Shown here: positions 1-42,841 of the stretch, in pieces
Layout: the number at the start of each line of letters is the position of its first letter
Numbering within the stretch: position 1 is the first letter of the stretch
Source of the DNA: Phycisphaerae bacterium
GTDB lineage: Bacteria > Planctomycetota > Phycisphaerae > Sedimentisphaerales > Anaerobacaceae
Reading direction: 5' to 3'
NCBI GenBank assembly: GCA_018007255.1
Contig: JAGOQT010000003.1
Coordinates: forward strand, 1-42,841
Length of the DNA stretch: 42,841 nucleotides
Notes under the pieces: model-generated
The model's input: the letters and a program-made list of their open reading frames with translations, nothing else
What the model was told of the DNA's origin: nothing
Database searches by the model: none
Made by a program: the position numbers and the translations under genes

Positions 1-1
1 C

Positions 2-514
2 TCCACAGGGTACACCCCCTACGATGCGGGGATCACGATGGAGATCACCCCGCACATCAGCGAGGGAGACCTCCTTCAGTTGAATGTACTCCTGACTCGA
101 TCGGACTTCACCACGGACGCCACGGGTCAGGTGCCTCCGAACAAGAACCAAAGCGAGATCAACACGGTGGTGACCGTGCCGGACCGCAGCACGATCATCT
201 TGGGCGGCCTGGTCCGGCTCAAGCAGGACAAGGGGACCACCAAGGTCCCGATCCTGGGCGACCTGCCGATCCTGGGCGGCCTCTTCCGAAGCACGTCCAA
301 CAAGGAGTCCGAGAACAAGAAGCTCTATGTGTTCGTCAAGGCGGAGATCATCCGGCCCGCGGACGTGTTGGCCGGGGACAACGCCCTGCAGACGCTCTCA
401 GACACGCACCGGACGGCCTTTGAGGAGCACGAGTCCGCTTTCCAAAATGCGCCCAGCTTCCCAGGAGCCAAGCCCGTGTACATGAGTCCGCTCAAGGTAC
501 TGGACGCGCAGTAG
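2..514 (+). CDS. gspD: GspD, type II secretion secretin, C-terminal part only
   Basis: The reading frame is open from the window edge, so this is the last ~170 residues of a larger gene. It matches the C-terminal secretin domain that forms the outer-membrane beta-barrel channel of type II secretion: a stretch resembling 'GITMEITPHISEGD', then the hallmark 'VPDRSTIILGGL' and 'VPILGDLPILGGLFR' motifs. A short tail (about 50 residues) follows, where the S-domain that binds pilotin lies in some relatives. It is followed 20 bp later by gspE, and the E-to-M order downstream supports GspD rather than PilQ or a phage secretin. The N-domains lie outside the window and cannot be judged. Confidence 0.93.
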   Translation, partial: STGYTPYDAGITMEITPHISEGDLLQLNVLLTRSDFTTDATGQVPPNKNQSEINTVVTVPDRSTIILGGLVRLKQDKGTTKVPILGDLPILGGLFRSTSNKESENKKLYVFVKAEIIRPADVLAGDNALQTLSDTHRTAFEEHESAFQNAPSFPGAKPVYMSPLKVLDAQ

Positions 515-534
515 GGCAGAAGACCAACGCCATC

Positions 535-2322
<1,788 letters not shown>

Positions 2323-2377
2323 ATCCGACAGAACAGGGAGTCGTCCGTGAAGGATCGACCGAACGGGATGGGCAGGC

Positions 2378-3592
2378 ATGCCGACGTATGAGTACATAGC
2401 CATCGCCCCCGATGGGAAGAAGATCAAGGGAACGCTGACGGCGGAAAGCCCGTTTGTGGCCCGCCGCCAGCTGCGGAATCGTAGTATCCACCCATCCTCC
2501 ATTACGGAAGTGACCGCCAGCACGGAACGGACACTGGCGGTCCTTTCCTTTCTCAAGAAGCCCAAGAGACGCCTGATCATCGAGGTCACCAAGCAGCTGG
2601 CGACCCTGCTCGGCTCGGGCATCAAACTGACCGAGGCCCTGTCGGTCATGGCCATCCAGACCCCCGATCCGCGGTTTCGCACCGTCCTGACCGAGGTGAG
2701 GGATCGGGTGATCACAGGGGAGGCCTTCGCAGAGACCCTCAAGGACTACAGCGAGTACTTCGATGTGATCTACGTGAGCATGGTCCGCGTCGGCGAGGTC
2801 ACCGGGAACCTCGGGGGGTGCCTGGCGACCCTGTCCGCCTTCATGGAGAAACGCCAGCGGGTCGAGTCCAAGGTGATCACGGCCATGATCTACCCGGCGG
2901 CCATGCTCGTCTTTTGCACGGTGGCCATCGTGATCCTGACCACCCGTGTCATCCCCAGCATCGGAGAGCAGATCAAGCGGTCCGGCCAGAAGCTGCCCTG
3001 GATCACCGAGCAGTTGATGGGGGTCGGGCACGTCCTGACGAGCGCCTGGGTCCTGGTCGTGATCGGCGCGATTGCAGGCCTGATCTGGGGGGTCCGGCGG
3101 TTTCTGAGGACCGAGCGAGGGGCGTACCTCCGGGACCGGACTCTCCTGTCCCTGCCCATCTTCGGACCCCTGGTCAAGCAGCGGGTGGTCTCCCGTTTTG
3201 CCTCGACCCTGTCCACCCTGCTGGGGTCCGGGTTGCCCATGGCCGAATCGCTGCGGGTCGTTGCGGAGGTCACCGGCAACGTCATCATGAGAAAGGCCGT
3301 CCAGATCGCCCGCGAGCGGATCCTGTCCGGTGCGGACATCGCCTCTCCCCTGCGAGACAGCGGCGTGATCAGCCCCGCCATCGCACACATGGTCGCCGTG
3401 GGAGAGAAGAGCGGAGAGCTGGAGACCATGCTCAAGGCGATCAGCGACGACCTGGAGAGCTCCACGGACATCGTCATCGAGCGGCTCAGCGCGGCCCTGG
3501 AGCCCGTAATCATCGTGGGCGTGGCCGCCATCGTCGGGCTGATCGCCTATGCCACGATCCTGCCCATCCTGAAGCTGTCCAAGATCAACTAG
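2378..3592 (+). CDS. gspF: GspF, type II secretion inner-membrane platform protein
   Basis: 404 residues, the normal length for GspF/PilC. It begins with the typical 'MPTYEYIAIAPDGKKIKG' start. Two T2SF cytoplasmic domains follow (about 75-195 and 275-400), each with the family pattern around 'KQLATLLGSGIKLTEAL' and 'ASTLSTLLGSGLPMAESL'. Hydrophobic segments lie near 170-190 ('AMIYPAAMLVFCTVAIVIL'), 220-240 and at the C-terminus ('VIIVGVAAIVGLIAYATIL'). The family forms the inner-membrane platform that couples the GspE ATPase to pseudopilin extraction. It lies 55 bp after gspE and 18 bp before gspG, consistent with one transcript. Confidence 0.95.
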   Translation: MPTYEYIAIAPDGKKIKGTLTAESPFVARRQLRNRSIHPSSITEVTASTERTLAVLSFLKKPKRRLIIEVTKQLATLLGSGIKLTEALSVMAIQTPDPRFRTVLTEVRDRVITGEAFAETLKDYSEYFDVIYVSMVRVGEVTGNLGGCLATLSAFMEKRQRVESKVITAMIYPAAMLVFCTVAIVILTTRVIPSIGEQIKRSGQKLPWITEQLMGVGHVLTSAWVLVVIGAIAGLIWGVRRFLRTERGAYLRDRTLLSLPIFGPLVKQRVVSRFASTLSTLLGSGLPMAESLRVVAEVTGNVIMRKAVQIARERILSGADIASPLRDSGVISPAIAHMVAVGEKSGELETMLKAISDDLESSTDIVIERLSAALEPVIIVGVAAIVGLIAYATILPILKLSKIN

Positions 3593-3610
3593 GTTAGGAG
3601 GTCATCCGAC

Positions 3611-4093
3611 ATGAGACGAAGGAAGCGTGTGACGAATCGAAGCGGCTTCACCATGATCGAACTGGTGGCGGTCCTGGTCATCCTCGGCCTGCTCGCAGCC
3701 GTGGTGGGCAGGAACGTCATGCAGGACATCGAGAGGGGCCGGCAGAACACCACCATGGCCAATCTCAAGATCCTGCACCAGGCCGTACTCCAGTTCAAGA
3801 TGGACACCGGGCGCTACCCCACAGCAGAAGAGGGATTGTCGGCCTTGGTTGTTCAGCCGAGCGACGTCTCGGGTTGGCAGCCCGGCGGGTATCTCACGGA
3901 GACCGCGATCCCCAGGGACGCCTGGGACAACGAGTTCATCTATGAGCTGTACCCGGAGAGCGGAAAGCCCTTTGTGATCAAGAGCCTTGGGGACGACCGC
4001 CAGGAGGGGGGCGAGGGGTACGCTGCGGACCTGTACAGTACCGACTCCGGCCTCCAGAAGGGCGTGGGCGGTCCGGGGACCGGCGGATCCTAG
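3611..4093 (+). CDS. gspG: GspG, major type II pseudopilin
   Basis: 160 residues. A basic leader ends in a prepilin peptidase site, 'RSG|FTMIELVAVLVILGLL', with the conserved Glu at +5 of the mature protein. The globular part has the GspG pattern 'DTGRYPTAEEGL' followed by 'AIPRDAWDNEFIY', a 'VIKSLGDDRQEGGEG' segment and Asp-rich residues near the C-terminus that in GspG form a calcium site. A strong Shine-Dalgarno (TAGGAGGTC, 11 nt before ATG) fits the major subunit being the most highly translated. GspG polymerises into the periplasmic pseudopilus. The prepilin peptidase (GspO) needed to process it is not in the window. Confidence 0.95.
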   Translation: MRRRKRVTNRSGFTMIELVAVLVILGLLAAVVGRNVMQDIERGRQNTTMANLKILHQAVLQFKMDTGRYPTAEEGLSALVVQPSDVSGWQPGGYLTETAIPRDAWDNEFIYELYPESGKPFVIKSLGDDRQEGGEGYAADLYSTDSGLQKGVGGPGTGGS

Positions 4094-4118
4094 GTCTTGA
4101 CAGGCCGTGAGGTAGCCC

Positions 4119-4688
4119 ATGCCCCGCGTGTGCCCGCCCCCGCAGCCCCGTGCCGGCTCCAGACCCGGACTGACCTTGATCGAGCTGATCGTCACGCTCT
4201 CGATCCTGGGCCTGTTCGTGTCGTGGACCACGGTGAATCTCTCCGGGGTCCTGCGACGGGCCACGTTCAGTGGAACGGCCGAGGAGTTCATGTCCGTCTT
4301 GCGCACCGCGGTCACGGCCGCGGCCGAGAGCGATCGCCGGTATGAGGTGGTCCTCGACCTCCCGCAGCAGACCTACCTCCTCCGGGAGATCACCACGCTG
4401 GACCTGGACGAGGCGATCCCGGATGAGGACATCCTCTTGGAGGGATCCTTTGGGCCCAAGTGTCGAGTCTCGTACGTCCAGTTCGACGACCTCGAGTCCA
4501 CATACGCAGATCGTGCCAAGTTCCGGGTCGGGCGGACCGGGTGGCAGTACGGAGGCAAGATCGTCCTCTTGGACGAAGAGGACCAGCCTCACACGATCTT
4601 GGTCCACCGCCTGAACCGGACCGTGGAACGGGTCGAGGGCGACGCGGCCCTCGCCCTGCCCATGGACAAGGAGTCGATGCTGTTTTGA
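4119..4688 (+). CDS. gspH: GspH-like minor pseudopilin
   Basis: 189 residues with a Pro-rich 17-residue leader and prepilin cleavage site 'RPG|LTLIELIVTLSILGLF', Glu at +5. The rest is a small globular domain ('FSGTAEEFMSVLRTAVTAAA', then beta-rich sequence) typical of GspH/FimT-like pseudopilins, where core conservation is low. The ribosome site GAGGT lies 6-7 nt before the ATG. It sits between gspG and gspI, the standard gspH position, and the assignment depends on that order plus the N-terminus. It would be a minor subunit joining GspG to the I-J-K tip complex. Confidence 0.85.
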   Translation: MPRVCPPPQPRAGSRPGLTLIELIVTLSILGLFVSWTTVNLSGVLRRATFSGTAEEFMSVLRTAVTAAAESDRRYEVVLDLPQQTYLLREITTLDLDEAIPDEDILLEGSFGPKCRVSYVQFDDLESTYADRAKFRVGRTGWQYGGKIVLLDEEDQPHTILVHRLNRTVERVEGDAALALPMDKESMLF

Positions 4689-4743
4689 AGGCCGGCCCGG
4701 GACACGGCGAAGACGGAGGAGCGGTGCTTGAGCGGAACTCCAA

Positions 4744-5520
4744 ATGAACGGACTTGAACGATCCATGTCGACTGAAGAGGGCCTTTCCCGCGGCCTGCGC
4801 CGCGGCTTCTCCCTCATGGAGACCCTGGTCGCGATCCAGATCCTGGCCCTGATGTGCACCGGGATCGTGGTGGTGATGAACCGTTGCACTGAGACCGTCA
4901 CGAACCTGAGCCGGGAAGGGGACGCCCTGGAGGAGGCCCGGGACCAGATGGAGCGGATCCTGGCCAGGGCCTCGGTCCAGGAGTCCGTCGAGTCCGGACC
5001 CTCCGAACGGTTTGCAGGCATCGAGTGGCAGACCGCGGTCGAGGTCTTCGACGAGCCCGTGGAGGGCACGACCTGGGCCCGGGCCGTATGCTCAAGTCAG
5101 TACGAGGACGCGAACGGCCAGACGCAGACCCTGACACTGACCTGCTGGCTCACCCGGCTGACCGAGGCCCAACTGGCCCAGCTCCGCGAGCTCGGCGGAG
5201 ATCAGGTCCTTGCAGACCTGGACGCCGCGGCCCGGTACGCCGCCGTGCCTCCGGAGACCCTCCAGCAGTGGCTGGAGAACGGCCTGGTCCTGACGGAAGA
5301 GGGGGCCTTTCTCAAGGCCAACCTGGACCTGTACAAGCGGACGAATGGACAACCCACTGAAGAGGAGAAGGCACAGCAGATCCGTTCACCGGAGGAACTG
5401 GAGGACCCACTCCAGGGCGGTCCGGCGCAGGCCCAGCCCGGCCAGGGGCAGGGACGGGGGGCGCCGGCCTCTCCCCCGCCCGCTCTTCCGCCTGGAATCC
5501 CGCAGAGGGGCATCCGATAA
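4744..5520 (+). CDS. gspI: GspI-like minor pseudopilin with long C-terminal tail
   Basis: 258 residues, about twice the usual GspI length. The cleavage site is 'RRG|FSLMETLVAIQILALM', Glu at +5, after a ~21-residue basic leader (a start at the next Met, 4765, is possible). The first ~140 residues resemble GspI. The remainder is an extension containing a helical stretch (about 155-215) and a Pro/Gln/Gly-rich tail ('PAQAQPGQGQGRGAPASPPP') with no recognised domain. GspI nucleates the pseudopilus tip with GspJ and GspK, both encoded next. The stop is 1 bp before the gspJ ATG, suggesting coupled translation. Confidence 0.82.
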   Translation: MNGLERSMSTEEGLSRGLRRGFSLMETLVAIQILALMCTGIVVVMNRCTETVTNLSREGDALEEARDQMERILARASVQESVESGPSERFAGIEWQTAVEVFDEPVEGTTWARAVCSSQYEDANGQTQTLTLTCWLTRLTEAQLAQLRELGGDQVLADLDAAARYAAVPPETLQQWLENGLVLTEEGAFLKANLDLYKRTNGQPTEEEKAQQIRSPEELEDPLQGGPAQAQPGQGQGRGAPASPPPALPPGIPQRGIR

Positions 5521-5521
5521 G

Positions 5522-6406
5522 ATGTCACACACGAGGCACAGGACGCATGCGACGACCGCCCACCACCGGGGGCAAGCGGACCCGGAGGCCCGGGCTCGCC
5601 CTTCCCACAGGAGGCCTTGCGCCCCGGGTTTCTCCCTCGTGGAGCTCCTGCTTTCCCTCGTCATCAGCGCGATGGTCATGGGCGCGGCGTTGGCCGTTCA
5701 TCAGCGGATGCAGCAGGCGGCCCTGGCGGTCCTGGGCCGGATCCGCTCCCCCAGTATCCCGTCCGAGGTCTTCCAGCTGATCCGCGAGGATCTGGACCAG
5801 GTCACCGCCTCGCCCGGGACCCGCATCCTGATCGACAACAAGCGGGAGAAGGGCTATCCCGTGGCCAGGCTCATCCTTCGCAAGACCATCACGGACAAGA
5901 AGAACGCGGAGCAGGTCTTCGAGGAGATCATCTGGCAGGCGACCTACGATATCGCAACCGATCGCGTCACCTTGTACCGCAGCCACAGCGGATTGGCCTT
6001 GGAGGACCGCCTGCTCGATCGTCGGCGCCGTTCCGTGGAGGCCCAGTATCCGTTCATACCCGTGTGCGGAGGACTCACCACGTTCACGGTCAGGGCCCCC
6101 CAAGGGGTGAACCTCCTGGAGCGGTGGGCCAGCCCCGCCCTGCCCACGGGGGTGGAGGTGACGATGTCGTTTGCCGACCCGATTCGGACTCCTCAAGGAG
6201 AACTGGCCATCCCTGAGTCCGACCAGATCACCCGCATGATCGCTGTGGACGCCATGCGGATGGTCCGATTCGAGGTCGTGGCACCGGATGCCAATGCCCC
6301 CGGCCAGGATGGAAACGCACCCGCTGCAGGGGCGCAGCGGAACGCGACAGGCCAGGACCCGAGACGTCCAGGATCACGGAGCGGCAATGCAGTGCCCACG
6401 AGATAG
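5522..6406 (+). CDS. gspJ: GspJ-like minor pseudopilin
   Basis: 294 residues from the ATG at 5522, one base after the gspI stop; the frame is open further upstream, but that would overlap gspI by ~175 bp. The leader is unusually long and basic (about 36 residues, His/Arg-rich) before 'CAPG|FSLVELLLSLVISAMVMG', Glu at +5. The body carries features of GspJ such as 'SEVFQLIREDLDQVTASPG' and a beta-rich domain ending near 'MRMVRFEVVAP', then a disordered Gly/Asn/Arg-rich tail. Its 3' end overlaps gspK by 20 bp. Role: tip complex subunit with GspI and GspK. Confidence 0.85.
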   Translation: MSHTRHRTHATTAHHRGQADPEARARPSHRRPCAPGFSLVELLLSLVISAMVMGAALAVHQRMQQAALAVLGRIRSPSIPSEVFQLIREDLDQVTASPGTRILIDNKREKGYPVARLILRKTITDKKNAEQVFEEIIWQATYDIATDRVTLYRSHSGLALEDRLLDRRRRSVEAQYPFIPVCGGLTTFTVRAPQGVNLLERWASPALPTGVEVTMSFADPIRTPQGELAIPESDQITRMIAVDAMRMVRFEVVAPDANAPGQDGNAPAAGAQRNATGQDPRRPGSRSGNAVPTR

Positions 6407-7703
6407 ACACCGGCGACCCACTGCGCCGGCGCAAGCCGGGCGTGCAGCGTCACGAGGTTCGGGTGTAGTCCTGCTCGTGACCCTCGTGCTCCTGGTCGCG
6501 CTCGCGGCCCTGGCCTACACCGTGACCAGCCGCGTAGCCGCCCACCGCCACCGGGCCCGCTATCTCATCGACCACGCCCGGGCCCGGTACGCGAGGGATT
6601 CGGCCCTTCGCTTCAGTGCGACCGTGGTCGAGGCCCTGGACCTGTCCCTGATCAGCCGGCCCAACGAGCCCGACTTCTCCGACCTGTTCCGCATGAGCGA
6701 TGCCCAGGTGGACGAGCTGCTGGGCCGGCACAAGGCCAGCCAGGAGGCGGCCGGAGGCCGAACGCCCCCTGGGGTGGCGGATGTCCACAGAGCGGACCCG
6801 AATGGGGCTGACGCAAACTCCCCGGCTCCGCGGGAAGACCTCCTTGCGGGGGAGGAGGAGTTTGTGCCAGGGCCCTACGGTCCGCCCTGGCCGCTCGTGA
6901 GCCAGCCCATCGAGTTCGAGATCGACGCCGTGCAGATCCGCATCGAGATCGAGGACGAGAACGCAAAGTACCCACTGGGGTGGATGCTCCTGGAGGAGCC
7001 CGCCCTGCAGCGCCCGGCCAATGCCGGGTTCGAGACCTTCTGCGAATGGATGGGGTGGACGCCCAGGGAGATCGATGCGGTCAAGGAGCAACTGACCGAG
7101 GTGTCCCAGGTCACCCGCTTCCAGCTGCAGCCGGACCAACCGGCCGCAGCCGCAGCCGCAGCGGGAGCGCGGGGCCGGGCGGTCACGCCGCAGTCGGCCC
7201 GGACAGCCACGGCAGGCGCCTCGCAACAGGCCGCCGCTCGAACGGCGTCGCCGGCCGAGCGACAGCGGAGCGACCTGGGCCGCCTGGTCCACAGCTCTCT
7301 CCTGGACCAGGATCTGTTGTCCAGGCCCACGATCGCCAGCGACCGTCGCCAGGAGTCTTTGTCCCGGTATGTGGGGCTGTGGGGCACGGCCCAGGTCAAC
7401 ATCAACACCGCGCCCCGCCACGTCCTAGAAGCGGCCCTGGCCTTTGTGGGGGACGCGGCACCCATGGCGGATGCCCTCATCCGTGAGAGGCAAAGGGCGC
7501 CCTTTAAGGACCTTGCCGACTTGAGAAAGAGGGTGACTCGGTATGCCGATGCCCTGGAGAAGGGCTCGCCGTACATCACCTTCGCCAGTACAACCTTTGC
7601 GGTCCGGATCACCGCGGTCTGCGGTTCGGCCCGGTCGCGCGGAGTGGCGGGCATGACGAGGCAAGGCTCGACCGTGAAGACGATCGGAGTCCTGTTCGAT
7701 TGA
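6387..7703 (+). CDS. gspK: GspK-like minor pseudopilin (tip subunit)
   Basis: 438 residues from the ATG at 6387, which has a GGAG ribosome site and overlaps the gspJ end. The N-terminus is 'SRG|SGVVLLVTLVLLVALAAL'. Like other GspK proteins it lacks the Glu at +5, which fits the tip position. The central region contains an Ala/Gln-rich low-complexity insert ('QPDQPAAAAAAAGARGRAV'). The C-terminal part has the helix-hairpin-helix-like segment 'VNINTAPRHVLEAAL', followed by 'APFKDLADLRKRV', the GspK SAM-like signature. GspK caps the pseudopilus. Two inserts (about residues 110-170 and 245-295) are longer than in proteobacterial GspK. Confidence 0.88.
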   Translation: MQCPRDRHRRPTAPAQAGRAASRGSGVVLLVTLVLLVALAALAYTVTSRVAAHRHRARYLIDHARARYARDSALRFSATVVEALDLSLISRPNEPDFSDLFRMSDAQVDELLGRHKASQEAAGGRTPPGVADVHRADPNGADANSPAPREDLLAGEEEFVPGPYGPPWPLVSQPIEFEIDAVQIRIEIEDENAKYPLGWMLLEEPALQRPANAGFETFCEWMGWTPREIDAVKEQLTEVSQVTRFQLQPDQPAAAAAAAGARGRAVTPQSARTATAGASQQAAARTASPAERQRSDLGRLVHSSLLDQDLLSRPTIASDRRQESLSRYVGLWGTAQVNINTAPRHVLEAALAFVGDAAPMADALIRERQRAPFKDLADLRKRVTRYADALEKGSPYITFASTTFAVRITAVCGSARSRGVAGMTRQGSTVKTIGVLFD

Positions 7704-7741
7704 ACGAAGCCCCGAGGAAGCGGGGCATTGAGGCCGGTACG

Positions 7742-9214
7742 ATGCACAAGCAGAACACCCTGGGATTGTACGTCAGCAAGGGCCAGGCCACGGGGGTGTG
7801 TGTCCCCGCCAAGGGGCACACCCGAGAGGCCGTCGGGGGCTTCCGCGTAACGGTGTCTGCCGCCGAGCCCGAGCCCTTCAAGGCCCTCGCCGCCCAGATC
7901 GCCCAGGCCTGCGCGGACAAGAAGCTCCGCTTCTCCGACACCGTGGTGGCCCTGGACTGTGCCCTGTTCATGCAGCACCCGGTGCACAGTGAATTCATCA
8001 ATCCCAAACAGATTGCGGCCACCATCCGGTACGACACCGAGGAGGTCGTGGCCACCGACGTCTCGGCCATGGCCGTATCCTTCCAGATCCTCTCCAGCGG
8101 CGAGGGCGGCTCGGATCTCCATGTCTTCACCGCCGGCCGTGCGGTGCTGCAGGACCTCATCCTGGCCCTGCAGGGGCACGGCATGGATCCCGTCGGGGTC
8201 GAGCCGGACGTCTGCAGCCTGGCCCGGTTCGCCCGTGCACGCCTGACTCAGGTCAGGGCCGACCCCTCGCCAACCCTGGCCGCGGTCCTCTCGGAGCACC
8301 ACGGCTACTTCCTGCGATCCGCCGCGCCCCAGCAGGTCGTACCGATCCGGGCCTTCATGGTCGGCCGCCAGCAGAACCGAACCGATCTGCTCGCCCGCGA
8401 GGCCTTCGCGACCCTGGCGGCCGCGGACGAGCCGTCCATCCAGCGAGTGGTGTTCTATGACTCCGCCGGCCAGGTCCAGGCCTTGCCTCTTTCAGGCCGG
8501 CTGGGCAAAGAGGTCGTGGAGGTCGACTGGTTCAAGCCGGATCCGACTGAGCCGGCCACTGGGGTCCGGACCGAAACCGACGACCCTGTGCCCTATGCCA
8601 TCGCCTTCGGCGCAGCCCTGGCCCACGACGACAGGACCCACACGGCGAACTTCCGCAACGGCGACCTCGCATACGCAGGCAAGCGTATCCGCCTGCACAG
8701 CGCGATGCGGTGGGCCAGCATCTCGGTGACGCTTCTGATCCTGGCCGTCGGCCTGCACCTGCAGATGCGATGGGTCCGGGTCAACCAGGACACCGCCCGC
8801 CTGCAGGAGCGGATCTCCAAGGACTACGCCCCCGTCATGCGGGGCCCCATCCCCAAAGGCAGGAACCCCGTGGAAGAGCTCAGGCGGGAACTCCGACGGA
8901 TCAAGGACATCCGGAGCGGCGAGCTGAGTCTCCAGGAGTCAGTCCTGGCCCGGCTGACCCTGCTCCTGAGGGCCTTCACCGGCCTGGAGAAGACCGAACT
9001 CAAGATCGACTCTGTGGACATCACGACCAAGACCATCCGCGTGGATGGGAGCACCAAGAACCTGAGTGCCACGCAGACCTTGTACAAGACCCTCCAGGGC
9101 CAATTCGACATCATCAAAGAGCAGGCCGGGGACGTGAAGGCCGGGAGGTCCACATTCGGGATCTACCTTTCACCAAAGAAGGCGTCCGTCCCCGGGGGAG
9201 CTGCACAACCATGA
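7742..9214 (+). CDS. gspL: GspL-like (PilM/PilN-type) inner-membrane assembly protein
   Basis: 490 residues from the ATG at 7742 (GAGG 7-8 nt upstream). A TTG at 7700, overlapping the gspK stop, could add 14 residues. Residues 1-~310 read as an actin-like cytoplasmic domain ('FSDTVVALDCALFMQHPV', 'RYDTEEVVATDVSAM', 'GVEPDVCSLARF', 'VPYAIAFGAAL') as in PilM and the GspL cytoplasmic domain. A 'NFRNGDLAY' motif precedes one transmembrane helix at ~323-343, then a coiled coil and a ferredoxin-like periplasmic domain. GspL recruits the GspE ATPase to the membrane. Sequence identity to proteobacterial GspL appears low, so the name rests on architecture and gene order. Confidence 0.82.
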   Translation: MHKQNTLGLYVSKGQATGVCVPAKGHTREAVGGFRVTVSAAEPEPFKALAAQIAQACADKKLRFSDTVVALDCALFMQHPVHSEFINPKQIAATIRYDTEEVVATDVSAMAVSFQILSSGEGGSDLHVFTAGRAVLQDLILALQGHGMDPVGVEPDVCSLARFARARLTQVRADPSPTLAAVLSEHHGYFLRSAAPQQVVPIRAFMVGRQQNRTDLLAREAFATLAAADEPSIQRVVFYDSAGQVQALPLSGRLGKEVVEVDWFKPDPTEPATGVRTETDDPVPYAIAFGAALAHDDRTHTANFRNGDLAYAGKRIRLHSAMRWASISVTLLILAVGLHLQMRWVRVNQDTARLQERISKDYAPVMRGPIPKGRNPVEELRRELRRIKDIRSGELSLQESVLARLTLLLRAFTGLEKTELKIDSVDITTKTIRVDGSTKNLSATQTLYKTLQGQFDIIKEQAGDVKAGRSTFGIYLSPKKASVPGGAAQP

Positions 9215-9717
9215 GCAAAGACTTCTTCAGGAATCCCGTGTTCTTCTACGTCCTGATCCCCGTTGTGGCCGTGATCTGGCCGCTCCTTGTGTGGGGCCGG
9301 TACCTGCCCGCGGCCGAGAAGAACCTGGCCAAGTGGAAGGGTTGGTTCCCGGATGTCAACGCCCTGGCGGTGGAGGTCCTGCGACTCGAGCCGGACCGCC
9401 TGATCGAGGGGGCCCCTCAGGTGAAGGAGCAGTTCGACTACATGAGCGCGATCAGCCGCGCGGCCACGAAGTCGGGCATCCCGTCCGGCAGCTATCCCCA
9501 CACGACGGGCATGATGGCCAGGTCGTCCAAGGGGCAGGAGACCCAGACGGCCACGGTCACGCTCAAGAACGTGGACATCGTGCAGGCGTGCAAGTTCCTC
9601 TCGACCATCCAGCTTGACTGGCCCCACCTGGAGTGTACGAACATCAAACTGATCCAGGACAAGGGCACCGTGGACCGATGGACTGTCACCATCGGCCTGG
9701 AATACTTCTACAACTAG
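9211..9717 (+). CDS. gspM: GspM/PilO-like inner-membrane protein
   Basis: 168 residues. The start ATGA overlaps the gspL stop, and GGGGGAG lies 10 nt upstream. One N-terminal membrane helix (residues ~10-29, 'VFFYVLIPVVAVIWPLLVWG') is followed by a short helical stretch and a ferredoxin-like periplasmic fold near 110-168 ('TVTLKNVDIVQACKFL'). This is the bitopic layout of GspM/PilO, the partner of GspL. No obvious sequence motif names it, so the call depends on position after gspL and topology. It is the last recognisable secretion gene; gspC, gspN and gspO are not present here. Confidence 0.7.
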   Translation: MSKDFFRNPVFFYVLIPVVAVIWPLLVWGRYLPAAEKNLAKWKGWFPDVNALAVEVLRLEPDRLIEGAPQVKEQFDYMSAISRAATKSGIPSGSYPHTTGMMARSSKGQETQTATVTLKNVDIVQACKFLSTIQLDWPHLECTNIKLIQDKGTVDRWTVTIGLEYFYN

Positions 9718-9784
9718 GCCGCCGCGCCCCCTGTGCACCCGACCGGCTTTTGCCCTGGCTGTCCGGCTGGGTGCGCTGTAGGCT

Positions 9785-11170
9785 ATGGCCATGGGTGGAA
9801 GCCCTTCCCAAGACAGGCTCCAGGCCATCCGCCTGAAGATCAAGACCCTGCCCACAGGACCTGGCCTTTACGTGATGAAGGGCTCCGAGGACAAGGTCCT
9901 CTACATCGGCAAGGCCAAGAACCTCCGGTCCCGCGTGGCCAGCTACTTCCAGCCGGGCACCGACCTGGCGGCGTCGCGCGGTCCCAAGATCGTGGAGATG
10001 ATCGATCAGGTTCAGACCGTGGACGTGCTGCCCTGCGACAACGAGGTGGAGGCCATCCTTAAAGAGGCCCGTCTGATCAAGGATGTCCGGCCCCCGTACA
10101 ACACCGACCTGGTGGACGACAAGACCTTCCCGTACCTGGAGATCACCACAGCACAGGACTTCCCGGGGGTCTACGTCACCCGCAAGCCGGAGCCCGAGGG
10201 CAGCCGGCTCTTCGGCCCTTTTCCCAACGTCCGCGACCTGAGGGCGGCCCTGGGCCTCCTGCAGAGGATCTTCCGCTTCCGCACCTGCGCCCTGGAGATC
10301 CGGGACTGCGACCCGAAGCGGCGGTTCTTCAGACCCTGTCTCCTCTACAGCATCCGGCAGTGCACCGCGCCCTGTGCGGACCGGATCGAGCGGGCCGAGT
10401 ACCGCAGGGGCATCACGGACCTCCTCCGGTTCCTTCGCTCCAAGCGGTCCACGGTGCTCCGGCAGTGGAACCAGGAGATGGCTGAGGCCGCGGCCCGGCT
10501 CGAGTATGAGCGCGCGGCCCTGTACCGCGACCGGATCAGGCTCATCGAGCGACTCAGTGAGCGGGGTCTTCCCGAGGAGGACGTGCAGCCCGAGGTGTTC
10601 GCCTCTGACCCCACGGAGGCCCTGGTGGAACTCAAGGCCCTGCTCGACCTGGACCGGCAGGTCCGGATCATCGAGGGGATCGACATCGCCAACCTCGGCG
10701 GGTCCGAGGCGGTCGGCTCCCTGGTCAAGTTCATTGACGGCAGGCCGTTCAAGAGCGGGTATCGGCGGTTCCGGATCAAGACCGTGCAGGGCGCGGACGA
10801 TTACGCCATGATCGCCGAGGTCGTCCAGCGGAGGTACAGGCATGCGATCCAGGGCGAGGAGCTCTGGCCGGACGTGATCCTGATCGATGGAGGCATCGGC
10901 CAGCTCAGGGCAGCGGAGAAGGCCCTCGCCTCGGCCCTGGGGGCCGGCGAAGATCGGATTGCGGAGGCCGGCCGGACCTCCACGGTCGTGTCCCTGGCCA
11001 AGAAGGAGGAGCTCATCTACAGGCAGGGCTGGCCCAGGCCCCTGGACCTGCCTGCACGCTCGCTGGCCCTGAAGCTGCTCCAGTACGTCCGGGACGAGGC
11101 CCACAGGTTCGCCCAGCACTACCACCACCTGCTCCGGTCCAAGACCCTGCCGGACGCGGACAGACGCTGA
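9785..11170 (+). CDS. uvrC: Shortened UvrC-type excinuclease subunit
   Basis: 461 residues versus ~600 for typical UvrC, the nuclease of nucleotide excision repair that nicks on both sides of a lesion. Domains: GIY-YIG nuclease (GLY 27-29, YIG 40-42), a cysteine cluster (C168, C175, C184, C193, C197) like the UvrC iron-sulfur site, a UVR motif for UvrB contact (~228-258), and the RNase H-like endonuclease with candidate catalytic D300 ('EGIDIANLGG'), D368 ('LIDGG') and H440 ('RDEAHRFAQHYHH'). The usual segment between UVR and RNase H is almost absent, and the C-terminal tandem helix-hairpin-helix is missing. The frame is clean, so this is not decay. No clear ribosome site is visible; an ATG at 9791 is an alternative start, 6 nt after a TAGGCT that could be a -10. 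Confidence 0.88.
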   Translation: MAMGGSPSQDRLQAIRLKIKTLPTGPGLYVMKGSEDKVLYIGKAKNLRSRVASYFQPGTDLAASRGPKIVEMIDQVQTVDVLPCDNEVEAILKEARLIKDVRPPYNTDLVDDKTFPYLEITTAQDFPGVYVTRKPEPEGSRLFGPFPNVRDLRAALGLLQRIFRFRTCALEIRDCDPKRRFFRPCLLYSIRQCTAPCADRIERAEYRRGITDLLRFLRSKRSTVLRQWNQEMAEAAARLEYERAALYRDRIRLIERLSERGLPEEDVQPEVFASDPTEALVELKALLDLDRQVRIIEGIDIANLGGSEAVGSLVKFIDGRPFKSGYRRFRIKTVQGADDYAMIAEVVQRRYRHAIQGEELWPDVILIDGGIGQLRAAEKALASALGAGEDRIAEAGRTSTVVSLAKKEELIYRQGWPRPLDLPARSLALKLLQYVRDEAHRFAQHYHHLLRSKTLPDADRR

Positions 11171-11176
11171 CCTCCC

Positions 11177-11216
11177 GGGCCCGGCGAGGGGGCGTCTGCG
11201 TGGTGGCCCTCTTTTT
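11177..11216 (+). terminator. Possible weak intrinsic terminator after uvrC
   Basis: GGGCC (11177-11181) can pair with GGCCC (11205-11209), followed at once by CTTTTTC. The stem is short and the loop is 23 nt, and other pairings compete (GACGC 11163-11167 with GCGTC 11192-11196). The T-run directly after uvrC and before the sigma promoter is suggestive, no more. Confidence 0.25.
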
Positions 11217-11228
11217 CTTGCAGGCCGT

Positions 11229-11255
11229 GCAACAATCCCCGTGACGGCCCGTCTT
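11229..11255 (+). promoter_or_regulatory. Candidate ECF-type promoter of the sigma/anti-sigma operon
   Basis: GCAAC (11229-11233) is separated by 16 nt from CGTCTT (11250-11255). This matches the general ECF pattern, an AAC-containing -35 and a CGT(C)-containing -10, with normal spacing. It lies 22 nt before the sigma start codon, with the ribosome site between. ECF factors commonly activate their own operon, so autoregulation is inferred. Confidence 0.55.
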
Positions 11256-11277
11256 GAAGGATGAAAGGAGACACGGG

Positions 11278-11805
11278 TTGAACGGGACCGAGTCTCAGGG
11301 CAATGGCCGGACGTCGAACACGTCGGACCCCCAAGGGGCCTGCAGCACAGAGACCCTGTTTCGGCGACATAGTCCGGCCGTATGGGGCATCTGTTTGGCC
11401 CACGCCAGGAATGTCCATGACGGTGAGGATATCATGCAGGAGGTCTTTTTGAAGGCGTTTTCCAAGCTGGGTATGCTGCGGGACCCCCACAAGGCGAGAG
11501 CGTGGCTCCTCCAGATTGCCCGTAGGACCTGCATCGACTACCACCGCACGCGGACCAGCGCGGGCCCCATCCCAGAGGACCTCGCGGCCCCCAAGGACCA
11601 GACCCAAGACCGGATCGCCTCGCTCCATCGGGCGATCCTGCAGCTCCCGGACACGCTTCGGGAGCCCATCACGCTCTTCTATCTCAATGGACACAGCAGC
11701 GCAGGCGTGGCCAGGACACTGGGGATCAGCGAGACCGCGGCCCGCAGCCGGCTGGCCAGGGCCCGGCTCCGGCTCCATGAGATCCTGTCCGGGGACGAAC
11801 CATGA
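11278..11805 (+). CDS. ECF (sigma-70 family) RNA polymerase sigma factor
   Basis: 175 residues from a TTG at 11278, chosen because AAAGGAG lies 7 nt upstream; an upstream TTG at 11254 falls inside the candidate promoter. Region 2 is seen in 'LFRRHSPAVWGICLAHARN' through 'DGEDIMQEVFLKAFSKL' and 'KARAWLLQIARRTCIDYHR'. Region 4 is the helix-turn-helix 'SSAGVARTLGISETAARSRL'. Regions 1 and 3 are absent, as in ECF factors. The stop overlaps the start of the next gene (ATGA), which encodes a membrane anti-sigma, so the pair should be co-translated and act together. Target genes are unknown apart from the likely self-promoter. Confidence 0.92.
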   Translation: MNGTESQGNGRTSNTSDPQGACSTETLFRRHSPAVWGICLAHARNVHDGEDIMQEVFLKAFSKLGMLRDPHKARAWLLQIARRTCIDYHRTRTSAGPIPEDLAAPKDQTQDRIASLHRAILQLPDTLREPITLFYLNGHSSAGVARTLGISETAARSRLARARLRLHEILSGDEP

Positions 11806-14800
11806 ACACAGACAAGGCATGCCCCAACCTCCGTGACCATATCGCCGCCCTGGTGTTGGGTGAGCTCAAGACCGACACAGCGGAGAAGCTCCACAGACAC
11901 ATCCTGCGCTGCCAGGGGTGTCGCGGGCTCTACGAGTCTATGAGTTCAGAGGAGCGGGCGATCGAGCAGACCTTCGACGCACTTGCCCGGAGGGGCCGGG
12001 AGGTGGAGTCCGCGGCCGCCCAGAGGAACGCCACACGCGGTTCCAGTGGGTTGGAGGCCGTTCTCAGGGGGCTTCGATCGAGACGGGTGATCGGGCTCGC
12101 CGCAGCAGCGGCCGTCCTGGTCGTGACCGGCCTGGTCCTCTTCCTGGCCCTGCACAGCCGGGATCAAGGCACGGCTGGCCCCGCAGCCAGACAGGGCCAG
12201 AGGCCCCCGGATCCCCGACTGGGGCCTGCAGGGCAGGAGGACCAGGTCCTGGCCAGGGAACAGGCGGAGGTGCATCGACTGACCGCTGCCAGGGACGTGG
12301 ACGGGCTGCTCGAGCTGCTCGATTCGGGCCAGTGGCAGACCAAGATCGCAGTGGCCGCGGGTCTGGGCCGGATCGGAGACGCTGACGCAGTCCCTGCACT
12401 GAGCAGGTACGTGGGACAGTGGACCGGAGATCCTGCCGAGAACCCCTTTGGAGGGGCCGTGGATCAGATCACCCAGAGGACAACGATCGTCCAGCCGGGC
12501 GAAGCATCGGTCCAACCGACGACCCCTGCCTTGGAGGGCCGCTCGCAGACCGTGAAGGCCCCCCCCGCCACCCAAGCGGTTCTGTGCGGCCGCATCACCG
12601 ATGCCGTCACGGGTGAGCCAGTGACCGATGCCAGGGTGGAGATCTCGCTCAGTCGATACGCCACGGCCCAGGTGGATGCCAACGGCCTCTATCGGTTTGA
12701 CAAGATCGAGAGGGACGGCAGCTACAGGGTCAGGGTCTACTCCAAGGACCACGTGGGCATCACGGAGGACTCTCAGATCCCCGTCGTGGACCTCCGCACA
12801 GGCACCCAGACAATCAGGGACTTCCGGCTCGGCAAGGCCTGCCGGATCGTGGTCCAGGTCACGGACGAGCAGGGCACACCCATCAAGGACGTCGCCCTGC
12901 GGGTCAGCCCTACGGCGGATGCCCATGGAAGGGACATCGGCCGGGGCATCTACGGGCCGCCCAAGACAGACCCCAACGGGATCGTGCATCTGGGCGGACT
13001 CGCGCCCTCGGACCAGGCCTATCGGATCACAGCCACGCACGCAGTCGCGGGTCCCTGGGTTCAGCGGGGCGGCGAGAAGGTCCGCCAGTCCGTATGGGAC
13101 TATGCCCCCGGCCACGTGGCCGTGACCTTGAAGGACCCCAACGTGGTGGAGACGGCCGAGATCGTATTGCAGAAGGGAGTGGACGTGCAGGGCTACTGTG
13201 AGTATGCGGATGGCGTGCCCGCAAGCGGCCTGGGCATCTCCGCGCACCCGGATTGGTGGCTGTCCGCGGTCTATCCTCCCATCGTGGATATCGACCCGAA
13301 CGGCGGATTCACACTGCCCCAGATCGTGCCCGGCAGGTACACACTGCACGTCCACATCTCCACCGGCGACGGGACCGGGATCTCCTTCGGAGTCGGCCAG
13401 ATGGAGTGGCCGCTGCAGGACCCGCCATTGGTGGTGAAGGTGCCCAGGAAGTCGCCCCAGTCCCTGGCCAGTATCAGCGGCCGGATCACCTTCATCGGGA
13501 CCCCCGTACCTTCCTCCATGTCGATCGCGGCTGTGGGGCCGAGTCTGAGCGAGGGCGTGAGCCTCAGCCGGGGCCAGCGGGATTTCACGATCGACTCGCT
13601 GGAGCCCGGGACCTATGCCCTCCGCTTCAGCGGCCAGGGCATCCTGGAGAAGACGATCGAGGGGGTTGTGGCCCCGACGAGCGGTCTGGAGGTACAACTG
13701 GTCTGCGGTGAGAACGGCGGGAACGCCAGGCCCGTGCTGCAAGGGGTGGTCGTGCGCGCCGACACCAGGCAACCCGTGACCAGATTCAAGGCCCGTGCAG
13801 CCAAGGTCCGGCACCTCGGCGGGCCTTCCTATGTCCAGACCGATCGGTGGGCCGAGTTCACAAACGGCCAGGGCCAGTTCCGGATCGAGACCGTGGGGCC
13901 GGGTGTGTACCAGGTTCAGGTCGCGGCAGAGGGGATGGCCCCGGCGTGGAGCAGCGAGGTCAATACGGAGGAGAGCAGTCCCGTGACCGTGGCGATGACG
14001 ACCGGGGGCTCCATCGCAGGGATGGTCATGGATGAATACGGCCAGCCGGTGAAGGACGCAACAGTGATTCCACTGTCCAAGGCCTGCGGCACGATGCCCC
14101 ACATCAGGGACGTGTTTGTGTCCACGGAAGGTGCGGTCAAGACCGATGCCGGGGGAGTCTTCACCCTGGGTGCAATCCCTGCAGGTCTGGAGTCCATCCA
14201 GGTCGTGCACGACCGCTACTGCCATGCCGTCAAGAAGGACATCCCCGTGCAAGAGGGGCAAATGACCCAGGGCGTGGATGTGATCCTCTCTGGAGGCGGC
14301 TCCGTGCAAGGCCAGGTCTTCGACCCCCAGGGAAGGCCCGAGCCCGGTGTGACGCTCTATGTACAAGACGCCAGCGGGTACCTTATGGCAGGGGGCGACG
14401 AACAGGCCGGACGGCTCGCCACAGCAGTGACCGATGCGAACGGCCTCTATCGCGTGCAGCACCTGCCCGCGCAGGTCTGCTATGTGCAAAGGAGCAGCAC
14501 CCCTTGGGCCTCCGGCCAGGGCGTGGTCCGCAGGGCCGTGTTGCCTGAGGCAGGCACGGCCCGCCGCCTGGACTTCGGGGGCCTTCCCCTGGTGACAGGC
14601 CAGGTCGTGGTCCGGGGGATGCCCCTGACCGACGCCAGGGTCTCTCTGGGCGACCCTCTGTCCCGCTCCTCGGGCATATTCGAGTGCGCGGGCATGACCG
14701 ACGGCCAGGGCCGGTTCAGGCTCTCGGGCGTGCCTGCGGGCCGGTACGGCCTCTACTACGAGCATCCGACACAGCGAGGGGATTGGATCAAGGCCGCCAC

Positions 14801-15656
14801 GATGGAGACCTCCGGCCAGGACCTGGATCTGGGCATGGTGCCCGGACCCGGCGCAGAGGTGAGGATCCATGTGAACGCAGCGGATCCGGGCCGGCTCACC
14901 CAACCTGGCCGGGTGGTCCTCGAGGAAGGAACCCTGTTCTGGGGTCCCGCGAGCGGGCCTGTCGAGTCGCCCACCCAGGCGGGTGCCCCCTATGTGGCCA
15001 GGGGAGTCCAGCCCGGCACACACACGGCCGTGGTGCATCTGTCGGGCCGCCTCATGCTGCGAAGAGAGATCACGGTCCAGGCAGGACAGCGGGAACTGGA
15101 TGTCACCGTTCAGGTCCCCGCAGGCACTGCCGTGCTCACAGGAGACCTCAAGAGCGATGGCCAGCAGACCCTGGTCCTGATCCGCTCCGACGGCCAGGTC
15201 ATGGCCTACGTGTACGCCGAAGGTGGGCCTCAGTACCGGATCGAGGGTCTGCCTGCAGGGACATACTCGATCTGTAGTGCCCCCGCACAGGACGACAAGG
15301 CCCCCCTGCTCACCATCAACCTGGCCGAGGGCCAGGCCAAGAGGATCGATATCGATACCTCCCAGTGGACCTCTGCCCCGGTCGGGCTCCTGTTCGTCCA
15401 GGTCGTAGCCCCTGACGGCATCCCATCGACCACGTCCCGGGCCTGGCTGGAGGGCCTCGGCAAGAGGATCGAGCCTGTACAGGGCCTGAGTGAGGGGCAC
15501 ACGTTTGCTGCGCAACCCGGCCTGTACATGCTCCACGTGACCCAGCCGGGTCTTGTGCCGCATCGCGGTTCGGTCGAGGTCCTGCCTGCAGATCTGAGCC
15601 GGGGGGGCCTCCAATACAAGAGGTCGCCCGTCCTGGTCCGGCTCTCGGCCCAGTAG
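11802..15656 (+). CDS. Giant membrane anti-sigma factor with repeated carboxypeptidase-regulatory-like domains
   Basis: 1284 residues. The N-terminus has an anti-sigma zinc motif Hx3Cx2C (H33, C37, C40; 'HILRCQGC'), which in the ZAS family binds the cognate sigma. One transmembrane helix is at ~95-118 ('VIGLAAAAAVLVVTGLVLFL'). A HEAT-like segment follows (~165-205). From ~258 to the end there are repeated Ig-like carboxypeptidase-regulatory-like units, recognisable by starts such as 'LCGRITDAVTGEPVTDARV', 'LQGVVVRADTRQPV', 'SIAGMVMDEYGQPVKDATV' and 'SVQGQVFDPQGRPEPGVTL'. Predicted topology puts the ZAS domain in the cytoplasm and ~1150 residues outside. No second helix or peptidase motif was seen. 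A sensor role for the outer part is inference. Confidence 0.85.
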   Translation: MNTDKACPNLRDHIAALVLGELKTDTAEKLHRHILRCQGCRGLYESMSSEERAIEQTFDALARRGREVESAAAQRNATRGSSGLEAVLRGLRSRRVIGLAAAAAVLVVTGLVLFLALHSRDQGTAGPAARQGQRPPDPRLGPAGQEDQVLAREQAEVHRLTAARDVDGLLELLDSGQWQTKIAVAAGLGRIGDADAVPALSRYVGQWTGDPAENPFGGAVDQITQRTTIVQPGEASVQPTTPALEGRSQTVKAPPATQAVLCGRITDAVTGEPVTDARVEISLSRYATAQVDANGLYRFDKIERDGSYRVRVYSKDHVGITEDSQIPVVDLRTGTQTIRDFRLGKACRIVVQVTDEQGTPIKDVALRVSPTADAHGRDIGRGIYGPPKTDPNGIVHLGGLAPSDQAYRITATHAVAGPWVQRGGEKVRQSVWDYAPGHVAVTLKDPNVVETAEIVLQKGVDVQGYCEYADGVPASGLGISAHPDWWLSAVYPPIVDIDPNGGFTLPQIVPGRYTLHVHISTGDGTGISFGVGQMEWPLQDPPLVVKVPRKSPQSLASISGRITFIGTPVPSSMSIAAVGPSLSEGVSLSRGQRDFTIDSLEPGTYALRFSGQGILEKTIEGVVAPTSGLEVQLVCGENGGNARPVLQGVVVRADTRQPVTRFKARAAKVRHLGGPSYVQTDRWAEFTNGQGQFRIETVGPGVYQVQVAAEGMAPAWSSEVNTEESSPVTVAMTTGGSIAGMVMDEYGQPVKDATVIPLSKACGTMPHIRDVFVSTEGAVKTDAGGVFTLGAIPAGLESIQVVHDRYCHAVKKDIPVQEGQMTQGVDVILSGGGSVQGQVFDPQGRPEPGVTLYVQDASGYLMAGGDEQAGRLATAVTDANGLYRVQHLPAQVCYVQRSSTPWASGQGVVRRAVLPEAGTARRLDFGGLPLVTGQVVVRGMPLTDARVSLGDPLSRSSGIFECAGMTDGQGRFRLSGVPAGRYGLYYEHPTQRGDWIKAATMETSGQDLDLGMVPGPGAEVRIHVNAADPGRLTQPGRVVLEEGTLFWGPASGPVESPTQAGAPYVARGVQPGTHTAVVHLSGRLMLRREITVQAGQRELDVTVQVPAGTAVLTGDLKSDGQQTLVLIRSDGQVMAYVYAEGGPQYRIEGLPAGTYSICSAPAQDDKAPLLTINLAEGQAKRIDIDTSQWTSAPVGLLFVQVVAPDGIPSTTSRAWLEGLGKRIEPVQGLSEGHTFAAQPGLYMLHVTQPGLVPHRGSVEVLPADLSRGGLQYKRSPVLVRLSAQ

Positions 15657-15736
15657 CCGGGCGAGTCATCAGGGTGACGTGGCTCACCGTGGCCCACAGC
15701 TCAGAGGCGGCCGCCGGCCCCGAGTCCGGCACGGGC

Positions 15737-16831
15737 CTACTCCGGCTGGTAGAACACCTCGCTGACGGACTGCTCGCGGTGGATGTGGGTGATGACCGTG
15801 GCCAGCGTGTCGGACAGGCACCGGACCGACACGAAGGGCAGGGCCGTGAACTCAGGGGTCTGGGGGATGCTGTTGGTCACGATGACCTTCTTCAGCGAGT
15901 AGTTCGAGTGCAGATCGGACAGGAGTGCGCAGGCGTTTCCCACACACAGGTTGTGCGAGACCCCCAGGTAGATCTCGCAGATCCCCTTGTGCACGAGCTC
16001 CTCGGCCAGGGCACGGACGGTCCCGCCGCCGCTGATCATATCGTCCAGGACGATGGCCGTCCTCTTCCCGGAGAAGTCGCCGATGATGTCCAGGATCCTC
16101 ACGGTCTCCGGTTCCGGCCTGTGCTTGGAGGCAATCGCACAGTTGATGTGAAGGGCACGCGCAAACCGGGTCACGAATCGGGAGGCCCCTGCGTCGGGCG
16201 CGACCGCAATGACATCTGGCCGGTCGCGGAATCCATCGAACTCCTGGATGAACAGGCTCAGCGACTCGAGCATGTTGACCGGCGTGGCGCCGTAGAATCC
16301 CCGGATGTGGGCCCCGTGGCTCGCCCAGGTGACGAGCCGGTCGATCCCGGTCGCGAGGCTGAGATCCGCGATGAGGCGGGCCGTGACGGGCTCTCGCCTG
16401 AACTCCGTGGCCTTGTCCTGCCGGCTGTACGGGAGGTACGGAAGGACCCCGGTCACATGGTGGGCCCCGTGTTCGCGAAGAGTCCTCGCTGCGATCAGGT
16501 AGGCCATGAGGTTCTGATCCACACTCCGCCCGCATGCGGGGTCATAGGCCGCCTGGAACAGGAACGCGTCGCTTCCGGCGACGTGGCGATCCAGACGAAC
16601 ACAGGTCTCGGTGTCCGAAAAGTTCTTGTCCACGGCCTCGAGCTCGACGAGGCGTTCCGTGCGGTTCAGCAGGGCCCTGCACCTCTGGCTGACCATCCTC
16701 GACAGATAGACCCCGGACCGGCAGCCCGCGATCAGAAGAGGTCCTCGATTCGACTCCTGCGTGCCCCCTGCCGGATCCGGCCCCCCCAGAGACTCCCCGA
16801 ACCCAAACCCGTTCCCACCGATGCCATCCAT
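15737..16831 (-). CDS. prs: Ribose-phosphate pyrophosphokinase (PRPP synthase), divergent class
   Basis: 364 residues. It makes PRPP from ribose-5-phosphate and ATP for nucleotide, His and Trp synthesis. Seen: the catalytic loop 'LPYLPYSRQDK', a segment 'SHGAHIRGFYGATPVNML' aligning with the usual 'DLHxxQIxGFF' but without the Asp, and the PRPP-binding loop 'IVLDDMISGGGTV'. The standard loop reads DDMIDTAGT; the SGGGT form resembles plant class II enzymes (SGGT). A Gly-rich N-terminal extension of ~30 residues precedes the fold. No strong ribosome site; GGCAGG lies 7 nt upstream. It is separated from the helicase gene by 208 bp that carry a probable terminator. Function is likely but substrate or phosphate dependence may differ from the classical enzyme. 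Confidence 0.85.
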   Translation of the reverse strand: MDGIGGNGFGFGESLGGPDPAGGTQESNRGPLLIAGCRSGVYLSRMVSQRCRALLNRTERLVELEAVDKNFSDTETCVRLDRHVAGSDAFLFQAAYDPACGRSVDQNLMAYLIAARTLREHGAHHVTGVLPYLPYSRQDKATEFRREPVTARLIADLSLATGIDRLVTWASHGAHIRGFYGATPVNMLESLSLFIQEFDGFRDRPDVIAVAPDAGASRFVTRFARALHINCAIASKHRPEPETVRILDIIGDFSGKRTAIVLDDMISGGGTVRALAEELVHKGICEIYLGVSHNLCVGNACALLSDLHSNYSLKKVIVTNSIPQTPEFTALPFVSVRCLSDTLATVITHIHREQSVSEVFYQPE

Positions 16832-16991
16832 CGTGTAGCCTGCCCCGAACGTGTCCTGTGAGGCGGCAGTCGCCTGCCGTACCAGGCCTGAGTATAGCGA
16901 AACGTCCGGCCGTGCCTATCCCCAGCCCGGTCACCGGTCCGACGTCCGGAAATATACCCTTCCGGCCAAAGGGGTTGCACAACAAAGCGGG

Positions 16992-17037
16992 GGCCCGGCC
17001 TTGGCCAGCGGGTCCCATGTCCGACCCGGGCCGGGCC
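16992..17037 (-). terminator. Inverted repeat just after the helicase stop, possible terminator
   Basis: GGCCCGGCC (16992-17000) and GGCCGGGCC (17029-17037) form a perfect 9-bp stem, starting 2 nt after the pcrA stop codon on the minus strand. The 28-nt loop holds a nested GGGTC/GACCC hairpin. There is no good U-tract (only CTTTGTTG), so it could be a weak intrinsic terminator or a 3'-end-stabilising structure. Confidence 0.4.
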
Positions 17038-17039
17038 GA

Positions 17040-19178
17040 CTACGCCTTGACCAGTTGGGCGTATCGGAGCATCAGCGTCTTGGTCTGGCCCGTGTTGAAA
17101 TGCACGGTGACCAGGCTGTTCTCGCCCATGTCCGCAAAACCCTGGACCCGGCCCAGGCCGAAGGTCTTGTGGCGGACCAGGTCGCCCCTGGCGAACGGGG
17201 CCGCTACATCCGGATCCACAGGCTCGTACCGGGGCTCGCGGTCATGAACGTGGGCGTGGCCGTCCTCTGCAGCGGGCGCCCCGTACCCCGTGCCCAGCTC
17301 GTACAGAAACGGCGAGGCCACGGCCCGGAGTGTCTGGCCCCGGATCATCCTGTACCTGCAGTGGCTCAGGTGCACGGTCTTCCTGGCCCGGGTCAGGCCC
17401 ACAAAGAACAGCCTCCGCTCCTCCTCGATCTCCTCCTCGTCCTCGCTGCTCTGCTCGTGCGGCAGGAGTCCCTCTTCCAGTCCGGCGATAAACACGTGGT
17501 CGAATTCCAGGCCCTTGGCCGCGTGCAGGCTCATCAAGGCCACACGGTTCGCCCCGCCGTCATAGGTGTCTGTGTCGCTGAACAGGGAGATCTGCTGCAG
17601 CCAGTCCACCAGACTGGGGTCCTCGGCCTGTTGGTCGTAGTGGCCTGCTGCGCTGATGAGCTCCTGGCAGTTCTCCAAGGCCTCCCGGCCCTCTTGGCCT
17701 GCGTTGCGAAGGGCCTCCTCCAGCCCCGACTCCACGAAGACCCGCTCGACCACAGGCGAGGCCGGGCCTTTCAGGTCCTTCCTGAACGACTCCAATCTGG
17801 CCGCAAAGGCCTTGAGCCTGGTCCGGAGCGCGTCGCTCAGTGCGTCTATGGAGCCCGCTTGGGCAAGGGCGGCGGATAGCCCGATTCCTCGCGCGGAGGC
17901 AAAGGCCTGGACCTTGCTGACCGTTACATCTCCGATGCCTCGCGCCGGCGTGTTGAGGATCCTCCGCAGGGCCACCTCATCCAGGGGATTCACAACCACC
18001 TTGAGGTAGGCCAGGAGGTCGCGGATCTCCTTGCGGTTGTAGAACTCCACGCCCCGGACCACCTGATAGGGCACCCGCAGGCGGATGAAGGCCTCTTCGA
18101 GTGTGCGGCTCATCGCGTTCACACGGTAGAAGACGGCCACGTTGTTCAGGCCGCCGCAGGACCGGGCCAGGTCCTGGATCCGCCGGGCGATGCCAAGGGC
18201 CTCATGGACCTCATCCTCGCACAGGGCCACGTCGATCGGATCCCCGTCGGGCTTGGTGGGGACCAGCCTCTTGGCCTTGCGATGGCGGTTGCGCTGGATC
18301 AGTTGATCTGCGGCCTTGAGGATATTGGCTGCGCTGCGGAAGTTCTCCTCCAACTTGACGACGTGGGCATGGGGCCAGTCCCTCTCAAAGGCCAGGATGT
18401 TGCGGATGTCCGCGCCCCGCCACCTGTAGATGGACTGGTCCGGGTCGCCCGTCGCGCAGATGTTCCCATGTGCGCTGGCCAGGGCCTTGGCGATGCGGTA
18501 CTGGGCATGGTTGGTGTCCTGGTACTCGTCGATCAGGAGGAACTGAAGCCGGTCCTGAACCTCGCGGCAGACCTCGGCCTGGCCCTCCAAGAGGATCGCG
18601 GTCTTGGCCAGCAGGTCGTCGAAGTCGAGGGCGTTCTGGCTCGCCAGCAGGGCCTGATACCGGGCGTACGCCCTGGACAGGGCCTTGGAGAAGAAGTCCT
18701 GGGCGGAGGCGGAGAAGGCCTCTGCACCCACGAGCTTGTTCTTCAGAGTGGAGACTGCGTCCAGCAGCCTCGCAGGCGAGAACTGGGTACTGTCGATTTC
18801 ACAGTCCTTCAGGGCCTGCTTCATGCACTTGGATTGGTCGGCCGTGTCGTAGATGCTGAACCCCGGCTGCACGCCGACGGCCCTGCCGTACTGGCGGAGC
18901 AGGCGGACACACAGGGAGTGGAAGGTGCTGATCTGCGGGCCCCTGGGCACGTCCAGGGACTGGGCCCTCTGCCGCATCTCCTCTGCGGCCTTGTTGGTGA
19001 AGGTGATCGCACACACGGACCACGGGCGCACGCCGGATCGGATCAGGACCGCGATCCGGTACGTGATCACGCGGGTCTTGCCGCTGCCGGGGCCTGCAAG
19101 GACCAACAACGGTCCCTCCTTGTGGAGGACCGCCTCTCTCTGGGAGGCAGTCAGGGCATCGAGGATGAGTCCAGCCAT
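17040..19178 (-). CDS. pcrA: PcrA/UvrD-type superfamily 1 DNA helicase
   Basis: 712 residues, normal length. 3'-5' helicase used in excision repair, and in clearing RecA filaments and stalled polymerases. Motifs: Walker A GPGSGKT (29-35), 'FTNKAAEEMRQR' (Ia), 'LLIDEYQDTNHAQY' (II), 'GDPDQSIYRWRGAD' (III), 'RVALMSLHAAKGLEFDHVF' (V) and 'EERRLFFVGLTRARK' (VI). The C-terminal ~50 residues ('FARGDLVRHKTFGLGRV') are the PcrA Tudor-like RNA-polymerase-binding domain. The start ATG at 19178 is supported by homology and by a promoter whose -10 ends 9 nt before it; no Shine-Dalgarno is visible. UvrC is encoded 6 kb away on the other strand. RecB-type nuclease parts are absent. Confidence 0.95.
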   Translation of the reverse strand: MAGLILDALTASQREAVLHKEGPLLVLAGPGSGKTRVITYRIAVLIRSGVRPWSVCAITFTNKAAEEMRQRAQSLDVPRGPQISTFHSLCVRLLRQYGRAVGVQPGFSIYDTADQSKCMKQALKDCEIDSTQFSPARLLDAVSTLKNKLVGAEAFSASAQDFFSKALSRAYARYQALLASQNALDFDDLLAKTAILLEGQAEVCREVQDRLQFLLIDEYQDTNHAQYRIAKALASAHGNICATGDPDQSIYRWRGADIRNILAFERDWPHAHVVKLEENFRSAANILKAADQLIQRNRHRKAKRLVPTKPDGDPIDVALCEDEVHEALGIARRIQDLARSCGGLNNVAVFYRVNAMSRTLEEAFIRLRVPYQVVRGVEFYNRKEIRDLLAYLKVVVNPLDEVALRRILNTPARGIGDVTVSKVQAFASARGIGLSAALAQAGSIDALSDALRTRLKAFAARLESFRKDLKGPASPVVERVFVESGLEEALRNAGQEGREALENCQELISAAGHYDQQAEDPSLVDWLQQISLFSDTDTYDGGANRVALMSLHAAKGLEFDHVFIAGLEEGLLPHEQSSEDEEEIEEERRLFFVGLTRARKTVHLSHCRYRMIRGQTLRAVASPFLYELGTGYGAPAAEDGHAHVHDREPRYEPVDPDVAAPFARGDLVRHKTFGLGRVQGFADMGENSLVTVHFNTGQTKTLMLRYAQLVKA

Positions 19179-19187
19179 AGACGGTGG

Positions 19188-19216
19188 ATTATGCAGCAGG
19201 ACCTCGGGAGGATCAA
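19188..19216 (-). promoter_or_regulatory. Sigma70-type promoter of pcrA, near-leaderless
   Basis: On the minus strand TTGATC (19216-19211), a 17-nt spacer, then CATAAT (19193-19188), followed by 9 nt and the ATG at 19178. Matches are 4/6 and 5/6 to TTGACA/TATAAT. A start site 7 nt after the -10 would leave a 5' leader of about 3 nt. Confidence 0.6.
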
Positions 19217-19233
19217 GGGCGGATGCAGGCCGG

Positions 19234-20616
19234 CTATGCCTGAAGCCTCCGGCCCCGCACAGCAGAGAAGACCATGCCCAAGGCCGCGAGGCCCACAGCG
19301 CCCAGGAACCCCCATCTCATGCCGGTGACCACCCCCCCCGCCTCATCTGCCGCCTGGGCCTGGGCCGTGGCCAGGATCGCACCGACCAGGCCCACGCCCA
19401 CGACCATGCCCACATTGCGGGCCGTGGCCAGCACGCCGGAGGCAATGCCCCGACGGTGTGCGGGGGCCGCACCCAGCAGTGCGCTGTTGTTGGGCGACAC
19501 GAAGATCCCCGCACCAAGGCCGACCACGGCGAGGCCCGCAGTCACATGGGCCATGGGCGAATCCACCTGCAGCCGCGAAGGGACCCACAGCCCGATGCCC
19601 AGGATCGCCATGCCGGGCGTGGCCACGAGCCGGGTCCCCAGGCGGTCCGACAAGGTCCCGCTCAGGGGCGCGGCCAGGGCCATGACGACCGGCTGGGCAG
19701 CGAGGATGATCCCAGCCTGGCTGGCATCGAGTCCACGGGCCTGGATCAGGTAGAACGGCAGGCCGAACGTCGCGGCGGACATGCACAGGTAGTTGAGCAG
19801 CGCGCTGGCCGCTGCAGCCGAGAAGGACCTGGACCGAAACAAGCCCAGGTCGAGCATGGGCTGGGCACAGCGGCGTTCGATCCATAGGAAGGCCAGCCCC
19901 AGCGCACAAGCCGCACCCACGAGGCCCAGTACGGCCGGCGATGCCCAGCCCCAGTCATGGCCCCGATTCAGGGCAAGGAGCAAGGCCACAAGGCCGGCCA
20001 GGAACGTGCCCGCCCCAGCCAGGTCGAACCGCTCCTCGCGGCCCGGCGAGGCGGGCGCGTCAGGGGGGATGGAGCGGAGGCTCAGCACGATCGCCAGGAG
20101 CCCGACCGGGATGTTGATGAAGAACACGGCCCGCCAGCCCAGGTGCGCGGCGAGCCACCCGCCCAGCGACGGCCCGGCGCACAGGCCCAGGTAGGTCATG
20201 GCCGCCTGGATGCCCAGGGCCTGACCTCGCTGGGTGGACGGGAAGTGCTGGGTCAGGATGGCCGGGGAATTGGACATGACCATGGCCCCGCCCACGGCCT
20301 GCACAGCGCGGAACACGACCAAGGCCGGCACAGAGGGGGACAGCCCGCACAGACCGGAGCCGGCCACAAACACACCGAAGCCGGCCAGGTACACCCTCCG
20401 GTGCCCCCGGAGGTCCCCCAGGCGTCCCAGGGCCAGGAGCAGACCGCTGACGCACAAGAGGTACACCGTGGTGACCCATTCGACCTCCGCAAGACCGGCA
20501 CGGAAGGATCGGCCTATGACCGGCAGCACGGTGTTCGCTACGCTGCCGTCCAGCGCGCCCATGAAGGTCCCCACGCCCACGGCGACCAGAACGGACCATT
20601 TGGGGTCTATGCGCAT
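19234..20616 (-). CDS. MFS drug/multidrug exporter, DHA2 (EmrB-like) type
   Basis: 460 residues, almost entirely hydrophobic helices; a 14-helix DHA2 layout is likely. N-terminal motif 'GTFMGALDGSVANTVLPVI' is the EmrB/QacA motif D1, and 'LGRLGDLRGHRRVY' is the MFS A-motif loop. 'GLCAGPSLGGWLAAHLGWR' is motif C of proton-driven antiporters, supporting export rather than uptake. A loop 'APASPGREERFDLAGAG' separates the halves. The substrate cannot be told. It lies 39 bp downstream of the cupin gene on the same strand and is followed by pcrA, which has its own promoter. No ribosome site was recognised upstream of the ATG. Confidence 0.88.
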   Translation of the reverse strand: MRIDPKWSVLVAVGVGTFMGALDGSVANTVLPVIGRSFRAGLAEVEWVTTVYLLCVSGLLLALGRLGDLRGHRRVYLAGFGVFVAGSGLCGLSPSVPALVVFRAVQAVGGAMVMSNSPAILTQHFPSTQRGQALGIQAAMTYLGLCAGPSLGGWLAAHLGWRAVFFINIPVGLLAIVLSLRSIPPDAPASPGREERFDLAGAGTFLAGLVALLLALNRGHDWGWASPAVLGLVGAACALGLAFLWIERRCAQPMLDLGLFRSRSFSAAAASALLNYLCMSAATFGLPFYLIQARGLDASQAGIILAAQPVVMALAAPLSGTLSDRLGTRLVATPGMAILGIGLWVPSRLQVDSPMAHVTAGLAVVGLGAGIFVSPNNSALLGAAPAHRRGIASGVLATARNVGMVVGVGLVGAILATAQAQAADEAGGVVTGMRWGFLGAVGLAALGMVFSAVRGRRLQA

Positions 20617-20655
20617 GGGAGGCGGGACCTGGGATCCGGGCGAGAGGAATCCGGC

Positions 20656-20928
20656 TCAGGAGAAGTCATAGTGCTTGACCACGGCCTCGTGCACCTGCCA
20701 GACACACTCCAGGCCCTTGGGCAGGACCACCAGGTCCCCCGGCCCGAAGCAGACCGAGTGTTCGCGGTCCCGCACGGTGACCTTGCCCTGCACAATCAGG
20801 CAGGTCTCGTCCGCGGTGTAGACCCAGTCGAAGGTGCTGGGCTCGCACCGCCACACCGGCCAGGCCGCGCAGGTCCGGACCTCTTGTTCTGTGGGCCTGC
20901 GAACCACCACGTCCCTTACAGTAGGCAT
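20656..20928 (-). CDS. Small cupin-domain protein
   Basis: 90 residues from the ATG at 20928; the longer frame to 21024 adds a sequence without family features. Upstream GGGGGT is a plausible ribosome site. The sequence reads as the short cupin (DUF861-like) fold: 'VWRCEPSTFDWVYTADETCL', 'IVQGKVTVRD', 'VCFGPGDLVVLPKGLECVW', ending 'VVKHYDFS'. Metal-binding His residues of classical cupins are largely missing in motif 1 (Y/D/E instead), as is common in this subgroup. Function is not assignable. It follows the 599-residue protein gene by 100 bp and precedes the exporter by 39 bp. Confidence 0.78.
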   Translation of the reverse strand: MPTVRDVVVRRPTEQEVRTCAAWPVWRCEPSTFDWVYTADETCLIVQGKVTVRDREHSVCFGPGDLVVLPKGLECVWQVHEAVVKHYDFS

Positions 20929-21028
20929 CCGGATACCCCCGAATCCATGGTCTTGCCCGGGCGAGCCGGTCGGACCAGCCCGGATCGGCATGCGATGCGG
21001 CCCGTGCGGAGGGCACCCCTCCACGCAT

Positions 21029-22828
21029 CTACGGCACTGCCCCCGGGCCCGCGGGCTGGTTCTGTTGGGGCGTATCCCGCATCTGCTGGTCCACCTGCAT
21101 CAACTGCTCGAAGAGCTTGGGCCGCTCTTCCTGGATGCGGGCCTTGAGGTTCTCCTGCAGATAGGGAGGATACTGCGGGTCTTGGAGCAGGTCCACCAGG
21201 GCGGTGTACCGCATTCGCGCAAAATCCGGCAGGGCCAGACGCGTGTCGCCCAGATTCTCCTTCTGATAGTAATCGTAGACCTGCCGGGCCAGGGTCTCGC
21301 TGCCGAAGGCCTCGTCGTCGGAGCCGATGGCATAGTAGTAGTAGCTCTCCTTGAGGAGCGAAAGGACCTGCTCGGTGGCGTCGTGGATCCCCAGCCCGTC
21401 CAGCTCCTCGACGAACCGAAGCCGGCAGAACTCACTGAGGGGCAGATTGAACTCGGGCAGGGGATACAGACTCCTCATCTCCCGATAGATCCGCTCGGCC
21501 TGTGCCACCAGGCCGGCCTGGTAGAAGGAAAGGATGGCATTCTTGAGCATGTTGCGGTGGCCGGTCCCCAGGGATTCCTCCCTGCTGCCGCTCGTGTCGT
21601 ACTTGTCCAGCAGGGCCAGCAGGGCGCGGTGATAGCGGTCGAACATCCTCAGGTCCGGCCTCAGGAACACATCGGTCACGAGGGTAGGCGCCTCCGCGGG
21701 GCCGCCCTCCGTGTTGGGATCGCTGACCATCACGTTGAAGAAGAGGAGCCTGCCGTATCGGAAGAGGTTCTGAAGGCTGTGGATGATGATCCGGTCCGTG
21801 TTCAGCTCCACGGTCTCGAGCGACCGGCCTTCGTCCTGGGCGGCGATCTGGAGGCCTTTGGCTGCCCAGTAGATGGCGTGCGTGTCGGGGTGGCGCCAGT
21901 CCAGGGGGATCACATGGTTGGGGTCGTTGAAGTCCACAGGCCCGTACTGCCGGTTCAGCTCCACCATGAAGGCGGGGTCCATCTTCCAGACGTGACGGAC
22001 CTGATGGGCCTTGGCCATGATGCCGAACTGCCGGATCGCGGGCGTGCCTTCGAAGGACTCGAGCACGCGCCGGGCCGCGGGCCCGTACCGATTGGGGTCC
22101 TGAACCAGGGCCAGGTACCGCCCCGCGAACTGCTCGGGTTCGGCAAAGGCGGGGTCCGCGCCCCGCAGGGCCTCGATCAGCGGCTGGACATTGGGGTCCG
22201 AGGCGATCTGGGGCCAGTCCGTGGGGGCCTTGGCCAGGGCCTCGAAGAAGCCCTGGTCCGCGCCCTCGACCACGGGTCCGATCTCGCGCGCGAACTGGAT
22301 CTTGTAGTACTTCTGGGCCTCGTCCGTGATCCCGCCCATCTTGTGCTGGAAGATCCGACCCAACTCCCGATAGAGGGCGAGGCTCTTGGGGTTGAGGGGG
22401 ATGCCCTGGTCCCGCAACAGCTCATAGCCGTTCTTGACCCACCGCCACCGCTGGTCCGGCTGGGTGGCCGGAATGGCCACCGAGATGTTGTAGGCCATGT
22501 TCCAGGCCTGAAACTCCCACACCGCCGCGAATCGCGGCTGGAGCCGGGTGATCCACTCGGCCATCTGGCGGGCGTCGAAGAACTGGCCCTGCTCCTTGAG
22601 CGCGTCGGCCCGCATCCAGAGGATATCCACCACCAGACCGCGAAAGGCCCCCATGGCCACAGTGGCCCACGCCAGGGAAGGAGGGGCATTCTCCACGGGG
22701 TCGTTGATCACGAGCTTCATCGCCTTGCGATGGGCGTTGATGGAGTCGAGCTGCGAGCCCGCGGTCCACAGGAGCCCTGCAGCCAGCACCCCGCACACGA
22801 TCCAGACTGAGAGGTCACGCCAACGCAT
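21029..22828 (-). CDS. Membrane-anchored protein of unknown function, linked to ABC transporter genes
   Basis: 599 residues. One N-terminal hydrophobic helix (~8-24, 'VWIVCGVLAAGLLWTAGS') anchors a large, mostly helical, extracytoplasmic domain. Repeated helical stretches such as 'LWMRADALKEQGQFFDARQM', 'YELLRDQGIPLNPKSLALY' and 'RQVYDYYQKENLGDTRLALP' resemble TPR/SEL-type packing, but no canonical repeat could be fixed. The C-terminus is Gln/Pro-rich. I do not recognise the family. It lies 48 bp after an ABC-2 permease on the same strand, so it is probably part of the same operon, possibly a substrate-engaging or scaffold part of the transporter. That role is inference. Confidence 0.7.
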   Translation of the reverse strand: MRWRDLSVWIVCGVLAAGLLWTAGSQLDSINAHRKAMKLVINDPVENAPPSLAWATVAMGAFRGLVVDILWMRADALKEQGQFFDARQMAEWITRLQPRFAAVWEFQAWNMAYNISVAIPATQPDQRWRWVKNGYELLRDQGIPLNPKSLALYRELGRIFQHKMGGITDEAQKYYKIQFAREIGPVVEGADQGFFEALAKAPTDWPQIASDPNVQPLIEALRGADPAFAEPEQFAGRYLALVQDPNRYGPAARRVLESFEGTPAIRQFGIMAKAHQVRHVWKMDPAFMVELNRQYGPVDFNDPNHVIPLDWRHPDTHAIYWAAKGLQIAAQDEGRSLETVELNTDRIIIHSLQNLFRYGRLLFFNVMVSDPNTEGGPAEAPTLVTDVFLRPDLRMFDRYHRALLALLDKYDTSGSREESLGTGHRNMLKNAILSFYQAGLVAQAERIYREMRSLYPLPEFNLPLSEFCRLRFVEELDGLGIHDATEQVLSLLKESYYYYAIGSDDEAFGSETLARQVYDYYQKENLGDTRLALPDFARMRYTALVDLLQDPQYPPYLQENLKARIQEERPKLFEQLMQVDQQMRDTPQQNQPAGPGAVP

Positions 22829-22876
22829 GGACCCATCCCGGGCTCAGCGCCCTGTGCTCTGCGGGCGGCAGGTTCG

Positions 22877-24250
22877 TCATACGGTTGTCCTCGCGATCTC
22901 GCGGGAGCGGAAGATCCACAGGCCCAGGGCCAGGAGGGCGATCGCCTTGATCAGGAGAACCCCCCCGCCGACCCAGGCCACCAGCGACCACGGGATCAGC
23001 CGACCCGCGACCAGGAAGCCCGTGGGGTTGGTCCGGTCGAATTGGGGCAGCATCTGGACCAGGACCTTCAAGGTGTAGCTGTAGATCAGGCTCAGGTTCT
23101 GCCCCAGGTAGGTGAAGGACTCCAGGACGAAGCCGCTGGCCGTGCCGGTCACAAACACAACCAGGCACAGAAGCACGGCCACGGGCAGCGAGAGAAACGA
23201 CGCAGCGAAGACCCCCAGCGCGGCCAGAAACACCAGACGCACCCAGATCAGCAGGACCGCCCTCAGGAAGTTGGGCAGGAACCCCTCCGCCTTGTACAGG
23301 ACCTCGAACCCACCCTGGATGGGGAAGATCAGTACGGTCTCGTTGACGGGGTCATTGAGAAAGGCCACGGCCAGGTATCCATCCTTGGCCAGGACATCGC
23401 CCGGGACCTCGATCTCATGCTGCGCGCGAATCAAGTCCTTGCGGGCCGCGCGGAAGATCGGGGTCCCTGTCTGCACGCCGCTCTGTAGCTGCCGGAGGTC
23501 CCCGATCATCCACTTGCTGTAGACCTGCTCGTCCACGGGGTTGACCGAGGCCTCGATCTTGAACCGCACGAACAGGCTCCCGTTCGGGTCGGCCATCCGG
23601 ACGTCGGTGAACTCCCAGAGAAGGTCCTGGCCCGCGCCCGCTGCCCGCTTCTCCAGCCTCTTCTGCTGGGTCAGGCGGGCCATCACGGCATCCTTGGGCA
23701 TGCCTTCGAAGAACTGCTCCAGCTCATGGCTCCGGACGAGCTTCTGATACTCCGCCTCCACCTCCTCGGTGAGGTCCGTCTCCTTGGGCAAGAGCCCCTT
23801 GCGCGCAGTGAAGAACTCGTTGGCCAACTGGGACCGGTCTGCCTCGGTCGCCTCCACGAATCGAGGCCCATACACGGTCATCCCATAGATCAGTGCACAC
23901 AGGCCCACGAGCAGAACCGTTCCCACAAACAACACGCCCAGGAACTTGCCCAACAGGAACTCGTGCCTCCGGACCGGCTTGGTCAGGACCGTGTAGACCT
24001 GTCGCTGAACGAGGTCCGCCGTGACGGACCGGGTGATCGCGAAGATCGTCAACAGGGACAACAGGAGTCCCACCAGAGACAGCCCGTAACTGATGAAGGT
24101 CTGGATCCGGCCCTTGAGGGTCCCGTCCCCTGTGGCGCTGAAGGCCATCACGGGCAACAGGACCGCCAGCAGGAGGGCGAAGACCACGGCGATCCGCATC
24201 CGCACGACCTGCTTGACTGTGTTGACGGCCACAGCCAGGACCCTGTGCAT
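22877..24250 (-). CDS. ABC-2 type transporter permease
   Basis: 457 residues from the ATG at 24250, which has AGGGGG 5 nt upstream; the GTG at 24256 would add two residues. Three helices near 20-40, 50-70 and 100-130 are followed by a soluble domain of ~170 residues (rich in E/K/R, 'ANEFFTARKGLLPKETDL'), then three or more helices to the end. The cytoplasmic coupling segment 'LVQRQVYTVLTKPVRRHEFL' is typical of ABC-2 permeases. It lies 9 bp downstream of the ATPase gene and forms the membrane half of that exporter. The large loop is outside the usual ABC-2 design and may bind substrate or a partner. The substrate is unknown. Confidence 0.88.
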   Translation of the reverse strand: MHRVLAVAVNTVKQVVRMRIAVVFALLLAVLLPVMAFSATGDGTLKGRIQTFISYGLSLVGLLLSLLTIFAITRSVTADLVQRQVYTVLTKPVRRHEFLLGKFLGVLFVGTVLLVGLCALIYGMTVYGPRFVEATEADRSQLANEFFTARKGLLPKETDLTEEVEAEYQKLVRSHELEQFFEGMPKDAVMARLTQQKRLEKRAAGAGQDLLWEFTDVRMADPNGSLFVRFKIEASVNPVDEQVYSKWMIGDLRQLQSGVQTGTPIFRAARKDLIRAQHEIEVPGDVLAKDGYLAVAFLNDPVNETVLIFPIQGGFEVLYKAEGFLPNFLRAVLLIWVRLVFLAALGVFAASFLSLPVAVLLCLVVFVTGTASGFVLESFTYLGQNLSLIYSYTLKVLVQMLPQFDRTNPTGFLVAGRLIPWSLVAWVGGGVLLIKAIALLALGLWIFRSREIARTTV

Positions 24251-24259
24251 GGCCACCCC

Positions 24260-25366
24260 CTATCCCTGATCCCCTGGTCCGTGCGCGTCAGCTCCGGACC
24301 CCGGCTCCGGGTTCACCAGCCGATCCAGAACGGCCCGCCGTGTCGAGATGGGGGTCTGGACAGGCCCGGCGCCAGAGGGGGGGGATTCGGCCTCGCCTGC
24401 AGGCGAGGGTCGCGAAGCATCCTCGCGGACCAAGTCCTCGAGCACGCCCCGGCGATCCTGCCCCGCTGTCAGGAAGCCCCCGATCCGGGTCGTGCTCACC
24501 GCCCCGCTCGTGGGCTGGGCTTGAGCTTGGGCCTCCGACACAATCCGAACGAAGTAGGTCTCGAGCCTCTCCATGGGCGCAGAGATCTCGCAGTCCGCGC
24601 CTTCCGAAGAGAGGACCTGGCGGATCCGGTCCAGGGTCTCCTGGGTCAGGGGGCCGGTGGTGATCTGACGCCTGTCCGCCTGAAGGAGCAGGTCTTGGAC
24701 CGCACCCTCGGCCCGGATCTTGCCCCCGTACAGGATCGCGATCCGGTCGCACACATCCTCCACGTCGGCCAAAAGGTGGCTGCACAGGAGCACGGTCTTG
24801 CCCCGCCGCGAGAGGGTCAGGATGAGGTCCTTGATCTGGCGGGTCCCGATCGGGTCCAGGCCTGTGGTCGGCTCGTCCAGGATCAGGAGGTCCGGGTCGT
24901 TGATGAGGGCTTGGGCCAGGCCGATCCTGCGGGCCATGCCTTTCGAGAAGGTCCCCACCGGCCTGTGTGCCACGGCCTTGAGCCCCACCATATCCAGGAG
25001 GACCTCGATCCGCTCCTTGCGGACCCGGCTCGGCAGACCGAAGAGCCGTCCGTAGAAGTCGAGGGTCTCCCGGGGCGTGAGGTAGCGGTAGAGATACGAC
25101 TCCTCGGGCAGGTACCCGATCCGGGCGCTGACCGTGGGGTCTGCCCCCTCTCCACCCAGAACCAGGGCCTTGCCCCGGGTCGGGTAGAGCAGGCCCAGCA
25201 GCATCTTGAGCGTCGTGGTCTTGCCCGATCCGTTCGGCCCCAGCAGACCGTAGACCTCGTTTCCCCGGACCTTGAGATTGAGGTCCTCCACCGCATAGAC
25301 CTTCGTCCTGCCCCACCAATCGCCGAAGGTCTTGGTCAGGGAGATCGTTTCAATGGCGTAGTCCAT
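24260..25366 (-). CDS. ABC transporter ATP-binding protein
   Basis: 368 residues. The first ~225 form the ATPase: Walker A GPNGSGKT (43-50), 'GYLPEESYLYRYLTPRETL' Q-loop region with Pro in place of the usual Gln neighbourhood, signature 'FSKGMARRIGLAQAL' (non-standard SKGM for LSGGQ), Walker B 'LLILDEP' (160-166) and the switch His in 'LLCSHLL'. The last ~100 residues are a regulatory-type domain and then a low-complexity Pro/Ser/Gly tail. It drives the permease encoded 9 bp downstream. A GAGAGGG sits just before the ATG. The upstream spacer carries heptad repeats, so expression may be partly separate from the P-type ATPase gene before it. Confidence 0.93.
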   Translation of the reverse strand: MDYAIETISLTKTFGDWWGRTKVYAVEDLNLKVRGNEVYGLLGPNGSGKTTTLKMLLGLLYPTRGKALVLGGEGADPTVSARIGYLPEESYLYRYLTPRETLDFYGRLFGLPSRVRKERIEVLLDMVGLKAVAHRPVGTFSKGMARRIGLAQALINDPDLLILDEPTTGLDPIGTRQIKDLILTLSRRGKTVLLCSHLLADVEDVCDRIAILYGGKIRAEGAVQDLLLQADRRQITTGPLTQETLDRIRQVLSSEGADCEISAPMERLETYFVRIVSEAQAQAQPTSGAVSTTRIGGFLTAGQDRRGVLEDLVREDASRPSPAGEAESPPSGAGPVQTPISTRRAVLDRLVNPEPGSGADAHGPGDQG

Positions 25367-25376
25367 ATCCCTCTCT

Positions 25377-25460
25377 GGAATTCAGAATCCGGAAGACAGA
25401 AGCCGGAACAAGGAAAGGGAGAGGGTCTTCTTAATTCCGGCCCCTGGATTCTGGCTTCTA
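25377..25460. repeat. Heptameric repeat tract in two orientations
   Basis: Reading in sevens from 25377: GGAATTC, AGAATCC, GGAAGAC, AGAAGCC, GGAACAA, GGAAAGG, GAGAGGG, then TCTTCTT, AATTCCG, GCCCCTG, GATTCTG, GCTTCTA. The first half keeps GAA at a fixed place in most units; the second half has the complementary TTC. The last unit overlaps the P-type ATPase stop codon. The arms can fold on each other imperfectly. It fills almost the whole gap between the P-type ATPase and ABC ATPase genes. Confidence 0.65.
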
Positions 25461-27374
25461 TCCATGCTCCGTATCCTCTCCGAACCGAACCAAGCGGGCC
25501 GAGTTGAAGACCACGACGATCGAGCTGGCAAAATGGAACACGGCGGCCAGGGCGGGAGGCACGAATTTGGAGAGGGAGATCCCCAGGACGATGAACAACA
25601 CCCCAAAGGCGAGGTTCTGGCTGATTACCCTCCGGGTCTTGCGGGAGATCCGGACCAGAAACGGGAGGCGCCTAAGGTCGTCGTTCATCAGGGCGATGGA
25701 GGCGGAGTTGATGGCCACGTCACTCCCTGCAGCGCCCATGGCAATCCCCAGGTCCCCTGCAGCCAGGGCCGGGGCGTCGTTGATCCCGTCCCCCACCACC
25801 ACCACAGTATGGCCCTGGGCCTTGATCTGCTCCACGATGGCCAGCTTGTCCTGGGGGAGGCACTGGGCCTTGAAGTCCGTGCACCCCAGCTCGGCAGCCA
25901 CGCGACTGGCCACCTCGTTGCGGTCGCCGGTGAGCATGGTGATCCGCTTGACCCCGATCCCCGCCAAGTCAGCCACCGCCTGCTTGGCCTCAGGCCGTGT
26001 CTTGTCCTGGAGTCCGATCCAGCCGATGCACCGGCCTGCCCGGGCCACGTACAGGGTGCTGAACCCCTGCTCCTCATGCAGGCTCGGGTCCGGAATCCCC
26101 CGCAGGTCGACCCCCTGCTCCTTGAGGAAGCTGTCGCGTCCGACCAGGACCGGCCCGGACTCGAGCCGGGCAATCACACCCTTGCCCGGCACCTCGCGGA
26201 ACTCCGCAGCCGGGCTCAGGGTCAGGTTGGCCTCCCTGGCTAGCTCCTGCAGGGCCCTCGCTGCCGGGTGTCTGCTCATCTTCTCCGCCCCCGCGGCCAC
26301 ACCCAAGAGCTCGGCCGCTTCCACACCCTCCGTCGGCGTGAGCTTGGTGACCACAAGGCGGCCCGTGGTGACCGTACCGGTCTTGTCGAAGACCAGGGCC
26401 GTGAGTTTACCCACGACCTCCAGGTCGGCCACGTTCTTGACCAGGACACCCATTCGCGCGGCTGCGGAGATGGCCGCGACCATGGCTGTGGGCGTGGCCA
26501 GGATCAGGGCACATGGGCAGGAGATGACCAGAATCGTGATGGTCTGGTTCACGTTGCGGGTGAAGAACCAGACGATGGCCGCAATCATCAGGATCGTGGG
26601 CACGTACCAGCGGATGTACCGATCGATGATCCGCATGATCGGGATCTTGGTCTGTTCGGCCTGGACGATCAGAGACTGGACCTTGCCCAGGGTGGTGTCC
26701 CTGCCCGCCCTGGTGACCCGTACGTCCAACACCCCCGTCAGGTTGTTCGTGCCGGCGAAGACCTGCATGCCGGGGACCTTGTCCACGGGTAGAGACTCCC
26801 CTGTAATGGTCGCCTCGTTCACCGAGCTCAGGCCGCTGGCGACCTCCCCGTCCGCAGGGACATTGTCCCCGGGCCGCACGCGGATCAGGTCGCCCGGCTT
26901 GAGCGCGCTGACCTGGACCTCGGTCTCCCGACCCGCCCCGTCCACAAAGTTCGCCTTGGTGGGGGTCAGCCGGATCAGGGCCTCAATGGACGCCCTGGCC
27001 CCGAGCGCGGTCCGCGTCTCCACCAATTGGCTCAGGAGCATGAAGAATCCGATCAGCCCCGCCGCGGCGTAGTCCCGAGTCGAGAAGGCCGCGATGATCC
27101 CCAGGGCGGCCAACTCGTCCATGTGCGACTCACCTCGGACCAGGCACTGAAACGCGTGCCAGACCACAGGCAGCCCCAGCAGGATGGCCCCAAGCATGGC
27201 GAAGATGTGGGTATTGAAGCTCTCCTGGCCGTAGACCGCACCGCCCAACCGGCTGTTGATCAGGAGCACCCCGCCGGCCAGCGTGCCCAGAAGGGCCAGA
27301 CTCACCCGCACCTGCTGGCCATGGGTGTGATCCGCTGTCATGTCCTCTTTGAAATGGAGATGATCGTGTGCCAT
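25458..27374 (-). CDS. Heavy-metal translocating P1B-type ATPase
   Basis: 638 residues. Exports or moves a transition metal across the inner membrane using ATP. Motifs: TGES (191-194), metal-site CPC in the sixth helix (286-288), phosphorylation site D330 in DKTGT, the P1B 'SRHPAARAL' His-Pro locus, and 'GDGINDAPALAAGDLGIAMG'. There is no N-terminal HMA domain; instead the first 18 residues are His-rich ('HDHLHF', 'DHTHG'). The last helix reads 'FHFASSIVVVFNSARL', with His rather than the Asp of Zn/Cd pumps and no MxSS of Cu pumps, so the metal is not assigned. It starts 18 bp after the HflK-like gene stop, in the same direction, implying co-expression with the SPFH genes. Confidence 0.93.
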   Translation of the reverse strand: MAHDHLHFKEDMTADHTHGQQVRVSLALLGTLAGGVLLINSRLGGAVYGQESFNTHIFAMLGAILLGLPVVWHAFQCLVRGESHMDELAALGIIAAFSTRDYAAAGLIGFFMLLSQLVETRTALGARASIEALIRLTPTKANFVDGAGRETEVQVSALKPGDLIRVRPGDNVPADGEVASGLSSVNEATITGESLPVDKVPGMQVFAGTNNLTGVLDVRVTRAGRDTTLGKVQSLIVQAEQTKIPIMRIIDRYIRWYVPTILMIAAIVWFFTRNVNQTITILVISCPCALILATPTAMVAAISAAARMGVLVKNVADLEVVGKLTALVFDKTGTVTTGRLVVTKLTPTEGVEAAELLGVAAGAEKMSRHPAARALQELAREANLTLSPAAEFREVPGKGVIARLESGPVLVGRDSFLKEQGVDLRGIPDPSLHEEQGFSTLYVARAGRCIGWIGLQDKTRPEAKQAVADLAGIGVKRITMLTGDRNEVASRVAAELGCTDFKAQCLPQDKLAIVEQIKAQGHTVVVVGDGINDAPALAAGDLGIAMGAAGSDVAINSASIALMNDDLRRLPFLVRISRKTRRVISQNLAFGVLFIVLGISLSKFVPPALAAVFHFASSIVVVFNSARLVRFGEDTEHG

Positions 27375-27392
27375 CGTCTTGTCGCTCGGGCC

Positions 27393-28745
27393 CTATGGAT
27401 TGCCGCCGCCTGATGGGGGCTGCAGAGTCCTGGCCCGGACCGTGGGGTCACGGTTGAGCAGGACCCGCAGCTCGCGCTGCCTGCCGCTCGCGGGCTGGAC
27501 CAGGAACTTCTCCTCCACGCCCGCCAACACCTCGGCCACGGCATCCAGGTACAGGTTGTGCACAACCAGGTAGGGCCTGCTGCGATACTCGGGCAGCAGC
27601 CGCTGGAAGTACTCCGCACTGGACCTGGCCGACTCCACCACCGTGGTCCTGTACGCCCTCGCCTCGGCCAGCCGGGTCTGGCACTCTCCGGCGGCTTGGG
27701 ACCACAGGCTCTCCACTCGCTGGGCCTCGGCGTCGCGCTGCTGCAGGGCCTCCGCCAGCTCCGCAGCCACCGGGCCGGCCGCCTCGTTCAGCGTGGCCTG
27801 GGCCGTGGCCTGCGCGGTGCTGACCTGGGTCCTCGCCTGCTGGCTGGCGGTGATGAACGCCGTGAATGCCTCGTCCACCTGGCGGGGCCAGGTGAACGCC
27901 GTCAAGGTCACCGAGACCACCCGCACGCCGCTGTCCAGGCTTGCCATCTGCGCCTGGACCAGGTCCCTGACCTGGGAGGGAATACGGTCCTTGCTGGCGA
28001 TCAACTCGTCGATGTTGTAGTGGGCCAAGGTCTGGACGACCGCCTCCTCCACCGAGGCCTGGAGGATCGGACTGATGCCCTTCATCATCAGGGCATAGTA
28101 GTCCTCTCCCGGCCGCGGGGTCTCCACCAGGACGTTCTTGAAGAACGCCCGGACGTCGGAGATCTCATAGATGACCTGCCACTTCGAGTGGACGATGCTG
28201 TAGTCGTCCCTACCGAGCGAGGACCCGTGACGGACCCCGGCCCCCCCCATGCCCTCCACCAGGCTGGCCAGGTCCTCGCCCCGTGCCAGGCAGTAGCCCT
28301 CGATCAGGGGGTCGAGCTTGTCCGGGGGCCTCCACTGCGACCGAGTCCGATCGCTCAGGACCTCGTCTGCAGTCTGAAAGTACCAGAAGGTGTTGACCGC
28401 CAGATTGGTCTTGGTCGACACAGGGATCTTGACCAACTCCTCGACCGGATAGGGCCACACAAACCGCAGGCCGCTCTTGATCGCGACCTCGCCGTCCGGC
28501 CCGGTCCGGATCTGACCGAAGCGGAGCAGGATACCCTGCTCTTGGGGACCGATGGCCTGGAAGCAGGTGGCCACAAAGGCCACAGCGATACCCACCATGA
28601 TCACCTTGAGGATGATGAAGCTGATCCGCAGGGCCTCGGCCAGGGAGCGGCTCGCGGAGTCGAACTTCGCCGTATCCAGCGGTTCGGGCGAGCCGGCAGC
28701 GTGGTCTGCATGGGAATGGGGTCTGTCGTGTCGTGTCTCTGCCAT
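27393..28745 (-). CDS. hflK: HflK-like SPFH membrane protein
   Basis: 450 residues from the ATG at 28745, 7 bp after the hflC-like stop; an upstream frame extension would overlap that gene. N-terminus His-rich ('HDRPHSHADHAAG'), one membrane helix at ~40-65, then an SPFH/band-7 domain ('FQAIGPQEQGILLRFG', 'GLRFVWPYPVEELVKIPV'). Inside the domain a long insert precedes 'VIYEISDVRAFFKNV'. The rest is the usual coiled coil ('QVSTAQATAQATLNEAAG') and a C-terminal tail. In E. coli HflK/HflC form a cage around the FtsH protease; ftsH is not in the window. Its pairing with HflC and a metal ATPase suggests a microdomain or quality-control role here, which is inference. Confidence 0.88.
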   Translation of the reverse strand: MAETRHDRPHSHADHAAGSPEPLDTAKFDSASRSLAEALRISFIILKVIMVGIAVAFVATCFQAIGPQEQGILLRFGQIRTGPDGEVAIKSGLRFVWPYPVEELVKIPVSTKTNLAVNTFWYFQTADEVLSDRTRSQWRPPDKLDPLIEGYCLARGEDLASLVEGMGGAGVRHGSSLGRDDYSIVHSKWQVIYEISDVRAFFKNVLVETPRPGEDYYALMMKGISPILQASVEEAVVQTLAHYNIDELIASKDRIPSQVRDLVQAQMASLDSGVRVVSVTLTAFTWPRQVDEAFTAFITASQQARTQVSTAQATAQATLNEAAGPVAAELAEALQQRDAEAQRVESLWSQAAGECQTRLAEARAYRTTVVESARSSAEYFQRLLPEYRSRPYLVVHNLYLDAVAEVLAGVEEKFLVQPASGRQRELRVLLNRDPTVRARTLQPPSGGGNP

Positions 28746-28752
28746 ATCCCGC

Positions 28753-29652
28753 TCATCGCCTCCAGCTGTTCGGGTCCGGCAGGTCCTTGAGGAGCTTGAA
28801 CGGCTCCACGTCCATGGGCACAACGAACGTGGTCCCCTTCGTGAACATGGTCTTGAGCGCCTCCAGGTTCTTCAGGAAGAGCGCAAACTGCGGCTCCTGC
28901 TCCAGCATCTGATAGTAGCGGGCCGCCTCGGCGTCCCCCTGGCCGCGGATCGCCATGGCCCGGGCGTTCGCAGCGGCCAGGAGCTCCTCCTTCTTGGCCT
29001 TGGCGTCGCTCTCTATGGCCTTGGCCTCGGCCTGGCCCTCTGCGATCGTGGCCCGGGTCCGGAGGGTGCGGGCCGCCTTCATGCGATCAAAGACCTTGGC
29101 CGTCACATCCTCGCTGACCTTGAGTTGCTTGATCCCCAAGGCAGGCACCTCGATGCCGTACTCCTTCTCCACGGATCTCTTGAAGTCGGCCAGCATCTCG
29201 TCCTCGATCTGGGCCAGCCGGACCTGGTTGGGATCGCTGTTGACCAGCTCCCCGAAGTGGTGCTGGCCGAACACACGGTTCTGGGTGTCTTTGACGTGGC
29301 TGTACAACTTGTTCTCCGCTCCGGCGATGGACGTGCCCACGGACTTGTAGAATTCCAGGGGGTCGGCGACCCGCCAGATCACGTAGGTCTTGACAATGAC
29401 CGGAACCGCCCCCCGCGTCGTGGTCTCCGCAAAGTCCCCCTCGAACAGCCGCATGCGCGAGTCAAAGCGGGTGACGCTCTCAATGGGATCGGGCCACTTG
29501 ACGTGCAGTCCCGGCTCCATCACAGGGCGCACGGGCCGGCCAAACCGCGTGACGAAGGCCACCTCGGTCTGGCGGACCTGGAAGACCACGAGCATAGACA
29601 GAAACACAACCACCAGAATCAAGATCAGGATGGGGACGCCTAGGTGTCTCAT
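28753..29652 (-). CDS. hflC: HflC-like SPFH membrane protein
   Basis: 299 residues, normal HflC length. One N-terminal helix (~6-25, 'VPILILILVVVFLSMLVVF'), then the SPFH domain beginning 'VRQTEVAFVTRFGRPV' and 'EPGLHVKWPDPIESVTRFD', matching HflC closely. A helical coiled coil ('ATIAEGQAEAKAIESDAKAK', 'ARAMAIRGQGDAEAARYY') follows, with the standard 'FLKNLEALKTMF' near the end. The start lies 8 bp after the stop of the polytopic SPFH gene; a GGAG overlaps that stop, somewhat far (13 nt) from the ATG. It should form hetero-oligomers with the HflK-like partner encoded next. Confidence 0.92.
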   Translation of the reverse strand: MRHLGVPILILILVVVFLSMLVVFQVRQTEVAFVTRFGRPVRPVMEPGLHVKWPDPIESVTRFDSRMRLFEGDFAETTTRGAVPVIVKTYVIWRVADPLEFYKSVGTSIAGAENKLYSHVKDTQNRVFGQHHFGELVNSDPNQVRLAQIEDEMLADFKRSVEKEYGIEVPALGIKQLKVSEDVTAKVFDRMKAARTLRTRATIAEGQAEAKAIESDAKAKKEELLAAANARAMAIRGQGDAEAARYYQMLEQEPQFALFLKNLEALKTMFTKGTTFVVPMDVEPFKLLKDLPDPNSWRR

Positions 29653-29660
29653 GGGTTGGA

Positions 29661-31700
29661 CTACTCCTGCAGGGGACCGATGACATCGCCGATATTGGGC
29701 ATGAGCTTCTCCTGAAGGTCCACGATCAGGACCTCCGCGTCGTTGGGCTCCGCCAGGACCGCCACCTTGCGGACGCCGGACAGGGCCTGGTCCATGGCCT
29801 GGAGCCTCTGGTGCTGAGGCACGATCTGCGGCGCGGCCCGGTAGGCCCGGACCTGGCCGTCGAAGCGCACGCCCATGGCATAGGCCTCGCGGGCCCGCCT
29901 GTATGCGTAGGACTTGGCCTCACGGAGGGTCTTGAAGACCTCCCCGCTGGCCTGGGCAAAGGCTCGGTCCAGGTCCGCGCCCAGACTCTCCTGCAGGACC
30001 CGATCGCCCTCCCGTCCTGCCCTCTGGTACGCGTTGGCCATGTCGTAGAGCCGGTAGGCCCCACCCACCGTGCCGACCAGCTCGCTCAGGTCGCTGTTGT
30101 GCTGGCCCAGGGCGGTGAACACCCACGCCTGCTTCTCCTGCACAGCCCCCACCACGGCTTCGTACTCGGCCGCCACCTCGGAGGGCGGGTGAATGCCCTG
30201 GACGCCCAGGAACACGATCTGGACGCCCAATCCCTCGCGGTCCGCCGCGTCCTGGATCCGCGAGGTCAGCACCTGCTTGGCCTTCTCACGGCCGGCCCCG
30301 AGCAGGCTCTCGCCGATCAACACGCCCCCCATATCGTCCGTCTCGATCCGGGCGCTGGCGGCGAACTGGGTCAGCTCCTGGTAACAGATCGCCTCCAGGG
30401 TCTTCTCGGGCTCGCTGTGCTTGTACAGGAAGTCCCGCAGGTCACGGACCTGGTAGTGGACGGGCACATTGGCCTTGACCAGGCTGACCGGAAGGGCCCC
30501 GTCGCCGAGTGAGCCCCCTGTGGACTCACTGGCCACGAGCAGACTGTACTCCTCCTGATAGTGGGGCTTGTTCCAAAGCAGTGGGCCCCTCTGCTCCCGG
30601 CCTCCCTGGTCGAGCTTCGGCACATAACCGATAGGCAGCTCCATGACCCGGCTCGTAGGATAGGAGCGGGTGAGCTCGAACGGCCACGGCCACTTCAGAT
30701 GCAGGCCCGGCCCGATGTCTCGAACCGGTCTGCCCAGGCGCTCGACGACCGCCTGGTGCTCGGGCGTGATCACCACCACGCTGCTGACCAGATACAGGGT
30801 GACCGCCCCAAACAGGACCAGGGGCACCACGGCCCGCTCCAGCAGCTTGTAGAACCAGGTCTGGGACACCTTGAACCCGAACTGATAGTCCAGGGCGCCG
30901 GCCATGCTCTGAACGATGTTGCCCGGCTCGTTGATGAGCCCCAGGATGCGGCTGTCAAAGGCCGCGCGGTCATACTGTCCCCTGAGTCTGGGCCGGTAGA
31001 TGTCCAGGACCGCATTGAGCAGGGTCTCCACAGCCAGAAGGACCAGGAGGATGGGAACCACGTAGGCCAGGGTCCGCTCGATCCACAGGACCTGGAACTG
31101 GGCAAAGGCCAGGCCCACGGCCAGGAAGAAGGAGACCACGGCCACGGCCAGGAAGGAACTGCCGCCAGCCCTCAGCGGCCGCCACTCGACCTGGGCCGAC
31201 ATGCCCGTGCTGTAGCGGGACATCAAGAACGTGGCGAAGGCCACGGCGACCATGACAATCGAGCCCACGAGGGGCTGCTTGACCTGCGCATCCAGATCGC
31301 TCAGGCCGTATCTCCAGATCACCCAGGCCAGGCCCAACTGCACTGCGGCGATCAGGACCCCGGAGACAGGGAGGAACCACCTCTCGAAGACCTCCAGCCG
31401 CCTCTGTGCCACTGCAGCCAGGGATGCCCGCTCCGCCCCGCCCTGGAAGAGCGTGGAGCCCTTCCCGTCCTTCGACAGTTGAACGAGGTCGAGTCTCTCC
31501 TGTTCGGCCAGGCCCCGCAGACGAAATTGAACCGCCAGCACAAACCAGATCGGCAGTGTGGACAGGATCTGCCAGGCCACAGCGGACACGGCAGTGAAGC
31601 CGCACCATCGGCCCACAAAGAAGGCCACGCCGAACAGAACCCCCCCCACCGCGAGCGACAACCAAGACAGGTGCTCAGGAGCTTGCGAAGACTTGGTCAT
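29661..31700 (-). CDS. Polytopic membrane domain fused to an SPFH (HflK-like) domain
   Basis: 679 residues. Hydrophobic segments at about 12-32, 37-60, 108-132, 144-163, 182-206, 210-235 and 286-310 precede an SPFH domain starting near 312 ('TPEHQAVVERLGRPVRDIGP', 'GLHLKWPWPFELTRSYP'). The SPFH part runs to a coiled-coil region ('SRIQDAADREGLGVQIVFLG', 'IHPPSEVAAEYEAVVGAVQE') and ends 'VLIVDLQEKLMPNIGDVIG'. Standard HflK has a single helix, so the seven-helix front is the odd part; I do not recognise that front domain. First gene of the minus-strand block, with a promoter ~107 nt upstream and only a distant GGAG. It is followed by hflC-like and hflK-like genes. Confidence 0.85.
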   Translation of the reverse strand: MTKSSQAPEHLSWLSLAVGGVLFGVAFFVGRWCGFTAVSAVAWQILSTLPIWFVLAVQFRLRGLAEQERLDLVQLSKDGKGSTLFQGGAERASLAAVAQRRLEVFERWFLPVSGVLIAAVQLGLAWVIWRYGLSDLDAQVKQPLVGSIVMVAVAFATFLMSRYSTGMSAQVEWRPLRAGGSSFLAVAVVSFFLAVGLAFAQFQVLWIERTLAYVVPILLVLLAVETLLNAVLDIYRPRLRGQYDRAAFDSRILGLINEPGNIVQSMAGALDYQFGFKVSQTWFYKLLERAVVPLVLFGAVTLYLVSSVVVITPEHQAVVERLGRPVRDIGPGLHLKWPWPFELTRSYPTSRVMELPIGYVPKLDQGGREQRGPLLWNKPHYQEEYSLLVASESTGGSLGDGALPVSLVKANVPVHYQVRDLRDFLYKHSEPEKTLEAICYQELTQFAASARIETDDMGGVLIGESLLGAGREKAKQVLTSRIQDAADREGLGVQIVFLGVQGIHPPSEVAAEYEAVVGAVQEKQAWVFTALGQHNSDLSELVGTVGGAYRLYDMANAYQRAGREGDRVLQESLGADLDRAFAQASGEVFKTLREAKSYAYRRAREAYAMGVRFDGQVRAYRAAPQIVPQHQRLQAMDQALSGVRKVAVLAEPNDAEVLIVDLQEKLMPNIGDVIGPLQE

Positions 31701-31731
31701 TGTGATTGGACATCACTCCAAAAGGGTCCAC

Positions 31732-31746
31732 GGCCCGCTCCGGGCC
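31732..31746 (-). other. Small hairpin in the SPFH-block leader
   Basis: GGCCCG (31732-31737), CTC, CGGGCC (31741-31746): a perfect 6-bp stem with a 3-nt loop in the predicted 5' leader of the minus-strand block, about 32 nt before its first ATG. Could affect translation or transcript stability; no known motif. Confidence 0.4.
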
Positions 31747-31806
31747 CCTGGCCAATAAGCCCTTCCCAACGCGGGACTTCGGCACCATCACGGCAAACGC
31801 TGCCAG

Positions 31807-31835
31807 AGTGTAGAGACAGCCCAGGGAAAAATCAA
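31807..31835 (-). promoter_or_regulatory. Sigma70-type promoter of the SPFH/metal/ABC block
   Basis: On the minus strand TTGATT (31835-31830), a 17-nt spacer, TACACT (31812-31807); 4/6 matches in each hexamer. The predicted start near 31800 gives a ~100-nt leader to the ATG at 31700, unlike the leaderless promoters elsewhere. Confidence 0.5.
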
Positions 31836-31870
31836 CAACGGATACGAAACGAAATGGCCCCTGGTTCGTA

Positions 31871-31900
31871 TTGCCTGTTGCATCGTCTGTGGTGTATCTT
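31871..31900 (+). promoter_or_regulatory. Sigma70-type promoter of the divergent ABC permease, leaderless
   Basis: TTGCCT (31871-31876), an 18-nt spacer, TATCTT (31895-31900), then 6 nt and the ATG at 31907. Each hexamer matches 4/6. A start site about 7 nt past the -10 falls on the A of the start codon. The TTG of the -35 is also the first codon of a longer possible frame, which this makes unlikely. Confidence 0.5.
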
Positions 31901-31906
31901 ACGCGT

Positions 31907-32869
31907 ATGCACAAATTGTTGGCCATTGCCCAGAATACCTTCACAGAGACCCTGCGACAGCCGATCTACGCAGTCCTGGTAACCTGCGCAATCCTCCTCT
32001 TCCTCGTGAGCCCGTCTCTGAGCATGTACACCATGGACGACGACAACAAGCTCCTGCGGGACCTTGGGCTCTCCACCCTGTTTCTGACGAGCCTGTTCAT
32101 TGCCATCTTCTCAGCGTCGGGCGCAATCGCCGAAGAGGTGGAGAACAGGACCATCACCACGGTCCTGAGCAAGCCCGTGCCCCGTCCGGTCTTCATCGCA
32201 GCCAAGTTCATGGGTGTTGCGGCCGCCCTGTCGGTGGCCCACCTGATCGGCACCATGGCCCTGCTCATGGCCATCCGACACGGCGTGCTCGAGTCGGCAG
32301 GAGACACCCGCGACTGGACGGTCCTGACCGGGGCCGGCCTGGCGATTCTGGCCACCGTCGTTCTCGCGGGCCTGTTCAACTACTGGTTTGACTGGAAGTT
32401 CTCCTCCACCGCCATGGTCCTATTGGCCCTGTTCGGCGGGATCGCAATGGTGTTCCTGGCCCTGTTCAACAAGGACTGGCAGTTCAGCCCGGCGGAGAAC
32501 GCCTTCCACCTGACCGACGTGGTCGGGTCGGTCCTTCTTTGGCTGGCGGCCTTGATCGTCGCCGCCCTGGCCTTGGCCCTGTCCACGCGATTCAGCCTCA
32601 TGGTCACGCTCTCGGCCTGCGTGGGGGTGTTTCTCCTGGGCCTGATCAGCGACTACGTGTTCGGGCGAATCGCAGACACCTCCTGGTGGGCCGCCCTGGG
32701 CCGGTATCTGATCCCGAATCTCCAGGTCTTCTGGATCAGCGACGCCATCTACGAAGGCACGGTGGTGCCTCTGCGATACGTGGGCATTGCCGCGGCCTAC
32801 GCCCTTTGCTACACCGGCGGCATCCTGGCCGTGGCCGTTGCCCTGTTCCAGAGACGCCAGGCGGGCTGA
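31907..32869 (+). CDS. ABC-2 type transporter permease (second, divergent)
   Basis: 320 residues from the ATG at 31907 ('MHKLLAIAQNTFTETLRQPI' is the usual opening of this family). First helix ~17-35, then the coupling segment 'VENRTITTVLSKPVPRPVFI', clearly related to that of the permease at 22877-24250, and four or five further helices up to 'ILAVAVALFQ'. Unlike that permease it has no large soluble loop. No ATPase gene is adjacent; it may share the ATPase encoded at 24260-25366, or one elsewhere. It is transcribed away from the SPFH block across a 206-bp shared region. Substrate unknown. Confidence 0.87.
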   Translation: MHKLLAIAQNTFTETLRQPIYAVLVTCAILLFLVSPSLSMYTMDDDNKLLRDLGLSTLFLTSLFIAIFSASGAIAEEVENRTITTVLSKPVPRPVFIAAKFMGVAAALSVAHLIGTMALLMAIRHGVLESAGDTRDWTVLTGAGLAILATVVLAGLFNYWFDWKFSSTAMVLLALFGGIAMVFLALFNKDWQFSPAENAFHLTDVVGSVLLWLAALIVAALALALSTRFSLMVTLSACVGVFLLGLISDYVFGRIADTSWWAALGRYLIPNLQVFWISDAIYEGTVVPLRYVGIAAAYALCYTGGILAVAVALFQRRQAG

Positions 32870-33019
32870 TCCGGTCCCTCGCCCGGGCCGTGCGGCCGGC
32901 GATCAGGGGATTCCCCACAAGGACACACCCGGAGGCGTACCCGCTGCGGTGGGCTGAGGACAAACGAGGCCGAGAACGCAGCAGCCGGTCAACAGGACCG
33001 CTCGCTGTGAGAAATGCCG

Positions 33020-34390
33020 CTAGGCCCTGCACTGGCCCAGCCCGTACCGCTTCATCTTCTTGTACAAGGTGGTCCGGTTGATGCCCAGGGCCTTGGCGGT
33101 CTGTTGCCGGTTCCCTTTGTGCGCCTCCAGGGTCTGGAGGATCAGTCTCTTCTCGGGTTCGGCCCTGGCCTGCTTGAAGCTCACGACGTCCGGCGCCGGG
33201 GACGGGTGCCCCCCTCCCACCCGGACGGCCGCCGGCAGATCTTGACCCTGGATCATCGGCCCCTTGCCCAGCAGGACCGCACGCTCGAGCACGTTCTCGA
33301 GCTCGCGGACATTGCCCGGCCAGGAGTACCTCTCCAGACACTCCATGGCTTGATCGCTGATCCCCTGCTTGGGGCGGCCGTGCCGGGCCGCGTACATCTC
33401 CAGGAAGTGCCGGGCCAACAGGGGGATGTCCCCGACCCGCTCCCGCAATGGGGGCAGGTCTATGCTCACGACGTTGATGCGATAGTACAGGTCCTCGCGG
33501 AAACGGCCCTCCTGGACCTCCCTGGCCAGGTCCTTGTTCGTGGCCAGGACGATCCGCGTGTCCACGGTGTGGGTCTTGTTGCTGCCGACCGCCTCGAACT
33601 GGCGCTCCTCCAGGATCCGCAGGAGCTTGACCTGGAGGGCCGGCGAGGCGTTTCCGATCTCGTCCAGGAAGATCGTGCCCCTGTGAGCGGCCAGGAACTT
33701 GCCCTCCTTGTTCGCGACCGCCCCGGTGAAGGCCCCTCGCACGTGCCCGAACATCTCGCTCTCCAACAGGCTCTCCGGAAGGGCCCCGCAACTGACCTCC
33801 ACAAAGGGGCCCTGTCGCCGCCCCGACTGAAGGTGGATGGTCCGGGCCAGCATGCTCTTGCCCGTACCCGAGGGCCCCGTCATCAGGATCGTGGTATCGC
33901 TGTCCGCGACGGCCTCGATCAACTCGAAGATCCGGGCCATCTTGTAGTCCTGGCTCAGGACATTCTCCAAGCTGTACTTGTGCTGGAGCTGCAGACGCAG
34001 CCGCTCGTTCTCGGCCAGGAGAAACCGCTGCTTGAGGGCACGCTCCACAGCCAGGCGGAGTTCGTCGTCCACAATGGGCTTGGCCAGGTAGTCGTAGGCC
34101 CCTTGTTTGATCGCCCGGACCGCCCCGTCGATCGTGCCATAGCCCGTGATGATGATCACCACTGTGCGGGGGTGGTCACGGCGCACGATCTCCAGCAACT
34201 CCAACCCGTCCCCGTCGGGCAGCTGGAGGTCCGCCAGGACCAACGAGAAGGGGCGGACCCCCAACCTGGACACGGCCTGTCGCAGGCTCTCGGCCCCCTC
34301 CGCCACATACCCCTCGAGACACAGGAACTCGCAGAGCGAGTCCCGGATGATCTTGTCATCATCCACGACCAAGATCGTACGATCCTTCAT
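33020..34390 (-). CDS. NtrC-family sigma54-dependent response regulator
   Basis: 456 residues from the ATG at 34390, preceded by a strong AGGAGGG site; the longer frame to 34537 runs back into the kinase gene and is rejected. Receiver domain: acidic pocket 'VVDDD' (9-12), phospho-acceptor D54, T82 and K104. AAA+ domain: Walker A 'GPSGTGKSM', the sigma54-contact loop 'GAFTGA', Walker B 'GTIFLDEIGN', sensor/R-finger region 'GRFREDLYYRINVVSIDLPP'. C-terminal Fis-type helix-turn-helix 'NRQQTAKALGINRTTLYKKM'. It should activate transcription by sigma54 polymerase after phosphorylation by the kinase encoded 16 bp upstream. A candidate target is the divergent PilZ gene. Confidence 0.96.
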   Translation of the reverse strand: MKDRTILVVDDDKIIRDSLCEFLCLEGYVAEGAESLRQAVSRLGVRPFSLVLADLQLPDGDGLELLEIVRRDHPRTVVIIITGYGTIDGAVRAIKQGAYDYLAKPIVDDELRLAVERALKQRFLLAENERLRLQLQHKYSLENVLSQDYKMARIFELIEAVADSDTTILMTGPSGTGKSMLARTIHLQSGRRQGPFVEVSCGALPESLLESEMFGHVRGAFTGAVANKEGKFLAAHRGTIFLDEIGNASPALQVKLLRILEERQFEAVGSNKTHTVDTRIVLATNKDLAREVQEGRFREDLYYRINVVSIDLPPLRERVGDIPLLARHFLEMYAARHGRPKQGISDQAMECLERYSWPGNVRELENVLERAVLLGKGPMIQGQDLPAAVRVGGGHPSPAPDVVSFKQARAEPEKRLILQTLEAHKGNRQQTAKALGINRTTLYKKMKRYGLGQCRA

Positions 34391-34406
34391 CGAACCCTCC
34401 TGGTAC

Positions 34407-35531
34407 CTACACGATCTCCGCCACAGGCAGACGCAGGGTAATGATCGCCCCCCCGCGAGGGCCGTTCCCGGCCTCGATCCTTCCCTTGTATCGTTGCACG
34501 ATGTCCCTGCAGACCGCAAGGCCCAGACCGGTTCCATGCTCCTTGGTAGTAAAGAACGGCTCGAACAGCATCTCCAGGGCCTGCCCGGCGAATCCAGGGC
34601 CGGTGTCCCGAAAGGCCATAACCAACACCTGATCCCCTGTTACGGCGCCCTCGATCTCCAGCAGCCCCCCCTCCGGCATGGCATCGTAGGCATTCTTGAT
34701 CAGATTGCAGAACACCTGGAACAGGTTCCCCCGGCGGATCCGGGGGATACCGGACCCAAAGGACTGTCGGACCTCGATCGATCCTGAGCCGATCCTCCTC
34801 GCCTCTGCAGTCCGGATCGCCTCCTGCACCAACTCCTCAAGGCCGCACGTGACCAAGGGGACCGGCATGCCCCTGGAGTACTCCAGCAGATCCCCCACGA
34901 TCTGGGCCATTCGCACCAGGCCTTCGGTGCACCGCTGCAGGTGTTCCACGGCCTTCTCCGGCTCGCCCTGATCGATTCTCCGCCCGGCCAGGCTGATGTA
35001 CCGCATTACGCCATCCAAGGGGCTGTTCAGTTCATGGGCGACCTTGGATACGAGCTTGCCCAGACCCGCCGATCGCTCGGCGATCTCGAGCTCGCGGGAA
35101 ACCCGTAGGGCCTCGGTCACATCCTCGAGGACCACCAAGCCAGCCACAACCTCACGACCCTCTCCCCCCAACGGAGCCAGCGACACGTCGAAGAACCTCG
35201 ACCCCCGATCCGTGTGCAACGCCACGCCGTCCAGACGCACAGGCTGTCGAGTGCGAAGCACAGAGTCCAGGCAGTCGGCCCACTGCGGACCGGTTGGGCT
35301 GGCGAGGCCCGAGGTCAGTGACTTGTCGATCCTGTGTGCGGGAGACAGGATCGCAGACGCCTTTGTATTGCAGGCAACGACATCCAGACCGTCTGAGTAG
35401 ACGGCTGCTGCCACCGGTAAGGAATCTAGGATAGATTGGAGTGAGAGTGTGATACTACGCAGGCAAGCAGAGTCCCGTATCACACACGAGATTGCCAAAT
35501 TACAGAGCCTCTCATCCATCTGCTCCTTCAT
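34407..35531 (-). CDS. PAS-domain sensor histidine kinase (NtrB-like)
   Basis: 374 residues from the ATG at 35531. The TTG at 35567 is not a start because it is the beginning of the -35 box TTGACA. No membrane helix is visible, so it is probably cytoplasmic. Residues ~28-145 form a PAS-type sensor ('ILDSLPVAAAVYSDGLDVVA', 'VVAGLVVLEDVTEALRVSRE'). The dimerisation/phosphotransfer helix carries H166 ('VSKVAHELNSPLDG'). The ATP-binding domain shows the N box 'NLIKNAYDAMPEGG', G1 'FRDTGPGF' and G2 'HGTGLGLAVC'. It phosphorylates the regulator 16 bp downstream. The signal is unknown. Confidence 0.95.
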   Translation of the reverse strand: MKEQMDERLCNLAISCVIRDSACLRSITLSLQSILDSLPVAAAVYSDGLDVVACNTKASAILSPAHRIDKSLTSGLASPTGPQWADCLDSVLRTRQPVRLDGVALHTDRGSRFFDVSLAPLGGEGREVVAGLVVLEDVTEALRVSRELEIAERSAGLGKLVSKVAHELNSPLDGVMRYISLAGRRIDQGEPEKAVEHLQRCTEGLVRMAQIVGDLLEYSRGMPVPLVTCGLEELVQEAIRTAEARRIGSGSIEVRQSFGSGIPRIRRGNLFQVFCNLIKNAYDAMPEGGLLEIEGAVTGDQVLVMAFRDTGPGFAGQALEMLFEPFFTTKEHGTGLGLAVCRDIVQRYKGRIEAGNGPRGGAIITLRLPVAEIV

Positions 35532-35538
35532 GTCCGCG

Positions 35539-35567
35539 ATAATATGGGTGATGTTGTTGGGTGTCAA
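35539..35567 (-). promoter_or_regulatory. Near-consensus sigma70 promoter of the kinase/regulator pair, leaderless
   Basis: On the minus strand TTGACA (35567-35562, perfect), a 17-nt spacer, TATTAT (35544-35539, 5/6), then 7 nt and the ATG at 35531. The transcript is expected to begin at the start codon itself. This is the strongest promoter match in the window. Confidence 0.75.
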
Positions 35568-35759
35568 GCATGTACGTTGCAGGATGACAACACAGCTCGT
35601 CTGCCCAACCAGGACGAACAGTCAACAGGTCCCGCACCCTAATCGGCAACGAGTGAAAGGTTTAGGTCACGACCTCCAAGATCTGGCGGGGTGCTCGCCC
35701 CTGAGGCGTGTTGATGGATGTGAACACGAACTGCCTGCTGCGTGGAGAGGCCAAGACCA

Positions 35760-35778
35760 GGATTCCATTTCAGAATCC
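35760..35778. promoter_or_regulatory. Dyad, candidate activator site for the NtrC-type regulator
   Basis: GGATTC (35760-35765), 7 nt, GAATCC (35773-35778), a perfect inverted repeat. Its centre is about 99 nt before the transcription start predicted from the sigma54-like promoter, the usual distance for an enhancer bound by an NtrC-family activator. Confidence 0.45.
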
Positions 35779-35842
35779 CTAAACCGCTGTCTCGGAAGCC
35801 GTTACTGGAACCCACGAATGAGTCTGCTGCTGGGCCTCGTGC

Positions 35843-35858
35843 TGGAACGTCATTTGCC
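35843..35858 (+). promoter_or_regulatory. Sigma54-type (-24/-12) promoter of the PilZ gene
   Basis: TGGAAC-N5-TTGCC: the invariant GG (35844-35845) and GC (35856-35857) are exactly 10 nt apart, and only one position of the -24 box differs from TGGCAC. The predicted start is near 35868, with a ~66-nt leader that includes the AAGGAGG ribosome site. Confidence 0.55.
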
Positions 35859-35934
35859 ATGGTCTCCTGTGCCGACGCCGAGGATGAGGCGTCGCGTACC
35901 ATGGATGGCTGACATGCAAGGAGGCATATTTTTC

Positions 35935-36372
35935 ATGGCTACGTCGGACCGCCGGTCTGCGCGGCGGATTTCGGTCCAGTTGGATGTCGTGTACAGGAAG
36001 GCTGGCCCCATCGTGGGCCAGCCGAGGTATGCAACGACGCTGGACGTGGGAGTGGGAGGGGCCTGCTTCCGAACCGCAGATGACTCCCTTAGGGTGGGGA
36101 TGATCCTGGAAGTGGAGTTGCGTGTCCAGCCCAGGGCGGGCGTCCTTGAGACAGGTGGCAGCATGACCGGACTTGCCCAGGTCCTCAGGACGCAACCGTC
36201 GCCTCCTGCCCCGGAACGGCCCGGCCCTGACAAGGCCTTCCTCATTGCCGTCAAGTTCTGCCGCAGGCCCACCTTGTCCGCGGTCCAGCCGTCAGAGACG
36301 CCACGTGCCCTCGAACACCTCGACAGCGGGACCCGTCATATACACACAACCGTCTGTTGCATGCCAGGTTAG
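35935..36372 (+). CDS. PilZ-domain protein (c-di-GMP receptor type)
   Basis: 145 residues from the ATG at 35935, set by AAGGAGG (35918-35924) 10 nt upstream. The PilZ c-di-GMP motifs are present: RxxxR within 'DRRSARRISV' (R6/R10 or R7/R11) and D37-x-G39-x-x-G42 ('TTLDVGVGGACF'), where Gly replaces the usual Ser of DxSxxG. The beta-barrel continues with 'RVGMILEVELRV' and 'AQVLR' and closes with 'AFLIAVKFC'. The last ~30 residues are not PilZ-like and lie in the 81-bp overlap with the opposite-strand dapF. Probably controlled by sigma54 through the upstream promoter. Its effector target cannot be told; motility, secretion or exopolysaccharide are common for the family. Confidence 0.85.
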   Translation: MATSDRRSARRISVQLDVVYRKAGPIVGQPRYATTLDVGVGGACFRTADDSLRVGMILEVELRVQPRAGVLETGGSMTGLAQVLRTQPSPPAPERPGPDKAFLIAVKFCRRPTLSAVQPSETPRALEHLDSGTRHIHTTVCCMPG

Positions 36373-37179
36373 GGACAGATCGCCTCCAGGAAGATGGGCA
36401 ACGCACGTCCTCTGACTGCGTCCTGTCAAGACCCCGGCCACACAGCACGCACACGCGCCCGTGCCGCAGGCCAGCGTGATCCCGCTACCGCGTTCCCACG
36501 TGCGGACCAGCAGGTCGTTCGGGCCGCTCGTCTGGACGAAGTGGACATTGGTTCGCTGGGGGAACAAGGGGTGGTGCTCCACCAAGGGGCCGAACCGAGC
36601 CAGGTCCACTCCGGCCACGTCGTCTGTGAAGAAGACCGCGTGGGGATTCCCCATGGACACGCAGGTCACAGCAAGTCCGAGGCCGCACATATCCACCGGT
36701 CTTTCAACCACCTGACTGCCTTTCAAGAGGACCGGCACCTCCGCTGGGTCGAGCACGGGAACACCCATGTTGACACATATGTTGCACACCTTCCCGTGGT
36801 CGTCCGTGGCCAGGCCCACGGTCAAGACCCCTCTCCCCGTCTCGACAGCCAAGGAGGCGTTGAAGGAGGCCGGCTGCCCGGACAGGCCAAACGGCCCCCT
36901 CGAGCGGGCCAGGCGATGCTCCAGCACGTACTTGGCCACGCACCTCAGCCCGTTTCCGCACATCTGGGCCTCGGATCCGTCCGCGTTGAAGATCCGCATC
37001 CGGGCATCCGCCCTACTGGACGGCTCGATCAAGATCAGCCCGTCCGCGCCGACCCCAAGGTGGCGGTCACTGAGCAGAGGTGCGATGCTGGATGGGTTAT
37101 CCACCTCATCTTGAAAGGCATCGACAAACACATAGTCATTGCCCAAGCCATGCATCTTTACGAACTTAAGTTCTCTCAT
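36292..37179 (-). CDS. dapF: Diaminopimelate epimerase
   Basis: 295 residues. Interconverts LL- and meso-diaminopimelate for lysine and peptidoglycan synthesis. Start at the ATG 37179 ('MRELKFVKMHGLGNDYVFVD' is the family N-terminus), with AGGTG 5-6 nt upstream; a start five codons earlier is possible. The two catalytic cysteines lie in 'GSEAQMCGNGLRCVA' and 'GITLACGTGACAC'. Other family features: 'GVGADGLILIEPS', 'MGNPHAVFF', 'RTNVHFVQ'. Its last 81 bp overlap the end of the opposite-strand PilZ gene. It diverges from pgsA across 236 bp. Presence implies a DAP route and, probably, meso-DAP peptidoglycan. Confidence 0.95.
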   Translation of the reverse strand: MRELKFVKMHGLGNDYVFVDAFQDEVDNPSSIAPLLSDRHLGVGADGLILIEPSSRADARMRIFNADGSEAQMCGNGLRCVAKYVLEHRLARSRGPFGLSGQPASFNASLAVETGRGVLTVGLATDDHGKVCNICVNMGVPVLDPAEVPVLLKGSQVVERPVDMCGLGLAVTCVSMGNPHAVFFTDDVAGVDLARFGPLVEHHPLFPQRTNVHFVQTSGPNDLLVRTWERGSGITLACGTGACACCVAGVLTGRSQRTCVAHLPGGDLSLTWHATDGCVYMTGPAVEVFEGTWRL

Positions 37180-37377
37180 ATGGCACCTGTACACCCGAAC
37201 TCACCAGTTGCAGCACTCACCGCATCGTCCTGCAACACATGCAGCCCCCCCTCCACTCAGACGTCCTGGGCACCCTGCCGCGCACGACGACCGGCCGAAC
37301 CTGAGCCTACGGCACAGTGCCTCTGAAAGCAAGTCGCGTCTGTCCGCACACCCTGGGCAGCGCGCGGGCCCCGCAGC

Positions 37378-37406
37378 TTGCGAGTGGTGCACCCCCGCGT
37401 TATGAT
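37378..37406 (+). promoter_or_regulatory. Sigma70-type promoter of pgsA, near-leaderless
   Basis: TTGCGA (37378-37383), a 17-nt spacer, TATGAT (37401-37406, 5/6), then 9 nt and the ATG at 37416. Start expected ~3 nt before the ATG. No Shine-Dalgarno is present in those 9 nt. Confidence 0.6.
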
Positions 37407-37415
37407 TGCCGCCGT

Positions 37416-38045
37416 ATGAGACTCAACTGGGCCACCCGCATCACGATCCTCAGAATCCTCCTGATCGTGCCGTTTGTCAGTTGCATGCTCCACGTCAACG
37501 ACGCGAGTCAGACCCCGGCCCGTCAGGCATGGGCAAGATACACGGCCATTGTCCTCTACGTGGCCATGGCGGTCAGCGACGGAGTGGACGGGTACTTGGC
37601 CAGGTCGCGAGGGCAGATCACACGGCTGGGCACGTTCCTGGATCCCCTCGCGGACAAGCTGTTGATCACCTCTGCCTGTCTCCTGCTGGCCTCCAGACAG
37701 ACCCAGGTGCCCGGGTTCCTGATCCCTGTCACCGTTGTGGTGCTGATCATCGCCAAGGATGTGCTCCTCTTGATCGGGTTCATAATCGTGGTCCTGGCCA
37801 CCTCACAGGTCCGAATCCAGCCGGTCCTCGCCGGCAAGGCCTCCACGGCCCTCCAGTTGATCATGGTCGCTGCAGTCCTCATCTCGCCCGAGGCGTCCAG
37901 GTGGATTCCGGGCTGGATCTGGGTGCTCCGGGTGCTCTGGTGGTCCGCTGCAGCCGGTGCCGTTGTTGCCGCCTTGGTTTACATCCGCAACGGCAGCCGC
38001 TATATTGAGTCCTATGAGACGACCGACGTGCGAAAACCGTCGTGA
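37416..38045 (+). CDS. pgsA: CDP-diacylglycerol-glycerol-3-phosphate 3-phosphatidyltransferase
   Basis: 209 residues. Makes phosphatidylglycerol phosphate, the committed step to acidic phospholipids, in the inner membrane. The start 'MRLNWATRITILRILLIVPF' is typical. The CDP-alcohol phosphotransferase motif DGx2ARx8Gx3Dx3D is complete in the stretch that begins 'SDGVDGYLARSRGQ' and ends 'LGTFLDPLADKL'. Four to five further helices follow ('TVVVLIIAKDVLLLIGFIIV', 'ALQLIMVAAVLI'). The 3' end overlaps the predicted ribBA start by 32 bp and also contains the ribBA promoter. A related CDP-alcohol transferase with another acceptor is possible, but length and motif favour PgsA. Confidence 0.9.
   Translation: MRLNWATRITILRILLIVPFVSCMLHVNDASQTPARQAWARYTAIVLYVAMAVSDGVDGYLARSRGQITRLGTFLDPLADKLLITSACLLLASRQTQVPGFLIPVTVVVLIIAKDVLLLIGFIIVVLATSQVRIQPVLAGKASTALQLIMVAAVLISPEASRWIPGWIWVLRVLWWSAAAGAVVAALVYIRNGSRYIESYETTDVRKPS
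37978..38006 (+). promoter_or_regulatory. Sigma70-type promoter of ribBA inside pgsA, leaderless
   Basis: TTTACA (37978-37983, 5/6), a 17-nt spacer, TATATT (38001-38006, 5/6), 7 nt, ATG at 38014. The start of transcription should coincide with the start codon. It lies wholly within the pgsA coding end. Confidence 0.6.
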
Positions 38046-39315
38046 GGAGCCTGTGCCTGCGGTTTCGGATGACCTGTCCTCCCTCTTCAGCGATATCCCC
38101 GCAGTCCTGGAGGACCTTCGCCAGGGCAAGATGATCGTGCTCGTCGACGCCGAAGACCGCGAGAACGAGGGCGATCTGGTGTGCGCGGCCCAGCACATCA
38201 CGCCGGATGGCATCAACTTCATGGCCCGGTATGCCCGCGGCCTGATCTGCCTTCCCATGACTCCAGAGCGATGTGACGCACTGGCCCTGCACCCGCAATC
38301 CCTGGAGAACACTGCAGCCCTGCAGACTGCCTTCACCGTGAGCGTGGATGCGGCCCGGGGCATCACGACCGGCATCTCCGCCCCAGACCGGGCCAGGACC
38401 ATCACGGTCGCGATCGACGACAAGGCCCGGCCGCAGGACCTGGCCAGGCCCGGCCACGTGTTCCCCCTTCGGGCCAAGAAGGGAGGCGTGTTGGTGCGGG
38501 CCGGCCAGACCGAGGGGGCGGTGGATCTGATGACCTTGGCGGGCCTGATCCCAGCGGGGGTGATCTGCGAGATCATGAACGAGGACGGGTCCATGGCCCG
38601 CGTACCCGACCTGGTGGCCTTCTGCCAGAGGCATCACCTGCGCATGACCAGCATCGCCAAGCTCATTGAGCACCGGCTCCAACGGGAGAGCCAGATCGAA
38701 CGGATCGAATCCGTGCACCTCCCCACGGACTACGGGGACTTCAGGCTGGTCGCCTATGGGAGCATCACGTCTGCCGAGCCCCACCTGGCCCTGTGCAAGG
38801 GAGACATCGGCAGACTCGACGAGCAGGGGCGGCCCGTGGAGCACCCGGATCCGGTCCTGATCCGGGTGCACTCAGAGTGTCTGACCGGGGATCTGTTCCG
38901 TTCGCAGCGGTGTGAGTGCGGGGCCCAGTTGGCTGCCGCCATGCAGCGCATCGAGGCGGAGGGTCGGGGGGCCCTGATCTATCTCCGCCAGGAGGGACGC
39001 GGCATCGGCCTGGTGAACAAGCTGCGTGCGTACAAGCTCCAGGAGCAGGGGGTGGACACCGTGGATGCCAACCTCCAACTGGGCTTTGCCGCTGACCGCC
39101 GCGACTACGGCATCGGGGCCCAGATCTGCCGCGACCTCGGCCTGCGTCAGGTCCGCATCTTGACCAACAACCCCAAGAAGATCTCCCGCCTGGAGGTCTA
39201 TGGGATCAAGGTGGTCGAGCAGATCCCGCTGCGGATTCAACCCACGGTTCACAACGTGGACTACCTGCGGACCAAGCGGTCTCGGCTGGGCCACCTTCTG
39301 GATGAGGACCTGTGA
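38014..39315 (+). CDS. ribBA: Bifunctional DHBP synthase / GTP cyclohydrolase II (riboflavin synthesis)
   Basis: 433 residues from the ATG at 38014, chosen from the promoter geometry; a GTG at 38053 after GAGGAG is an alternative and would drop 13 residues. N-terminal half is 3,4-dihydroxy-2-butanone-4-phosphate synthase ('VLVDAEDRENEGDLVCAAQH', 'GRTEGAVDL'-like 'GQTEGAVDLMTLAG'). C-terminal half is GTP cyclohydrolase II, with zinc ligands in 'HSECLTGDLFRSQRCECGA' and 'YLRQEGRGIGLVNKLRAY'. Both activities feed the first steps of riboflavin. No riboswitch-like FMN element was recognised upstream, fitting a leaderless promoter. The stop overlaps the lipoprotein start (GTGA). Confidence 0.95.
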   Translation: MRRPTCENRREEPVPAVSDDLSSLFSDIPAVLEDLRQGKMIVLVDAEDRENEGDLVCAAQHITPDGINFMARYARGLICLPMTPERCDALALHPQSLENTAALQTAFTVSVDAARGITTGISAPDRARTITVAIDDKARPQDLARPGHVFPLRAKKGGVLVRAGQTEGAVDLMTLAGLIPAGVICEIMNEDGSMARVPDLVAFCQRHHLRMTSIAKLIEHRLQRESQIERIESVHLPTDYGDFRLVAYGSITSAEPHLALCKGDIGRLDEQGRPVEHPDPVLIRVHSECLTGDLFRSQRCECGAQLAAAMQRIEAEGRGALIYLRQEGRGIGLVNKLRAYKLQEQGVDTVDANLQLGFAADRRDYGIGAQICRDLGLRQVRILTNNPKKISRLEVYGIKVVEQIPLRIQPTVHNVDYLRTKRSRLGHLLDEDL

Positions 39316-39836
39316 CCGCGAATCGGACAGCCCATGCGGCCGTGACCGCCGGATTGGTGTTCTGTGCATGCTTAGGCGGCTGCAGCCCGAGCCCATCCGC
39401 TCAGACAGCCGGGCCGGTGCCTGCCCCCCCCGCCGATTCCCTGCTGGCCTTCGTCCCCGCCCGCATCGCCATCGCACCGTGGACGGAGATCCGGAGCGAG
39501 CAGAACCAAGGAGGCACCCTGCAGATCCGTACGTTCGTCCGGCTCACGGATGCCTACGGATCCGACATCAAGGCCCCCGGGACCTTCCGTTTCGAGCTCT
39601 ACGAGAGACTGCCTCGATCCGTGGAGGCCAGGGGCAAGCGACTGGTCCTCTGGCCGGACTACGATCTGACCGGGGCGGAGCAGAACCAGGTGTATTGGCG
39701 GGACTTCCTGCGGGCGTATGAGTTCAACCTGGATCTCGAGCCCGCCTACGGAGGCCCCTGTATCCTCGAGGCCACGTTCATTCCGCCCGGGGGCAGGCGG
39801 CTGACCGCCCAGCACCCGCTACCCGGGGCCAAGTGA
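39312..39836 (+). CDS. Predicted lipoprotein of unknown function
   Basis: 174 residues from the GTG at 39312, which overlaps the ribBA stop (GTGA). A hydrophobic signal peptide leads to a lipobox LGGC with the lipidated Cys at residue 24, then a Pro/Ser-rich linker and a single globular, beta-rich domain ('RIAIAPWTEIRSEQNQGG', 'IRTFVRLTDAYGSDIKAPGT', 'FRFELYERLPRS'). No family recognised; the layout 'APGTFRFELY' looks like an Ig-like fold. It would sit in a membrane facing the periplasm. Co-translation with ribBA is likely, but a functional link is not evident. Confidence 0.8.
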   Translation: MTANRTAHAAVTAGLVFCACLGGCSPSPSAQTAGPVPAPPADSLLAFVPARIAIAPWTEIRSEQNQGGTLQIRTFVRLTDAYGSDIKAPGTFRFELYERLPRSVEARGKRLVLWPDYDLTGAEQNQVYWRDFLRAYEFNLDLEPAYGGPCILEATFIPPGGRRLTAQHPLPGAK

Positions 39837-39878
39837 GGCCAGGCCGGATCCCCCATGCAAGGACCCTCGCGCATGGCC

Positions 39879-41516
39879 CTAGTCGATCCCCGCAACGCCC
39901 TCCATGCGGCCCTGGCCGCTCCACCGCTCCAGGCCATCCCATAGGGTGCCGGCTCGCTGGGCTGGGACCGTCACGTGGAGGACCGCCGCAGGACCGAGCC
40001 GATCCTCCAACTGCTGGAAGTAGAGGCTTCGGGGCCAGACATGTGTGCCTGGCCATTCCCAGAATCCCAGCGGCTCCTCAGGCGCCCAGGTCCCCAGGCT
40101 CAGTCTCCCTACGACCCCAATGCCCCAGTTCATGGCCCCCGGGGGCGTATGACAGGTCGTCGAGGCCTCGCAGTTCCAAAACAGGGTCTGGGCCCCGGAC
40201 CAGCCGTGTCCGCTTCCGGAGGACCGCCGGTTCTCCACCGCCAGCTCGGCCACCCTGACGTTGTCGAACAGTGTGGCCTCTGCGTAGCGGTGGTGATTCC
40301 CGGAGTCCGCATGACTGTTCACGGCCAGGCAGTCCACAAAGGCATTGGGCCCCGGCACCCTCGACCCCGTCACGTAGTCGTGCCGGCCTTCTCTCGCAAA
40401 GCACCGCTGCACCAGCACGAAGCAGCAGTCATCCAGGTTGAACGCGTACCGCCGGCCGCCCGTGATCTGGGACTTGGGGTCCAGACACGCGCAATCCTCA
40501 ACGGTCACACGCAGGGAACCTTGCCCGACGCTGACGCACGAGTATCCGAAGTACCTGGAGGTCACCTGCCGGACCCAGGCGTCTTCCACATTGGACAGAT
40601 GGACGCCGTTCCATCCGTGGGTCTCATCCCCCGGGGCATCGAACTCGGACTCCAGCCAGAGGTTCTCGACTCCGACGCGGCAGATCCGGTCGCCTGCCGA
40701 ACTCTTGTAGACGGATCCCCCTCCGTACCGCTCGTCCACTGCTTGGACCACGGGCGAGTGGATCTGGATCTCCTCCCCCACGATGGAGGTAATCACCCGC
40801 TCCCACCGGTCTTCATACTGGGAAGCAGTCCATCCGTACGGCCCCATGGCCAGGTCCTCGACCCACAGGTCGTTGGTCTGGCGATGGACGACGATCCGGT
40901 CCCCCACAGAGAATCCCTCCACAGGGGAGACTCGGAACCGGACGGCCCCGACCGGTACAAACGGGTCCAGGATCCTGGCCCGCGTGTTGGGCAAGTCCGC
41001 CCTGGGCCCCCCGCGCACGGCGATCAGGGTGTCTGCGTCCTGGCCTGTGTCCACGAGCACGGTCCCGTCCGGGGCCTGACCCTCTCCCCGGAGCACCACG
41101 CCGCTGGCCGTGAGGTTCAGAGTCCCCTCCACCTCATACCTGCCTGCCTTCAGGAGCACGGCCCCTCTGAAGCCGTTGGCATCGCACGGGAGCAGCGACA
41201 CAGAGTCCAGCGCGGCCTGGATGTGCAGGCGGTCATCCCCACGGATGGGCGAAACGACGGCTCGGGCGGGCACATTCGGGATCGGCACCCCGCCCTCCCT
41301 GTACCCGCAGCAGGACCAATCCGGCAGGCGGTTGAGTCTGCGGTCATCACCGCGGTTCGCATAGGGCGCATAGACCAGTCTGCCGTTGGGATCGGGATAG
41401 ACCAGGGTGCTGAAAGGGCCATCCAGGCCCACCCCGACCCGGGCAGTCGCCAAGATGGCTGCAAGCACCGCTGCGCGAACCAGCACACCTGACCGAGGTA
41501 GCGGGGCTGGACACAT
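39879..41516 (-). CDS. Secreted right-handed beta-helix protein
   Basis: 545 residues from the ATG at 41516 (GGAG 10 nt upstream); a GTG at 41546 would add 10. A signal peptide ('SGVLVRAAVLAAILATARVG') is followed by a domain with a pectate-lyase-like N-cap ('RLHIQAALDSVSLL', 'VLLKAGRYEVEGTLNL', 'GVVLRGEGQAPDGTVL') and parallel beta-helix rungs ('LSNVEDAWVRQVTSRYFG', 'VEDCACLDPKSQITGG', 'FVLVQRCFAREGRHDYV', 'FVDCLAVNSHADSGNHH', 'LFWNCEAS'). Cysteines are unusually many. Polysaccharide binding or cleavage is common for such folds, but no catalytic residues could be named. As an exported protein it is a possible client of the secretion system at 1-9717. Confidence 0.8.
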   Translation of the reverse strand: MCPAPLPRSGVLVRAAVLAAILATARVGVGLDGPFSTLVYPDPNGRLVYAPYANRGDDRRLNRLPDWSCCGYREGGVPIPNVPARAVVSPIRGDDRLHIQAALDSVSLLPCDANGFRGAVLLKAGRYEVEGTLNLTASGVVLRGEGQAPDGTVLVDTGQDADTLIAVRGGPRADLPNTRARILDPFVPVGAVRFRVSPVEGFSVGDRIVVHRQTNDLWVEDLAMGPYGWTASQYEDRWERVITSIVGEEIQIHSPVVQAVDERYGGGSVYKSSAGDRICRVGVENLWLESEFDAPGDETHGWNGVHLSNVEDAWVRQVTSRYFGYSCVSVGQGSLRVTVEDCACLDPKSQITGGRRYAFNLDDCCFVLVQRCFAREGRHDYVTGSRVPGPNAFVDCLAVNSHADSGNHHRYAEATLFDNVRVAELAVENRRSSGSGHGWSGAQTLFWNCEASTTCHTPPGAMNWGIGVVGRLSLGTWAPEEPLGFWEWPGTHVWPRSLYFQQLEDRLGPAAVLHVTVPAQRAGTLWDGLERWSGQGRMEGVAGID

Positions 41517-41659
41517 ACGTCGGCTCTCCGCAGGACCCGGACACACCCGGCCCGCGCAGATTCTGCTCTTGTTGGCCGGAACGGTGCGTCCGGACGGACT
41601 TCGCCGGGATGGCCTGCCATGGCCTCGTCGGTAGCGGGCCGCGCTACGCGCAGACGCGA

Positions 41660-42064
41660 TCAGTACTGGATCGCGCGAGGCAGATCCTTGGCCCCCTTGA
41701 TCCAGTCCTCAATCTGGGACTCGACCGGGACCCTGCGCACAAGCTTCTTCTCCTTGTTGACGTCGGCCAGGGCCTGGGCCAGGTTGGCCGCATTGCGTTG
41801 GGCCAATTCGCGGACGCTGTCCACACCGGCCGCCTCGAGCAGCTCGGCATACTGAGTCCGGATCCCCTTGATACGGAACAGGTCTGCGTGATTGACCCAC
41901 CTGAGGATGAGCTTGTCGCTGATGCCGGTCTTCTGTACCAGGGTCTGGCGTCCTTCCGGCGTCGCACCCTTCTCCAGAAGATCGGCCGTGGTGACCACGC
42001 CCGCCTGGCTCAGTTTCTCCGCATACACGGGGCCGACCCCCTCGATCTCCTCTACCTTCGCCAT
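41660..42064 (-). CDS. DUF4332-type helix-hairpin-helix protein
   Basis: 134 residues, starting 'MAKVEEIEGVGPVYAEKL', the helix-hairpin-helix opening of DUF4332 proteins. A second repeat is seen in 'LFRIKGIRTQYAELLEAAGV'. The fold is an all-helical tandem HhH that in other proteins binds DNA, so a nucleic-acid role is possible but not shown. A good ribosome site (AAGGAGA, 5 nt before the ATG) is present. It stands alone between the secreted protein (143 bp away) and the ComEC-like gene (98 bp away), same strand. It lacks any catalytic motif. Confidence 0.85.
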   Translation of the reverse strand: MAKVEEIEGVGPVYAEKLSQAGVVTTADLLEKGATPEGRQTLVQKTGISDKLILRWVNHADLFRIKGIRTQYAELLEAAGVDSVRELAQRNAANLAQALADVNKEKKLVRRVPVESQIEDWIKGAKDLPRAIQY

Positions 42065-42162
42065 CTGATCTCCTTTCCTTGTAGGGCACCATGCCCAACT
42101 CAGCCATGAGCTTACCAGCAGGCCGGGGTCTGGTCAATCCAGATCCTGGCCCTTGGGCCGCC

Positions 42163-42841
42163 CTACCGCTTGAAGACCCTCGAGGCCCCTGTGCGGCCGT
42201 TGGTGACCGTGAAGGTCCCGTCCTGAGAGGCCGAGACCTTGATCCACTTGCCGTCCGGCGAGTCCGGCAGGTTGGCGGCGAACTCGGCCGGGGTATTGTC
42301 CTCGGGCTGGGCCCTCTCAGACCAGTGCAGTTGGTAGAGTGCCTCCAGGCCCGGCGAGGAACGGAGGACCTTGAGGGCGGCCGGCATGCCCATCTTCCTG
42401 GCCCCGTTGTCCATGATCGCCACCCTGGGCCGGATCGCGTGGACCAGGGCCGGCGAGTTGGAGATGTCATGGCCGTGGTGGCTGACCATGAAGAGGTCCA
42501 CGGTCCCGATGGGGTTGTTCGGGCACATCAGGGCCAGCTCCTTGTTCCAGGTCAGGTCTCCGAGGTCCAGCATACGGAACCGGCCGAAGGTGAAGAGCAG
42601 GCCCACGGACTGGGCGTTCTCCGACTCGTCTTCATTGGTCCTGCCCCAGGTCATCGGATGGGTCGTTGGGCACAGGGGATTGGGAGCACCCCCGCCCTCC
42701 AGCGGGGTCTTGATGGCCTGGCCCGCGGAGGTCACCACGAGCACGTCGACCCCCTTGAAGGGGATCCGGTCGCCTGGCTTGACGACCCTGTGCCTGGCCT
42801 TGGCCCAGCACTCGTCATAGGCCTTGACCGCAGCCGTGGTC
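42163..42841 (-). CDS. ComEC-like metallo-beta-lactamase-fold protein, C-terminal part
   Basis: The frame is open to the window edge, so the N-terminus, with the HxHxDH metal motif, is missing here. The seen part has 'FTFGRFRMLDLGDLTWNKE' (the 'DLGD' segment of this fold), then 'VDLFMVSHHGHDISNSPALV' and 'RPRVAIMDNGARKMG', which match the metal-binding and recognition segments of competence protein ComEC-type beta-lactamase domains. No transmembrane helices appear in this part. It could be a stand-alone secreted hydrolase rather than the DNA-uptake channel; the missing front half would decide. The last ~60 residues form a small beta domain. Confidence 0.8.
   Translation of the reverse strand, partial: TTAAVKAYDECWAKARHRVVKPGDRIPFKGVDVLVVTSAGQAIKTPLEGGGAPNPLCPTTHPMTWGRTNEDESENAQSVGLLFTFGRFRMLDLGDLTWNKELALMCPNNPIGTVDLFMVSHHGHDISNSPALVHAIRPRVAIMDNGARKMGMPAALKVLRSSPGLEALYQLHWSERAQPEDNTPAEFAANLPDSPDGKWIKVSASQDGTFTVTNGRTGASRVFKR

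Follow-up and report, generated by a model that had tools for sequence, protein, structure and literature searches.

UvrC is listed in PMC1564403 with the domain order C4-UvrBb-EndoV-HhH, and the available portion of a review describes the HhH as necessary for making the 5' incision (PMC7835731). Departures from this order are described from Helicobacter: the middle region of UvrC is missing in H. felis and H. suis, and in the Helicobacter UvrCs aligned in the accessible part of that report the HhH is truncated or missing (PMC9426483). A mutation of the HhH did not markedly raise the UV sensitivity of H. pylori, whereas catalytic mutations raised it, and the same source says that the Fe-S loop motif helps to form UvrC-dsDNA complexes (PMC9426483). 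Among the variants in the available portion of PMC1564403, an EndoV (RNase H) form without HhH is not seen, and planctomycetes are not mentioned in its main text; nor did we find any report of a short planctomycete UvrC in the openly licensed literature. Such a protein is encoded in the stretch of 42,841 nucleotides analyzed here (the window), which is contig C189 of a planctomycete draft genome of 3.98 Mb in 457 contigs and 87% completeness.

Domain architecture of the compact UvrC

The features of the gene and the one further window feature that is relevant for its interpretation are as follows.

9785..11170, + strand: compact uvrC, 461 codons plus stop, one frame from ATG to stop, with profile matches
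9863..10102, + strand: GIY-YIG nuclease domain (3' incision), residues 27-106, Pfam PF01541
10286..10375, + strand: Cys4 cluster C168, C185, C193 and C197 ([4Fe-4S] site of UvrC), by conservation
10292..10306, + strand: insertion of five residues (170-174) into the Cys loop, giving C-x16-C, a mark of the short clade
10454..10552, + strand: UVR motif (UvrB-binding), residues 224-256, Pfam PF02151
10553..10636, + strand: short linker replacing the PF22920 domain, residues 257-284
10637..11113, + strand: RNase H-like nuclease domain (5' incision), residues 285-443, Pfam PF08459
11114..11170, + strand: end of the protein with no HhH behind it, by HhH profile and all-frame searches
41660..42064, - strand: stand-alone DUF4332 protein, PF14229 at 147 bits plus an HHH_5 match

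The preliminary description, made from the letters alone, had seen the GIY-YIG domain, the cysteine cluster, the UVR motif and the RNase H-like triad, and profiles and mapped residues agree with it. PF01541 is matched with 26.6 bits (cut-off 22.6), PF02151 with 34.1 bits and PF08459 (UvrC_RNaseH_dom) with 147.5 bits, while two further Pfam rows fall far under their own cut-offs. The UvrC equivalog model TIGR00194 (NCBIfam) gives 362.4 bits against a cut-off of 285.45, and the match in the genome covers model positions 4-230 and 365-537 of 574, with positions 231-364 and the end missing. The GIY-YIG residues Y29/Y40/R50/E87/N106 correspond to Y21/Y32/R42/E74/N93 of E. coli UvrC, the cysteines C168/C185/C193/C197 to C154/C166/C174/C178, and the RNase H residues D300/D339/D368/H440 to D399/D438/D466/H538; the assignment of the Cys4 cluster as a [4Fe-4S] site follows the available part of PMC9426483. 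In fold comparisons, the GIY-YIG domain matched 1yd6 (VIA Z 15.3) and the RNase H-like domain 8b0q (VIA Z 23.5), and matches to Argonaute and endonuclease V folds (Z 8.9-10.4) reflect the shared RNase H fold. As the linker residues 260-273 of the structure model have a pLDDT below 50 and the pTM is 0.52, an arrangement of the domains is not claimed.

The two missing parts noted in the preliminary description are likewise borne out. E. coli UvrC in the same Pfam search additionally matches PF22920 at 251-368 and HhH at 557-608, whereas in the window protein PF22920 has no match and no HhH family matches at E 1. The part that has gone between UVR and RNase H is this one domain, PF22920 (“UvrC Ribonuclease H-like domain”), and 45 residues lead from UVR residue 255 to the first catalytic aspartate. 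The reading frame is clean, as had been stated: an HhH family was found neither in a scan of six ORFs that lie across, antisense to, or just past uvrC, nor with the HhH piece of E. coli UvrC searched against all frames of 11000-12500, a search that recovered the HhH in 4/4 long-UvrC control loci. The antisense strand of uvrC (9686-11128, - strand) is itself open over 480 codons and has no Pfam match at E 0.1, which is probably an effect of codon composition.

Type II secretion genes (T2SSF, T2SSG, T2SSK and an N_methyl pilin-like gene) lie upstream of uvrC at 2378-7703 on the + strand, and the next + strand gene after uvrC encodes an ECF sigma factor. Its frame shares four bases with that of a 1284-residue protein with four CarboxypepD_reg stretches (11254-15656, + strand), and the two may be a sigma factor and a large protein linked to it.

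The short UvrC forms one planctomycete clade

In a sample of 246 genomes drawn evenly across Planctomycetota, the phylum that the survey covers, PF08459 was detected in 228 and PF22920 in 138 genomes; both were present in 137, PF08459 only in 91, PF22920 only in one and neither in 17 genomes. PF22920 is thus absent in 91 of the 228 genomes with PF08459. A PF22920 non-match is no proof by itself, as the T. maritima control is also without a match (PF22920 was found in 11/12 control genomes having the UvrC RNase H domain), and therefore 29 of the 91 genomes, including that of the window, were fetched for sequence comparison. All 29 encode the short form; the other 62 are known by the PF22920 non-match alone. 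The 17 sampled genomes of the window's class (its own, five of the order and 11 others) all have PF08459 once and PF22920 not at all. A search among relatives gave TIGR00194 matches in 61/61 genomes, 55 of them above the cut-off, and the uvrC frames with both halves among the matches listed have 437-524 codons; this listing also holds fragments cut by contig ends and other proteins, and a whole uvrC was not seen among the matches listed for five genomes (G022, G026, G029, G038 and G053). Among the best 80 of 580 public loci encoding a relative, the titles nearly always name Phycisphaerae, Sedimentisphaerales or another group of Planctomycetota; Alphaproteobacteria and “uncultured bacterium” each occur once as a title. 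Within the sampled family, order and class, UvrC usually has the short form, which is also present in families outside the class; these would include Planctomycetia.

For comparison, 124 short sequences (window included) were aligned with 44 long ones (43 of the phylum and E. coli), each sequence being assigned according to which of two proteins, that of the window or E. coli UvrC, it matched better in BLAST, regardless of its length. Rows of the window itself (L001, L191), rows at contig ends (L009, L052, L122, L151, L202), copies (L029 and L031, of L057 and L051) and rows with an identical core were dropped, and two rows of genome G080 (L117, L148), in which PF22920 is present and HhH absent, were left out of the counts and treated apart. 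The two groups differ in several marks. UVR residue 255 and the first RNase H aspartate are separated by 44-47 residues in 124/124 short and by 154-162 in 44/44 long sequences. The first Cys loop is x16 in all 124 short forms, and in the long ones x11 (42/44, E. coli included), with x12 and x9 once each. Two positions after the first RNase H aspartate, alanine stands in 123/124 short and serine in 44/44 long sequences (D-I-A versus D-I-S), and residue 448, eight after the catalytic histidine, is histidine in 122/124 short and arginine in 41/44 long sequences. The RNase H domain of the short forms is without six residues at E. coli 499-504, and the short forms carry two one-residue insertions. 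The Cys loop has 7-14 residues in eight UvrCs of other phyla, of which 8/8 have the arginine and 7/8 the serine.

In a tree built from 59 rows of short and 30 of long forms (columns filled in less than 60% of the rows were omitted), the short forms make one clade with 100/100 support, so that the short form needs one change; the root is E. coli alone, a long branch. The alignment and tree are consistent with a single ancient loss early in the history of a large planctomycete clade. The stem of this clade has 0.91 changes per column, and the changes of the clade all fall on it and may be unrelated to each other; since all differences lie on one stem, cause and shared ancestry cannot be told apart. 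The short architecture of the window protein is repeated in 124/124 short sequences, itself included, and it is also present in genomes of a single contig (for example G012, G039, G044 and G058). Among 98 pairs of at least 80% identity, the 12 closest have dN of 0.015-0.073 and dS of 0.23-1.37, which gives a dN/dS of about 0.04-0.16, with some sequences recurring among the pairs; in these pairs, the short uvrC evolves under purifying selection. The earlier view of a “designed short form” was right in that the short form is genuine, but “designed” should be put differently, as the form is inherited and clade-wide rather than peculiar to the genome of the window.

It could be asked whether longer tails of some short forms hide an HhH. 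These tails are rich in K, R and P by eye, and the HhH family was matched in 0/64 members of the short-form set A1 at E 0.01 and in 0/7 further short forms that are not in A1, among them those with the longest tails (L085 and L102), so that this idea was abandoned.

A separate loss of the HhH appears to have taken place in each of two further planctomycete genomes, G066 and G080, judging from one draft genome each. Their UvrCs, with stop-to-stop frames of 556 and 550 codons, retain PF22920 and terminate directly behind the RNase H domain; the HhH piece of E. coli found nothing in any frame of the stretches fetched from both genomes, while the long controls were positive in 4/4 cases. In the tree, the presence of the HhH needs three changes, and the starred branches force these three. 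As the HhH-less proteins of G066 and G080 are on separate branches, the HhH seems dispensable more than once, and as they keep the x11 loop, the serine and the arginine, the marks of the short clade are not tied to the loss of the HhH itself.

Copy number and partners

A search of the window's own genome (87% complete) for a second, full-length UvrC gave none: its single PF08459 match is the uvrC at 9785-11170. A second uvrC could still lie in the missing part, but exactly one PF08459 match is found in each of the 17 class genomes that the phylum sample contains, 16 of which are listed as 97-100% complete, and the compact protein is apparently the only UvrC. Its partners are in place, with UvrA above the cut-off in 20/20 genomes tested, the window's own included (a 979-codon frame on contig C77), and UvrB above the cut-off in the same number (688 codons on C449 in the own genome). 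The C-terminal end of UvrB is kept, the match reaching model position 657-658 of 658, in 18 genomes in one piece and in two genomes in two pieces. A change in UvrA or UvrB that travels with the short UvrC was considered and dropped, as the open-frame lengths of both overlap between genomes with short and long UvrC.

Two further observations were made in this set of 20 genomes. Six of them (G067, G075, G105, G114, G180 and G223) have two head-to-tail copies of UvrA in frames of 1928-2375 codons; G180 and G223 have a short and the other four a long UvrC. In addition, uvrB adjoins uvrC in three of the six long-UvrC genomes (G067, G105 and G114, not G075, G109 and G196), while in the 14 short-UvrC genomes uvrB and uvrC are on different contigs or at least tens of kilobases apart.

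Mode of action

We consider it likely that this protein, the sole orthologous UvrC detected, is the dual-incision NER nuclease of its organism as predicted from its sequence, in a compact form that arose once in a planctomycete clade. UvrB at the lesion would position UvrC via the UVR contact, the GIY-YIG domain would then make the 3' cut, and the RNase H domain would make the 5' cut without the clamp of an HhH. The contact to DNA would rest on the remaining surfaces, perhaps on the enlarged Fe-S loop and the more basic RNase H domain. The mean net charge of the RNase H domain is +2.3 in the short and -0.2 in the long forms (a plain mean, uncorrected for kinship), and both this basic shift and the Cys loop, which is longer and of fixed length, are candidates for holding the DNA. 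As compensation for the lost domains, however, the case is weak: the loop length varies in other phyla, the loop of the short forms is slightly less basic (+1.67 versus +2.16 in the long forms), and the changes share one stem. A tentative proposal, which we rate as rather less probable than its opposite, is that the enlarged Fe-S loop and the surface of the RNase H domain took over the grip on DNA that the HhH and the middle domain had provided. With a spacing of only about 45 residues from UVR to the first aspartate of the RNase H site, the cut geometry may then differ, and if the proposal is true, the excised length or the range of lesions may differ from E. coli.

Alternatively, the short UvrC could make one cut only, or work mainly outside NER, and another nuclease would complete the excision. 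The middle domain is gone, and so is the HhH, which the available portion of PMC7835731 considers necessary for the 5' cut of the enzymes studied, and close to the RNase H site there are the exchanges of serine to alanine (two after the first aspartate) and arginine to histidine (eight after the histidine) as well as the deletion of the six residues at E. coli 499-504. The catalytic residues nonetheless are kept: all 124 short sequences have the four RNase H residues and the four cysteines, and each of the five GIY-YIG residues is present in 123 or 124 of them, and thus both sites are probably in use. A second PF08459 protein was found in none of the 17 class genomes sampled, and we think that this alternative is unlikely.

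Still less probable, in our view, is that the DNA-binding part is given in trans by an HhH protein, for example the DUF4332 protein at 41660-42064, as the preliminary description had suggested. That the window encodes a free HhH protein was correct, and it is a stand-alone DUF4332 protein with HHH_5, 30 kb off uvrC. Its proposed role found no support in the genome-wide test of an HhH helper, which was made with DUF4332: this family is present in 17/91 genomes without PF22920 (short) and in 24/137 with PF22920 (long; Fisher p 0.86, 228 genomes), and 14/17 genomes of the class are without it, while in one of the three positive class genomes the match covers only 43 model positions. Moreover, in 14 of the 17 DUF4332-bearing short genomes the domain lies in stop-to-stop frames of 512-1422 codons and is not stand-alone. 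A conserved neighbor is no better candidate for a helper, as the largest cluster, the top shared neighbor family, is found at only 17 of 69 short-uvrC loci (68 fetched and the window); the flanks extended to at most 3 kb, with at least 2.4 kb on both sides in 43 of the 68 fetched loci, and the window locus is in none of the neighbor clusters listed.

A second UvrC-like protein of 368-483 codons was seen at loci L230-L234 and L241-L254, in 19/24 genomes that belong to other families (f2-f7) of the window's order. It has a degenerate GIY-YIG domain (two tyrosines lost, by eye), the Cys cluster and a UVR-like stretch, is without an RNase H match, and its profile aligns to UvrC from the N-terminal end as far as the beginning of the middle domain. 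Elsewhere in the phylum sample it is strong (E 2e-55 or better) only in G136, G254 and G275 of family f9. It was seen neither in the genome of the window nor among the matches listed for the window's family, and as a source of the middle domain it cannot be the general answer.

Finally, a frameshift, assembly error or pseudogene could be suspected in a draft of 457 contigs, but with the same architecture in 124/124 short sequences, some out of single-contig genomes, with dN well under dS and with the HhH missing from the frames beside and after the gene, this artefact is already refuted by the clade-wide conservation.

We regard a planctomycete clade that extends over several classes without both domains as a natural domain-deletion experiment on UvrC, in which the linker length and the Cys-loop length are fixed across the clade that lacks the HhH and the middle domain. 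A compact UvrC may be easier to express and to solve whole, and in the annotation of planctomycete genomes, the length of UvrC by itself says little about whether the gene is broken.

Comparison with known UvrC-like proteins

Among the related proteins, Cho (PRK10545) and the DEDD-exonuclease/Cho fusions (PRK07883) have the GIY-YIG domain and the Cys cluster in common with the window protein, but its matches to them are weaker. Cho is without an RNase H (EndoV-like) domain according to the available part of PMC1564403, whereas the window protein has one with complete residues, so that it is not a Cho. For the UvrCs of Helicobacter, the accessible text of PMC9426483 reports that the middle region is likewise lost in H. 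felis and H. suis and the HhH lost or truncated, with a single HhH in H. pylori. They belong to another phylum, however, and the planctomycete form is common to many families; the losses in the two groups are probably independent. The HhH-less UvrCs of G066 and G080 (L235 and L238) end directly past the RNase H domain as the window protein does, but differ from it in having PF22920 and C-x11-C and in their separate branches of the tree. With the orthodox UvrCs of TIGR00194, such as those of E. coli, T. maritima and D. radiodurans, the window protein has in common the GIY-YIG domain, the Cys4 cluster, the UVR motif and the RNase H residues D-D-D-H, and it is set apart from them by the lack of PF22920 and of the tandem HhH, by the x16 Cys loop and by the short linker.
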